Assembly: GCA_911728435.2 (NCBI GenBank)
Contig: OU452201.1
Span: 27,776,001 to 27,840,000, forward strand
DNA: 64,000 nucleotides
Direction of reading: 5' to 3'
DNA from: Apoderus coryli
Lineage: Eukaryota > Arthropoda > Insecta > Coleoptera > Attelabidae
Both the position numbers and the translations under genes were made by a program. Positions 1-64,000 of this stretch are shown piece after piece. The stretch's first letter is position 1, and the number at the start of each line of letters is the position of its first letter. The notes under the pieces are model-generated. The model saw only the letters and a program-made list of their open reading frames with translations, was not told the DNA's origin and did not search any database.

Positions 1-1157
1 TAACCTACCACCTAACCTGAATATTTAATTGTATGTAAAAACACATGACATATTTTACTATTGTTTGGCTTCGCAAGAGATCTGCACGAATTTTAACTCG
101 TTTTGGTTGAAGATAGAGTGAATAAGTTAGCTAGCGTTTTATAGTAGTTAATTGTTGTATTTTATTATTTCAAGTATCAACTTATTACAGTTCGTTAATT
201 CTTTCAAGGGGGCCGGTATGTTTGATACCTCCTGTATATTATTAAAAATGTTTTATAAAAGTTAGTTGCTATGGTTGTAAAAAAAAACAAAAATGAGAAT
301 AAACAAGAGTAAAAAATTGCTGTTGCAAATCGAATTTTATCCTTAAAAATTGATAATAAAAGGAAAACTACAACAACTAAAATAATACAATCCACCTATC
401 CAACAATGTTACAGGGCCAGCAATAATTTTATAATAAATTATTCCAGCAAGCGAGCCAGGGTTAAAATATGATTATCATTGCATATAGTTATAAATATAA
501 AATATAAGGCACATTTTATTACTATCCGACCTTTTGATATTCACCAGTTATAAAATAATAATAATAAGGAAATGGAAAGGAAGCAAAAGGAGCTTTCGCC
601 AGGTTTACTTGATATTTATTGTATGGAGATTTTGAGTTATAGTTATTCTTATAGACTTTTATGTTGTTGGAAAATATCATAAAATTTATAGGGCACATAT
701 ATAGTGAGCACGTGTGTGCTGTTGAGTATCTATGTGTAGAATGTCTGTTTTCTGTCACACACCGTTTGAACGTTTGGTTTATAGTTCATTTTTAGCGCGC
801 GCTAAAATGTTTAAAGGTCTTTGCGAGTTTCTTTTACCTCAAAGTGCAGTTAAAGTAAAATAAAATATGTTTTCAACGTTCTTAGAAGTTGCTAAAAATG
901 TAATGCGGAATTAATATTAAATAATGTGACGAACGCCGTAGAAATATAGTTTTTACTTAAAATATTTCATGAAAACCAAATTTCTCTAAATTGGTTCTAT
1001 TTAGTTAACAAAAGCTCCTCAAAACATTATGTTTTGCATTAATTTTTACTTGGTTTTAATTAATTATTTTTTATTACGATCCTTTTCTTATGGACTAGTT
1101 TAGGTGCCAATATTTTATATTAATTTTAATTCTCTATTGCGTTTGCTTGGATTATTA
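1..1157. other. AT-rich stretch without recognisable gene
   Basis: I see no protein family, RNA gene or element end here. The short open frames near 204-395 and 522-758 on the minus strand are low-complexity hydrophobic or tyrosine-rich translations with no recognisable motif, and they look like chance frames. Confidence 0.5.
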
Positions 1158-1159
1158 TA

Positions 1160-1194
1160 CAGGGTGAACTATCACTCAGTACAAAAATTTTAAC
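1160..1194 (+). repeat. Left terminal inverted repeat of outer element
   Basis: 35 bp beginning CAGGGTGAAC, inverted copy at 5495-5529; preceded by TATA, so the exact TA target copy could be 1156-1157 or 1158-1159. Confidence 0.9.
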
Positions 1195-1449
1195 CACATG
1201 CTCAGGAAAGCATGAAAAACCATAAAAAATTTGTTTCGGAATTTTTATTCGATGTTTACAAAATGGGGCAAATCCACGTTTTTTCTGGTAAATCGGCGCC
1301 TATGACAATTATTTTTCACGATGGCTTCCTACCTGCGAACAGCTATACGCGGCGTTGCCAATTGTAGACAGGTGAAAATGAACATTTTTGTAAATATAAT
1401 TATTATAATACCTTATAAATAAATCCATCTTTACTACTGCAGAATTGTA

Positions 1450-1835
1450 CACTACTTCTTCGTTTTCGCAAACAATAAATTCCTAAAACGATATTTTCGC
1501 ATACTTATTACACTACACTAAAAACACAACAGATTCCGAAAGCACACTACATGCCGGCAGAGTTTGCTAATATTCGCTGATGCCGGTTTATTTTAAATTG
1601 AACGAAATATTAAACTATGAGATCCAGCTGTAGCGGCGCTGCCTTTTTCCAACTTGTAGATAATTTCTTCGTTTTTGAAAATTTCTAAAACGATATTTTC
1701 GCATTTTGAACACACAAACACTAATTAAACATTGCCGGAAGCACACTAAAACCCAGATAAGTAAAACTACTACTTACTTATCTGGGACTAAAATGTAAAA
1801 TGTCGGTTTAATTTTAATTTACTTAAATCGTTTAT
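1450..1835. repeat. Degenerate internal direct duplication in outer element
   Basis: About 1452-1640 and 1662-1830 share an ordered set of words: CTTCGTTTT, CTAAAACGATATTTTCGCAT, GCCGG, AAGCACACTA and GTCGGTTTA or its variants. This indicates an old direct duplication of about 170-200 bp with several indels. Function is unknown. Confidence 0.6.
1752..1786. repeat. Perfect 13-bp hairpin
   Basis: CCCAGATAAGTAA at 1752-1764 is perfectly complementary to 1774-1786, with a 9-nt loop. It sits within the second copy of the internal duplication and is missing from the first. Confidence 0.8.
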
Positions 1836-2659
1836 TCCAATCAGGACGAAAATGTAAACACAAACATAATTAATTATGCAAGGTTAATAACCTCCCGGGA
1901 CACCTGGATAATCTATTGTGCAGACAAATTCGACGTTAATCATCTGTTAACCAGCAGCCTAACATGTTGCCAAATTTATAACACACATATTACGCTTTTT
2001 ATTATGCATCTAGCCATATTATGCTACTTTTAATGCGCTTTGCATGTGTATACCGCGTTCGCAAGTGTCAGAAATTCCTCACAAATTTCTCAGATCAGAT
2101 TGGCTGATGTGGGATAATCACCTACCACTCGCCCTCACTTGAAATTTTTTATAAAAGAAACGTGAAACTGTCAAAATTATCATTAGCTACGAAATAATTT
2201 GAGCTTAATTTCTCACGTAACTATGGTTGTTTTTACATTACATTAGACGTTAGAAATTGCGCATTGCATACTTTACACATTAGGCAGAATAAAATACACA
2301 TATGATAAAACGGGTTGCCTACGTACACTACACAAAAATTATGTCGGAAATATTATTATCATTATTCTGAAATAACGTAAATATTAATGATGTGATGAAT
2401 GGTGAATTAGATTTGGAAGCCAAGAGCTAACTAAGAATATTTAGCGCCTATTGACCATCGCTTTTTTGGCCAAATCTGGCAAGCCTGCATTCACGAATAA
2501 TTATTATGCAGATTTTGTCACTATCGATCGAGTTTGTTACTGAAATATGAACAATCGATATCATACATTTTGAACCGATAAAATGGTAATATTTTTAGTA
2601 TAAATACAACAATAACTAGAAACTACACTAATGTTAATAAATACCGATGTTTGATCCTA

Positions 2660-3028
2660 TACAGGGTGGTCCAACGAAAAGTTTGCACCTAGCTTTTCTC
2701 TTTTTTTTGTAGTCGAATGCGAAAATGCTCGGACACGTCGATTTTGCTTTTGAGGGGGACACATTTTAAACATATTTTTCGATCTGCGCCTTTAACCCCC
2801 TAGCGGGGGTGAGTAACAACCCTAAAATTTTAAATGGAAAGAGGGGTCTAATGACATATCATTTGAAAGGACACAAAATTGTCTTTCTAATGATACCCTA
2901 TTTGTCGAATTTTACTAAAACAGTTAATACGAAAACGACTTTAAAGACATTAAGCCGATAATTTTGGTATTAATGAGAAATACAAATAAGTTTTAATTAT
3001 TACGACTGAAAACAACTACAATCATTTC
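2660..3028 (+). repeat. Left long terminal inverted repeat
   Basis: Inverted copy at 4382-4750. It contains a short internal inverted motif (ACCCCCTAGCGGGGGT) near 2795-2811 on both arms. Confidence 0.9.
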
Positions 3029-3230
3029 TAAATTATTTACTTTGAAGAAAAACGGGATTTCAAAAACACTATCTTATTTATCAGAACTAAATTCCTCACT
3101 AATCGTTTGCGTTTTTTGTTGAAATAAAAACTGCAGATACGTGTAGGAAAAGAATTTACACCGTTTATTTTAGTCTTTTCATTGATTCAGTTTGGTTGCT
3201 TCTCAAGTTATTTTACTTTTACCGTACAAA

Positions 3231-4304
3231 ATGATTTATTCCATTCTAGAACGAGTTGAAATTGTTAAACTTTATTTTCAAAATAATAGTAGTGCTAGAC
3301 TTACGGCTCGCTTATTTAATGAGAGACATCCCGATAAAAATGTGAATGATGTGTACGTTGGCAAGTTAGTTAAAAAGTTTGTAGATACCGGATCTGTCTG
3401 TAATGTAAAACACCAGCCGCAGAAACCGATCAGAAATGAAGCTGTGGAAGTCGCTGTTTTAGGGCATGTTGAAATGGATCATAGTCAAAGTACCCGTCAA
3501 CTAGCTGAAGCCTCAGGTGTCTCCCGTTCGTCCATAATACGAATTTTAAAAGCGTACAAATTTCATCCGTACAAAATCAAATTAGTACAGGAACTAAATG
3601 AGGATGATCCTGATAGAAGGCTGCAATTTTGTGAAGCAATGAGCCAGCGTTTAATTGAAGATCCGCAATTATTATTTAACATTTGTTTTTCCGACGAATG
3701 CACATTTTATTTGAATGGAGCTGTAAATAGGCACAATTGCCGTTACTGGGATGACAGTAACCCACATTTATTCCGTGAGGTTCATACCCAGTATCCTCAA
3801 AAAATAAACGTCTGGTGTGGCATATTAGGAAATCATATTATAGGACCACTTTTTATTCCTGGAAATTTAACTGGTGAAGTGTACCTAAACATGCTTGAAG
3901 ACACAATTGATCCTTTAATAACACAAATAATAGAAGATGACCAAAATCATACTGCTGATCGGCTTTATTTCCAGCAAGATGGAGCACCTCCGCACTATGT
4001 GGCTCCTGTAAGACAGTTCTTAGATGACCGGTTCCCTGGACGGTGGATTGGAAGGAGGGGCCCAATTGAATGGCCTGCCAGGTCACCGGATTTATCGCCT
4101 TTAGACTTTTTTCTTTGGGGGCACTTAAAAAATAAATGTTTTGCCACGAAGCCCGAGTCCATAGAAGATCTTCGCCAACGCATTACAGAAGAGTGCAGAA
4201 ACATAACACCTGATATGCTACAAAATGTTAGAAATAGATTTGAACAAAATCTGTATTATTGTATGGAATCAAATGGGTCACATTTTCAACATTTGTTAAT
4301 GTAA
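3231..4304 (+). CDS. Transposase, Tc1/mariner superfamily, DD41D, DUF4817-type
   Basis: Transposase of 357 residues that would excise and integrate the surrounding element at TA sites in the nucleus. I start it at the ATG at 3231 (context ACAAAATGA). The frame is open to 3192 but without an upstream ATG. Residues 1-60 form the N-terminal helix-turn-helix region (FQNNSSARLTARLFNERHP). A second helix-turn-helix lies around 85-110 (STRQLAEASGVSRSSIIRIL). Catalytic residues are D155 in FSDECTFY, D250 in QQDGAPPH and D292 in SPDLSPLDFFLWG, with 41 residues between the last two. That spacing is described for rosa-like elements. The C-terminus SHFQHLLM is typical of the insect DUF4817 transposase group. 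No stop or frameshift is present, so the enzyme may be functional; expression is unknown. Confidence 0.95.
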   Translation: MIYSILERVEIVKLYFQNNSSARLTARLFNERHPDKNVNDVYVGKLVKKFVDTGSVCNVKHQPQKPIRNEAVEVAVLGHVEMDHSQSTRQLAEASGVSRSSIIRILKAYKFHPYKIKLVQELNEDDPDRRLQFCEAMSQRLIEDPQLLFNICFSDECTFYLNGAVNRHNCRYWDDSNPHLFREVHTQYPQKINVWCGILGNHIIGPLFIPGNLTGEVYLNMLEDTIDPLITQIIEDDQNHTADRLYFQQDGAPPHYVAPVRQFLDDRFPGRWIGRRGPIEWPARSPDLSPLDFFLWGHLKNKCFATKPESIEDLRQRITEECRNITPDMLQNVRNRFEQNLYYCMESNGSHFQHLLM

Positions 4305-4310
4305 CGTTTT

Positions 4311-4316
4311 AATAAA
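4311..4316 (+). promoter_or_regulatory. Polyadenylation signal of DD41D transposase
   Basis: AATAAA lies 7 bp after the TAA stop at 4302-4304, outside the right inverted repeat. Confidence 0.6.
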
Positions 4317-4381
4317 TCAATTTAACAGCTTGTTTACTTTTTTTACAAAGCAATGTTAAAACTAACAAACATTGGAATGTA

Positions 4382-4750
4382 CTAACGATTGCAGGTGTTT
4401 TCACTCGCAATAATTAAAACTTATTTGTATTTCTCATTAATACCAAAATTATCGGCTTAATGTCTTTAAAGTCGTTTTCGTATTAACTGTTTTAGTAAAA
4501 TTCGACAAATAGGGTATCATTAGAAAGACAATTTTGTGTCCTTTCAAATGATATGTCATTAGACCCCTCTTTCCATTTAAAATTTTAGGGTTGTTACTCA
4601 CCCCCGCTAGGGGGTTAAAGGCGCAGATCGAAAAATATGTTTAAAATGTGTCCCCCTCAAAAGCAAAATCGACGTGTCCGAGCATTTTCGCATTCGACTA
4701 CAAAAAAAAGAGAAAAGCTAGGTGCAAACTTTTCGTTGGACCACCCTGTA
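4382..4750 (-). repeat. Right long terminal inverted repeat
   Basis: Inverted copy of 2660-3028, beginning 78 bp after the transposase stop codon. Mismatches are confined to the inner end by eye. Confidence 0.9.
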
Positions 4751-4961
4751 TATCGTTATAATGAAGCGTAAATTGTCGATGTGACTATGGATAATTTTTA
4801 TTCCGATATATCGATATGGCGATGTTTTCCTTTGTCATTTGTCATCGCGTTTTTGACGTCGAATTATTATATTACTTTATTGATTTGTGTATGTTTGAAA
4901 ATTGAATTGAATTATTGAAAAACGCGGAATTAACAGACATGGTAATAACATTATACCTACC

Positions 4962-5048
4962 TATGGGAAATGCAAAGAAAGAGCAAATCGGGCGGCAGTG
5001 GAATACCGGAGACGTTTTCCAAATAGGAAAGACATGCCTAATCTAGTC
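4962..5048 (+). pseudogene. N-terminal transposase fragment of outer element
   Basis: In one frame this reads YGKCKERANRAAVEYRRRFP followed by NRK. It matches the DUF4817 N-terminal pattern (YG.C...A..A..EY.RRFPNR) also seen in the element at 25.9-28.1 kb. The remainder of the transposase is missing; downstream text around 5090-5190 is not clearly homologous. It lies between the nested element and the right TIR, which supports the outer element being a dead member of the same superfamily. Confidence 0.7.
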
Positions 5049-5494
5049 CTCGCATATTTGTAAATGTTGGATGGGATCCACCTTGTGATCGTCGGGCTGA
5101 GTACCTGACATTAAACAAGAAGAGTGGACGAGGTAAATCAAGCGGTCCCCAGGAAGTTCAAAAATCATTCTATGGCATGTTAGACCTATCCGCAAGGTAG
5201 GAGCTTACATAATATTTAATATTTTGCATGATTGAAGTCACATAATCATCTACATTTTCTAAATAAATTTTTTACTTTAAATGCTCGGTAACTCGATACA
5301 CTTGGCAACATGGCGCTGTATCATACATAACCTTTAAGCTAATGTCTAATTTAAACTTCAGTTGGGCAGGCGTTCATAGGCGTCGTAAAAAGGGAGTTTA
5401 ACATGATTTACAAAAAAATTATTTTCAGCCTTAATAAAAATGTGGGAAATTTTTTGAAAGGCGATTCTGTTAAATCTTATTTTCTCTACCTCTA

Positions 5495-5529
5495 GTTAAA
5501 ATTTTTGTACTGAGTGATAGTCCACCCTG
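5495..5529 (-). repeat. Right terminal inverted repeat of outer element
   Basis: Inverted copy of 1160-1194 ending CCACCCTG, followed by TA at 5530-5531. It matches the left end at 34 of 35 positions by eye. Confidence 0.9.
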
Positions 5530-5594
5530 TATTAAAACACAATTTACGTTCAAGGGAATAATAGTGCCCTTAATTTAATTTTGTTGAGCGGGGG

Positions 5595-5603
5595 TATAAA
5601 AGG
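5595..5603 (+). promoter_or_regulatory. Candidate TATA box
   Basis: TATAAAAGG preceded by a GC-rich hexamer, 57 bp upstream of the ATG at 5660. The spacing allows transcription to start about 25-30 bp before the ORF. No initiator was verified. Confidence 0.35.
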
Positions 5604-5659
5604 AAAAGATCAAATCTATGAGACGGCCTCACCTATACCTCAATTGAAGTGGTGACATC

Positions 5660-5977
5660 ATGGTCCGCCATTCATCTCATTTATATTTTGTTCTAAAAAG
5701 AACGACAAATAATGCGCTCATTATACTTTCCGCAATAACTTTTAATAAATACGTACTTGCTAAAGTGGTATCTGAACTTTTCGGGAGAACACTCTCAGAG
5801 AGGGTTTACATTGGCAAATTATTTGGAAGTACTGTCACATATACTACTTGGGATAGTTCTACTTGCCCGTGTAAGTACGGTTTAATAGCTGAAAATCGAG
5901 TAAAAAAAGCCGATAGACCAAAATCAAATAGATTAAATAAAACATTATTTACAGTTTTTCGTTCTTTGGAAAAGTAA
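5660..5977 (+). CDS. Uncharacterised ORF, 105 codons
   Basis: Open frame from ATG at 5660 to TAA, 105 residues, not recognised. The N-terminal third is mildly hydrophobic. The C-terminal half is basic (NRVKKADRPKSNRLNKT). A TATA-like box lies upstream. The context GAAGTGGTGACATC just before the ATG resembles the primer-site or leader region of some LTR retroelements, but no LTR or Gag motif is visible. It lies 130 bp right of the outer mariner element. It could be a chance frame, a small gene, or the start of a decayed retroelement. Confidence 0.25.
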   Translation: MVRHSSHLYFVLKRTTNNALIILSAITFNKYVLAKVVSELFGRTLSERVYIGKLFGSTVTYTTWDSSTCPCKYGLIAENRVKKADRPKSNRLNKTLFTVFRSLEK

Positions 5978-8187
5978 AAAAAAATCCCGATGGCAGCCAG
6001 TCGGAAAAGTAGATTTTTGATTTATGTATTTTTTATTTATAATTAGTCTACCACTGACACCCACTATTAATAAACAAATAATGGAATATTCTGACATTCG
6101 CCAAATATAACCAAAGTGTCATATTGACAGTTATTTTAACTGAAATACCCATTATACTATAATACATACGTAAGTACGGTCTTATTGTTATTTCACAGGT
6201 GTTTATTTGTCAAAATAATTACAGGTATAGCGGGTGATAATATTTTTTTTATTTTTTGTTACTTTATATTGACTTACATTTACTTAAATATGCCAGCGAT
6301 GAAAAAACTCTCCAAATAAATATTGTAGAGATTTAAGTGCTCTATCATTTGATATGTAACATCGGTATTTTCCATTAACAACGAAAAAAATATGATTTTT
6401 TTAAAACTTTGACAGGCCGCCATTCTGAAATTAGCTCTCCGATTTTAATCGCCAACGAACTCACGCGATTCCATGACCTAGCCGATTTTTTAACCAAATT
6501 TTGTTTCGATTGGTCAAAAAATGCGGCCTAGAACGTGACGCAAAGTTTCTATATCCCATATATATATATATATATATAGATATATAAACTTTTGAACTGA
6601 GGTCTTTTTTAGGATCCAGGGGTCATAAAATGAAGTAATGCATAAAAATTTTTCAAAATTTCGGTTGTGTCGATCTCCTGAATAGTTAGATTTTTTTTAA
6701 AAATCTACTAAAAATCCCCAACTGGAGTTATCTTTGTTGTAGCTTTTGTAAAATAAACTAAAAACAACCATGTTTTCAGTCTATTAATGGTATGCAAACC
6801 GGCACAATAATATTTTTACGGATTCGGATTTTAAAAAGTAAATATAAGTATGTACACGTTTACACTTCGTAACAGTGCAGTAACACAAAGATTAAATTTA
6901 GAAACGAGGAAGTGTTTACAAGCACAAGCCGGCCTTATGCGCATATTAGTATAATATATCTATTTTCTAGGCGCACATAATACAAACACAAAGTATATTG
7001 AAATACAATAAATTACCTAACCAATAAATAAAATAGCAGATTTCGCTCTCATGAACTTCAAGTTCGGATCACACAGTAGTTTATAAAAAAAACTATGTAA
7101 AGCTTCTCTTGACTTCTATTTCTATTTTCCTGATCTGAAAGAAACAAAGCTATTACAGAGAACAACAGAGAATATGAACTCCAACCACTTTCTATTGTCC
7201 TGTGCGAGGCTGGTGGTAGCCATTTTTTAATATACTCGACAGATCCATATGTACGTTTTATTGAAATTACAGGATAGGTGAAGAACAGGGGAGTAATAGA
7301 ATTATTTTATAATAGAATTACATCTTTATTAATTATAAAAACAAACAAATACTTTTTTACTTTTATTCATGTTTCCATATAATCATTTTATTTATATTTT
7401 TAAAATTTCTATTGATTAATTTTAATTTATAAAATAACCTTAACCTAAAATATAATTTCGTAACATATTTTTTTGGAAAATTAGAACATGGATGTTCAAA
7501 CTTTACATTTTTGCTTAAATTAATTAAATAGTTCCGCTCTAAAAAAAAAAAAGTTTAATTGATTACGGGCAAATATACATATATTAATTTTAGATAGAGT
7601 AAAATAAAATTATTCTAATTTATACAATAGGTCTACTGATTTTCAATTCCTTTAGTATAATTGAGAATTTATTATGTTTTACCTGTTTATGGCCTTCAGA
7701 AAAACAACGCAAGCACACATGTTGGGAATTTCCCATTATATACCTACGAAACATGCTAAAATCACTCCCAATAAACGGGCAATAAAACCTGAGACGTGAA
7801 TTTACTACCTGCTAATATCTATAATAGTTAAAATATGTAATTCAAATTTAATAAACACTGTCAGAATTTAATAGAATTTTTGCACTCATCTAGTAAGATT
7901 TTTAAGCTCTCTTTTTAGAATGTTTAAGATGTATTGGACTTTTATGGGCAAATAGACTGAACCAAGTTATAAAAGATAAGGGCCATCGTGCTGCGAAATT
8001 AAGCGAAGTTATTCATGTTTTTTAAATAATTTGTGTGATTTTTTTAGGCAAGTAAGCTCAATATTTTAAACAGTTTGTTTAGAAATATTTGTTGTTCAAA
8101 ATAACAATTGGTAATTTGATTTAATGTACCTATGTGATATTATTTTAACCTAATTTTATATGCATCTAATTCAAATACTACATAAAT
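5978..8187. other. AT-rich stretch, no gene recognised
   Basis: No coding family seen. A (TA)n tract lies at 6558-6578. Short words in 6300-6730 look like old dispersed repeat, but I could not delimit an element. Confidence 0.4.
6558..6578. repeat. (AT)n microsatellite
   Basis: Pure alternating AT of 21 bp, followed by an interrupted GATATATAA. Confidence 0.9.
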
Positions 8188-8283
8188 ATCCATCGGGAAA
8201 CTAAAGAATGATAAATTGCAGTTATAATATTTATTCCTGCAATTCTTCGCAGCATACATCATTCCGCCTCTGCTTTTTTGCAT
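8188..8283 (-). pseudogene. THAP zinc-finger N-terminal relic
   Basis: The minus strand encodes MQKSRGGMMYAAKNCRNKYY and then NCNLSFFSFPMD. This aligns by eye with the THAP exon at 31331-31443 (GGHVCAAKCCSNKRYTCSKH, FFRFP). THAP domains are C2CH zinc fingers found in DNA-binding proteins and in transposases such as P elements. The first zinc-ligand cysteine is replaced by Y (MYAAK versus VCAAK), and the frame runs past the expected exon end without a donor, so I read it as a decayed copy. No transposase catalytic region is found nearby. Confidence 0.55.
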
Positions 8284-8899
8284 TTCAAAATAAACAATAT
8301 CACTATCAAAAGTTTGTAAAACAAAAACACACAATATAACTATATAACACACAGAATACTACGGCACTGGAAAACAAATCACTTGAAATGGCAAAGCACA
8401 AATAAAATATCCCGACGACAATGAGAGTATACGAAAACATGGCGATTTTGAGTGCGCAATTATATGCGCAATCTCTTCCCCCACCAGCAAAATCCCATTC
8501 TCTGTTGTTCTCTGGCTATTATGTACTGAACAGTTGATGCAAAAAAATAGACGCATGCCAAAAATATGATGTAAATGTTTCTATTGGTGGTTTCATAGTA
8601 CGTCGAGAAGGGAAGCAACAACTGCTTCGGTACGGTATGCATTTATACATTCCATACATGTATATGGCACCATTGGTCCGATTTAAAATATAAGCCAATA
8701 AACATCAAGTGCAATACGCGCGTACGGAATGTAAATCGGTGCCATGTATACACTTACGAAATGTAATAGTTATCGCTGCGTTGACATTATTTTAAACAGA
8801 TTTATTTTCTTTATTTCGGTTCAGTTGTGGTTATGCGTGTTTGAATTTGAAATTTGTTACCTTTGGATTATAAATATTTTGAACTGAGTCCTAGAAAAT
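8284..8899. other. Non-coding stretch left of the LINE
   Basis: No gene recognised. Positions 8430-8640 are less AT-rich and could be the former leader of the minus-strand THAP gene. An imperfect inverted repeat (TATGGCACC near 8663, GGTGCCATGTATAC near 8738) flanks about 65 bp. Confidence 0.3.
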
Positions 8900-9202
8900 A
8901 TAGAGCTAATCTTAGGCTTAGGCTTAGGCGGGTAAACTGTAGAGTTGAGTGTATCCAATAGTAAATCGTCGTGAATGAATCGTGAAATTCAGTGGTTATA
9001 AGTGTTGGAAAAATTTTGAATTTCGGCCATATAAAGTATTAAATTGTATTTAACAAACTTGTATATAAGTAGCGGAAAAAGTAAGGAAATTGTGGCAGTT
9101 ACATGCATTTTTGTAGTGTCAGTGAATTCACCCGTTCATATTATTTATAAAGTGTTAATACAGTCCACAACTTATCCCTTGAAATCTGAAACATATATTT
9201 TT

Positions 9203-10186
9203 ATGATGAGTGATCTCTCAAATGTGGAACTGTTCAATAAGTTATTAAAAGAAATAAAGGAAACTTCGGAAGATACTAAGGCAAGTGTGACCAAGTCAAT
9301 AACAGAAGAAATAAAAAAAGAAAACCAAATTATTTTAGAAAAGATTTCCAATCAAAAGCAGGCAATAGAAGATCTAGAAAATAAATGCTTTTCCATTGAA
9401 CAAAGAGTAATAGAACTTGATCGAAAACTACGTAAAAATAATATAATCATTGTCGGACTGGACACTCCAACAGATAGGGCCGACTTGCTTCCGTTTGTAT
9501 TGGAATTTTTTAAAAACAGCCTCACAGTCGAATTGAATGAAATAGACATCAATAACTTGTATACAATACAAAGCACCAAAGGCAAATCAATCAAGGTTGA
9601 ATTCGTAACATTTTTAAAAAAACAACAAATATTGACCAATGCTAAGAAATTGAAAGGCTCGAATATTTACATAAACAATGATTTATGCGCAGAGGACAGA
9701 GAGGATCAAAAAATCTTGTTAAGGCATTTGAAGGAAGCTCGTTCTCTAAATCAAAATGCAAGGATAGTTAAATTTAATAAATTGCAAATTGGAAGCCAAA
9801 TATTCACCGTAGTGGATTTGGAACAAAATAACAGCGGACATACTTTTGAGCAAGACATCCCTGCAGCCATATCATCGAACAAAATTGATGAACCCTTAAA
9901 TACTGTGATCCAAAACTCTGTGGCTACTGAAGAAGTTATCCCTGATCAATATTTACAAAAAAAAATAGTGGAAGCGAAAGTCACTAAAGATAAGATCTTT
10001 AAGAACAAACCAGAAAGGCATAGATCAACGTCAAGGTCTTCTTGTTCATCTATGAAGAGTCAAGAATCGGACAGCAAGAAACGGGATAGGGAAGAAAACG
10101 GAAAAGAGTCAATTGAACCGCGGGTAAGCTTAAATCCGAAAAAACAAAAGACCGTCCAAACAAAAGGAAAACTAAAACCTATTTAA
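9203..10186 (+). CDS. LINE ORF1 protein (coiled coil, RRM-like, C-terminal domain)
   Basis: Predicted RNA-binding nucleoprotein of the LINE, 327 residues. The first in-frame ATG pair is at 9203/9206; the frame extends upstream to 9044 without an ATG. Residues about 10-77 are heptad-rich and likely form a coiled coil for oligomerisation (EKISNQKQAIEDLENKCFS). Residues about 78-160 resemble an L1 ORF1p-type RRM (KNNIIIVGL; later IKVEFVTFLKKQQIL and YINNDL). Residues about 160-205 resemble the ORF1p C-terminal domain (REDQKILLRHLKEAR, ARIVKFNKLQIG). The tail (about 260-327) is basic and serine-rich, with NLS-like NPKKQK. No CCHC knuckles are visible. I infer co-translation or reinitiation with ORF2. 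Confidence 0.85.
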   Translation: MMSDLSNVELFNKLLKEIKETSEDTKASVTKSITEEIKKENQIILEKISNQKQAIEDLENKCFSIEQRVIELDRKLRKNNIIIVGLDTPTDRADLLPFVLEFFKNSLTVELNEIDINNLYTIQSTKGKSIKVEFVTFLKKQQILTNAKKLKGSNIYINNDLCAEDREDQKILLRHLKEARSLNQNARIVKFNKLQIGSQIFTVVDLEQNNSGHTFEQDIPAAISSNKIDEPLNTVIQNSVATEEVIPDQYLQKKIVEAKVTKDKIFKNKPERHRSTSRSSCSSMKSQESDSKKRDREENGKESIEPRVSLNPKKQKTVQTKGKLKPI

Positions 10187-10482
10187 TTTGTTGAAATATG
10201 GATAGATAAAATTAAATAAAACGAGTGCACACAAGTGATATCATTTCATGTCTAGTGTCCAGTACAAACTATCGGAACTTTTTTACTTGGATATTCTATT
10301 ATTTTTTACTTACCTGCTTAATTTTAGTTCAGTCGTACATTGAAGTACGTATGATTTCAATTTACATATACGTGAATTTTTGTTTAGAATTTTATTTAAT
10401 ATTTTAATAGATAATTAAGTTTGGGTTTATATATTTATTTTTCTTTTTTGCATAGTTACTTAATTAATAATACTATCCAGTT

Positions 10483-13413
10483 ATGGATCAGTACATTAGG
10501 GATTTTCAGGTCAACGAAATGGAATGCTCTAGAATTGATAACAGTCTTGAATTTTTTGAACGGGTTAATAAGGGATACTCGAAATTTAAAATTTTTCATT
10601 GTAATATAAGAAGTTTAAATAAGAACTTTAACGAAATATCAGTTACCATAAGCGATTTTGGTGACAATTATTTTGACATTTTAATTTTTAGCGAAACTTG
10701 GAGGCTGGAGCTCCCTGATTTGTTTGAAATGCCTGGATATTTTATGATATACAATGGTGGTAATGTGAATCAAAATGATGGTTTGGTGGTATATGTAAAG
10801 AATATTTATAGGCTACATTATAGCTATAATTTAGTGAATATAGGACGCATTAAAATGATTGCGTTAACCTTGAAAATAGAAAAACACAATATTTTAATAA
10901 ATGCACTGTATAGACCTCCAGCTACCTGTCCATATGATTTTAATATTAACTTAAGGAGTTATTTGGAGGCACAAATTTATAACAAGGACGATATTTGTTT
11001 TTTCATTGGAGATATAAACATAAACATCAAATCTGGGAAAGATTATTGCCAAGAATATTTAAATAATTTGAACGAGTTTGGTTTTGTATCTTTAATTAAT
11101 TCTATTACAAGAGAAAAAAATGGCTCAAGAACTTGCATTGACCACATTTTTGCAAAAAATTTAAATTCTAATTGCCAATCTTTTATCCATAACTTAGATG
11201 TGACCGACCACTATCCCATCGTTGTTGTTTTTGATGTTGAACCACCTAGAAGTCAACCTAAAAGAAATAAAGTTAGAAAGCTAAATGTAAGGAAGCTAGA
11301 AAATATGATTAAATTTGAAACTTGGAACGAAGTTTATAACTCAGATAATTTAGACTATGCGACTGAGGAACTCATTAAAAAAATCCAGAATGCAGTGGAC
11401 ACAGCTACAGAAGTCTTGTTAGTACGTGAAAAAACTAAAAAGAGACAACCATGGATTACATCAGGTCTTTTAAATTCTGTTAATACTAAACAAACCCTTT
11501 TCAAAAAATATCAAAACAATCCCCGAAATAGTGAAATTGAGCGTAAATATAAAACCTATAAAAATAAGTTGAAGAAACTAATAGATGAAACGAAAATTAA
11601 TTATTTTCAAAAAGAACTGGAAACTAATATGTCTAACACTAAGTCTGTTTGGAATATCATAAATAAATATACAAATAGTAGCAAAAAACATAATGATATA
11701 AACTCTCTTAAACATGGAGATAATGTGATAACTGATAAGAAAGAAATTTGTAATGCTTTTAATTCGTATTTTGCTACGATAGGAGAAAGTTTGGCTGATA
11801 CTATTCCTAAGCCCAAAACATCTGTTATTTCTAGAAATATTTTGAATAACTCTTTTTATTTTAACCCAACAGAGGAAGTTGAGGTGGGAAATATAATCCA
11901 TAATCTAAAATCACATAAAGCTCCTGGATTTGATTCCATAACATCCGAAACTTTAAAGACAATTAATATTTACGTTAAAAGACCAATGACTTTTATAATA
12001 AATAAGATAATTCAAACTGGTTACTTCCCAACTTGCTTAAAAGTAGGAGTAATCAAACCTCTTTACAAATCTGGGGATAGTTCTGAAATTTCTAATTACA
12101 GACCTATAACTCTCATATCGAGCATCTCTAAAATTGTCGAAAAAGTTATTAAAAACAGGATGACTACGTTTATAACTAAGTATAAATTAATATCAGAGAG
12201 ACAGTTTGGTTTTAAAGAGAATGTTTCTACTGAGGATGCAATCGTACATCTCACTAATGAAATCTATTCCAATTTGGATAAAAATAATAATGTAATATGT
12301 GTGTTTTTGGACTTAGCCAAGGCCTTCGATACTGTGGACCATGCAATTTTGATCAACCTACTAGAGGACATTGGCTTTAGAGGAGTAGCGCTTAACTTAT
12401 TTAAAACTTATCTGACAAATCGAATTAATTTTGTTCAGATTGATGACCAAGTAAGTATTGGAAGGCCTGTAAAATATGGAGTACCTCAAGGTACCGTTCT
12501 CGGACCAATTTTATTTTCCATATATATAAACGGCCTTTTGACTTTAAAAAGTACAGGACACATATCATCATTCGCTGATGATACTGTTATAGTATACTAT
12601 GGATCAACATGGAGTGAAGTTAAATGTAAAGCAGAAGTTGACCTTCAAAACATAAAGAAATGGTTTGACGAGATGTCTTTAACTATTAATATACAAAAAA
12701 CTAAATACTTACCAATTAGCTGCAATAGATCAAATACTCCGACATATAAAAAATTAAAGGTTACGGTAGAAGGCAATACTTTTGAAATTTTCGAAGTTGA
12801 ACATATAAAATACCTTGGAATACAGGTGGATCGATTTTTGAAGTGGGATAAACATATTCAATATGTGGTGAATAAATTGCGTACAATTTTGTTTAAATTT
12901 CGCCAATTAAAAAAAATTTTACAGGTTCCTCATTTAAGAATGATGTACTTCTCTCTAGTACAATCTCACTTGCAATACGGTATTGCAGGTTGGGGTGGTG
13001 CTTATAACAATCATCTTCGTCAATTAATTGTAATTCAAAAAAGATTTATCAAAGTGATATATAATAGGAAATTTGATTATCCAAGTGATCTACTTTATGC
13101 TGAAAGTAATTTTCTCGATCTAAGGCAATTATATGTTCTAAAGGTGGCGGTGTTTCAACATAGAAGGCGACATGAGTTGCAAAACATATCACATGGTCAC
13201 AATACCAGGCATAAACAGACAAAAGGGATAAGAACAGCAAAATCAGCAAAATCTATGACTCAGCGATCTTATTTATTTTTAGCTGCCAAAATATATGCTA
13301 CTATTCCATTTGAAACGAGACAAATTGTGAAAGATATTCTATTTAAAAAATATGTAAAAAAATGGCTCTACCATACTCCAAGAATGACTATACACAAACT
13401 AATAGAAATTTGA
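10483..13413 (+). CDS. LINE ORF2 polyprotein (AP endonuclease and reverse transcriptase)
   Basis: 976 residues, starting at ATG 10483 after stops in the same frame. The N-terminal apurinic-like endonuclease nicks target DNA. Its motifs are HCNIRSLNKN (39-48), SETW (E71), YRPP (143-146), GDININI (D177, N179), CIDHIFAKN (D220) and DHYPI (D242, H243). The reverse transcriptase spans about 515-760 with NYRPITLIS, FLDLAKAFDTVDH (D610), GVPQGTVLGPILFSIYINGL and FADD (D699, D700). The C-terminal region (about 850-960) has the conserved LINE tail seen in several relics here. All catalytic residues are present and the frame is uninterrupted, so target-primed reverse transcription may still be possible. 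The 296-bp gap from ORF1 has no gene. Confidence 0.93.
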   Translation: MDQYIRDFQVNEMECSRIDNSLEFFERVNKGYSKFKIFHCNIRSLNKNFNEISVTISDFGDNYFDILIFSETWRLELPDLFEMPGYFMIYNGGNVNQNDGLVVYVKNIYRLHYSYNLVNIGRIKMIALTLKIEKHNILINALYRPPATCPYDFNINLRSYLEAQIYNKDDICFFIGDININIKSGKDYCQEYLNNLNEFGFVSLINSITREKNGSRTCIDHIFAKNLNSNCQSFIHNLDVTDHYPIVVVFDVEPPRSQPKRNKVRKLNVRKLENMIKFETWNEVYNSDNLDYATEELIKKIQNAVDTATEVLLVREKTKKRQPWITSGLLNSVNTKQTLFKKYQNNPRNSEIERKYKTYKNKLKKLIDETKINYFQKELETNMSNTKSVWNIINKYTNSSKKHNDINSLKHGDNVITDKKEICNAFNSYFATIGESLADTIPKPKTSVISRNILNNSFYFNPTEEVEVGNIIHNLKSHKAPGFDSITSETLKTINIYVKRPMTFIINKIIQTGYFPTCLKVGVIKPLYKSGDSSEISNYRPITLISSISKIVEKVIKNRMTTFITKYKLISERQFGFKENVSTEDAIVHLTNEIYSNLDKNNNVICVFLDLAKAFDTVDHAILINLLEDIGFRGVALNLFKTYLTNRINFVQIDDQVSIGRPVKYGVPQGTVLGPILFSIYINGLLTLKSTGHISSFADDTVIVYYGSTWSEVKCKAEVDLQNIKKWFDEMSLTINIQKTKYLPISCNRSNTPTYKKLKVTVEGNTFEIFEVEHIKYLGIQVDRFLKWDKHIQYVVNKLRTILFKFRQLKKILQVPHLRMMYFSLVQSHLQYGIAGWGGAYNNHLRQLIVIQKRFIKVIYNRKFDYPSDLLYAESNFLDLRQLYVLKVAVFQHRRRHELQNISHGHNTRHKQTKGIRTAKSAKSMTQRSYLFLAAKIYATIPFETRQIVKDILFKKYVKKWLYHTPRMTIHKLIEI

Positions 13414-13539
13414 TTGTCGATTTTGAGACCATTCCGACCTTCGTTGAGATGATTTGCAAAAGAAATTGTTATTTTGTTTTACCTTTTGAGTACTGATCAT
13501 AATAATGATAAAAGAAAAATATGTTTTCTTTTTTGTTGG

Positions 13540-13573
<34 letters not shown>
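13540..13573 (+). repeat. 34-nt A run in LINE 3' UTR
   Basis: Uninterrupted A tract 126 bp after ORF2. It is internal, because LINE 3' sequence continues for another 320 bp. It could be an old poly(A) end or simple expansion. Confidence 0.8.
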
Positions 13574-13575
<2 letters not shown>

Positions 13576-13865
13576 AAATAAAAAAAAATTATTCAATTAC
13601 ATTTTTCCTAATAATATTAAAAATTTTTTAGTTTATAATTTCTAGTTTTATATTACTTTTGGATTTAGACTATGGATATTTGATTTATACATGTTTTATA
13701 TATTTTTTCTCTGTATGGGTATATAAATTATCTATGTGCCTTATTGTTATTGTATGTATTTGAGAAGAACTCAGCCTGGAACTTTTTTATATATTACACC
13801 CCACACACTAGTCCTAGGACTTCAGTGGAACTATTGTATAAATGAGTGAAAAGGTACATTGTGGT

Positions 13866-13896
13866 AATAAATATTATTATTATTATTATTATTATT
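13866..13896 (+). terminator. LINE 3' end: AATAAA plus (ATT)8
   Basis: AATAAA at 13866-13871 runs into an ATT trinucleotide tail ending at 13896, after which sequence becomes non-repetitive. Short 3' microsatellite tails in place of poly(A) are typical of CR1-like LINEs. Confidence 0.7.
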
Positions 13897-13897
13897 T

Positions 13898-14465
13898 ACC
13901 GAGAATGCGTACGGCATAAACTATGTAAATAAACTGCCACAGGTGATATGTACAACAGGCAAGTCATTCATATATAACAAAAACAAGTGTTTAACTAGAC
14001 CACCGCATTATCTATAAAGTTATAGAGTAGCACTGGTGTCTAAGTGACTTTTATGAATTAAGTTTATTAATAAATTGAGCCAACAAAATGGTTTTCTACT
14101 GAAAAGAATTAGCGTGAAATATAGTGAAAGCCCAAAATGTAGACCGCAATTGTACTAAGTATATAAAGAAAAAATCAACAAGCAACAAAACATAATCGCC
14201 ATAAAAATAAAACCAAAAAGTTGGAATGTTACAACATAAGTACATTTATTGATACAATTTATCAATAATAAATAAGATGATTTTAATGTTATAAATCGAT
14301 ATAAAATGCATAAAAATTAATATAAAAAATGTTTTTCTACAAATGGTAAGTTAACCGATTTTCAATAAAAATGTATACTTAGAAAATATTATTTCCAGAA
14401 TCAAAAACCCCCCATTGACAATTAAATAACTTCTGTATTCAATAACAAGAAATTTTACCCCCCTA
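13898..14465. other. Spacer, no gene recognised
   Basis: AT-rich, no coding or structural feature supported. Confidence 0.4.
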
Positions 14466-14470
14466 ATATT

Positions 14471-14514
14471 AACCACTGAGGATGAGAATATTATGTCTCG
14501 AAACATGTATGGTT
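14471..14514 (+). ncRNA. Hammerhead-ribozyme-like motif, Penelope-type terminal fragment
   Basis: AACCA (14471-14475) precedes CTGAGGA (14476-14482). A stem II of GAGA/TCTC follows, then GAAAC at 14500-14504, the palindrome ACATGT, cleavage triplet GTA (14507-14509) and TGGTT (14510-14514), which pairs with AACCA. This is the type I hammerhead layout with a minimal stem III. One extra T lies between the CTGANGA box and stem II, a departure from the canonical core, so activity is uncertain. Downstream, TTTGTGGAGAAGACG near 14561-14575 matches a tail found beside other copies (19641, 41842, 58640, 59053). Confidence 0.6.
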
Positions 14515-14589
14515 GTATAATTTGATGACACAATTTTTAACTAAATAAAGATATTTATTTGTGGAGAAGACGAATTTTGATTTATCATT

Positions 14590-15129
14590 AACAAAAAATA
14601 AATTAAAAAGTAATTTTCTTTTTTACTTGTTTTAACACAAAAACCATTAACACCTTTAAAAGCGAAAGTTTTAGTAAGGCAAGCATTTAAAAAACAAACC
14701 GGTTTCATCAAAATTGAAGACGTTTTTTGGTTCGTACTTTTTAAATACATTTTTTAAAACAGTTTCAGTCCAAATGTCACAGTTCTCCTGACTAACACTT
14801 GGAATTGGAATTCCCCAGGTATCTCACAGAAATCTGCCTGCTTTATTGCCTAACATTAGGCTTTATGAACGCGTTAAGAACATTTTCAAAAGAATGTGAT
14901 ATAAAAATTTAAATGAGAAACCAAAAAAGGCCAAGATTTCAATAAATGCATAAAAACTTATACATAAAAGTCCGGTAAAAATTTTATTATATAGAGCGTT
15001 ACTCATTTTAAAGATTCACTATATGCAGGGCTTTTTACACTAAATTTCATTAAAATATTCTAGGTCTTTTGAAAATTGGACTGTAAAGAGTTTTTCATTA
15101 TAAAGTTTCACTATAAACAGTGTCGACTG
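14590..15129 (-). mobile_element. Truncated Tigger element
   Basis: On the minus strand the element begins CAGTCGACACTG at 15129, flanked by TA at 15130-15131. Tigger-like GTTTATAGTGAAACTTTATA motifs follow, and the transposase fragment lies 300 bp further in. The other terminus is not in the window. Confidence 0.75.
14605..14818 (-). pseudogene. pogo/Tigger-type DDE transposase fragment
   Basis: The minus strand reads (with one frame change) SVSQENCDIWTETVLKNVFK, then KYEPKNVFNFDETGLFF, then CLPTKTFAFKGVNGF. This is the pogo/Tigger (jerky/CENP-B-related) transposase around the first catalytic aspartate, here in NFDETGLFF. The usual context is N.DETGLF..LP..T.A.KG. Only about 70 of some 500 residues remain. 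It belongs with the Tigger-like terminus at 15129. The remainder of the catalytic domain should lie left of 14600, but a Penelope-type fragment occupies that space. Confidence 0.8.
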
Positions 15130-15131
15130 TA

Positions 15132-15925
15132 GTTCTAGGTATAGAAAAAAATATATATTCAATAGCCAAAAACATTGTCTGGCGACTATATACATTGTAC
15201 AGGTAACATATTTCTTTCTTCCAATTAAAAACTTTGTACAATATACTACAAGCTAACATTAATATACTCTCGTAGACAAATTTCGCGACATATCGTTAAA
15301 ACTTTTATATTACCTTTAAAGACATAGTCTCTTTCTAATAACGCCGAAAAAAATTACGAAATACTTTTCCCCAAGTTCTAAGTTCACAACTCCTTTCTCT
15401 TAGCTTGTTTCTTTCGCGTATAGAATCGCGCTTGTTCTATGTTTTGTATGTTCTGTAGAAATACAGAAATAGCGAAGAAAAAAATAAAACGAAAGGAAGA
15501 AAAGAAAGGAAAACTAGCAGCATACACAGTCATTGTTCCCTTTTTCGTTCTCCACTAAACTTTTCTGTAGAATGTTTGCGACATTCACTCTTTATATTCC
15601 ACACTTATCTAAATTAGGCTCTATTTACAATTTGTATAGCTAGGCATTAGTGAAGACGAGGTAGATTCGAATTGTGCAAATAACGGTCTCAATTTAACAA
15701 TAGAGCAGTATACTCGTAGGTACGGTTTTAATGGAATATTGAAGATTTTGTCAGTTGTTTGAATGTCAGTGAATTGAATTAGTTGAAGTAGGTACGATAT
15801 TGGGAAAAAATAAACATTAGATTATTTTGAACAGAATCGATATTAAGAGATGGTGTAAAAAAACTGTATACTATTCTAAATTCTGTTCTTTTAAGCCAAA
15901 CCACTATTTTACATTGGGCTTTTAG
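15132..15925. other. Spacer, no gene recognised
   Basis: AT-rich; a purine-rich run around 15470-15520. No feature supported. Confidence 0.4.
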
Positions 15926-16046
15926 TTTCCGCACAGAGAAAGTATTGTGAACGCGATAAACAAAAAATTAAGGTAAAGACGGATATAACCATGTTGAAGT
16001 TCCTTGAGGCGATTAAGACCACTTCGAGATGGAAGTCTGTCTGTCT
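15926..16046 (-). repeat. SINE copy, 3' part (minus orientation)
   Basis: Homologous by eye to 24293-24508 and 57422-57530. Shared words include TATTGTGAACGCG, AAAGACGG, ATATAACCAT, GATTAAGACCA and GGAAGTCTGTCTGTCTG. The tRNA-like head seen at 24.5 kb is absent. The terminal hairpin is damaged. Confidence 0.75.
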
Positions 16047-16097
16047 GTATAATATATCTTTTCATATTGTACACGGCAGATATTCTTACATCTACAA

Positions 16098-16438
16098 AAT
16101 TTTGTAAAGTCAATGCCTTTGCAGATGACACGCAGGTTTATTTATCCTCTAATAACACAAATACTGGTGAAACTATTAAAAATATAAATATGGATCTTCA
16201 ATCCCTACAAAGCCTATCAGCAAAACATAATTTAAAACTTAAGAGAAGTGTCATGTTATGCTTTTTGGTAATAAAAACTTGCGTGCTCTAATACCAGATG
16301 GGTGTATTAAGATGATGTCCCATTGAATCTGGTTTCCAATGTGAAAAATTGATTGTGGTGATTGATCCCGATTTGAAATTTAACCTACATGTTAATCATT
16401 TATTAAAGAAATGTTTTGGAGCGTTAAAGTTGTTGTTT
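16098..16438 (+). pseudogene. LINE reverse transcriptase fragment
   Basis: The frame reads FCKVNAFADDTQVYLSS, the RT catalytic box, then NINMDLQSLQSLSAKHNLKL. With frameshifts it continues into CHVMLFGNK and VVIDPDLKFNLHVNHLLKK. This order (FADDTQ, then an aspartate-rich palm/thumb segment) is standard for CR1/Jockey RTs. The 5' end abuts the SINE at 15926-16046. At least two frameshifts and a stop make it dead. It diverges from the intact LINE ORF2, so it is a different family. Confidence 0.8.
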
Positions 16439-16440
16439 TG

Positions 16441-17556
16441 AATAAAGTAGTTAGTTTGTTACGTTAGTTTATTGGAAATAATGAAGAACTGTCTTTAACA
16501 GTCTTCATTCCACATTTGAAAATGTTTTCCTATTCGGAATATATTTGAAAGAATACCGTCCCTACATTTTTCAAACATTTTCGTTTAAACATTCCTGTCC
16601 GTTTCTGTAAAATTAAGAGACATAATTGTTGGGACAGGGATCGTCTGTTAAGTGGACTGTATTTTTTCGTTTGATACTCTTATTGAATTATACGGTTAAA
16701 TTAGGAAACATAAAAATTAAAAATGATGAAAAGCACTCGCACTATTATAACGTTCTAAACGTTTCCGAATTCCGGAGGGCCTTCCACGTAGGTTTTCGAT
16801 GACCAATCTTCTTACGTCTTCATGGATAACACACACAATACATTGTAGCACCTTGTTTATGTAATTAAGTAACGGTTGTTGATAATTTTTATATTTACGC
16901 ACGTTTCCACTATAAAGCTTAAAATAGTACTAGCACAAAGTCTAAAAATGTTAATGCGCATGTAATTCGTTCTTTTCAATGCAGGAGAACAGGATAAAAC
17001 AAGGCCAAGCGGGACAAGGAGAAAGAATTATTAAAATTATGAAAATTATTAAAAACTAGAAGATTATACAGGGAGAACCGTTCAATTATATTATTAATGT
17101 GGTCCAAAATATTTCGCCGTTGATTCCTAAAAATCCTTATGGCTATGTAATATGGCTTCGCTGACAGCTCTATATTTTTATTATACTGTTTTGTTTTAAT
17201 TAAGGATCAAAAATCATGTTATGAATTAACCATTGAAATGGTTGTTGAAATATGTGCCTATTTTATTGTAGTGTAAGTGACACTGTCAATAAAATTCAAC
17301 ATGATAGCTTTTAAAATGTTTGGCACAGTCAAAAGCTACTAAAAAATATGTAATTTCTGCATCTTTGGTACCACATCTACTGAGCTAATAAAATCAAAGA
17401 TTAATTTATATGGTGTCCTATATTGGTTGAGACTGCAGGGTACGTCATCATCTGTTAATAAAGATAGAGACTAGCGGTTTCGCGACCCTGTTCCACTTTT
17501 TGTGATACTTTTAATGCGACAAACATAATTCATCCAGTTTCTTTTATTTCTGAGAT
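16441..17556. other. Spacer with one possible orphan transposon end
   Basis: No gene recognised. ATACAGGGAGAACC at about 17068 resembles a mariner-type terminus without a partner. The minus-strand frame at 16717-16902 is basic but unrecognised. Confidence 0.35.
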
Positions 17557-17557
17557 A

Positions 17558-18048
17558 CAGGGTGAAAACGAAAAAGTTCATATTTTGGAGTTTTATCATA
17601 GAATATCACATCCCATGTAAGATATTAAAAATGTAGGAACTGTTTTGATAGATATTTATACGCGGAATTCAGTAGCGTACCAAAAGAATTTTTTGGCGGA
17701 AAGTTTTTGAGACCCAAAGTTATTATTTTTTAACTAGAATACGCTGTATATCTTAACGTCAAGTTTATTAATTTTCTTCCTAATTACATCGATGCATTAC
17801 ATACTATAGTTTCAGCCCTCAAAATCATTACAAACCTTATTGTGTTTTTTAAGTATGACCATAAAAAAAAAACTAAAACTCCGGTGACCTCGGAGGCCAT
17901 CTGATTGGGCCGTGTATGCCAATCCAACGTCTGCCGAAATTGGTTTTTAAATATTTTGTTATTAATTGAATTATGAGCAGCCGCCCCATCGCATCGTGTT
18001 GAAAAAATAGTACATTTTTTTGTTATAATACTATTAATAGGACATCCT
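17558..18048 (-). mobile_element. Internally deleted Tc1/mariner remnant
   Basis: It starts CAGGGTGAAAACG after TA at 17556-17557 and ends around GGACATCCTATA, a decayed inverted terminus. The interior carries a transposase piece at 17830-18003. At about 490 bp, most of the element is gone. Confidence 0.6.
17830..18003 (-). pseudogene. Tc1/mariner transposase C-terminal catalytic fragment
   Basis: The minus strand gives, across frame breaks, a degenerate AAAHNS, NNKIF.NQF, RWIGIHGPIRWPPRSPE and YGHT. This parallels the intact transposase at RWIGRRGPIEWPARSPDLSP and the WGHLK following it, so it covers the second and third catalytic blocks. The third aspartate is lost, since SPE is followed by a stop. 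Confidence 0.75.
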
Positions 18049-18055
18049 ATATATT

Positions 18056-19218
18056 ATTGAATTTTTGGATTCCACGTAGATTCTAGATATATTTTATTTA
18101 TATTGTGATCCGTGTACGTATTCACGCTTTGTATATTAATTACTCACTTCAACCCAAAGCAATTACAATTCGTGTCAAGATTTTTCCGTCTATTCAAATA
18201 CATTTTGTTATGTATACATTCACGTGTCACAGCTCAATTAAAACTGATGATAAAGCTGAGCGCTTTATATACCTACGTTTGCAGAATTCTAGAAAAATAT
18301 AAACAATAAAAAACTTTAAAGTTTTACATAAGGCGCCCATTTTTGCAGTTGCAGGTAGAACGTGTATTTGGATTAGCCACCTTCCCTCCTCTTCCCGATC
18401 AAATCAACTTCTCCTGAAACTCGGTACGTGGCGAGGCGATCCCAATGAACCATGCGTTTATTCATTATATTATTAATCCTCCCAAGAACCATTTGTCAAA
18501 ACATCTTTTTCCAATATGCTTCCGATAATGCCAATACTACTACGCTCTGAGTTAATATTTTGAAATATACACAAAAAAAAACCCGGATAGTGTGGGGATT
18601 GTGGGGTGGCGTCGTGTAGTAAAGGTTTGTCCATTAGCTTAGTATTGGGTGTCGGGTTCGATCCAAGACTAATCTATTGTCACAAAAGCATTCGAAAATA
18701 TAGAGAGAGCATTCACTAAGTCACATATAAAATATATAAGAAAAGTTTAAAGTCATAAAGTATATGTAGGAGTAATCAGTTTAATTCAGAAATGAATATA
18801 GATTGGATTGGTGTTTGGTATTTATCAATTCTATTCTTTTGGTTTTAATAATTTACTGGGTTGGCTTTTAGAGCTACTCGAGAATCGCCCACGTAGATCA
18901 CGCTCACATAAAGAGGTTCTTAATGGTTCTCCCTCATAAACGGTCTGTATTTGAACCGTGTCTCCCAGTTAAAATAGTTACTTTATTAGATTTAGAAAAC
19001 TATTTTAAAATAAAAGATGGAAAGTCAAATATATTTTACTAACTATTATTTATTTAATTAATTATTTAAAAAATATACGTCAATTTAATAGAAAAGGACA
19101 TGTCTCAAAAAATTATTAAATATACAATACATAAAAATGTGTACTTAAATCAAAATAATCTTTGCCGACACAGCTGATCTTTCTTTCACTTTCAAAAAGG
19201 AAATATTTAAAATAATTA
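18056..19218. other. Spacer, no protein gene recognised
   Basis: The overlapping 65-codon frames at 18105-18309 have no recognisable motif. The only structured piece is the tRNA-like stretch at 18592-18670. Confidence 0.4.
18592..18670 (+). repeat. tRNA-related fragment (possible SINE head)
   Basis: A Pol III box-B match, GGGTTCGATCC, occurs at about 18652-18662. A box-A-like GTGGCGTCGTGTAGT lies some 45 bp upstream, the spacing of a tRNA. The cloverleaf is poor by eye, so it is probably a SINE relic and not a tRNA gene. Confidence 0.4.
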
Positions 19219-19490
19219 GTACTGATCCTTAAAAACGCGTTAAATAAACTATAAAGCTTGAAAGATACTTTTCAACGGGGAGATTCGTTTGAGAGAAGAC
19301 CTCGTTTTTCCCTGTTGCGTAAAGTTTATACCTTTTGCTTTTTTCCACTCTTTCGAATATCGACCAATCACATTGTCTATTCCTGGCGTCGTACCGCTTT
19401 TGTGGAAAAATGTCCATCAGCAAATTTTGTCTATCTAGTATATACAATACCAAGTTTTAGAGTGATGAAGTTTTATAAATTATTAAAGCC
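19219..19490 (+). repeat. Dispersed repeat, copy 1
   Basis: It shares ordered words with the inverse complement of 28245-28390: TTTTTTCCACTCTT, TTGTCTATTC, GCGTCG.TCGTACCG, GTCTAT...ACAATACC and AGAGT.ATGAA. Its left end (CGCGTTAAATAAACTATAAA) also recurs directly at 28678. Family unknown. The AATAAACTATAAA word followed by CAACGGGG could be an LTR end with a primer site. Confidence 0.55.
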
Positions 19491-19547
19491 AGAATCCCAC
19501 AGAAGTGCTTATTATAGATGTTTAAATTTGAACTTTCTAGATTCTGT

Positions 19548-19588
19548 GCTACAGAAGATGGAATAGAATATTCCGAAACATGTCTGGC
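19548..19588 (+). ncRNA. Hammerhead-like motif with one core change
   Basis: GCTA (19548-19551) pairs with TGGC (19585-19588). The box reads CAGAAGA (19552-19558) instead of CTGANGA, an expected inactivating change. Stem II is GGAAT/ATTCC, followed by GAAAC (19575-19579) and cleavage triplet GTC (19582-19584). A tail TTTGTGGAGTAGACG at 19643 matches other copies, with a (TA)n tract between. Confidence 0.55.
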
Positions 19589-19670
19589 TATATTCCTCCA
19601 ATGATTTGAACATATTTATATATATATATATATATCACGTATTTTGTGGAGTAGACGTCGTTTTATTTCC

Positions 19671-20756
19671 AAATACAGCACCTGTATGAAATAGATAACT
19701 TTAAGAAATAAAATAGAGTATATTTAGAAATAATGCGAAAATTGCCAATTCTATACCCGCAACAACAAGAATTTCTATTTAAATAGAACAACAAGATATT
19801 CATGTAATACAGTAATATTTGAATTTGGTTTTGTCTCATAAATTTGGAACACAGGGAACACATACACACATGAGAATAATGACAATAAGAGCTTCATATT
19901 CAGCAGATAGCGGCTATGAAACTAGCACGACGCCTTTCTTTATAATATAATGCTATAAATTTCTTGGGGAACAGGCTTACAGCTATTTATTTGTCAGTCT
20001 GTATTTTATAGTAGGAAAATATTTGGCATATATGTCAAGTTTGGTGGTAAAAAATAAATACAGAATAAGATTTGCGAAATATATAGGTATCTCTATACCA
20101 GTGACGGCTAAGGAGAGCAAGGTATCGTTGGAAACTATGGGCGCTTTTATATTCTTTTCATTACTGGCTAATAGAGCTTACAAATAGAACAGGATAAATT
20201 AAGGTAAATGCAATCATTGGTTATTTAATAAATAGATTCAGTTGCAGTCATCAAATCAGTAATTAAACCATTAAAATTTTTATTCATAAGTCATGAATAT
20301 ATTCATAAGTTTCTTTCATCTCTATAAGTCAAAGAAATTTTGAACGCCCATATCAAATTAAATGTATCAATTTGGTGGCCAGTTTTGTTTACAATAACAT
20401 TCGTCATGGTAAATACTAATTTTTCATCATTTTTTTATATATTTCGCACAATTGTTTGGCTATTTGGCATATTATATCTTAGTATATTACGTAATAACTG
20501 TTGTAAGAAGCATTTTACGCGTAGCGGCGAGTGCGTAATTCTATGAGTGCGTAATTGCATTACAACACGTATTACGTACTATACTTTACCTACGACCTAC
20601 TTACTCACACAACATCTTTTAGTTCTAGGTTTCCATCTGAACTGGTAACAATATCAATAATTTAATAATTTAAGAACGTGATAACATCAACGAGAATTTA
20701 TTTATTGTAATAATTCTACAGTATTATTAAATTTACAAATGTTAATTTTTATTATA
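19671..20756. other. Spacer, no gene recognised
   Basis: Only short unrecognised frames (for example 20340-20546, hydrophobic). Confidence 0.4.
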
Positions 20757-20975
20757 TTATTTATTCTTATTATAATAATTATTTATAGTTACAGAACAAT
20801 TATTGAAGGCAAAAGGTATATCGTTTGTTTTGCTTGTTGAATCATAAGTAAGATTTACATTATTAGTTGCCTCAATGAAATTTTCATTAATACTATTAGT
20901 ACTATTACTAGTACTTGCTATTGCAGATGATAGTTTAGACGAATTGTTAGTTTGATTATTTAGGGAATTATCCAC
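20757..20975 (-). CDS. Hypothetical S/N/T-rich ORF
   Basis: 72-residue minus-strand frame with an ATG start. It is dominated by Asn, Ser and Thr in its first half and ends FNNCSVTINNYYNKNK. No domain is recognised. The composition could reflect AT-rich low-complexity DNA read by chance. It could also be the last exon of a transposon-encoded protein, since a short cysteine-plus-NNYY tail occurs in some, but I cannot name a family. Confidence 0.2.
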   Translation of the reverse strand: MDNSLNNQTNNSSKLSSAIASTSNSTNSINENFIEATNNVNLTYDSTSKTNDIPFAFNNCSVTINNYYNKNK

Positions 20976-21464
20976 ATACCCTCAGCTACGGCTGAGCACT
21001 GCCAGCCGGAAGAATTCCATTGACGACTTGTTCGGCCTCGAACATAATATTCAGTGGAGTGCATTAAAATTCAGAATTAAGATTTAAACAGAAATACTTA
21101 GCACAGAAGAAAAGGTAATTATGACATCCAAATATTTGAATTTATTTGACATTTGTGTTTGACATAATTCCATAATAAAAATCCCCAAATTGTTATGTAC
21201 TCGTAATATTCATTACGTAACATTTTGGTGATGTATTACGTAACACTTATGTAAGATTGAATTTACATATCACGTTAACAGTTTTGCAATAGACGGCTTA
21301 CCAAAACAGAAGTAGAAAAAGAAATTATTCTTCTAGTAACAAGAATTTTTAACAGAATTCAATTTACAATATATTTCAGTTAGGACTCGCTACGATAATT
21401 CTTTCCGTTTACACACTCACATTTCACATGGTAGGCTGTTTAAACTGCCCCATTACATAATCTA
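20976..21464. other. Spacer, no gene recognised
   Basis: No feature supported; a locally GC-richer patch lies at 20990-21040. Confidence 0.4.
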
Positions 21465-23290
21465 CTGCAGGTGTCTTCTTTCTTATGTTCGATCGTTGGC
21501 CATGTTGAGCAATAATTCCGTTGGTTCTGTCAGAGTAGTTCTAAACGCTGGCGTGATAACTAAGCAGGGAAGTCTCTACCCTGCCCAACTCAGCATTGGC
21601 GGTATGTTGTTTCATCTTCGGCCACCAAACCAGCGACGAGTGTGTTATCGTAGGTCTGACTAGCGCGTGTACAACCGGTGCATCATTTGGTTTTAGTTCC
21701 CATGTCATTCCATGAGAGCGTCTCAGTAACATAAGCGTTCTCTCCGCTCTCGCTTTTGTGCTTTTTAGATGTGCCGTCCAGGAAATGACCACTAAATACC
21801 TTCCCAGACATTCTGGCGATTTCACCTACTACTTTTAGTTCAAGCCCCTCTGTTTTCTTCATCCTGGTGAAAGCCATCGTTGCTGACTTTGAGGGGTTCA
21901 TTCTTAGTCCCTATTCTAAAATCCAGTTTGTTGCTATATCAAAGGCCCGTTGCATATGTTCCCTTACTATGTTATTAAACTTTCCTTGGTCTTCTGCAAA
22001 ACCCAGAACCCCAAATCCTTCATTGTAGTGAACTTTTAGAAAACCTTCTATAACAAAGTTCTACATCAGAGGACATCCGCCTGCGGGCACACTCATATAG
22101 GCTTTGCTATCATTGTATCCCCCATTACTGAAGTGCATACCATTCTATCTTTAAACATGCAGTTTATCCCCCTACGGCTCGTTAGAACGTTATCGAAAGC
22201 TCCCTGTATATCCAGGAAGGTTGTGAGTAGAACCTGCTCTCCAGGGCATATTCCGCCTTACTTACCAGCTGATGCAGCGCTGTCTCAGTCGACATACCGC
22301 AACTAAACGCATATTGACTCGGGTGTAGTGGCACTATGTCCAGAGCTCCGTCCCTAATATGTCTATTTATTATTTTTTCTAGTTTCTTTAGCAAGAAAGA
22401 CGTTAGATTTATTGGTCGCATAGCCTTTGCCCTTTCCTGTCCAGATTTCCGTTGTATGAGTATAATTGGTACTCTGTTTACTTGCCTTTTTGGCAGGTAG
22501 CCCAGTGCCAGACTGCCCCGGTATACCATACACAGGCTGCTAATCAGGGAGTACCCTCCCTCCTGCAGCAGTTTTGGATAAATTCCGTCAATTCCCGGCC
22601 ATTTATATGTTTTAAATGTACGTAAGACCAATTTTACTACTATTTATCAGTGTTATTGCGTATTTCTCTGGTAGCCTTTATTTTGGGTCCCAGTTTCGTA
22701 GGCTGTCAATTTTTCAGTGACATGTTTGTAATTTCAGAGCCGGGAAGGTGTACTCCCAGAAGCTTTCTATAGTATCCCTCCCCGTATTTGTGAAGACACC
22801 AATTTCTACTCTTATCGTCATAATGGTGTCTCCTATTCGCGAGAATTCTATTGACTGTGGCAAATTTTGGATTCCTTCCTATATCCTCGCAGTACCTCCT
22901 CCATGAAACTCTTCCGGATTTCCTTAATGCTTTATTATAGTCTGTCAATGCACTGCTATAGCAGTCCCATTCGCCAGACCATTTTGCATCACTGAATTTT
23001 TCTCTAAAACTTTTCCTCATCCGAGCCAGCCCATCGCTCTTATTTGAACTTCGTCTCAGCTGAGGGCAGTATTAATGGCGTCCTGTATTTGGTCCACCAC
23101 CAGGTCTAGGTCGTGGTAATCCCTCATGGTACTCCCTAGTAAGCCTTTCTAAGATTTTGATGGGTTTCATAAGTTTGGATCGTATCCCCTATATTAAAAT
23201 TGATGTGTCTGTGATCCGAACAAATTACCTCATCAGACACATGCCGATTTGTTACAAAGGTACAAAAGTAGTAGAGGTTCACCTGAAGGA
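21465..23290 (-). pseudogene. LINE relic of R1/LOA type (endonuclease end, linker, RT, thumb)
   Basis: Read on the minus strand from 23290. The endonuclease end (VICSDHRHINFNIG) comes first. The linker follows at 23020-22706 (SSALTDYNKALRK, VSWRRYCEDIG). RT fingers lie at 22631-22182 (KWPGIDGIYPKLLQ, AMRPINLTSFLLKKLEKIIN). Palm fragments follow in changing frames (FLDIQGAFDNV; the active-site box reads GFAEDQ where YADD-type is expected). The thumb is at 21901-21470 (ERTLMLLRRSHGMTW, RPTITHSSLVWWPK, FRTTLTEPTELLLNMA). The order and motifs fit the R1/LOA side of non-LTR elements. Several frameshifts and the altered catalytic box mean it is inactive. It is GC-richer than its surroundings. Confidence 0.88.
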
Positions 23291-23360
23291 CCCTGATCCG
23301 TTCCATCGAGTCCCCTCAAAACCCTGAAAACAACTATTTAGTTGTGCGCGCTCTGACTCT

Positions 23361-23413
23361 GGCCTATTATTTTTAGAAATACTATATTTTTAGAAATACT
23401 AAAAATAATAGCC
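23361..23413. repeat. AT-rich hairpin
   Basis: CTATTATTTTTAG and its inverse complement flank a 22-bp loop that itself contains a second TTTTTAGAAATA unit. It probably arose by local templated duplication. Confidence 0.7.
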
Positions 23414-24290
23414 AAACAATTTTCACCGACAAATAAAACTCCCTTCATCTAGCATGAAGGCGGCTCAATGCATAATTTCGGATTATAGGTACTCTAAAAA
23501 ATGCAATTGATTATGTTTATAAAATCATTACTTAAATAACTATATTGGAAAACTCGTTTTCCATTTCCCCTCCTCAGGAGAGAATTAAAACTGTTTTAAT
23601 CTATCGATTTATATTCGGCAAAATAACAAAACAAATGCACCGTAACTTCTAATTATTTCGATTATTAACAATCAAATGATTCAAAATCAATTAAATAAAT
23701 ATTTATTTATTATTTAACAAATAAAAACTTAATGTAAACGTAATAAAAATTTAATTATTGTTATACAAACTAATTTACATAATTTATTTTATTGCATTTA
23801 TATGAAAATGAATTAGAGGCCTTTTGTACATTTTGTATGAATAATATTTAATAATATACGTATTTTAAAAATATTATTTGTGTTTCGCTGGCAAAAATAA
23901 TCTAAATACACTATTTAAATTTAATAATCTCATGCACTTGTTTTGTTTCATTTATTTTTTGTTAGCACTGCGTACTTTTTGTGTTATATCGACAGTTTTT
24001 TCATCACTTTTAATTAGTTATTTTCATTTTAAAAACTGCATTTGTTGAGAATTTATTAAAAAAATTAATGTATAGGAGAAACTTGCATTTGCGCGTGCAT
24101 AAAAAGCAGGTGAATGGCTAGCATATTGTGTGTATTTATATTATATGCTTAAAGATTTGATTGAAAAACCCATACGCAAATATGTCCAAATTGAAGTAAT
24201 AATTATTTTATATTATGAGCTTTTTGTTTCTACAAAAATTATAAACATCAAGTTATAAAATTAACAGTGGTTTATATATTATTATATTAC
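23414..24290. other. Very AT-rich spacer
   Basis: No gene or repeat end recognised. Confidence 0.45.
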
Positions 24291-24292
24291 TT

Positions 24293-24508
24293 TCCCGCAC
24301 AGGGAAAGTATTGTGAACGCGCTAAAAAAATTGAGATAAAGACGGGTATAACCATTTTGACGTTCCCTGAGATGATTAAGACCATTTCCAGATGGAAGTC
24401 TGTCTGTCTCTGAGTGTGTGTGTGTGTCATGGTGTGTGTGTTGTATGTATTCTTCCACGATAGCGCCCAAATGCTTTAACCAATTGAGCTAAACCTCCTG
24501 ATAGGAGT
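24293..24508 (-). repeat. tRNA-derived SINE, most complete copy
   Basis: On the minus strand the head GGTTTAGCTCAATTGGTTAA is a clear tRNA D-arm/box-A sequence near 24497-24478. A (CA)n-rich middle follows at 24460-24410. The body is shared with 15926-16046 and 57422-57530. The 3' hairpin is CTTTCCC-TGTGC-GGGAAAG at 24291-24311. A TA-rich stretch follows. The hairpin end could serve for LINE recognition. Confidence 0.75.
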
Positions 24509-24734
24509 GGATACAACCGCTAAATTTTCAAATATCAGTTGGGGTCATGTAGTGATACATCATTTAAAACCATTTTTAATCTGCTTTACAGCGATAGGTC
24601 ACTTTTGATATTTACCTCAAAATTATCGAGAAAATAGCTTTTAAAATTTCTTTCATATCAGAATACAATGCGTACTTTAACACATTAGTAGAGCGTTCGC
24701 TTCGCATGCTTATATAAATATATTATCATTGTAC

Positions 24735-24880
24735 CATATTTATTTATTTATTTAACAATTCGGGGTACACACAGATCAAAGATCCAAAACAGTACCCACA
24801 GTATAATATACATGTTCAGTGGGTTAATCAATAGAACTTAAAAAAAAAAAAACTTTTAAATCTTTAGAAATTTTTAGCAT
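24735..24880 (-). repeat. Likely LINE 3' tail (minus orientation)
   Basis: On the minus strand this reads from an A/T-rich start through GATCTGTGTGTACCCCGAAT and ends in (AAAT)n. An RT thumb fragment in the same orientation lies 0.7 kb to the right (25497-25675), with SINE-like inserts between. The link is inferred from orientation and order. Confidence 0.45.
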
Positions 24881-25268
24881 ACACTTTAAATTTAAATACG
24901 GAGTGAGTCAAAAATGTATTTGTTTATTTTTTTAAGGACAAAAAAATAATATTTTGAGTAATGTTTTGGTTTTTTTAGATTTCAATTCCAAATTTCTTTG
25001 AAGTGAAACTATAAGCTTCTAAAGGTTATCTACGGGTAACTTAAAAATGTTTTGTTTAGGTTTTTAGAATGGTTTATGAAATTATTGCAAAGGGTGGCTC
25101 AAAAATGTTTCAAAAAAATTTTAGTTTGAAGATTTTTATATATTTTTTTAAGTTTCACAGTATTTTCAGTTAGAATGGGATCATAACATTTTTATACAGG
25201 GTGTATGTGTATTGTTCCCATTTCAAATTTCATCAGTTAGGTAGTTAGAACCTATATTATTATTATTC

Positions 25269-25336
25269 TGTGGCGTCATTGGTAGGGCGTTCGCTTCGCA
25301 TTGGAAAGGTTAGGGGTTCGAATCCCAGCTGTGGCA
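25269..25336 (+). repeat. tRNA-like SINE head
   Basis: Box A-like TGGCGTCATTGGTAGGGCG and box B GGTTCGAATCC are both present at tRNA spacing, with loop TTCGCAT in the anticodon position. The acceptor ends do not pair well, and related copies occur at about 24673-24700 and 25751-25800. I therefore call it a SINE and not a tRNA gene. Confidence 0.6.
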
Positions 25337-25485
25337 ATACTTTTTTTTTTATTGGTTTAATTCAAATTCAAAAATTAAAAAAAATTAATAAAAAAACAAA
25401 TAAAAAAAAATAATAAAAATTAATAAAAAAAAAATACAAAAAAAAATGAAAAGAAAAATTCAAAAAAATTAAAAAAAAAAATTAC
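25337..25485. repeat. A-rich low-complexity tract
   Basis: About 150 bp almost entirely A with interspersed T, directly after the tRNA-like head. It could be an expanded SINE tail. Confidence 0.7.
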
Positions 25486-25496
25486 GATTTTTTTTT

Positions 25497-25675
25497 ATAA
25501 CCCTCAATTACATTTATCACAGATAAGACTACCACAAAACGACTGGGAAATCCCAAAGGGATATCTTGTCTAATAATAAACCCCAAAGTTCTGTTACAGC
25601 TAGTTATAAGTGCGTCAATATGTTGCTTAAACATCATTTTATTATCCATGATTACGCCCAGATCTCTCACTTCTG
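25497..25675 (-). pseudogene. LINE RT thumb fragment
   Basis: The minus strand encodes MRDLGVIMDNKMMFKQHIDA then LITSCNRTLGFIIR. This is the conserved post-catalytic segment of Jockey/CR1 RTs (VRDLGV.LD..L.F..HI), about 60 residues. It is flanked by the A-rich tract and lacks RT catalytic motifs. Confidence 0.75.
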
Positions 25676-25750
25676 CGACGAATATTGTTTATATATGTAT
25701 ATAATTAAGTGTCTGTGATGTATTATGTAACTATGAATGTTGAAATTTTT

Positions 25751-25800
25751 GAATTTGCTTCGCATGCGGAAGGTTATGGTTTCAAAACCCAGCTCTGGCA
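25751..25800 (+). repeat. tRNA-like SINE fragment
   Basis: Shares TTGCTTCGCATGCGGAAGGTT and a decayed box B (GGTTTCAAAACCC) with the copy at 25269-25336. The 5' part is missing. Confidence 0.5.
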
Positions 25801-25928
25801 GTATTTTTATTTTAATTTTTGAATAAAGTGGTTAGTTGGTTGGAAATAATGAACATCATACAATTATAATAAGAATTATTAATAAAATTCTGTTTCGTTA
25901 CGAAGGTCATATATTTTTGATTATAATA

Positions 25929-26479
25929 CAGGGTGGTCCAACTTTTACCTGCATAAATTTTAGAATCGATAGATAATCGACAAATAATGTGAGTTTGGTT
26001 AATAAACTATGTGCCAAAAATGCTTCCTTACAAAGTTACAGGATGTTGAAATTTAAGAACCAAATTCTAATTTTATTAATATCTTTATAACCAATTGAGA
26101 TATTTTAATGAAATTTGGCTAGTGTGGAAAGGTAATCTGGCTTCATTTTTTCGTGTAATAATATTATTTTTATTTCAATCAGTGGCGTGCGTACGGCTAC
26201 CGATTGCGATATTTTTAATGAAAAAACCGATACGCCACTGGTTTATCTCAAAATAAAAATTAGATCTGCAATTTTTTTTCAATTTAAAAGAAAAAAGTAC
26301 TCTTAGCTTTTTTTCGTATGACGCAACATTTTCGAGTAAAAAAATAAAAATCGTCTAAACCAAATGTATTGAAAATCAATATAAAAATAACATATCATAA
26401 CACGTTTTAACAGATTTTACAGTTTTTTTTTTACAGAAACTGTTCAAAATGACTATTGTCATTGTCAATACACAATTGG
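25929..26479 (+). repeat. Left long inverted repeat (contains transposase stop)
   Basis: Pairs with 27582-28140. The last 12-15 codons of the minus-strand transposase (CIDNDNSHFEQFL) lie inside it. Confidence 0.85.
26180..26240. repeat. Mini-inverted repeat inside left TIR
   Basis: CAGTGGCGT ... ACGCCACTG, 61 bp, with a hAT-like terminal word. An equivalent stands at 27835-27889 in the right repeat. Confidence 0.65.
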
Positions 26480-27466
26480 CATCTTTTGGTGATGTTATTA
26501 ATTGCTGCCGATAGAATGTGATTGTTACGATGCAACTCATCAAAAGCTTCTTGAATTTTTAAGACTAATTCTTCGCGTTTTCTGACCGGCATCCTATACA
26601 CTTTTTCTTTTAGGTAGCCGCAAATAAAGAAATCAAGTGGAGTCAAGTCAAGCGATCATAATCATGATTATTTTCGACTTCTCCAGGGAAACGGCTAATC
26701 CATTGATTTCCGTAATGCTCTTGTATCTAGTCATTCCGCCCGAAATGTGCTGGTGCTCTAACCATTCGCACGTAAATGAAGTGGCACGTCATCCATTAAA
26801 TCATTTAAATTATTCTGTAAAAAGTCTAAAAATAATTGTGCTGAGAGCCTAGCTGGTAAAAAGAATGGTCCGAGGAGATTATTGGATATTACGCCTAGTC
26901 ACACGTTCACAGTGAATTGGTGTTTAAACTTTCTCGCTCGCACTTCGTTGGGATTGTGTTGTGACCAAATATGAAAGTTGTTGTAATTCATTATACCAGT
27001 TCTTGTACATGAAGCTTCATCAGTCCAGCAAACCTTATGCAGGAAAGCTCTATCTACTTGAACTTTATTCAATAACCATTGGCAATAGTTATGCCTTTTA
27101 ACATAGTCCTCAGGCAATAAATCTTGCACAGCCCTAAAATGGTAAGCCTTTCTACCATATTTATGAAGTGACTTAAGAATGGTTGACCTTGACAGCAGTT
27201 CTTCGTGAACTTAGGTTTGGATTTCGATCAAACGTTCTTAAAATACGCCTTTCATTGGCCAAATTGTTTCTTCTAGGGCGCTGTCTATTGTTTTTTATGT
27301 TAAAAGTAGTATTTAAACCTCGTTCTCGAAATGCCCGATGAACTTGAGAGAAAACTTCTCTCTTTGGATGACGTCTATTAGTGAATCTGCGTGCATACTC
27401 CCTTGCGGCTGCTACTGTATTTTCTTCGCAAAAACCGTATTCTTGGTTACTAAATAGCCGCGGCAT
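26431..27466 (-). pseudogene. Broken DUF4817-type Tc1/mariner transposase
   Basis: Read on the minus strand from MPRLFSNQEYGFCEENTVAA. The DUF4817 helix-turn-helix follows (EYARRFTNRRHPKREVFSQV). After a frameshift come HNYCQWLLNKVQ, CWTDEASC (first catalytic D) and HIWSQHNPNE. Stops and frameshifts then lead to a degenerate RAPAHF block, where the second catalytic aspartate (normally HDGAPAH) is gone. The third block reads LTPLDFFICGYLKEKVY, and the protein ends NSHFEQFL at 26434. It is similar in size to the intact 357-residue transposase but carries at least three frame breaks. The last codons are part of the left inverted repeat. Confidence 0.9.
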
Positions 27467-27581
27467 TATTATTGACACTAAAAAGAACACTTAAATGCAA
27501 CACAAATTTGTTGTGACAAAATGATTGACATTTCTGTTTTGTAACCAAGTGAAAGCTAATGTGGTAATTATGCGCCTTTTA

Positions 27582-28140
27582 CCAATTATGTATTGACAAT
27601 GACGGTAGTCATTTTGAACAGTTTCTGCAAAAAAAAAAAAATCTGTAAAATCTGTTAAATATGTGTAAAACGTGTAATGATATGTTATTTTTATGTTGGT
27701 TTTCAATACATTTAATTTAGACGATTTGTATTTTTTTACTCGAAAATGTTGCGTCATATGAAAAAAAGCCAAGACTACTTTTTTCTTTTAAATTGAACAA
27801 GAATTGCAGATATAATTTTCATTTTGAGATAAACCAGTGGCGTTTCTGTTTTTTGTGTGTCGCAATCGGTAGCCGTACGCACGCCACTGGTGGAAATAAA
27901 AATAATATTATTACATGAAAAAATGAAGCTAGATTACCTCTCCACACGTGCCAAATTTCATTGAAATATCTCATTTGGTTATAAAGATATTAATCAAATT
28001 CGAATTTTTTTCTTAAATTTCAACACCCTGTAACTTTGTAACGAAGCATTTTTCGCACATAGTTTATTAAACAAACTCACATTATTTGTCGATTATCTAT
28101 TGATTCTGAAATTTATGCAGGTAAAAGTTGGACCACCCTG
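27582..28140 (-). repeat. Right long inverted repeat (contains duplicate transposase end)
   Basis: Inverted copy of 25929-26479. The plus strand at 27589-27632 encodes CIDNDGSHFEQFLQ, a second copy of the transposase C-terminus pointing the opposite way. Confidence 0.85.
27835..27889. repeat. Mini-inverted repeat inside right TIR
   Basis: CAGTGGCGT ... ACGCCACTG, 55 bp; counterpart of 26180-26240. Confidence 0.65.
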
Positions 28141-28244
28141 TATATTGTCACACCCGGTATATTGTAATAAAAATATTGCATCCGGCCGAACTAGCTATTT
28201 TACGCTGATTTAATAATTTATAAAAGTTCATCAAAGTTTATACA

Positions 28245-28610
28245 AGTTCATGACTCTAAGATCGGTATTGTACCTAATAGACAAATTGCAAAATCAACAA
28301 AAAACGGTACGACCGACGCTAAGAATAGACAATTTTCGTAAGAGTGGAAAAAAAGTAAAGATATAAATTTTTGTGTAACAGGAAGTTATAGGGGATTGTG
28401 ATTTGCACTTCTGTGTAATAAAATTTGAAGAGAGTGGTTGGAGACTTGGCCGCTCGGACCATGAAGTCTCCCCGCGTTGGAGCACATATGTGTCCGAATG
28501 CTCCGCCGGGTTCTCTAACCACAAAACTCTCTTTTTTTGGGGTCTTCTCTCCAAACTTCGGTGAAGTAAACGTCGGGTCCTAGAAGCACTAATCCCCGAG
28601 GACAAGTTTA
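28245..28610 (-). repeat. Dispersed repeat, copy 2, with GC-richer extension
   Basis: 28245-28390 is an inverted diverged copy of 19320-19480. Its continuation to 28610 is GC-rich and open on the minus strand in two overlapping frames (for example KKESFVVREPGGAFGHICA). No domain is recognised, and the coding status is unclear. The word CGCGTTAAATAAACTATAAA at 28678 repeats that at 19236, followed in both by CAACGGGG. Confidence 0.45.
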
Positions 28611-28729
28611 AAAATCAACAATTATAATAATAAGTAAGTTCGTACTTACATTACAATTATCTTCATTGCCGACAATCGCGTTAAATAAACTATAAAACTT
28701 AAGACACTACCCAACGGGGCCCTTATTTT

Positions 28730-29232
28730 CTAACTCTCAAATTGGGACTAGGTGAAGGCACCGTTCCTATTAAATCCATCTTATTCAATTTGTGACATGG
28801 GGGAGGCGCCGGGAAAGCACAACTGATTTTTTTTAAAATCACGTTGAGTCCTCCATTCATCTAATTTTGATTTAATCAAGGCATAAATCATTATTTAATA
28901 AATAATAAACATATACAAGAATTGTATAAGCAATAGCTTACTTAAAAGTAACTGAACTTGAATTTTGTGAAATATTATAAAAATAACTGTAAAACATTTT
29001 TGGTATCGACAAATTTACAAAATAATATCATAATTGTTAATGCTTAACAAGATAAAATTATACAAGGTTTTATTTGCAAAAAAATATTGTTTGACGGTTT
29101 TCATTCAATTTCATTTTATTTTCCTAGTTTTTAAAATATAATAACAATGTAGGTACATAGTGAGGTCCTTTTACATATCTACTTCAAACTAGAACTTGCA
29201 GACGTCAGTTTTGACTTTCAAACTTAAATATA
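28730..29232. other. AT-rich spacer
   Basis: No feature supported. Confidence 0.4.
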
Positions 29233-29233
29233 T

Positions 29234-29300
29234 AGGGTGTCCCAAAAAATTAAATTAGTCAACCCATTAACCATAGATTCCGTGAGCAAAATGAATTACA
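29234..29300 (+). repeat. Solitary mariner-type terminus
   Basis: TATAGGGTGTCCCAAAAAATT is a typical Tc1/mariner end. No inverted partner is found within 2 kb and no transposase lies beside it. Confidence 0.45.
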
Positions 29301-30556
29301 CTTTTCTTATGCCATTTACGGCTCCATGTCCGATATATAGGGAGGATATTTTAATTTTTAAAAAGGTTTTTCACAATAACTCGCGTTTTAGCCATCGCAT
29401 TTCTATGAAAGTTGGTACATTAACATTAACATTTTAGCGGCAAGTTTTTAACGTAGAACATTTTAAAAAGCAAGCTACTTCATTTAAATAACGGAGGTCC
29501 TAAAGTCTACCTTTTCTTAGAACAAACATTTATTTACAAATATTTTGCTATCCTTCATAAGAGTCGATATAATAGTCATTATAATAATAATTTTTATTTC
29601 AAAAAATAACCAATATTAAATATTAAAACTACAAGATATTACAAAATAAACGATAATACGCGTAAGTTTTTACAAAACTTGTGTGCACAGTACAGGCGTT
29701 TGTTACACATGCAATTCAAGTACCTACTACTAACAGATGACATAAAAATAATAAAATAAGATAAAATCAGTAAAAAAACATCCTAATGCAATATAAACTT
29801 CCACAACATTTATCTAAAAATAATAATATACCCAAACTTAACCATAAATATTAAATACATAAATAAATAAAGCATAAATGGTTTTTTTCCTATTTCATAA
29901 ATTCACCATTTATCCCAAAGATCATTTGATGAATATCAGATATTGTTTTATCACAAAGTTAGACATAAAAACGGTTTTTTTAATCAAATATTTATTAACA
30001 TATTCATAAAAATTTGGTACACTAAACAAAAATAAAAGCAATAGCACCACGCCAATACCTGTGTCTCAACTTTTAATTTTGTGATTTAAATTTTGCTGTA
30101 ATCCTTGGCATGGTCTATAAGAAGAAGAGCCCGTTAAGTGCCTACTCACATTGCAACGACATAACAATGTGATGCAAGTTTTAGAAATTGTTTTTTTCAT
30201 TACCACGTGATGTTCCTTTAATTTTTACATCATTTTTCCACAAGAATAGCTGTGCTTCATCTTAATCTTTGTTTTTTATTATTTTATTTTATTATTTTCT
30301 AACCTATATTCAAGATTGATATTGTTAATATGTAGTTAAATCAAAATGTTGTTGTATTTCTTTTTTTATGCTAATATGCTTATTTTTTGTTGGTAAATAC
30401 TTAATTTTTTAATTTTGATACTTAATTTTTTAAATCAAGGTAATTTGTCCTGTAATTGGTTTTTTGCTGTTGGACAATAAATGATATTATTATTTTCTTT
30501 ACAGTATGTGTAGATGTGGTAAATTAAATTGCGAAGATTGATTGTTACTAATAAGT
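29301..30556. other. AT-rich spacer
   Basis: No gene recognised. TAATAATAATTTTTATT at 29583 may be the start of a minus-strand LINE tail. Confidence 0.35.
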
Positions 30557-30596
30557 CACCAATGATGACCATATTATAGTCTCGAAACATCTCTGA
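30557..30596 (+). ncRNA. Degenerate hammerhead-like motif
   Basis: ATGATGA where CTGANGA is expected, then a 15-nt middle ending TCTC and GAAAC at 30584-30588. The 3' flank does not pair with CACC. It resembles the 14471 copy by sequence and is probably inactive. Confidence 0.35.
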
Positions 30597-30689
30597 CATA
30601 TTTTTCAACACGATTTGGCAATACAACTAATAGACGGTTATTCTTCCAGGAAACGACGTTTTTTAATTTGTTAATATGATCTGATTAAC

Positions 30690-30990
30690 GATAAAGAGTG
30701 AGTGTAGAAGCTATAACATTGACGCCTTGAGCGAAGTGTTTATGATTGACTGTGTCAAATGCTTTCGAGTAGTCCAGCAAGACCAGCATACTACTTAACC
30801 CCCTTAATGTCGTTAATAATTGCTGTTAGCTCTGAAACCACATTCATTATCTGGCATTATTGAAACCCCTTACAATAGTTTACTATTTGTTTCCAATATT
30901 TTTAATATAGTTGGTATGATACTAATGACTCTTAGATCGGAAAAATTTGAGGGATTTTTATATTTTGGAATTGGTTAACCAATTGGTGGT
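30690..30990 (-). pseudogene. LINE reverse transcriptase fragment
   Basis: On the minus strand the frames read PSNFSDLRVISIIPTILKIL, then MPDNECGFRAN, then SMLVLLDYSKAFDTVNHK. These are RT fingers (YRPIS-like), the QCGFR block and the first palm aspartate (DYSKAFD), in the correct order. Stops and frame changes separate them. No endonuclease or FADD box is found in the adjoining sequence. Confidence 0.8.
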
Positions 30991-31330
30991 TAATTCAAAA
31001 AGTACAATTTGACACCTACTTACGATATAAACAGAAGTGCAACAATCAATAACACAACAATGTCACAGTATAACAAATAATACAGTATTCTCACTTTCGG
31101 CTTGCGAGCCGTCTTGCGCATTTCGTCGCGCATGCCGCCATTATGGGTTACAACATCACAATAATCACATAGACGTCGATAAATACCGTTCACTCCTGTT
31201 TTCAATATATAGTTTATTGTCGGCGTGTACGAGATAAATAAATATTGTGTTTAAATGTAATTCTGTGTTTTGCGTTTTTGGTATAGTGTTCGTGAGAATT
31301 AAAAGGATTTTATTTTTAGTAACGTATCTT

Positions 31331-31443
31331 ATGATTAATACAATGAACAATCAGGGAGGACATGTGTGTGCTGCAAAATGTTGTTCCAATAAGCGGTACA
31401 CTTGCTCTAAACATTTTTTTCGCTTCCCCACAGATCCTGTTAG
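31331..31443 (+). CDS. THAP-domain first exon
   Basis: ATG at 31331 (second in-frame ATG at 31343) opens MNNQGGHVCAAKCCSNKRYT and CSKHFFRFPTDPVR. This is the start of a THAP C2CH zinc finger: C..C near the N-terminus, then HFFRFP. The frame runs straight into a consensus donor, AG|GTGAGT, with the junction after 31443. That phase and place match the usual first intron of insect THAP genes. The second half of the finger (the W, C and H ligands) and any downstream exon were not found, so the gene may be a fragment. A related decayed copy stands at 8188-8283. It could be a host THAP gene, or the DNA-binding exon of a P-like or other THAP transposon. Confidence 0.7.
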
Positions 31444-31639
31444 GTGAGTAATAAGTAAAAATAAACAGGAATACTAGATAATTTTACGTTTATAACAACT
31501 ATTTGTATAACCGTAAAATTTATATTACGAAATGGCAGTATCTAATATGTTTTTAAACTAAATGAAAGTAAAACATAAACACAAGTTGTCTCGTGGCGAG
31601 ATAGCATGATAACGCAATCAGCTAGGGGTTATATTATTG

Positions 31640-31642
<3 letters not shown>

Positions 31643-31686
<44 letters not shown>
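31643..31686. repeat. (AT)22 microsatellite
   Basis: 44 bp of perfect AT dinucleotides. Confidence 0.95.
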
Positions 31687-31689
<3 letters not shown>

Positions 31690-32105
31690 CCTTGTTTGAC
31701 TAAAATTGCTGAGAACAGGATTCAGTTGATGCAGAATTCAGGCACACGGCTTGTATGTGGAATTCGTAGGGGTGAAAGAGGCTAGCAATAAGATTAAGGA
31801 AATCGGCTGAATAAGAATGAAACAACGTCGGATTTTCGTTCACTAATACTACTAATAAAAATCATCAGATGGAAATAGGCGGAATACTTATATGAAAGAT
31901 TGAAGTTCCGGGGATCGGTGTATGATGTGAATATTCCTCATAAAACTGTCATTACGCCACCTCTAGACTCAACATCAATCTTTGAGCGGTCACTTTCCTA
32001 TACGGTTTCAAAATATTACAACGCTCTACCGGAGAATATAAAAAGTTTACAGGGGTTTTCATTTAAGAGCGCTGGCTGACACGTAATAGAACAAATTAAT
32101 TTGTA
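31690..32105 (+). pseudogene. LINE ORF2 C-terminal fragment
   Basis: The frames read IAENRIQLMQNSGTRLVCGI, then a region with stops, then SLILLIKIIRWK, LYERLKFRGSVYDVN, then FERSLSYTVSKYYNALPEN and IKSLQGFSFKSA. This is the conserved RT-distal tail of CR1/Jockey ORF2 (LPE.I, FK..). It has at least three stops or frameshifts. It starts directly after the AT microsatellite, so the break may lie there. Confidence 0.8.
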
Positions 32106-32109
32106 AACA

Positions 32110-33095
32110 TAAGCTACCTACTTAATTTGACCAGCGATGTAAAACTATTTTCAGATAGGTTTAAGCTAAAATATAAGTTACGTTTAGGTTAAGTTAGGAA
32201 GCACTGCTTCAACTTTTATAAAAATGTGTTTTTACTAATAAACACACCACAAATATTTCTGAAATTGACAGCGATATTATTATGTACTTAAATATTTTTA
32301 CAAAAACGAAAATACAGTACTGTGGTTAGAAACCGAAAACTATAATTATTCTTAGTCAGGACCTGACTTGTAACCCAAAATGGCGACGGTATACGTCACA
32401 CTTTATTTCAAAGTGCCAACGTGGAGTCGGAATGCTGTACTTATTAATGCTGTGACAATGTTAAAAAACTTCCATCATTAGTAGGTATACTCTCAAATTT
32501 TGAAATTTCTGAATGTATAGTTTTCCATTAAAAAGATCGATGCGGTTCCCAGTGGGACATGTTGTAGATATACGTAGTAAGTTACTCTCATACTCATGTT
32601 TTAATAGCAGTTATTAAATCCTCGTTGCAAAATATACTCTTATATTTAATTATAGCTCTAAGTGAGTTTCGGTATTGCAGCTTTTGTCAGAATATTGACG
32701 ATGCGTGGAAGATATGAAGTAATTGCTTATTTTTTGTAATATGTCGCAATCTGACATTCTTCCTCGTGTGTGAAAGTATTCCTTAGTAGTTTCACAAAAA
32801 CAGCTCATACAATATAGGGCTTAATAGCGTAGGACAATTTTTTAATAAGACCATAGAAGTTGTTATTAAGAACGAACATTTATTTTTATAATTAAAATCT
32901 ATCCAAACAATATTCATTTTCCTAGAAACACTTTTTATTTGATTCGAAACACGTTCCACAACTACGCCATGAGCTGGATATAGAATGAGTGTTGAGAATA
33001 ACTCAAAATGGGAAGAATAGATAAAAAATAGTATCGTTTCTGAATTTGGATGACGAAAGAGACTCGAAATGACCCCCTTTTTCCCTAATGACCCA
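32110..33095. other. Spacer, no gene recognised
   Basis: No feature supported. Confidence 0.4.
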
Positions 33096-33099
33096 TCTC

Positions 33100-33290
33100 A
33101 CACAAATAATTTTGCAAAAAGAACTGCGGCACAATAGCAATGTTTTTATCAGGAATATGGATGGCTTTGCGAATATTTACTACTTCTTTGTCGAGTGTGA
33201 CATCTTGTATTTGGCCGAGAACTGGAGGGTTGGCGAGCTGGATCTACTCTCATCTTTGACCATTATAAATTACTATTTCCGGACTCAAAC
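33100..33290 (+). pseudogene. LINE endonuclease N-terminal fragment
   Basis: The frame reads FVECDILYLAENWRVGELDL then LSSLTIINYY. This parallels the endonuclease catalytic block in the intact ORF2 (YFDILIFSETWRLELPDL). The catalytic E is retained but SETW has become AENW. Upstream the frame is open (VFIRNMDGF). About 60 residues survive. Confidence 0.6.
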
Positions 33291-33299
33291 TTACGTTTT

Positions 33300-34035
33300 T
33301 GCACTGTTGTTATTATTGTGATAACTAATATAAAGTCAGATAGTGCTAGATTTGTTATAAGTCTTAAAGATTAATAACTGTTTATCCACATTAAAAGAAA
33401 AAGTACTTATAGCTTACCTCTGTTTATCCAGCAAACAATAATAACCTGAGAAATGAACGAAGAACGAAAATTTGAACATTTTTCTCTTATGACACGTTTG
33501 TCAATTGTTGTTACCTAAATGGTCAGTTCAGATTAATGAACAATACCCCAGGATACCGTATGTTACTGTTACAGTAAACAATTATACATTTGAAAAATCG
33601 TGCGGAAAAGTATATTTTCCGCAAACTACAAACTTAAGCTAATTTTTACCATTCTGGTCATTTTCTCTGGTAATAACAATGTATTTGAAGTTATTCCGAA
33701 TTATTTCTAAAGTTTTGCTTGTACTCTTTTATTTTGCGAAATTTGAAGTGCTCGTAGGAAAAAAATTGTACCTAACACATGCGGGAAATATCTTTTCTGC
33801 AAATAACTATTTGCATCGGCTTTTATATAAATTTAATTCGCTTCCATACTATCAAGATTAAGGAACATTTGGGAACAATATTTACGGTTTAAAAGGTGTT
33901 GTATCGCGATCTAACCTAACAGTCTGTGCATGAGAAACATTTTTCGACAAAATGTATAAAGGTCGACTATTAGACGACACAACTTTCTTCGAAGTCATCC
34001 CATTCTGGATTCACCAGTAGAATTGTGTGAGGTTT
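33300..34035. other. Spacer, no gene recognised
   Basis: The short frame at 33679-33861 is hydrophobic and unrecognised. Confidence 0.4.
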
Positions 34036-34039
34036 TGAA

Positions 34040-34290
34040 TGTTTTACAACGTTGCAAAATATCAACAAGGCTCCTGGTTTAGATGTGGTGCATTACGAAT
34101 TCATCTAAAACCTACCAGAAAACTACATTTTATATTTATGTTCGCTATTCCCACAAGTTATTAGATCACGTATATCACCTTCTTCACAGTATCAGACCCA
34201 ATTTTCTATGGTTCTTACGAGAGGTGATAGAGAAGATCCTAATATAATAATTAATAGCATTAACATTTTTCTCCAAGGATTGTTCTATTG
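34040..34290 (+). pseudogene. LINE reverse transcriptase fragment
   Basis: One frame reads INKAPGLDVVHYEFI, a stop, NLPENYILYLCSLF, then after a shift LTRGDREDPNI. These are the NKAPG.D, helper helix and KGDR.DP.NYR blocks of LINE RTs. It is about 80 residues with one stop. Confidence 0.75.
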
Positions 34291-34679
34291 ATTATTATAT
34301 ACCCTCCTATAGAATCCTTTATTCATAGCTTAAGGTCGGCTCACGAAATCAGGAAGGACAGCAAATGAGGCACAAGGATATTCTTAACACCATCATGAAA
34401 AAGTGTGGCTTAGATGTGAGGAGCAGCGTCGACGACATGAAGATGCATGTAGTGGTACATTCACTACATGAATTTATTATTAAATACAAGATTCTAATAT
34501 TGTTAAAATATTTTTAGTTACCATAGATATAATATAATAATTGATATATTAATTTTTATAAAAGATAGTAGTTGTAATCATTGAAGTAAAAAACACAACA
34601 AATTTAATATGATCCTAAACATAATTTTATTTAGAAGTAGTTATTTAGAAAAGTTTAGACAACGACAACTAAAATGCAA

Positions 34680-34836
34680 AGAGAGAGCATCGAAAGGAGA
34701 GAGAACGCATCGATGGGGTAGCGCACCTACACCAGCCGGTAAATGGTACTGATTGGGTGTGTCAATTTTGTGACAAGGTTTGCGGCTCGAGGAGCGGTCT
34801 GTTTAACCATCTTAGAGTTCGTAACAGCAGTCCTTG
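34680..34836 (+). pseudogene. C2H2 finger fragment of retroelement type
   Basis: The frame reads REHRKERERIDGVAHLH, then DWVCQFCDKVCGSRSGLFNH and LRVRNS. It is a C2H2 finger (C..C, GSRSGL.NHLR) of the kind found at the C-terminus of some insect and mollusc reverse-transcriptase-associated proteins; R replaces the second histidine (NHLRVR). Upstream at 34350-34440 (ILNTIMKKCGLDVRSSVDDM) may belong to it. It could instead be a fragment of a host zinc-finger gene. Confidence 0.5.
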
Positions 34837-34839
34837 AGT

Positions 34840-35955
34840 TGGAATAATTCATACTCGTTAGCTGGTAGTTTAGGCTACATTAAAAAAAATGTTTATTTCT
34901 TAGACTTGGATCCTTTTATTAATGTATCCACTACTTTTCAAATTACTAAATAATTTTCTGTAGTGTATTTACTAGCCTACACCGAAGTATCTGTATTTTT
35001 TTAATACTATTTAACGTTTAAGTATAGGGTTAGATTCAAGGCTAAATAATATTACGTATTTGTTTATGTATCTAAATTAAAATAGCTTTCCTCACCGTTC
35101 ATCAATACATAGGTACTTCATATGCCTATGTGCATAGTGCAAGAAAATTTATTAGACAATGATAGTGTCAAATCGAGGCCTTACTGGCTTTAGAACGAAG
35201 TTATGTACCTAAGTATTTATTAAAACCACTATTACCCCTACTCAAGATTTTTATCTTGCGAGATTATAGTGCCTTTAGAGAAAAGTTATAGAGCTTTTAT
35301 AGACCTCGATGAGGACTTATATTGATGACTTTTTGCGATCGTATATTTTCTGAAATGCACTCATAGACGTCGATGGTTTTCTTCCGTATTGCGAATAAAT
35401 TGAAAATAAATATTGTTATAGGAACTGGAATTGGGGAAAGTGATAAAGCGAAAATATTAAAGTGTGTAATATTATATTAGTCAAGTTAAATATCTAATAA
35501 AAGAAAGTAATCTGGTGTTTTGGATATGCTATTTGTTATTATAATTTTTAAATGAATAAAACAAACTAAAAATTGTTTTTATTTTTAATTATCCTTGAAT
35601 GTAATGTTGATGCATACTTGACATTATATGAAGGGACGCGAGCTTTTTTGAGGGGTCCAAAGCTTAGTATACAAAAGCACTAGAAGGAAATCATTTAAAA
35701 GTAACATAAATGTAGCGAGAAACTTAAGTTGAACTTTCTAAAAGAAAATATACACCAATATTAAAAGCGCCTTGTATAACAGCTAAATATTTCACATTTA
35801 GCGAGATTTTTTAAAGAAAAAACTATCATAAAAATTTTATTTTTCCTTATTTTTCTTGAGCCATATATTTATAAATTTTTGGATATTATTAGGGTTTTTG
35901 GTTCGTATTAACGACAAAAGTGAAATATTTTTTTTAATTTCATGTTAAAATACTT
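34840..35955. other. AT-rich spacer
   Basis: No feature supported. Confidence 0.4.
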
Positions 35956-35958
35956 TTT

Positions 35959-36003
35959 CTTCGACGTTTCGACAAACAAATTTTTGTCTTCTTCAGGATT
36001 TTC
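35959..36003 (-). ncRNA. Hammerhead-like motif (minus strand)
   Basis: On the minus strand CTGAAGA (35996-35990) is followed by stem II GACAAA/TTTGTC and GAAAC (35970-35966) with GTC (35965-35963). Stem III collapses to AC/GT with no loop. Stem I pairs only about 2 bp. It has the same extra A before stem II as the other short copies. Confidence 0.5.
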
Positions 36004-36004
36004 T

Positions 36005-37015
36005 TTCCTATTAGTCTTCCAACATCTCATTAGTGTTTTGTTTCCCATTTTCTCTTTCCATCCAAAAACCCCAATAATGATATCCAAAAAATATTTAGAA
36101 ACAAACTTTAGATAGCAAACTTGCACGGGCAACTAAACTTATAGAAATAATACTTCTGGATAAATGGTGCGTCAAATTTATACTAGCTAACATTTCGCAA
36201 CCACCCCCATGCCATGCCACCATACGGCACGCTACTGTTCTTGCTTACATTTGAGGGTATAATATAACATTTTATTTGTACAAAAAAATATTTGCAATCT
36301 CTGAAAAGGAAGCTTTCATTGCTATGTATTTGCGGGTGACAGAATTGAAGAATCTTTATTGATCTCAGCCCGAATAAATTGACATAACTAGTTCTCTTCG
36401 AGTTCTAAAAATAGATATGTAATAAATACTGTTTACTCATTATATTATTAAAATTACTATTATAATAATTATTGTAAGTAGGCAATTAAATAAATTAAAT
36501 TTATATCTATGCAAATAACTGAGGCACTCATCAACTTCTAAAACCAGAAATTAGCTAAAATTGAAACATATTGTAAATATAATTATATTATTTGTAATAG
36601 TTATTGCAAGTACGTTTCATTAATTTATTTGAATATTAACAATTTATCGTTAATTTTAATGCAAATTAAACCAATCAATTGTTTCTATACGATATTATTC
36701 ATTTCAGACTGTGCCATATAAATTTATAATGTAAATCTGCATGAAATAAATATCTGCGCTCCAATAGTATAGCCATTATTAGATAAAATTAAACTACAAA
36801 TCCAATTTATTTTCATATATGCTATTTGCTGGATTATTTGGTTAAAACCAAAGATATTAAATCTTTGGTTAAAACACATCATAAAATTGGTATTATTATC
36901 TCTATCAACTAAAATAAATAAGTTCGAAGAAAAAGAAACACCAATTTGAATCAATTCTTTAAGTGAGTTTTACCACATGTTTGTTCTAGTTAACGTACAA
37001 ACTTCAATCTTGGAA
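36005..37015. other. AT-rich spacer
   Basis: The minus-strand frame at 36724-36954 has no recognisable motif. Confidence 0.4.
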
Positions 37016-37019
37016 AAAT

Positions 37020-37245
37020 TTTAATCTATACCTACCATAAAAACAACGAAAATAGAGAAGTCATCTTTTATTATTTTTTCTAAAGTAATCAAAAATTAAT
37101 TAACATAAACTACTGCCGTCGAGGGATATATCTGTGATCTTTTTATTATTTAACTTTTTCGAAATACTGTCGGTGACAAGCTATATTTCAAAATATTACT
37201 TTTTTTTTAAATTTTTATTGTAGAAATTAGCTGTTTTTTATCTAA
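37020..37245 (+). repeat. Dispersed direct repeat, copy A
   Basis: Matches 38400-38625 over about 215 bp with an estimated 15-20 percent differences. Shared words include CTAAAGTAATCAAAAATTAA, ATTAACATAAACT, CTGTCGGT and ACAAGCTATATT. Confidence 0.75.
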
Positions 37246-37348
37246 ATGCTGGTCTCGAGTAGGAGGATAACATGGTGACAGTAAGCAAATCTACCTGCTT
37301 ATAAAACATAATTTATTTTATAAAATTAATTTGTGTCCGTAAATATAA

Positions 37349-37612
37349 TTGAAAAATAATTTTGTGGCGTATTGGACAAAATGACTGATTTTACCTACAC
37401 AGGAGACTTTGTTTAATTTAGCAGGGCTTCAGTATAATTCAGTAGAACCAGACCGAGGCATAGTAAGAGCGAAACGAATTCGTCAGTATCTGTCGCCCCA
37501 TGCCTTGGTCTGGTTCTACTGAATTAGACTGAGGCCCTGATAAATTAAACAAAGTCCTCTGTGTAGGTAAAACCAATCATTTTGTCCGCTACCCGACAAA
37601 ATTATTTTTCAA
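37349..37612. repeat. 264-bp foldback (112-bp arms, 40-bp loop)
   Basis: Arms 37349-37460 and 37501-37612 are inverted copies with several mismatches (CAGACCGAGGCA versus TGCCTTGGTCTG; GGTTCTACTGAATTAGACTG versus CAGTATAATTCAGTAGAACC). The loop has the self-complementary CGAATTCG. No coding content. It could be a MITE or an inverted terminal fragment. Confidence 0.85.
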
Positions 37613-38399
37613 TAATTTATTTTATTTCAGAAATTTTGTACTTATTTTGATATTGTTACATTAATTTACATTATATAATTCGAATCATTATTATGAGATA
37701 ACATAAACTCACATAGTGTTTCAACCACAATTTTCTATGAATCCTGACTTGTAATTTCATTTGACACTGTAGCAAAACCTTTAAGAAAGACATGCTCTCT
37801 CATCAAAAAAGTCCAAAATATACTGGATTTTGTTAAAAGTTAAATATTATTTTACAAAATACAGATATCTTAATTTAGGTTAGTAAAAATATGCTACATA
37901 CAATTATTTAGTAATTTGAAAAGCATTGGATACACCAATAACAGGATTCAAGTCAATTTCCCTTTGAATCCTTGATTGATTTGCAAGGTATTGTGAAAAC
38001 CATAAGATACGTAAAAGACAAATTTAGAAGGTCATGGTCTAGTTTAGGATAAAGCTTTACAGTTTTTTAAGCCGTTCCTTAGTTTTCGAAATTATCGAAA
38101 ATTATCAAAATTTAATCAAAACACACTACATATTTGTTTTAATTAAATCAAAAAATAGACACAATATTTATGCTTAATAACAATAATTTATGGTTAACAT
38201 TGGCCAACTACCCTTTTTGAATACTATAAAATTACGCTTAAATTTAACAAACGGAGATACGCTTAAATTTAACAAACAATTTATGTTAATAATTTGGTTA
38301 TTTTTTTAATTTTTAAACAATTTAGTAGAATAATAACTACTATAAACAGTATGGGGATAACAAGACTTTCGCTAAATAAAAAAAAATGTATTTTTTAAT

Positions 38400-38625
38400 G
38401 TATACCTATCTTAAAAACATCGAAAAAAAGAGAAGTCATGTTTTATTATTTTGTCTAAAGTAATCAAAAATTAATTAACATAAACTGCTGCCCTCGAGGA
38501 ATATATCTATGATCGTTTGATTATTTACCTTTTTCGTAAGCCTGTCGGTAACAAGCTATATTGGCCTATATTACTTTTTTTTTCTTTTTGGTGTAGACAT
38601 CAGCTATTTTTTATTTAAATTATTC
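38400..38625 (+). repeat. Dispersed direct repeat, copy B
   Basis: Copy of 37020-37245. A partial inverted copy is at about 48003-48110 (ATAGCTTGTCACCAACGAAA, CCTCGAGGGCA). Confidence 0.75.
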
Positions 38626-38689
38626 CATATATCGAATATATTAAGAATTTGTTTTATTTTGAACCCCCTCTGCACTATTTACGCGCCTT

Positions 38690-38870
38690 TGTAAGTTGCA
38701 AGTTTTTTATGATGCATTTTATAGGTTATATTCTATCAGAGCTATAAATAACTTAAACGGCTTTACTGTCTAATTTTTGACCCTTTTATCTACTATTTTA
38801 TGAACGCCTATGTCAATAAGCTTTTTATGTTGCATTTTGTAGGTTATCTCTATATAATTAAGCAATCACG
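38690..38870 (-). repeat. Diverged satellite-like units (two, minus orientation)
   Basis: Two units share AAG(C)TTTTTATG.TGCATTTT.TAGGTTAT and relate to the plus-strand units at 45.7-46.4 kb. Confidence 0.6.
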
Positions 38871-38879
38871 TTTACAAGT

Positions 38880-39334
38880 TAAAAACTTATGGCATGGATT
38901 ATTTAAACATAGACACCTTGTGGAAACTATTTAAATAACGTGAAGTGTTATGAAATTAAAAATATTTCTTATTAATGAGTTTAACTGTTAAAAAATATAC
39001 TTGCATATTTAATCATAATAAATGTGTGATATAAAAAAAAATTAGCCCCTATGTACCTACATATAACATAAATATATGATATGGAGAGCTAAAAAAGAAA
39101 CATGCATTATAGAACTAAGATTTTAATACAAAATAGATTTAAAAATATATGACGGAGAAAGTCACATCTAGTGGTGCTTACGTGTTTCACTAGGCATGCT
39201 GCCTGACTTGCTCAAAGAGAAGAAATTATTACTACAACCTATCACATATAATATTTTAAAGAAGAAGGAATACAAAAAAGCTATCAGCTAGCTACCCATT
39301 TATTAAAAACGAAAACAAAAAATACCTAGAACAT
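38880..39334. other. Spacer, possibly decayed Penelope-like body
   Basis: No clear motif. It lies directly upstream of the GIY-YIG remnant in the position expected for a reverse transcriptase tail. Confidence 0.3.
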
Positions 39335-39700
39335 GCAATTTAACATCAAAATTCATAAAGAACAATAAAGGTGGACAAATTTAACATAAAAAATCAGGGG
39401 TTTCCGACTTGCATGTAAGGTTTGCCCAAAGGTTTACATTGGACATACTGGACGAAATTTCAAACCATGTTTAAAATAACATAGAAGTTCATAATAATAT
39501 AAATAACAAAACAGGTTTAACAATCATTTAATAGCCGATGGTCATGAGTTCAATGTTCGTAGTGACTTCGACGATTTGCAGAAAAAAAGGGCAGAAAATT
39601 GAATTAACTAAAAGCTGTACAAATTATCAAGTTAAGATACACAAACAATTTTTTAGAAATTGGAACCATTTTGAATTAGCGGGTATTTTTTACATTCAGA
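39335..39700 (+). pseudogene. Penelope-like element GIY-YIG endonuclease remnant
   Basis: The third plus frame reads ACKVCPKVYIGHTGRNFKPC, an arginine-serine stretch with stops, then NRFNNHLIADGHEFNV. This is the C-terminal GIY-YIG nuclease of Penelope-like retroelements: a CxxC linker, VYIG.TGRNF as the variant YIG half, and NHL...GH.F. Frame breaks occur before the domain (SGV is in another frame) and at least four stops lie in the middle. No Penelope RT motif was recognised upstream. Together with the ribozyme-like terminal fragments it shows this retroelement class once moved here. Confidence 0.8.
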
Positions 39701-41834
39701 AAGAATACTAATTTTATAGCTCACTCCAAATGAATCCCAATATGCTATTCAAATTGTTACTGGTTCGATTCAAGTTTTACGAGCGGCTTGTAATTCAAGT
39801 TTTAATTAAAGAAGAACAAACAAAGAATATCAACTTTATTAATCTGTATTAAAGTAATGAAAAATTACTCACCTCTTATAATTCTGGATCTCTCTCGGGC
39901 ACCCACTTTTTATTTAAAAGGAAAACAATAATTAAATGACTCTTCTGTCAACAACATAACGAAACTTTATTTGAAATAAAACGCAAAGGTTTGGGCTCAA
40001 AACAACTAATTTAATAATTAAAATTAATAAAGAAAATGAATAACAGCAAAGAAATAAATATGTATAAATAATAAAAAAAAATAAAACAATTAAACGAGAA
40101 TGAAAATTTAGAAGAAAATCTTAAATTAAAAATAGGAGAATTAATATAATTACGAATAATTATATTAATTCCTATACGAAACTTTAATTACAATTAAAAA
40201 CTGAATTTATTTCAATTACTACAATAAACAACTTTAATCTTTATAAAAATTAATTGGAAACAAAAAGGCCTTCAATTAAAAGAATTAACAAATAACTTAC
40301 TGAAACTTTAACTTCGAATCTCCTTAAGAAACTTTATACAATTATAAATCACATCTAGATTCTACTACGGCTAAAACGAATCTCCCTTGAAAGTCCTATT
40401 GCCTATCCAAAATTGCCTCATTAAAATGACAAGTAGGCACTACAGAATGAAAAATGTCCAATAAGAAAAGAGCATTTTTGAAATATATTCCTATACAAAT
40501 ACAGCTACAGGGTGAATAGTAGTTTACGTCTTAGAAATAAAATACATTTTTATATCGACTGTAATAATGATTGTTGATACTTAGGTATCTTAGGTTGGAG
40601 TTTGTTTAAAAGATTAACCAGTCACTACCATTTGTAAAGCAAGAAACAATACGATTTTATAAGACTTCTCAATCTCCCGAATCATCGACTGGACAAAAAC
40701 CCATTGTTTTTTTATTCGCCCTTTATATATTATTTGATATGGAAAACCGTGACACCCTCCAATTTGCTTCTGTATATGATAATAAAAGTCCGACATTTAA
40801 TTTACATGAAGGCGTTTTGAGAATGTTGAATGTGTTGACCATCCTATAACTGAAACATCTGGTTATCTTTTCTAATATATGCTTTTAGTTTTGGACTAAC
40901 TCATAAACAAATATAATATTTTCGACAAGAAAAAGATCTTTTTCTAGAATTAAGTATTTCAAGTTGACTAACTTAATAAAAAATACTTTTATTATTAACG
41001 GTTAACAACTTTTATTTTATACTTTTACAAATTTTGTTCTAACTTGAACAGAGTTGTGACTAAATGTATTTTTCTAAAATTAAGGTTGCTCTTTTATATG
41101 CTTAAATCTAACTTCGTGCAAATAAAGATAGTACAATGGATAATTGATAACTATAATTATATGATGATAAGAAAATAAGATATCTACTAACTATGTTTAA
41201 TATTTGTCTATAATTAAAGAGTATTGATATGATAAAGAAATATATTAACTAACTAATTTCTAATGTTCTAACTATGTTTCAATATTTATGTATAATCATA
41301 TGTAATCTGTTATGATATACATAACTCTAGGTATAACTTCTTTATCACAGATGTTGTATGATATTTACAAAAATATTATATCTCCCAAACTAAGAGAAAA
41401 TATCTATATAAAAACCCAACTAGTATCCATAATACCAGTGGCGTGGTGTCTTGTTACAAAATGACCATACCGATATTAGTAATTCTCCACTTCCGAATTT
41501 ATTTGTCTAACGGTTGTATAATATATTTTCATTTATAAAAACCTTCACAGATGTTGCCAATACTTTCATTTGTTATCTCTGGGGTTTTTACATATTTTTG
41601 TACCTAATCCGATGTTATTTTACTTGCTGTTACCATATTATCGTTTTGAAATGTATTCATATTCATTATTTAACATCGAAAGAAGGTACTGTGTAGCGAA
41701 GCACGTGTCATGTTCTATATGTTAAAAGAGTCATTAGTAGAAACTAAAAACAAGTAGTTTTATTCATTGAAATTATCTCAATATCATATGAATTTCTACC
41801 AAGTAAATATCGAAACCATCAGGTATAGCAAACT
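39701..41834. other. Long AT-rich spacer
   Basis: Contains ACAGGGTGAATAG at 40508, an orphan mariner-like end, and no recognisable gene. Confidence 0.4.
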
Positions 41835-41895
41835 AATGAATATATTATATAAAATATTTTGTGGAGCAGACATCTTTGATTTCTCAAATTAATAT
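41835..41895 (+). repeat. Penelope-type terminal tail fragment
   Basis: ATTTTGTGGAGCAGACATC matches the tail that follows hammerhead-like motifs at 14561 and 19641. The ribozyme core is not found here. Confidence 0.4.
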
Positions 41896-42629
41896 AATAA
41901 TAATAACTTTTTGTGTATTACATTTACCACAGTTTTAATAATTCAAAAACCTTCTGGCTATCATATCGCTATGTCTCGTTGAAAACGCACACACACACAC
42001 ATGCAAAATTTGCTACTAAATTAATAAAAGCACACTGTGAAAATTTTCCGGCCGAAAATCGCAACAATGCCCTGTATGTCACGAAATGACAAACGATTCA
42101 CATCTGTTGTTACTCGTGGATAAACAGTCGTGGCGAAGGGTCGACAAAAAAAAGTGCCTTTTTTACAGCTCAATCGACAGCAGAAAAAAGGTACCGTGTA
42201 TTCTTTGTTCTTTTTTTTTTAGTTCGCCATTCTTTGTTTTTTCAGAACATACGAGCAGGGCATGCAACGTGTTAAATACAGTTTCGTATATTGTAACTTA
42301 ACGGAACTGTAAAAGCAAAACACAATGAATATAACAGGCTAAAAATACTACGAAAATTCGACAAGTTAATGAGGGCAGAAAAGTAAGTTTTTCTTTATAA
42401 TGAGTCAAATAATAAAAATGTATACATGACTCGATGGCCATATCTTAAGGTGGTGATCCTTGGAGAAATCGAAAGTGCCTATACACTTTGTCTAAAACTC
42501 AATAATTTGAAAATTAGACCATTCTTAAGTGGAGTGGTATATTTTCAGTGATAAATAAAAGTCGAATCTCCACAAAAATAAATTAAATAGAAATGTTTGT
42601 AAATTTCTATTAATTTTTGTTGATTCGAT
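41896..42629. other. Spacer with one inverted tail fragment
   Basis: AAAAGTCGAATCTCCACA at 42565 is an inverted tail of the same terminal repeat as at 58621. The frame at 42086-42301 is unrecognised. Confidence 0.35.
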
Positions 42630-42836
42630 AAACCTCAATAGTTAAGGAGTCAAAGGCAATATTAATTGACGCGGCACAGAAATCGTCTCAGGGTATCTGG
42701 TATAACGAGGGTGAATCTCCGATCGAAACTGTATCTTGTTGCGGATAGAGACAAGGCAGTCAGTAGAATAAATCAATTTGAGTGTAAAATTTAACAAATG
42801 AAGTATCCAGCGATTTTTCATGTTTAGCCAATTCAA
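42630..42836 (-). pseudogene. LINE ORF2 C-terminal fragment
   Basis: The minus strand encodes MNWLNMKNRWILHLLNF, LVSIRNKIQFRSEIHPRYTR and YPETISVPR. The WLNM..R..LH.L block followed by F.FRS..H...TR is the CR1/Jockey RT-distal tail, also seen at 31.8 and 44.9 kb. About 65 residues are open. Confidence 0.7.
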
Positions 42837-42839
42837 ATC

Positions 42840-44005
42840 AACAAATGTGTGTGAAATGTGATTAAACTAGAAACACCTTGTATATAGATGAAAACTAAAA
42901 CTACAAAATGGTTATAACTTTTTTATTATTCCTGTAATTTTGTTAATGCGATGGATGTGACAGCTTTCATTTTCGCAATTAATTGGACATTTACAGTGTA
43001 AGTTCTACTTTATTTAAATTATTTTAATATATTTTGATCCATCAATATAAACAATGGTATATTATCGTATAATAACAAAATATCAGTTACGCTTTGGTTT
43101 TCTGTAGCTCGTGTTATATCTAATTTTCCATCGAAACTAGGTTAATTAATTACAAAATCGCTGATATGCAAATCGTATACAGTGAATCCCATCAAGTGCA
43201 AGTTATAACTTACCCGTTTTATTGTAGCATTGTTATTTTATTAGTGTTGAGCTTACAGTTAACACATGCCTAAATTGGAAATAAAATAAAATTAAAAGAA
43301 AGTAAATCTAAAAGTTATAGCTAATAAAAATGTACCTATTATGCAGTGCGAACTGGATTTATAATGACGATTATTAGAGAATTAATTTACGAATGGAACA
43401 TGTATTTTCGAAAATGTTATTGCTGGTCGGTCAAGGAAAACAAACTCAAATAAAATACGCCACATTCACAAAAATATAATCAAAAATAAATGTTGATTAA
43501 AGAAAATTGCCTTACTTGTTATAATTTCCATCATGTGGGGCTTTATGTTACAATAACCTTTGAATTCATTCTAGTTTTTCAACCAACGTAAAAAGTTTCT
43601 GTTGCTCTAAAATTTGAATAAAATGTTTTTTGAAAAAATCATTAATTATTTCTATTTTAGATGAATACCTACCTATAAATGTTTGCATTCCCTACAAACT
43701 AGAAATATTTCAAATATAAAGCCACTGATGATGGAACTATGATATTGATAAACGTGTTTAGCAATTTTTGAGGTGACAAATTATATGATTGGGTTGTGTG
43801 GATTAGACATGTTTTATTTTCTTCATCGTGCATGCGGGAAAATCTTTCCATACCAAACACCTTTTTGTTGTCTCGTTGGTAATGACTAAAGTATCCACGG
43901 CCGCTCAATACACCTTAATGTAAATAAAGGTCCTGTTTGATTGATCAAACACTCCCGCCGACCCAAAGGTATTAGGTTATTATTTATCTCATAAAACAAC
44001 AAATT
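42840..44005. other. Spacer
   Basis: No protein gene recognised; one degenerate ribozyme-like motif at 43721. Confidence 0.4.
43721..43775 (+). ncRNA. Degenerate hammerhead-like motif
   Basis: GCCACTGATGATGGAA has a perfect CTGATGA box (43725-43731), but the second box reads GATAAAC instead of GAAAC and the flanks do not pair. Probably inactive. Confidence 0.3.
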
Positions 44006-44009
44006 TCTT

Positions 44010-45180
44010 GAATCCCTTTCAATTTACCCTTGTCGATGAGACTACAATTCTGAATATTTTGTTATAACTAAAGTCACGGGTTTCGATGGAATCAGTATGG
44101 ATATGATTCTTCTTTGTTGTCAATATATTCTTCCTTTCCTAACTCATATAATTATTCATCCCTCCTTAATTCAACACTTCCAGAGTTATGGAAAATTTCT
44201 AAAATAGTTCCTTTGCCAAAAAGGAAAAGCATTATTGATCTGAATAACCTGAGACCCATATCGATTTTATCACCACTCTCAAAAATCCTCGAAAAGGTTG
44301 TGGTTCATCAAATCTACGAGCATTTCAATAAATATAAACTATTACCGACAAAAAGTTATAGACAAAGTTTCAGCTGGAGGACAGCTCTTCTGGATTTGAT
44401 TGATGATATAATCACTGACGTAGATTCCGGCAATTCTGTCGCGCTATAATTGCTTGATTACGCAAAAGCGTTGGATAATATTAATTACGATATACTTTTT
44501 GGCATTCTTCAAATTTGCAGGCATCTCTGATGAGCCTGTATTACTCTTAAGATCCTATGTTTGCAGAAGATTACAATATGTGGAGACCGATAAGGGAAAG
44601 TCCGATTTCGGCAATAAGGCTTGCGGTGTTCCTCAAGGCTCAATTATTGCGCCGTTATTGATTTGCTTATGTTCAGCTAATGCGGAAGACACACAACTAA
44701 AATATTCGTTTTACCCAAATAGCGTGAAATTAGCCACCCAAAAATGCTTTATCCACATAGACACTCTGTATCCGAGGCACTTAAAATCAATTTAACAGTT
44801 TAGTTTTGTCCCTTTTTAATTATGCTGATGTAATGTATGCCGGATGTCTTACCAACTTTGATAAAGATCGTATACAGCTTGTCTAAAAAGCTTACCTTCG
44901 CTTTGTTTACGGCATTCGGAAGTGTGAACCAGTAACTTACAAACTGAAGGAGGCAGAATGGTTAAATATGGGTAACAGACGCAAATTGCATTCAGCAAAA
45001 CCCATAATCTGTCTCTTTAGGATTAACAAAATATACTTATTTTGGATTGTATTAGCTTTTCTGGATCACAATCACCTTAAGCTAATTTTTCTATTTGTTT
45101 ATATTTACAATTTCGAATTGATGTTCTTGTGGTTTGTATTAGATGGTAATATGTAAGCCATGGCAAATTCGATATATGGA
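44010..45180 (+). pseudogene. LINE ORF2 relic (RT and C-terminal tail)
   Basis: RT blocks lie in order across several frames. First come VTGFDGISMDMI and LPELWKISKIVPLPKR. Then LRPISILSPLSKILEKVV, the decayed DYAKALDNI (normally D.SKAFD) and CGVPQGSIIAPLL follow. The active site reads NAEDTQLKYS where (F)ADDTQ is expected. The tail has YADVMYAGCLTNFDKDRI, YLRFVYGIRKCEPVTYKL and EWLNMGNRRKLHSA. Multiple frameshifts and an altered active site mean it is dead. It is distinct from the intact LINE. Confidence 0.88.
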
Positions 45181-45717
45181 TCTTCTGGCTGAGGACTAAG
45201 TAACAGTTCTACAGCCTCTTCATCCATTTTACAATTTATATACATAAGTATCATTAAAAATGATTATATTAATACTTTCTCTATGATGTGTATATGTTAA
45301 ATGTACATTATTTTGCAAACAAATCGATTATTATTATTTATTAAATTATTTTATAATCATAATTTGTTGACTTCTTAAGTACAATAAAAAAAATAACACT
45401 ATATTAGTCATAGCACTAATAATCCTATGCATATGGTTCTTTCAAAAGTACATGTACGGCTTTTGTTTCTATTATAGTAGAGACTTTTCACTTGATATTT
45501 TTAGTTGTCCATATCATATTATGTCATATATTATGTATATTTATGGTGCTTATAGTTTCATGAAATTTTGTTTTTTTTTATTTCACCTGAAACAGGTGTT
45601 TTCGGTCATTTTATACGTAGGTAATGAGTAATGACTAGTTTTAAAACAATGACACTCTGTGTGTCTGTGTACATGTCTGTCTGTGTCCACGATAACTCAA
45701 AAACTATTTTCTACCGG
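45181..45717. other. Spacer
   Basis: No feature supported. Confidence 0.4.
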
Positions 45718-46400
45718 CTTAATAGAGTATAACCTGACACATTAACTTAAGATCACATTGGCGTTCGAAAAAGGGTAAAAAGGGGTTAAAAACTTAAAAA
45801 AAAAAACATATTTAAGAATTGCTTGTTACAAAAAGCAACAAGACTTTAAGTTATGTTGGAAATTTGTTTCACACTACCATGCTTTCACCAGACGGCCGTT
45901 TCGTCAATTCACGACTCATCAGTGGTGAACGGCAGGCAGTGTGACCCAAATTTCCAACATTTACAGAAAGCTTATACTAGCACGAGAATTGACAAAAAAC
46001 ATCTCTCTCAAAAACATATTTACTAAACATAACAGAAATAATGACTAGTTATTTATAGCTTTGATAGCATATAACCTATGAAATGTATCATAAATAACTT
46101 GCTTACATAAGGCGTTCGTAAAAAAATGGAAAAGGGGTCAAAACAAAAAAAAAAATACTTTCAATATAAACTGTATAATTAATTTAATATAATTATATTA
46201 TTATAATTTATAAGCGTTTTCAAATATTGTAAAAATGGGTTAAAAATAAAATATACGAGTATATATTATATAGGTAACTATATTCCGAGATATATTCCCC
46301 AAACATACTAGAAAAATTGGCTTTGGCAAATTATATCTAGTTTTGATACAAAATAACCTACAAAATAAAAAAACTTGTTTACATAAACGTTCATAAATAG
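45718..46400 (+). repeat. Cluster of diverged satellite-like units
   Basis: Units of the form TATAACCTA...AAATG(T)ATC...CTTGTTTACATAA.GCGTTC.TAAA...AAAAGGGGT(C/T)AAAA recur at about 45718, 46060 and 46340, and again at 47808-47940. The ribozyme structure at 45853-45960 interrupts the series. Confidence 0.6.
45853..45960 (-). ncRNA. Type I hammerhead ribozyme in a 108-nt rod
   Basis: On the minus strand TTCACCA (45929-45923), CTGATGA (45922-45916), stem II GTCG/TGAC with loop TGAAT, GAAA (45902-45899), stem III from the palindrome ACGGCCGT, cleavage triplet GTC (45893-45891) and TGGTGAA (45890-45884) occur in exact hammerhead order. Stem I is a perfect 7 bp. It continues across an 8/8 internal loop into CACACT/AGTGTG and, after a 3/3 bulge, a perfect 14-bp closing stem (45853-45866 with 45947-45960). 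All invariant core bases are present and there is no extra base before stem II. Hammerheads of this type are known from Penelope-like elements and retrozymes. Confidence 0.85.
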
Positions 46401-46984
46401 TAGTTTTGTGACTGTGTCAAAACTTTCCTACCTTTGTTATACATTTTTTGAAAACTGAGCTTTAACAAATTTACTATCACATCACGGCCGCCCAAACAAC
46501 ATACTAAACTTGGTTAAAGGTATTACAGCGATTTCATTTTATCACTATGCGCTAACGTAGTTTTTTTTGCCTTATCCAAAGCTGGGTGCCTGGAAAAATA
46601 CGTTATTGCCTTATCCATCCAACTCCAGCAGAGCTTAAACTTTTTTTCATAACATATACAGTTGCTGCTAAAACTTAATCGATATCGTGATGCATTTAAC
46701 GGCTTTCTGTCTATTTCTATTACACATTTTGAATATACATCTACGGGAGGATAAGTTTGGTATTTTGTCGCTGAAGTTTTAGGAACTTAACTTGATATTC
46801 GATAGGAGTAATGTTTTTGAAGTATAGAGAATATTAAGAAAAAATAGTTTTAAAGATTTAGCATGACAATACTACTACTCTCAGCAACTCCCAATGGCGG
46901 ATGATTTCGCGGCGAGTTTTATACGACATTTATAGTGTTTCCAGATATATAATAAGATTATAATATTCGGTTATAAATTTAATG
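46401..46984. other. Spacer
   Basis: No gene recognised. Confidence 0.4.
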
Positions 46985-47630
46985 GCTTAACCGAGGGCTT
47001 AACATTAAGCGGGTGGAATCAGTGAGGGATTTAGGTGGTGTTATCATATATGCAAAGTATTCGTTTGCTGAACATATCAATTAAACAGTTAACGCCGAAT
47101 TTAAAAGATTAGGCTTTGTTGTTCATAACTCGAGGATTATGAATAATCTGAGCACTCTGACTACACGTCAAGTCTTGTCAGATCCAAACTCGAGTATGTT
47201 TGTATTATATGGATCCAGTTTACATAAAGTATAAGACTCAGGTTGAGGGTGTTCAGAGAAAATTTTTTTGGCATAGTATAGGATAGATGCTCATTAACTA
47301 TGTAGAGTTGTTGACCAGCGGCTGTTGCTGGATTGATTTCAATTTGATTCGCTGTTAAATAGAACGAAAGTTTATGTATACAATCTGCAATTCATTGATT
47401 GACTGCCCTGAACTTCTTTCTCGTGTTTCGTTTACAGCACCAATTCGTACAACTAGAAATGCGCTTCCTTTTTAGAATCCCATTCCTACTACCAATTTAC
47501 TCAAGCAAACCCCAATTTATGCTACCTCTGAGCTTTTTAATATACACTGTTCTGATACTGATGTGAATTATATTAGGTATCGAAGATTTTGTAGTTTCAT
47601 CGCTGATGTAATTCAATCTCATTGAAATGT
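46985..47630 (+). pseudogene. LINE ORF2 RT-thumb and C-terminal relic
   Basis: The frames read VRDLGGVIIYAKYSFAEHIN, VNAEFKRLGFVVHNSRIMNN, LSTLTTRQVLS, then after gaps LIDCPELLSRVSFTAPIRTT, RNALPF and SDTDVNYIRYRRFC. It is the Jockey/CR1 segment after the RT active site through the C-terminus, with several stops. No RT active site is present to the left. Confidence 0.82.
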
Positions 47631-49050
47631 GAAGTTTGTTGTTTTAATTAATTTTTCTTTTTCTGTAATTGGTTTACTGAATGTATTTTCTTTTTATCTT
47701 ATTTTATTTCGGCCTAGGTATGATATATTGTGATTTTATATATATATATATATGTATATGCATTGTCTTGTTGTTGGAGGTGTCTTCTACTTGTTTACAT
47801 ATGCTTTCATAAATAGTAGAAGAAGCGTCAAAAAAATTAGACTGTAAAAATTATATATTTAGCCTTTAAATAGTTGAATTGGTGTTAAAAATACACGACA
47901 CAAAATGGCCTTCGTAAATAGTAGAAAAGGGGTTAAAATATGGAATCATTTAAATAAAATATAGCTGATGATAAAATAAAAAATGAATTCATTTAGAAAT
48001 ATAGCTTGTCACCAACGAAAAAGGTAAAAGCCAAAAAATTACGGATATATAACTTTTACACTCAAATATGGAAAGCTATTCGTGCCTCGAGGGCAACAGT
48101 TTATTCCCCCTTTATTTATAATTTTTAATAAAGTAGTTAGGTAGTTGAGTTAGTTTAGAATGTTATTATTAATATTTTTATTATTATAATCATCTAAATA
48201 ATGGTGTATTTTTTAGATTTTTTTGATGAAAACATTTTGTTACCCCGGTGATATATTTTAAATTATAAAGTACAGCATCCGCAGTGAACTCCACTATAAA
48301 TTATTGAGGCGATATCGATAGTTCAATCTTCGGCAAAGCTTTGGGGTGAAAACAACAGATTTTTTATATTCATTGTCGCCCCGGGATATGCTGACAAGCA
48401 ATTTTTACCTACTATTTTGAAAAGTTTTTTGAACGAAATACTTACAAGATCACTTCATAACTTTCCAAGGAAAATCAAAAAAATAGTCAAATAAATCTAT
48501 TGAACTCCAGTAAGAAAATTTGGCTTGGTTAAAATTGTTTAGAAACCATCAACACACGAATATCAATAGATTATGAAATGACTTTGGACAATTTCTGTAC
48601 TCTCGGCTGACACAAACAATATTTTATCAGGAAAGGCACTTCATATAAAATAAAAGCATGCTTTCAACAATCTTCCTTTCAGCTTTGAAGCATATTTTGT
48701 GCTGGTGTATTTTATAGTAACGCGATAAAGAATTTTTGATCGATGACTAGTAAATTACATAGGTACAAAGCTATTATGTACAAAATTTTAATGCTCCTAC
48801 AGCAGATTTTAAAAGCGTTTTGAAATATTAGTTTTACAGGATGAGTCAAACTGGGAATTTGAGAAAGTGTTTACAATAAACTAACTAGTACTTAAAGGTC
48901 ACCTCGAGTAACTATTATGGGGTTTGTATAGGATGCCACAAATTAGTTTTGTAAAGTTAATTCCTATTCAGTTGTTGAACAATTATTTTATAATAACTAT
49001 GTTATGTTTTCGTCCTGTATTTGTAATTTAAGATGATGGTATGTTTGTGA
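47631..49050. other. Spacer with diverged repeats
   Basis: Contains a satellite-like unit (47808-47940), a partial inverted copy of the 37020 repeat (48003-48110) and a short TA tract near 47740. No gene recognised. Confidence 0.4.
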
Positions 49051-49056
49051 ATTGTT

Positions 49057-49099
49057 ATATACCTGAAGAAGGCAAAAACATTGCCGAAACGTTGTATTT
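49057..49099 (+). ncRNA. Hammerhead-like motif
   Basis: ATAC (49059-49062) pairs with GTAT (49094-49097). CTGAAGA (49063-49069), an extra A, stem II GGCAA/TTGCC, GAAAC (49086-49090) and triplet GTT (49091-49093) are in hammerhead order. The extra base and zero-loop stem III make activity uncertain. Confidence 0.5.
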
Positions 49100-49392
49100 T
49101 AAGTAGACAGTAAGAATGATGACATAATGTTGTTTTAAAACATATAATAAAAAAAAAAGTTTTTAATTGTAAACGTACCGAAGCCCAAAGAATATACATA
49201 ACGTCGTCGGTTGAGAAGAAAACTATCCTATGTCCATTTTTTTGAAAAATGAGTTATTGACATAATATCCTAAGTCCTACGTAATTCTAGCTTGTGAAAT
49301 ACTATCCAAAGTCCTAAGAAGCCGTATGGTGAATAAAAGTTGTTTCTACAATAATATCATAACTTTACCCCCTTCTCTGCCAAAAATATTCT

Positions 49393-49427
49393 ATTATCCT
49401 ATGTCCATGATTTGGACATAGGATAAT
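49393..49427. repeat. Perfect 15-bp hairpin
   Basis: ATTATCCTATGTCCA and its exact inverse complement are separated by TGATT. The half-site ATCCTA(T/A)GTCC recurs at 49228, 49267 and, degenerate, at 49306. Confidence 0.9.
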
Positions 49428-49606
49428 AATACGCTTAGTTTTTTTTGCGCCGTACGGACTAGGTTTATACACGAGTTCCTATTTTTTAATGTGTTTTGTT
49501 ATCGCCAAATTAAATTTATTATAAAATAATGTGTTCTAGGCAATAGTTTTACACATAAACAAGGTAAGTTATATAGTTATAGTAGAATTTATTATAAATC
49601 TTTATA

Positions 49607-49804
49607 TTCGAAATTGCCAAGCAGATTAAAAATAAAGCGAAGAAGTGCAGAAATCTTGGGAAGTCTTACACTAGCAGCAAAAATAAAATAGTTCCCGAGA
49701 AGAAAATTAAAAATAGTAGGAGAAAGAGGTCATTTTGTTACCACTTACTTTCGGAAGGAGGAGAAAGAGTGAAAGTTTGTCAGAGATTTTTCCTTAATAC
49801 TCTG
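49607..49804 (+). pseudogene. RNase-H-fold-like gene, 5' segment (split)
   Basis: The open frame reads IAKQIKNKAKKCRNLGKSYT, then KIVPEKK, then FCYHLLSEGGERVKVCQRFF and LNTL. The frame stops exactly at the border of the transposon 49805-52390 and resumes at 52393 with GISHQIVKTVAKKQ. The NLGKSYT... VKVCQ.FFLNTLGIS order is one I recognise from a multicopy insect protein family with no settled name. The upstream start is not identified; GTAAGT at 49564 could be a donor of a leader intron. No stop lies in this segment. Confidence 0.7.
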
Positions 49805-50548
49805 CCCAACTAACAATTTAACTTTTTTAATTGCTGTAAGAACATTTATAAAATATATTTTATAAAACACCCATTGTTTTATAAACATTTTCACAACGTT
49901 CTTACGCGCCTTATAAACACGAAAAAGGCGCAGATTTATAAAACAAATCGACTCTTTAACGGTTCTATAAATGTTGCTTGTTGCTATTATACAATAGTTT
50001 TTAGAACGTTTATAAATATTTAATAAAAATCAAATAAAACTGTTATAAACATATTTTATAAATCTTTTATAAGAGCCTCAATTTCAACATTTTTGCTCTC
50101 AGCGGCAACAGTTAAAGGATAAAAACGTTTTTTTTAAATACCTTTTTATACAAAATTATTTTATAATTATTATGCATTGTTGTTGGTACACATTAATAAA
50201 ATCTGAACAATCATGGAGGTAAAAATAATATAAAACGCTATAATACCCAATAATGAATAATAAAATAAGTCAGATAAAATTCACCCATGAGCAGATTTGG
50301 CTGCGAAACAAAATTTACTGTTAAATATATTGTATATTATTACTAAAATTTTAATGCGCCTCGTGAATTATGTAAATTAATGAATTTAGATTTTATAAAT
50401 TATATAAAATATTTTTTTTATTGTCACTTATTGTTGAAAATAATCTTTTGGTATATCCTTCATTATGTAATGACTGATTCTGTATACCTTACTAGCTAAG
50501 ATAATTTTATAAATTATAAAAAATATTAATTTTAAAAGTTTGGTCAAC

Positions 50549-50722
50549 ATGGCTAACAATTTAAAGAAACCAAAAATGGCTTCTTCCTTATACGATGCTT
50601 ATAAAACAAAATTATCTCAACACAGACGAGTATGCTCTTTAAATAGCTATTATAAAATAACTGCAGAATTGTTTTATACAGGGGTGTATTCGTTAAAAAA
50701 CATAAATCTCATTATATTTTAA
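50549..50722 (+). CDS. Small ORF inside the CCCAAC element
   Basis: 57 codons from ATG at 50549 (context TCAACATGG, a good insect start context): MANNLKKPKMASSLYDAYKT and onward. The early part is polar and gene-like, and it becomes hydrophobic near the stop. It may be a first exon whose true end lies before the TTTTAT-rich tail. No family recognised. Confidence 0.25.
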   Translation: MANNLKKPKMASSLYDAYKTKLSQHRRVCSLNSYYKITAELFYTGVYSLKNINLIIF

Positions 50723-51394
50723 GGGTAATATAAAATTAATATTACCTGAAACCCCTTTGATAGCATAAGAATGATATGATGATGATATGATTCTTTTATA
50801 TCTATCATATGGACACTAGCCAAAATATAAGTAGATACCTATGTTTTATGTAAACGTGAAGAATTTTTTATAAACTAGTTATGATGTAAAAAAGTATATA
50901 TTTCACTAAGCTTGATAATGAATAATGAAGTTAATTACAAGTATTTTTCTTGAAGTTTTATGTATTTAGTTTTCCTTTGCCGTTATTTAAAATAAATTAA
51001 TAGTGAAACATACTAAAACAAGCTTTTATATAAATGCTCTAAAAAATCAAAATTTAATTAAAAGGTGCTGCAAAAAATATATAAGATAAAATGTATACAA
51101 ATTAATCAAGTCTACTCCTGTCTACTTGAAGTATTCGTGCTTGATACTTTGATGTTTATGTGAGTCGCCGCCGTGTGTCGCATCGTCGCAATATTGGAAT
51201 AATAATAAAATAGTAAACAGAGTTTTACAAAACAAACTTTAATATAATATGTTTTATAAAAGCTTTTAATGTGTTCTTATAAAACAAAATGCTTTTATAA
51301 TTACTCTCTTATTAGCTTTTACGGGAGTAATTTAAACATAACCTAAATTGAGCTCTTTGTTTATGTTATGTAGGTATGTATGTTATAACTGCCG

Positions 51395-51565
51395 TTATTA
51401 AAACGTTAAGAGAGTTCGAGGATCTTGAGGTAGAAAATTTGGCATGCGTTTATTGAGTATAGCAAAAAGCTTCTTCTGGAAAAATGCGGAACATAATTTG
51501 ATACTGCCCATGTTTTCTCTTAGTTTTGCATTTTTTTCTAGCTCACTTGTTGTGCTTGAAGCATG
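51395..51565 (-). pseudogene. Possible coding trace inside the CCCAAC element
   Basis: The minus strand reads SSTTSELEKNAKLRENMGSI, then KLCSAFFQKKLFAILNKRMP and NFLPQDPRTLL before a stop. The LP.D.RTLL word resembles the start of DUF4806-like insect proteins, but the match is short. Upstream fragments (EELLRDGERVAEIENW) are in another frame. Confidence 0.3.
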
Positions 51566-52390
51566 ATATTGATCACCAATTCTCTATTTCGGCTACCCGC
51601 TCACCATCTCGTAATAATTCCTCCTGAGAATTTATCAGTCTCCAAAATATTTAGTGTCTTATAAATTGTCATTAATTTGATTAGATTCCATTACAGTTTC
51701 CTACTCATTATTATAGTCACTAATGCTTTCCCTTTGATAATTTATAATATTGTAATTAATTTTCTATTAAATGCACAACTGCTTTTCGTTTGGACATTTT
51801 AAACCTGTGTATAACAATAAATATCAGTTGAAAATAAATAAGACTATGTTATATATTAGTTCTAGGTAATGTTTATGACAGCATTTTAATTTTATAAAAT
51901 ATGCATTGGCAACATATTTATTTTTTTATTGTTTTTAATAAAATAACTAAAAAACAATTTTGTAATTATTAATTTGCGCACAAATTTGCTGCAGCAAACA
52001 AATCGCTCTTAATAACGACAATAAAAAAACTATTTTATTATTACGAAACGTACTTTAACAGAATAATTTTATAATTGTTTTTAAAGGAACAAGTTAATCC
52101 AGACTAGTACTTTTACAAAATGCTTTTAAAACCAATTATCATTCGGAACAAATTCGTCCTATAAAAAATATTTTATAAACGTTTATAAAACTGTTACGAT
52201 ATCATATTTTATAACTATTTTATTATTTTGCTGTAAAAACGTTCTTAAAACAGTTTTTCTCACAGAAAAGTTTAACACAGCAGTTTTATCACCAAACGAA
52301 CCTTTAAAGAACAAAAAAGTTTTTACTAAGCGGCAATAAAATAATTATAAAATATATTAGTTCTTTAAGAATGTCGAATTGCTAGTTGGG

Positions 52391-53662
52391 TGGGCATTAG
52401 TCATCAAATTGTTAAAACTGTTGCTAAAAAACAACTTTGCCTGCACAAACAATTCACGCAGATACACGCCATTTCCGTGTTTCAAAAAAATCAAAACAAC
52501 TAATCAAGGATCATATATCATCTTTTGAAAAGGTTGAAAGCCACTAGTGCCGAAAACAATCGTCAAAAGAATACCTTTCTTCAAATCTCAATTGAAGCAA
52601 AATGTACGATTTATATTTAAAATACTGCGAAAACGGTAAAGAAATTCCAGCTCGTAAATCCACTTATCGGCAAGTATTTTTGAATGACTTTAATTTGGGA
52701 TTTCACATTCCCAAGAAAGACCAGTGTGCCTTATGTACTAATTACAAGCATTCAAACTTTGAAGAGAAAACTGTTATGCAAGAAAAATTTAACAATCATC
52801 TTCTCAATAAAGAGAACATGAGAGACTTAAAAAATGCCGAGAAATTAAGAGCAGATACTGATAAATCGTTTTGTGTCGCTGTATTCGATCTTCAGCAAAT
52901 TCTTCCCTGTCCAAAAACTGAAGTCGGTCAATCCTACTACAAGTCAAAACTTGGAACCTACAATCTAACCGTTTTCGACGCCAGAAAGAAACAAGGATAT
53001 TGCTTCATGTGGCATGAAGTCATAGCATCAAGAGGAGGTAACGAAATTGGAAGCTACCAACTACAATTTTTAAAAATTAAGTCTGAAGAAGGTATTACAG
53101 AGATATCCTTTTATTCGGATAATTGCACTGGTCAAAACCGCAATAAATATATATTTTTAATGTTCATGAAGGTATGCAGCTGCAAAGCATAAAATTAAAA
53201 TAACACATAATTTTCTTGAAGTGGGGCACAGTGCCATAGAGCGTGTTTCGAAGCACATCCCTGGTACCTCTAAGCTAGGACAGCGTTCAAGAAAAACCCT
53301 TACTACGTTAAGGAAATGAATCTTGATGATTTGTTCGATTTAAAAGCTTTATTGGAGGATACCTCAAAAAATTTTGAGAAGTATTTAAATGGTACACTGG
53401 TTAGAATTTCTGATTTTAGTTCAATTAAAACTGATTTAAACGATCCCTAAGATACAAACTAAAAGAAGAATACGTTGGATTGAATATTGTAGAACGATGG
53501 CGAAAGCCTTTACAAACATTTGACACTTACGTATTAAAAAATGTTCGCGATACACTTATACCGTTAAGTCAACAAAAGTACAAGTCATTGGTTTACTTTT
53601 GCCAAAATAATGCAATTCCTAAGGAATGTCAAGATTTTTTTTTGAGTTTACCACTTGAATAA
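52391..53662 (+). pseudogene. RNase-H-fold-like gene, 3' segment (split and frameshifted)
   Basis: It continues GISHQIVKTV, then IKDHISSFEKVESH, an in-frame stop and CRK. The open part 52602-53192 follows: MYDLYLKYC, KKDQCALCTNYKH, AVFDLQQILPCPKTEVGQSY, YKSKLGTYNLTVFD, MWHEVIASRGGNEIGSYQ and FYSDNCTGQNRNKY. Decayed FLEVGHS lies at 53211 and a tail at 53480-53662. The FDLQ...SDNCxGQN...FLE.GH order, with acidic residues spaced like an RNase-H/DDE nuclease, suggests a transposase or transposase-derived protein, though the catalytic role is inferred. CxxC zinc-like pairs are present. Stops at 53192 and in 53200-53470 make it non-functional. Confidence 0.75.
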
Positions 53663-53879
53663 TAATTGCATTTGTATCTCAGCTCAGGCTTCTTTGCAAA
53701 AAATTACTACAAACTAAGAAATTTTGAAAAAACATACTTATAAAATGAAAAAACTTATTTTAAACTGACTCTCATTACCTTTATTTTACTAAATGTAGGC
53801 CCTCTATCGCTTCATCGTTTATTTCAAATTATGATTGTGTGATTTATTATCAAAATGATATGATTTTTGGAGGATGTGT

Positions 53880-54210
53880 TTCGCACACTCGGCGAGGGTC
53901 TCAGAGCCGATGCTGTCTATAACTACTTTTTAAGGTCCTTCGATAGGTTCAATCATACGGTGATACTGATGACCACCATCTATCGTTTTTTTGCTTTACC
54001 GCCAGCACTACGTCGAACACAACGTCCTTGACTTTTACACCCATCATTGGAGCGCCGCAGGGCAGCTGTGTGGCGCCGTTAATATTATTGGTTTTTATTA
54101 ACGATATGTCAATATTTATCAATATTAATATTATATTAGGTAAACTTGAATATTGCACTGTTCAAACGAATAAAAAATTTAGTTTCATCAACAACTTCAT
54201 TAGTCAACCT
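53880..54210 (+). pseudogene. Small LINE RT fragment
   Basis: The frames give SFDRFNHTVIL (compare KAFDRLNH) and then PIIGAPQGSCVAPLILLVFI and NDMS, the RT palm GxPQGS..APLLF.IFIND block. The FADD box is absent. About 70 residues. Confidence 0.65.
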
Positions 54211-54889
54211 TAATTATAAAGATGAACCAATTACATAAATATCTAAACAAAATTTATTACGGCAAAAAATGTTACACATAATTGCAGTAACATAATATAC
54301 CTAGGACCATATAAAGTTTTCTCTACTCATAGAAAAAGAAAAAAAACACCTTTTTTACATGCAAGTGCTGTCCCGCTTCACACAATGATTTAGAAGATTT
54401 AACATTTAGAGTGCATGATTTCCCTCTAGTCGTGACTTATTTTTTAAATAGTGGAAAAGTTTTCGAGTGCTATTTTGTATCCTGGTTTGCATTTTAAGTG
54501 TTTTAGTGGTGTGTGAATAAATCTTGTAGCAGCACTATTAGAGAGTTATTAAATTGTGGTAAGTCATTTTTACCTCTCGTTGAATACTACTAGTATAGAA
54601 TAAGGAAGCGCACGATTTTGTTTCTTACGTTATTCTTGTAAAATGGGCGATTTGCGAGTTAAATACGAACATAATGTTTAAATATATAAATTCATGCATT
54701 GAGTGAGGAAGATTGCTTGTTCTATTTAACAGACTCAATAATGACCCTCGAAAGTTCTGGTCTTTTATCAAATCTCGGAAAAATTTTTGGTTTATAATGG
54801 GGACGATATTCAGGGTCAGCAAATTTGCGGAATATTTCGCTACGTCCTATGTTAATTCCCATACTTTCTATATTGATGATGCTTGAGTC
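54211..54889. other. Spacer, possibly decayed LINE leader
   Basis: The text around 54700-54830 (for example LTDSIMTLESSGLLSNL, with breaks) could be the linker ahead of the RT at 54890 but is not secure. Confidence 0.3.
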
Positions 54890-55800
54890 ACTGAACCTAG
54901 CTTGTTTGACTGATTATTTAATCTGAAGTTTATGGAGCGCTGATAATATTGAAATCAAAACCCACATCGGGTCCTGATGGTATACCATATTTCTTGATTA
55001 AGGATCGTTTTGCAGTGTTAGCTAGGCCATTGTGTGATATTTTCAATCTCGCCCTGCAATCCTGCGTTTTCCCGTCAATTTGGAAATCAGAGTGACTCCG
55101 TAGTTTATAAAAAGGTGATAAACATGATGTGGCGAATTATCGCCCTATATCATTTCAATAGTGTTCTGCGAAGGATTCTGAATTTGTATTCCATGATATT
55201 TTAATGATTAATAATAATAATAATCCTTATTAGCAATTAATAAAAGTAAAAAAAATACATTCGGTAATACATACTTAAGAAAACAAAAAATTGCTAAAAG
55301 GCGCATGTTCTACATGAACCTTCTCGTGAAGCGAAAAATTTCATCTGTTCAACATGGCTTTTTCCAGGCCGCTCTACTGCAACTAATTTAGTAGAATTAA
55401 CGCAGTTTTTGTCTGAGCAATTTGATAGTGGAAGTCAGGTAAATGTTATCTGTACACTGATTGCTCTAAGACCTTTGACAGGCTTGATCCTGGTATCTTA
55501 TTAACTAAGTTATCTCATTTCGGTGTATCAAATAATTTGCTTATATTCTTGCTGTCCTATTTACGTGGATGTTGTTAGTATGTCGAGAACAAAGGAGTCA
55601 GGTCTATGAATATTGTGGCGACTCCGGGGGTGCCCTAGGCCTCCGTGCTGGGACCATTGTCCCTTTTATTTTATTGATGCTATTTCTAGTGATATAACCA
55701 ACAGCTCACTCTTATAAGCTGATGCATACTCGCTTAAACAACATACTGACTTACAATGCTCTGCTGCCAGAATGTCTTTGAAATTATCTCTATCCTACAC
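54890..55800 (+). pseudogene. LINE reverse transcriptase relic with insertion
   Basis: RT fingers: LKSKPTSGPDGIPYFLIKDR, CDIFNLALQSCVFPSIWKSE and KGDKHDVANYRPIS. After an inserted segment at about 55205-55320 come ICSTWLFPGRSTATNLVELT and FLSEQFDSGSQVNVI (palm approach). Fragments of the GxPxG (TPGVP-like) and ADA.SL (active-site) regions follow near 55620 and 55720. The insert begins with (TAA)n and looks like a minus-strand retroelement tail. Many stops. Confidence 0.78.
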
Positions 55801-56269
55801 GTCGTCCTTATTATTTCTGCAACAGCGTAATTAATCCGAAATCTATTTACACCCGAAACACATGCAGATGCATATTTAAACATAAACTCAATTTCCCCAA
55901 TTTTATTTTATTTTACCTTTGCTAAAATAATTTCATTGTTGAAAAAATTCCATATTATTTTTGTTTCATTACATTGAATTCATGCAAATCTGACAACAAT
56001 CAAGAAAAGATGAGAAATTCGGTGATGCCACACTTTATTTGAAGATTTTCACCATAAACATACTCCAGCACATTTTCGTCAATAAATCCACACAGTACAC
56101 AATTGATTTGCACATGGAACATTATTAGATACTTGATTTTCCAACAAATTTAATTTACCCAACTCCCACAATAATATAACAAATATTAAAACATTATTTT
56201 ATTTAAAAAAACTACTAATTTATACTTATTTTTATTTTACTACTATTCACATTAACTAAATCTGGCAGA
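55801..56269. other. AT-rich spacer
   Basis: No feature supported. Confidence 0.4.
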
Positions 56270-56600
56270 ATTGTTTTTAAATGACACAAGTTGACACATG
56301 TTGCCACATTTGGCATTCGAATATTGATTTTTTACCGTCCTCACCAGACGGGCTACGATTTCAATAATAATAAAAAAAGTCCCCAATAAGTGCAGGCGGG
56401 CTACAATTTCAATAATAATAAAAAAGTTCAATGAACTGGGTCATAGAGATGCAAGAAATGGGTCAATATATTCTTTCTTTCATTATTAGAGATGCAAGAA
56501 ATGCATGATATATTCCATTCGATCTCAATTTCTTTTTAAGGTTGAACTATTGTCTCGAGGATTGCAACTGAGTCTATTGGCCGCTTGATATTATTATAAA
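56270..56600. repeat. Partial copies of repeats from 60.3-61.0 kb
   Basis: GACACAAGTTGACACAT...CATTCGA matches 60371. GAACTATTGTCTCGAGGATTGCAACTGAGTC matches 60910 and 62049. Between them GGGCTAC(G/A)ATTTCAATAATAATAA is duplicated at 56351 and 56398. Confidence 0.6.
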
Positions 56601-56934
56601 ACACAAATTGAGTGATATGATTGCTTGAATTGCCATACGCCAAACATATTTCTGAACACTAATGTTCCTTCTTCAGTCGCTTTACAATATATTGTTGTAT
56701 ACAAACGATATAGGGAGCGAAGAATTCAGTTTCCTCAGTGGTAGGTGGTAGGCTTCGAAAAATTTTATTTCTTTAATATGGATTGATGATGCCAGCGCAG
56801 TGGCAATTGTATTGGATGATACCAGCCGCCATTATGCATATTTGAAGATATGCTGACGGTTGTTGGATGTACCTATAAATATTTTAGAAACAATTTAACT
56901 GAAATTTTAAACCAGGTATAATTAGCTGACAGAT

Positions 56935-57060
56935 ATTCGCTGGAACGTCTAGACACGAACAATACAACACTTATAGAAGATTATTTGAATAATGCATTTC
57001 CTGGCCAATGGATAGCAACTGATGGTTCGGTAAAGTTTTTCGTTCGAGAAAATGGAGGGT
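56935..57060 (+). pseudogene. Tc1/mariner transposase fragment
   Basis: The frame reads LIEDYLNNAFPGQWIATDGS then VKFFVRENGGYF. This parallels VRQFLDDRFPGRWIGRRGPI in the intact transposase, the segment between the second and third catalytic aspartates. About 40 residues; no catalytic residue retained. Confidence 0.6.
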
Positions 57061-57421
57061 ATTTCGAGTATTTATTTCAGTTATTTGCATTTAGTTTTGT
57101 ACAGTTGCATTGTTCGAAGATCTATAGTTTATTGCTGTGTTCCAACCACAATTTTTGATTAAATAGTGATGGAATACTCTCCTCATTTAACGCTGTAGCA
57201 AATTCTGTAAGAAATCGATTCATGGTATTATTATGTTAAATTGGGTAAAAGATAATAATTAAGAACCCAATCAAAATAACCTAAAATATACTGGGGTTTA
57301 CATCAGAACTTGCCATAGTTGTTAATTTTTTGCTGTAGATTGTTTACATACTTTTGATACATCAGGCAATCCAAGCTCTTAGCGCCGTAATCAACTGGAA
57401 TTTGTTTCTTTGACTTTTAAT
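57061..57421. other. Spacer
   Basis: No feature supported. Confidence 0.4.
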
Positions 57422-57530
57422 TTCCCGCACAGGGAAAATATTGTGACAAAGCTAAAAAAAATTGAGATAAAGATGGATATAATCATTTTAAAGTTCCTTG
57501 AGAAGATTAAGACCATTTCCATATGGATAA
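57422..57530 (-). repeat. SINE copy, 3' half
   Basis: CCCGCACAGGGAAAATATTGTG ... GATTAAGACCATTTCCATATGG (ends at 57422 and 57528) aligns with 24293-24400. The tRNA-like head is missing. Confidence 0.7.
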
Positions 57531-58606
57531 AGTACCTAGTTAGTTTGTTACGTTAGTTTATTGGAAATAATGAAAATAATACAATTACAATAATAATAAT
57601 TATTATTAAAATTCTGTTTCGTTTCGCAGGTCATATATTTTTGATTATATTATATCTTGTATAATATAAAATCAGTCATATCAAATCCTAGAAGAGCCCA
57701 CTACATTAGTGCCTAATTACATATGTTACAAAGAAACAATGTGCTTGACCTAACGTGATGTTACCATACCGAATTTTAGTAGATTCCACTCTACTGGTGT
57801 CTATAACGTGATGTTATATTTTATCATGTCATGTTATAATACGTAGTAATATCTCAATTTTTTGGTACATTAGCCAGTCTTATTATCTCTCCATTATTTT
57901 CTTTTCATATAGCGTTTCTTTTATGTTTGTGCGTGGTATATACGCATGTACCTAACACACAAATATTTTATCTCAAATCTCAAGAAAATTACTGCGGTAA
58001 AAAGGGAAAAGAAAAAAACATTAAAAGTTACGCCAAAACTTAACCATGTAAGTATTGTGATTTATTATTGGCAACTAAGTAGACCTCAATTTTTGCTATA
58101 ATTAATTTTACCTGCTTTCCTGAAATATGAAATAAAAAAATCTTTGCTAATGGCATGCCAGAATTTTTCGTTATTTTCATTGTTTGTATTATTCATTTAT
58201 TATATCAGTCGGGTTCTACGCTCAAATGTAATGTTTTGTTTTAGGATCTAGAAGATCGTAAAAAAAATCCACCCTCAACACTTTCCCGAAGGTTGAACTA
58301 TGGATATTGCCTTAATAATTATTTATAATGAAGTTCATTGGATGTTGTACATTACAATCTAAAATATGATATCACCAGGGTAGCGAAATATTTTCGTGTA
58401 AGTTAAAATCAAAATATACTATTATAATTTTAATTGAATACTAGTTAATAATAACAGCATCCTAAACTAACCCAACTACCTAAGATACACAGATTAAAAA
58501 ACACCTTTACACAAAAATTAATATAATTAAAAATTTGATGGACAGATAAACTGAAAGCTATATATTCGAAAGAAGTAGTCCATACTGAAGTGGAGTAGAA
58601 TAGTTA
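57531..58606. other. AT-rich spacer
   Basis: No gene recognised. Confidence 0.4.
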
Positions 58607-58670
58607 AATATTCTTGAAATAAAAGTCGACCTCCACACAATAAATTTAATAAAAATCCTCAACAAATGTT

Positions 58671-58711
58671 ACCATACATGTTTCACAGCTCCGGGCTGCA
58701 TCATCAGTGGT
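58671..58711 (-). ncRNA. Hammerhead-like motif, left foldback arm
   Basis: Mirror image of 58982-59022. Same boxes and pairings. Confidence 0.6.
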
Positions 58712-58981
58712 TATAAGAGAAAATTGACGAAAAGCTCTGTTATTTAACTTAATTAGTACATATTATTTTGGGAATTTTATTTATTAACTCTAGAAATAAG
58801 AATGTATATATTATTTTCAATTGCACTAAACTAAACTTACATAAGTTTAAAGTTGAAATCATTTTAGTGCAATTGAAAATAATATATACATTCTTATTTC
58901 TAGAGTTAATAAATAAAATTCCCAAAATAATATGTACTAATTAAGTTAAATAACATAGCTTTTCGTCAATTTTCTCTTATA

Positions 58982-59022
58982 ACCACTGATGATGCAGCCC
59001 GGAGCTGTGAAACATGTATGGT
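58982..59022 (+). ncRNA. Hammerhead-like motif, right foldback arm
   Basis: ACCA (58982-58985) pairs with TGGT (59019-59022). CTGATGA (58986-58992), an extra T, stem II GCAGC/GCTGT, GAAAC (59009-59013), palindrome ACATGT and triplet GTA (59016-59018) follow in hammerhead order. The extra T leaves activity uncertain. Confidence 0.6.
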
Positions 59023-59379
59023 AACATTTGTTGAGGATTTTTATTAAATTTATTGTGTGGAGGTCGACTTTTATTTCAAGAATATTGAAAGCTATATAAG
59101 CTACTCAGCGCTTCAGTTGCAACATAAAAAAATAGAGAAGTTATGAAAACCTTAAAAAACCAATGACTTACTAAGGTATTTACTCCATCACAAAATAATA
59201 TTAGGACAATTCAAAAGGCGTGTATAAACGACCAACAAGAAAGCAAATGAATCCAGCAACCTACCATAACATGTAAAGAACTCTCCGAAAATCTGACAAG
59301 AATTATGCTAAAACGCGAATCTTGAACTATTATGCAGAAGAATGAAAAAATCATGTCAAAATTTTATTCTAGATTAAGA

Positions 59380-59660
59380 TCCAATCCGGGTAGCCTAGAC
59401 GGGATCATACACTGAGGACCTTCGAAGTGCAGCTCTGTGGAGCGCGGCTACAAGTTGGATGGGTAACCGTTCTAGGGGGTTTATTAAAAACGGACCTGAC
59501 GGTGGCCCATCTAGGTTATACAATGAATGTTGCATAGTATGGTCCTGAAATGACACAATAAGCCTTTCAAGGCTGAAGTACGCCATTCGAACACGCCGGG
59601 GGCTTAAGTGCGTACCGAGGTGTGCGAGTGGAGGACCAGAAGGATGAAAAAAAAAAATGA
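59380..59660 (+). other. GC-rich segment ending in poly(A), probable retroelement 3' end
   Basis: Base composition changes sharply from the AT-rich flanks. The segment ends GGATG followed by an 11-A run (59647-59657), as for a plus-strand retroelement 3' UTR. It is open in plus (DLRSAALWSAATSWMGNRSR) and minus frames, but no family is recognised. Confidence 0.4.
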
Positions 59661-59669
59661 TCCAGTCTA

Positions 59670-60479
59670 CCTACGGAGTTAAAATCAAATAAAGTACACC
59701 ACACAGTAACTGTCACTCATTTGGTGAGAATACCAGATATTTGAAATGGAAAATAACAGAAACCAAAAAGGCTGTAGGGTAACCAATTTAATGCACTGCC
59801 TGATCATGTTGCATTCTTTTAACTTTGATAATGTTGTGATCATCGCAGGTCAACAGAATAATTAAAAAGAAAAGAACGTTTAGGTCAATGATTAATATTC
59901 AGAAACACAATAACAGCATGTTAAAAGAAAATAATTTAAACGGTTTTTACTATGGTTTAATTTCAAAAACATTGGCCTTAAAATCTAAATTGTAAAAAAG
60001 AGGTATGTCGAATTGATCAGAAATTTGTACAAATTATTGCAGAAAAAACATAAAATGTAATAGCTGTTATTCACTTTAATCCCCTACAAAAAAGGGTTCA
60101 ATTGTGGGTAGTTTCTCAAAATCTAAACAAGTGTAAAATATGCCATGTGTTTTTACATATATTTAAATATTCAGCGCATTACAACGTTTACTTTTGTTGG
60201 GTATCCTTTAACGAGCAACATTTTTAAAATAGTTCGCTAATCGTCAATTTTTTTTTTCATGAAAGTAAAGTCATTAGAAAATAGAAAAGGTGTGTGTGGT
60301 TTGCTGATACTAACTTGCGAGGTCCAACATATAGGTATATGATCTGCTGCCAGACTATCCTATATTTAAATGAGACAAGTTGACACATTTAGCATTCGAT
60401 TATTCTATTTTATCGTCGTAACCATTTAGGTTCTGGGCATCTGCATTTAACGACAATTTAAAAAAAAACCTTTTATACT
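59670..60479. other. AT-rich spacer
   Basis: Holds only the short match to 56280 at 60365-60420. Confidence 0.4.
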
Positions 60480-60595
60480 CGTTGTTTTACCCATATGTTA
60501 CCGTTAAGTCCTCGTAATCCTAAGGTTGCGAGTTCAAACCTGGGCAATAATGGAACTTTATTATTATTGAAATTGTGGCCTGTCTGATCTGCACA
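60480..60595 (+). repeat. tRNA-related SINE fragment
   Basis: A tRNA-like 3' half with box-B-like GAGTTCAAACC (60528-60538), then GGCAATAATGG and (TTA)n. TTATTATTGAAATTGTGGCC is the inverse of the duplicated piece at 56351-56425. Confidence 0.5.
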
Positions 60596-60790
60596 TATTG
60601 TTACCTGACATGTTTATTAAATTCTATCTACCAGATATTTAATTAATTATTCACTGTCATGATACGAATTTACTGTTATCGTATATTATTAAACATTTTG
60701 ATATATGTGAAATAGCCGAACAATTTTGCGAAACGTATAAAAAAAATTATAAAATATTAGTATATAACGTCACGAATATTATTATAAAGA

Positions 60791-61937
60791 AAACTGTCCA
60801 TCAAACGGATACATTTAATTTGACGCGGATGCTCAAAATGGTAACTTTCTTTTATTAATAGATGTGCAAGAAATGTATCGATATATTGATGAATTAATGA
60901 TTTTAAGGTTTAACTATTGCCTCGAGGACTGCAACTGAGTGTATTGGCCGCTTGAGGAACATAATATAATATCTGGTTCATGAATGACATTTTTAATTAT
61001 TTTAAACTTTTTCTGTCTGTGTATTATTAAATAGTTAAACGATCTTTGTTTTACACATTTAATATAGGCGCTTATAATAATCTTTATTATCTATATCGGA
61101 ATATGAAAATGTATTGTTTTATAGGACATGTTTTCAATATTGCTTTTTACACTTTCTAAGGATCTTGTTTGGATTTCCTCCTATTTATTTTTAGTGCAGG
61201 AGGGCTAGAAATCCATATCTATTGTAGTTGAACATACAACCTAGTGTATGTAATACACGAGATATGTAATACATTTTATATAGTGGTGTTTTGCTGACGG
61301 ACTCAATGAGAAATACTATACTATATTTATTCTGTTTAAACCATATTATTATATTATTCAAAACAATCTAATATTGTATATATTATGTGTTATTAATACC
61401 GAAAAATTCATATTTAACCTGTTTTGTACTCAATTTAAAAAATTTTGGTTACTGGTTGATGTGTAGTGGCTGTCCTAATAATAGAATATATCATTGAGGT
61501 TTTGCATCGTTTGCGGTCTAATATTTAATATTTGGTTTTTCAATTTTATAAGGCTATATTGGCAGCAAACTGAATGCTGCTCCAACGTACAGGGTGATTC
61601 TCGCCATACGACACGGAATAGTGTGGCAAAACTATTTAATTTCCTAAAAGTTTTATTCATGGGTTCGATAAAAATGCTTTATAGCTACATTTTAAACATA
61701 TTTTGAATCTAGACAGGGTGTCCCAAATATATGTAGATGAATATATTTTTAGATTCCTAGTTCAAAATAAACCTAACTTTCATTAAAGTACATCTCATGT
61801 AAACCTGATATTTTCCAAATATTTTAATTTTTATAAAAATATAGACATAATTTGAATAAAAAAATTCACACGTATTGGTTTGTTCTTTTTAAGCCAGTCT
61901 AGGCTCATAAATATACCCACACATCGCTTGGTACGCC
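60791..61937. repeat. 1.15-kb tandem duplication, copy 1
   Basis: Begins AAACTGTCCATCAAACGG and ends CGCTTGGTACGCC. Directly followed by copy 2, with an AAA overlap at the junction. No coding content recognised. Contains ACAGGGTGATTC (61589) and ACAGGGTGTCCC (61714), two mariner-like words. Confidence 0.93.
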
Positions 61938-63124
61938 AAAACTGTCCATCAAACGGTTACATTTAATTTGGGCGGATGCTCAAAATGGCAACTTTCTTTT
62001 ATTAATAGATGTCCAATCGATATATTGATGAATCAATGATTTTATGGTTTAACTATTGCCTCGAGGACTGCAACTGAGTCTATTAGCCGCTTAAGGAACA
62101 TAATATAATACCTGGTTCATGAGTGACATTTTCAATTATTTTAAGCTTTTTCTGTCTGTATATTATTAAATAGTTATACAATCATTGTTTTACACATTTA
62201 ATATAGGAGCTGATAATAATCATTATTATCTATATCGTGATATGAAAATGTGTTGATTTATAGGACATGTTTTCAATATTGCTTTTTAGACTTTCCAAGG
62301 ATCTTTTTTGGATTTCCTCCTATTTATTTTTAGTGTAGGAGAGCTAGAAATCCATATTTATTGTAGTTGAACATACAACCTAGTGTATGTAATACACGAG
62401 ATACGTAAGTAATACATTTTATATAGTGGTGTTTTGCTGACGGACTCAATGAGAAATCCTATAATGGATTTTATTCTGTTCAAACCATATTATTATATTA
62501 TTGAAAACAACCTAATATTGTATATTATATTATGTGTTAATAATACCGAAAAATTAATATTTTACATGTTTTGTACTCAATTTAAAAAATTTGGATTACT
62601 TGTTTATGTGTACTGGCCTAGTAATAGAATATATCAGTGAGGTTATGAATCGTTTGCGGTCTAATATTTAATATTTGGTTTTTCAATTTTATAAGGCTAT
62701 TTTGGCAGCAAACTGAATGCTGCTCCAATGTACAGCGTTATTCACGCCATGCGACACGGAATAGTGTGGCTAAACTATTTAATTTCCTAAAAGTTTTATT
62801 CATGGGTTCGATACAAATGATTTATGGCTACATTTTAAAAATATTTTGAATCTATACAGGTTGTCCCAATTATAAGAAATTAATCATAGTTGTGTTTTTG
62901 TAAATGGAATGCCCTGTAGATAAATATATTTTTAGATTCCCCGTGCAAAATAAACCTAACTTTCGTTAAAGTACATCTCACCTAAACCTGATAGTTTTTC
63001 AAATATTTTAATTTTTATAAAAATATATACATAAATTGAATGAAAAAATTCACACCTATTCGTTTGTTCTTTTTAAGCCAGTCTAGGCTCATAAATATAC
63101 CCACTCATCGCTTGGTACGCCAAA
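61938..63124. repeat. 1.15-kb tandem duplication, copy 2
   Basis: Same order as copy 1 with scattered substitutions, plus about 45 bp present near 62875-62925 that copy 1 lacks at 61728. Both mariner-like words are mutated here (ACAGCGTTATTC, ACAGGTTGTCCC). Confidence 0.93.
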
Positions 63125-63148
63125 TATAAAAAAACCGCCAATACTCAA

Positions 63149-64000
63149 TACAGGGTTTAATTCTAAATAACTTGTTTATTTCAAATGGAACACCCAGTAT
63201 GTGAGGTCAAAATTAGATGCACAAAGTAATATCTGTCAAATAATATCATACTTTCCTATGGATAACTTTTGACATTTTCGTGGAAAATGCACATATTCAT
63301 AATATTAGGCGAATTTTTAATTGAAACTGTTAATTTCATGTAGCATTTGATGATGATGAAATTAATTATCTATTAATCACAATTAGGTTTTTGTAGAGAT
63401 ATGTATATTTTTAATTTTGTATGACAGTATCAGGAAGAATTTTTCAAAATTATAATATTTGTCAAGTCAGCCATGAGAATTTGAAAACCATACACTTAAC
63501 CAATAAAATAATAAATAAATACATTTTTAACTTAAATTGAATATCAAGATATACATAAATACTGATAACTTTTATATTAAAAGTTCAAAATGATTAGACT
63601 GTATGCACATTTGAATCATTTTCTTAAATCCTTCAACAACTATAACCTGGTGTGCTTCTAAAGGCTTCGTTTATTTGCTCCTTCATCTCCTCTGTTAAAA
63701 AAGTTTTCATTTTCGATGATTTTGTTCCTACCCATGTACAAATTTCAACACGATTTAAAATCAATATTGGAAAGTTCTTGATGCAGTTGCACTGTGTTTG
63801 TGTGGTATCTTTCGTTAAACTGCCTTAACAGTCTCTCGAAGACTGCCTTTTTGGGACGATTTTGCGCCGGGAACCTTTGAGCGTAAACTCGCGATGCCAG
63901 TAAAGCGCTTTTGGACCATTCTCCCAGAATAAAAATCATGTCTATTCGTTCTCCTTTGGAATAGGTTCACATTTTTGATTAATTGAATTAAATCAAAGAT
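63149..64000 (-). mobile_element. Tc1/mariner relic running off the right edge
   Basis: TACAGGGTTTAATTC at 63149 is a plausible terminus. A transposase relic on the minus strand follows at 63572-63939. The other terminus is outside the window. Confidence 0.6.
63572..63939 (-). pseudogene. DUF4817-type transposase with catalytic core deleted
   Basis: From ATG at 63939 the minus strand encodes MIFILGEWSKSALLASRVYA then QRFPAQNRPKKAVFERLLRQ, the DUF4817 N-terminal helix-turn-helix. It then jumps to VQLHQELSNIDF, which normally lies after the second helix-turn-helix, and to the C-terminus VVEGFKKMIQMCIQSNHFEL in another frame. The DDE core is missing, so this is an internal deletion derivative. 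About 120 of some 350 residues remain. Confidence 0.85.

Follow-up and report, generated by a model that had tools for sequence, protein, structure and literature searches.

A hammerhead retrozyme of Apoderus coryli with a two-armed insertion anatomy tied to Penelope-like elements

Introduction

Hammerhead ribozymes with the Hammerhead_1 core and topology and a short stem III occur in the satellite DNAs of newts, schistosomes and cave crickets. A type I hammerhead also marks the metazoan non-LTR retrozymes, whose hosts include insects and which are described as units of ~170-400 nt that form multimers, carry no LTR, primer binding site or polypurine tract, are flanked by target duplications longer than 4 bp, and occur as RNA of unit length in both a linear and a circular form (Cervera and de la Pena 2020, PMC7229834, main text). 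On indirect grounds, the same text proposes Penelope-like elements (PLEs) as their motor.

PLE insertions are themselves known to contain an inverted copy and an optional tail on one side, and extension of two strands has been described for Anolis (PMC3846280 and PMC11167929, accessible text). The protein of the Anolis element, PAc, cuts and extends both strands and uses two adjacent start sites inside its RNA, with no difference seen in vitro between the start sites of the top and the bottom strand (PMC11167929, accessible text). For the PLEs of Adineta, which have target duplications of 8-10 bp, the accessible text of PMC3846280 proposes self-priming, reports no cross-mobilisation between PLE types, and holds enzyme and RNA to be co-adapted.

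Here we describe a new animal retrozyme whose insertions have features beyond those in the published accounts covered here, features that connect it with the Penelope machinery. Head-to-head arms, a fixed pair of end sites and a PLE-retrozyme chimera are not described in the text of PMC7229834 that was covered. In the literature covered, which comprised the accessible text of PMC7229834, PMC11167929, PMC3846280, PMC7761336, PMC2837043 and PMC4918198 and part of the subscription literature, we came across no account of retrozymes inserted head-to-head, of a one-site-per-end rule in retrozymes, or of such a chimera.

Results

A hammerhead enclosed in a short insertion

The window, by which we mean the whole 64,000-nt stretch of DNA that was analysed, contains a type I hammerhead ribozyme (Table 1) whose match to the Hammerhead_1 model (E = 9.8e-5) barely exceeds the gathering score of 34. 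The original prediction had drawn a 108-nt minus-strand rod here, with every invariant core base, a 7-bp stem I and a 14-bp closing stem. That rod is confirmed, its GTC ends where the prediction had placed it (45891), and the covariance search that it proposed returned Hammerhead_1 on the minus strand, only just above the threshold. As a sequence match the ribozyme is secure, and its RNA may cleave itself at the GTC. The core letters read CTGATGA, GAAA and GTC, stem I is followed by an 8/8 internal loop in which the computed fold places some pairing, and stem III is ACGGCCGT; the arms of the rod are 38 nt each and 82% complementary, with the 14 outermost base pairs perfect. Core, topology and short stem III are those of the newt, schistosome and cave cricket hammerheads (in part PMC7229834 and PMC2837043, accessible text). 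What differs from RF00163 is stem I, which is drawn out here to a rod of 108 nt whose 14 closing pairs are all perfect.

The bare hammerhead core pattern has 2 matches in the window, against 0.20 expected, and is weak evidence when taken alone. Rfam at E up to 1, the core pattern and BLAST together gave no further convincing hammerhead in the window, and the exact ribozyme pattern had 0 matches in the viral contigs searched. The second core-pattern match lies at 47965-48010 on the plus strand.

Table 1. Positions in the window of the ribozyme, the retrozyme insertion and its target duplication
Feature	Position	Strand	Basis or remark
Type I hammerhead ribozyme	45885-45928	-	Rfam RF00163, 34.1 bits
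108-nt rod, a hammerhead with extended stem I	45853-45960	-	Arm complementarity, core letters
Predicted cleavage point, 3' of GTC	between 45891 and 45890	-	Core position
Entire retrozyme insertion, 195 bp, two-armed (long minus arm and short plus arm)	45815-46009	-	Target duplication and unit decomposition
Target site duplication, left copy, AAAAACATATTTA	45802-45814	.	Perfect 13-bp repeat
Target site duplication, right copy, AAAAACATATTTA	46010-46022	.	Perfect 13-bp repeat
Long arm, unit 237 through 338/1 to ~82	45815-45992	-	Outer (left) end at putative start site 1 (~80)
Short inverted arm CAAAAAACATCTCTCTC, ~17 bp, ~unit 220-236	45993-46009	+	Outer end at putative start site 2 (~240)

The rod is only part of the element, since it is enclosed by an insertion that has a target duplication of its own and that is shorter than one 338-nt unit of the family described below. 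The alignment of the long arm to that unit extends to 45809, because 6 nt are common to the arm and the target duplication, and the short arm was aligned as 45997-46011 in the decomposition. The landing site is diverged repeated DNA (45760-47954), made of a unit beginning GGCGTTCG that is represented by a reference copy and three others at 60-75% identity; the earlier observation that the rod interrupts satellite-like units is consistent with this. Whereas PLEs encode a reverse transcriptase and a GIY-YIG endonuclease, the window element is, at 195 bp, too short to code for them.

Family 1 in the genome

The assembly searched comprises 428 Mb in 129 contigs. A 136-bp query gave 237 candidates and a query of two units 1410 at first look; the best 40 were scored in each case, and 150 of the 201 matches to the two-unit query were listed. 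The family to which the window copy belongs, family 1, was seen at at least 65 loci, that is, the 26 of the 136-bp query, L050 from the Rfam search, and the 40 clusters of the two-unit query, two of which are L035 and L036. Counted from the cleavage point its unit is 338 bp. A search for tandem copies had been suggested: exact 338-bp copies stand in a row at some loci, but most copies are not plain tandem arrays and consist of two opposed arms with the 3' ends of the ribozyme strand pointing outward. Family 1 shares the type I hammerhead, the unit size (338 nt), the multimers and target duplications of more than 4 bp with the metazoan retrozymes of PMC7229834 (main text), which are published as tandem repeats, whereas the arrangement here is head-to-head.

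Thirty-four distinct ribozyme stretches were obtained. Twenty-one were aligned, 18 from family 1 and 3 from a sister family, and 13 were omitted because an arm junction interrupted them, their register was shifted or they were redundant. The hammerhead core is almost invariant in the aligned set, with core changes in L012 and L051; among the omitted stretches, changes in or beside the core are found in L016 (-), L050 (+), L051 (-) and L052 (-). The sister family retains a long rod of different sequence. One detail of the original prediction, that the window copy differs from other copies in lacking an extra base before stem II, is not supported: BLAST with the family-1 unit at E < 0.1 finds no second copy in the window, and the aligned family-1 copies share the window copy's spacing at this point.

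One end site for each end

Twenty-seven family-1 insertion loci, the 26 that cover the best 40 matches of the 136-bp query together with L050, were decomposed into stretches of the circular unit, with the unit as sole reference. Left out of this count were older second copies in L013, L041 and L052, a relic in L070, and the sister-family loci L004 and L051; the older copy in L041 is two-armed (80/229) with a 7-bp repeat. A flanking duplication of at least 8 bp (range 8-15 bp) is present at 21 of the 27 loci, with those of L038 and the window taken from a separate flank-repeat search, and none is clear at the other 6. Many of the duplications overlap the letters of the insertion ends by microhomology, and those of L041 (a TA run) and L035 (A-rich) are of low complexity.

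Sixteen of the 21 duplicated copies are two-armed (L013, L015, L035-L039, L041, L042, L044-L046, L048, L049, L053 and the window), and every one of these 16 has an outer end at each of two sites, unit positions 78-84 and 234-243. The remaining 5 are one-armed and end at 78-85 (L022, L040, L043, L047) or at 242 (L007). Of the 6 loci where no duplication is clear, three (L010, L012, L054) have a single arm from ~80, and L016 (186/241), L050 (83/194) and L052 (78/145) are two-armed with only one of the two sites; these last are counted against the rule. The 40 clusters of the two-unit query are '-+' in 30 cases, single-strand among the matches listed in 9, and '+-+' in 1. Their readable outer 3' ends number 41, with 39 at 78-84 or 234-242 and 2, again counted against the rule, at 227, and every cluster with both outer ends readable pairs ~80 with ~237 (8/8). 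If the two sites were chosen evenly and independently, the chance of 24 mixed pairs in 24 would be ~6e-8, a figure that excludes L016, L050 and L052. As we read its sequence, the single two-armed copy examined from sister family 2 (L002) has the repeat CAATTAGATTTATG, of 14 bp, and its two ends lie where the counterparts of the two sites are.

The inner junctions at which the arms meet are diverse: some are near-palindromic (L035, L036, L039, L045, L046) and others join distant unit positions (309/46 in L037, 110/333 in L015, 24/234 in L044). In L036 (4023-4101) the arm junction of the array falls within the palindromic stem III, beside the cleavage point.

Units diverge by 0.7% within an arm, by 1.3% between segments of one locus and by 3.7% between loci. 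Adjacent units differ in some insertions (4/84 in L042, 7/158 in L007), so that a single circular monomer would not suffice as template without a template switch or later mutation. We do not claim that all arms and rounds of one insertion derive from one RNA molecule. Comparison with other loci had a mixed outcome, being suggestive of such an origin in L015, L039, L040, L041 and L048, mixed in L042, L053 and L054, and unsupportive in L007, L013, L016, L049, L050 and L052, with young identical copies uninformative. The 1290-bp spacer of L038 was considered as a captured transcript and rejected, because it has inverted repeats at both ends; this stretch of ~1.3 kb (3065-4354, ends CAGTGTTGTTGC...GCAATAACAACACTG) is probably a nested DNA transposon.

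Penelope-like elements of the same genome

A GIY-YIG search gave 1260 candidates, of which the best 150 were scored, and the neighbouring pairs within 5 kb among these 150 matches are 18 of the '-+' form and 0 of any other. For nine of the 18, all from one subfamily, both ends were read: in 8 a plain end is paired with an end that bears a 34-nt tail, whichever way round, and L071, with one plain and one aberrant end, is counted against the rule. Target duplications in the PLE insertions read are 12-14 bp. One truncated copy codes for RVT_1 and GIY-YIG, and the best-scoring named relatives of the Penelope protein (best 120 of 339 matches) come from two longhorn beetles and Tribolium. The PLEs read contain their own minimal hammerhead-like core, which Rfam at E up to 1 did not report; measured from its predicted cut in L070, the plain end is 50 nt and the tailed end 84 nt further 3'. 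L071 also holds a long hairpin at 3024-3115 (-) that scores 48.5 bits against the MIR774 model, below the cut-off of 80, and is probably an inverted-repeat element.

The insertions of the retrozyme have the anatomy of PLE insertions, in that they are head-to-head, have a short target duplication and use one site per end; the retrozyme works like a PLE and is not one. Head-to-head inverted arms and short target duplications are common to it and to the EN+ PLEs of Adineta and Anolis (PAc), and an end with an optional tail is common to those EN+ PLEs and the PLEs of this genome (PMC3846280 and PMC11167929, accessible text). The Anolis PLE, for which two start sites are described, resembles the PLEs here in having a type I hammerhead (PMC11167929, accessible text). 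The end sites of the retrozyme are 160-178 nt apart in sequence, as against ~34 nt in the PLE.

That the retrozyme is a cut-down PLE was considered and rejected, as BLAST against 17 PLE loci gave no match at E < 0.1 except in L070, where a separate old retrozyme copy lies beside the PLE and weaker pieces of the same copy match too. PLEs are elements separate from the retrozyme. The original prediction had offered a retrozyme-like or a Penelope terminal insertion, and the first of these is borne out: the 338-bp units are dispersed in many copies, bear a type I hammerhead, form multimeric arrays and have target duplications. The second is wrong when taken literally, since the family-1 unit has no BLAST match at E < 0.1 in the 17 PLE loci beyond that old copy and so is not a Penelope end, and right in spirit, since the insertion anatomy is that of PLEs. 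BLAST found no sequence similarity between the start regions of retrozyme and PLE, which we count against our main reading.

As a control we used the LINE of the window, which we take to be of the I/Jockey type. It has an open 980-aa frame with RVT_1 at 10471-13413 (+) and an A-rich tail at 13540-13588. Its 92 matches include no pair within 5 kb, a weak control because only the best 92 of 35164 candidates were scored. Eleven genome matches, itself included, are at 99-100% protein identity over the reverse transcriptase part, so that this LINE has been active recently.

A second retrozyme and a chimera

In L069 (1693-2555), 863 bp of a second retrozyme family lie exactly between PLE arms, and there is one outer target duplication. 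This retrozyme repeats in L069 with a 519-nt period, and neighbouring full copies in the genome often start 525 nt apart. It scores 20.6 bits (E 0.88) against Hammerhead_HH9, under the cut-off of that family, so that its assignment as a hammerhead comes from the core letters. The family is abundant, with many nearly identical copies genome-wide that also occur head-to-head. A search gave 1428 candidates, of which the best 39 were scored, with 150 of 226 matches listed; the 39 clusters are '-+' in 21 cases and single-strand among the matches listed in 18. Their outer 3' ends (n=43) fall at query positions 350-359 (11) and 377-396 (32), and all 8 clusters in which both ends are readable have one end of each class. 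In L069 the switch from PLE to retrozyme is at query position 344, near the first end site. Since a nested insertion would have had to hit the arm junction exactly, the simplest reading is that the PLE enzyme jumped from its own template to retrozyme RNA. One PLE-retrozyme chimera, that of L069, was seen.

Predicted folds of the unit

The circular fold of the 338-nt unit has an energy of -108.9 kcal/mol (60 mononucleotide shuffles: mean -78.6, sd 5.7) and consists of the ribozyme rod and a distal arm that are connected by one open junction. Both end sites lie in its unpaired stretches, 71-87 and 218-245. Over 10 distinct full family-1 units, mean probabilities of being unpaired range from 0.54 to 0.86 at 74-84 and from 0.33 to 0.98 at 228-243 (above 0.85 in 9 of the 10), against 0.36-0.44 overall. 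The second retrozyme unit is only partially open at its end sites, and two open start sites were not seen in the circular fold of a diverged family-2 unit from L004. We put forward the open junction holding both end sites as a suggestion, because the fold was examined after the ends were known.

The minimum free energy folds conceal the hammerhead core. The hammerhead fold is less stable by ~11 kcal/mol according to nearest-neighbour energies, which take no account of hammerhead tertiary contacts, and given this preference for other pairing, cleavage may depend on a dimer or on tertiary contacts. Cofolding of two ribozyme cores gave no clear dimeric hammerhead.

Discussion

The window element is probably a copy of a non-autonomous retrozyme that was moved by a PLE reverse transcriptase priming from both target strands. 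In support are the Rfam match, the dispersed family with its target duplications, the paired end sites, the parallel with the PLEs and the second family, the chimera, and the Anolis PLE protein with its extension of both strands. We infer that the ribozyme cleaves, that the RNA is circular, that the end sites are where reverse transcription starts, and that a PLE enzyme is the motor. In such a pathway the type I hammerhead would cut multimeric retrozyme RNA into 338-nt units, which may be closed into circles. The GIY-YIG PLE reverse transcriptase of the same genome would take this RNA as template and cut AT-rich DNA with a stagger of mostly 11-14 bp, and both cut ends would be extended on the RNA, one from around unit position 80 and the other from around 240. 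Each cDNA would cover part of the unit or run round it several times, and joining of the two cDNAs in the middle would leave a head-to-head insertion flanked by a target duplication.

A more specific version, which we hold tentatively as possible rather than probable, is that the retrozyme RNA, probably a circle, carries two dedicated priming sites on opposite sides of the open junction, and that a PLE-type enzyme, probably a dimer, feeds one cut strand to each site so that both are extended at once, in what would be a two-primer rolling-circle reverse transcription. If so, the use of one site per strand would govern integration in general, both for PLEs and for the retrozymes that live on them as parasites. 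The finding that the Anolis start sites show no strand difference is a mismatch with a strict rule of this kind. Also to be set against a PLE motor are the Adineta work, in which PLE types did not cross-mobilise and enzyme and RNA were viewed as co-adapted, the five duplicated copies with a single arm, the differing adjacent units, the concealed ribozyme core, and the restriction of the PLE insertions read to one subfamily.

Within a single genome, retrozyme and PLE insertions carry the same two-ended scar with one site per end, and in one case the two are joined, which bears on the question of the retrozyme motor. It also hints at how both strands are started in PLE integration, a process that is little understood, and the RNA sites named here can now be tested with purified protein.

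Several other explanations must be weighed. With a PLE motor retained, the template could have been an uncleaved linear multimeric transcript, in which case the ribozyme and the circle would be dispensable for insertion. Ribozyme mutants of the Anolis PLE RNA do insert normally in vitro (PMC11167929, accessible text), neighbouring units differ in L042 and L007, and the core is concealed in the predicted fold. Against a linear template, units are more alike within an arm or a locus than between loci, although this is partly the signature of one young subfamily; most copies have a well-conserved ribozyme core, and circular RNA is known for animal retrozymes (PMC7229834, main text). We consider it unlikely, if by no means negligible.

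It is distinctly improbable, again with a PLE motor, that the first cDNA folded back and primed the second arm itself, instead of that arm starting from the other target strand. The near-palindromic inner junctions would fit self-priming, but cDNAs of the same sense should in any case be joinable only at local inverted repeats, which would give palindromic junctions anyway. A second preferred site at the far end would not be expected, yet 16/16 copies have one, and the inner junctions of L037, L015 and L044 connect distant positions of the unit.

To a LINE of the I/Jockey type as motor, with the inverted arms as a product of ordinary L1-like twin priming, we give little credence. Twin priming of the L1 type yields inversions as well, from a second start point that varies, and recently active LINEs are present, the window's own being one of the 11 nearly identical matches. 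However, the second start of the retrozyme is nearly fixed, the window LINE ends in a long A tract and the retrozyme does not, and 0/92 LINE matches have a neighbour within 5 kb, weak as that control is with the best 92 of 35164 candidates. It is the PLEs that have the same anatomy and the one-site-per-end rule, and the chimera in L069 links the retrozyme to a PLE, not to a LINE. Finally, spread as DNA, by a palindromic transposon or satellite in which the hammerhead is incidental, is scarcely credible, for although head-to-head arrays resemble inverted-repeat elements, the two ends differ, arm lengths run from 14 to more than 1400 nt, the arms meet at many unit positions, and target duplications are 8-15 bp.

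Other features of the window lie apart from the retrozyme. A match at 49778-49844 (-) to the Dictyostelium class I RNA model (28.9 bits, below the threshold of 41.5) is probably due to chance. An open transposase-like frame of 372 aa occupies 3186-4304 (+), with a DUF4817 helix-turn-helix above the cut-off and a Tc3 transposase match below it, and a perfect 16-bp inverted repeat with a 5-nt loop (TATTATCCTATGTCCA) is found at 49392-49428.
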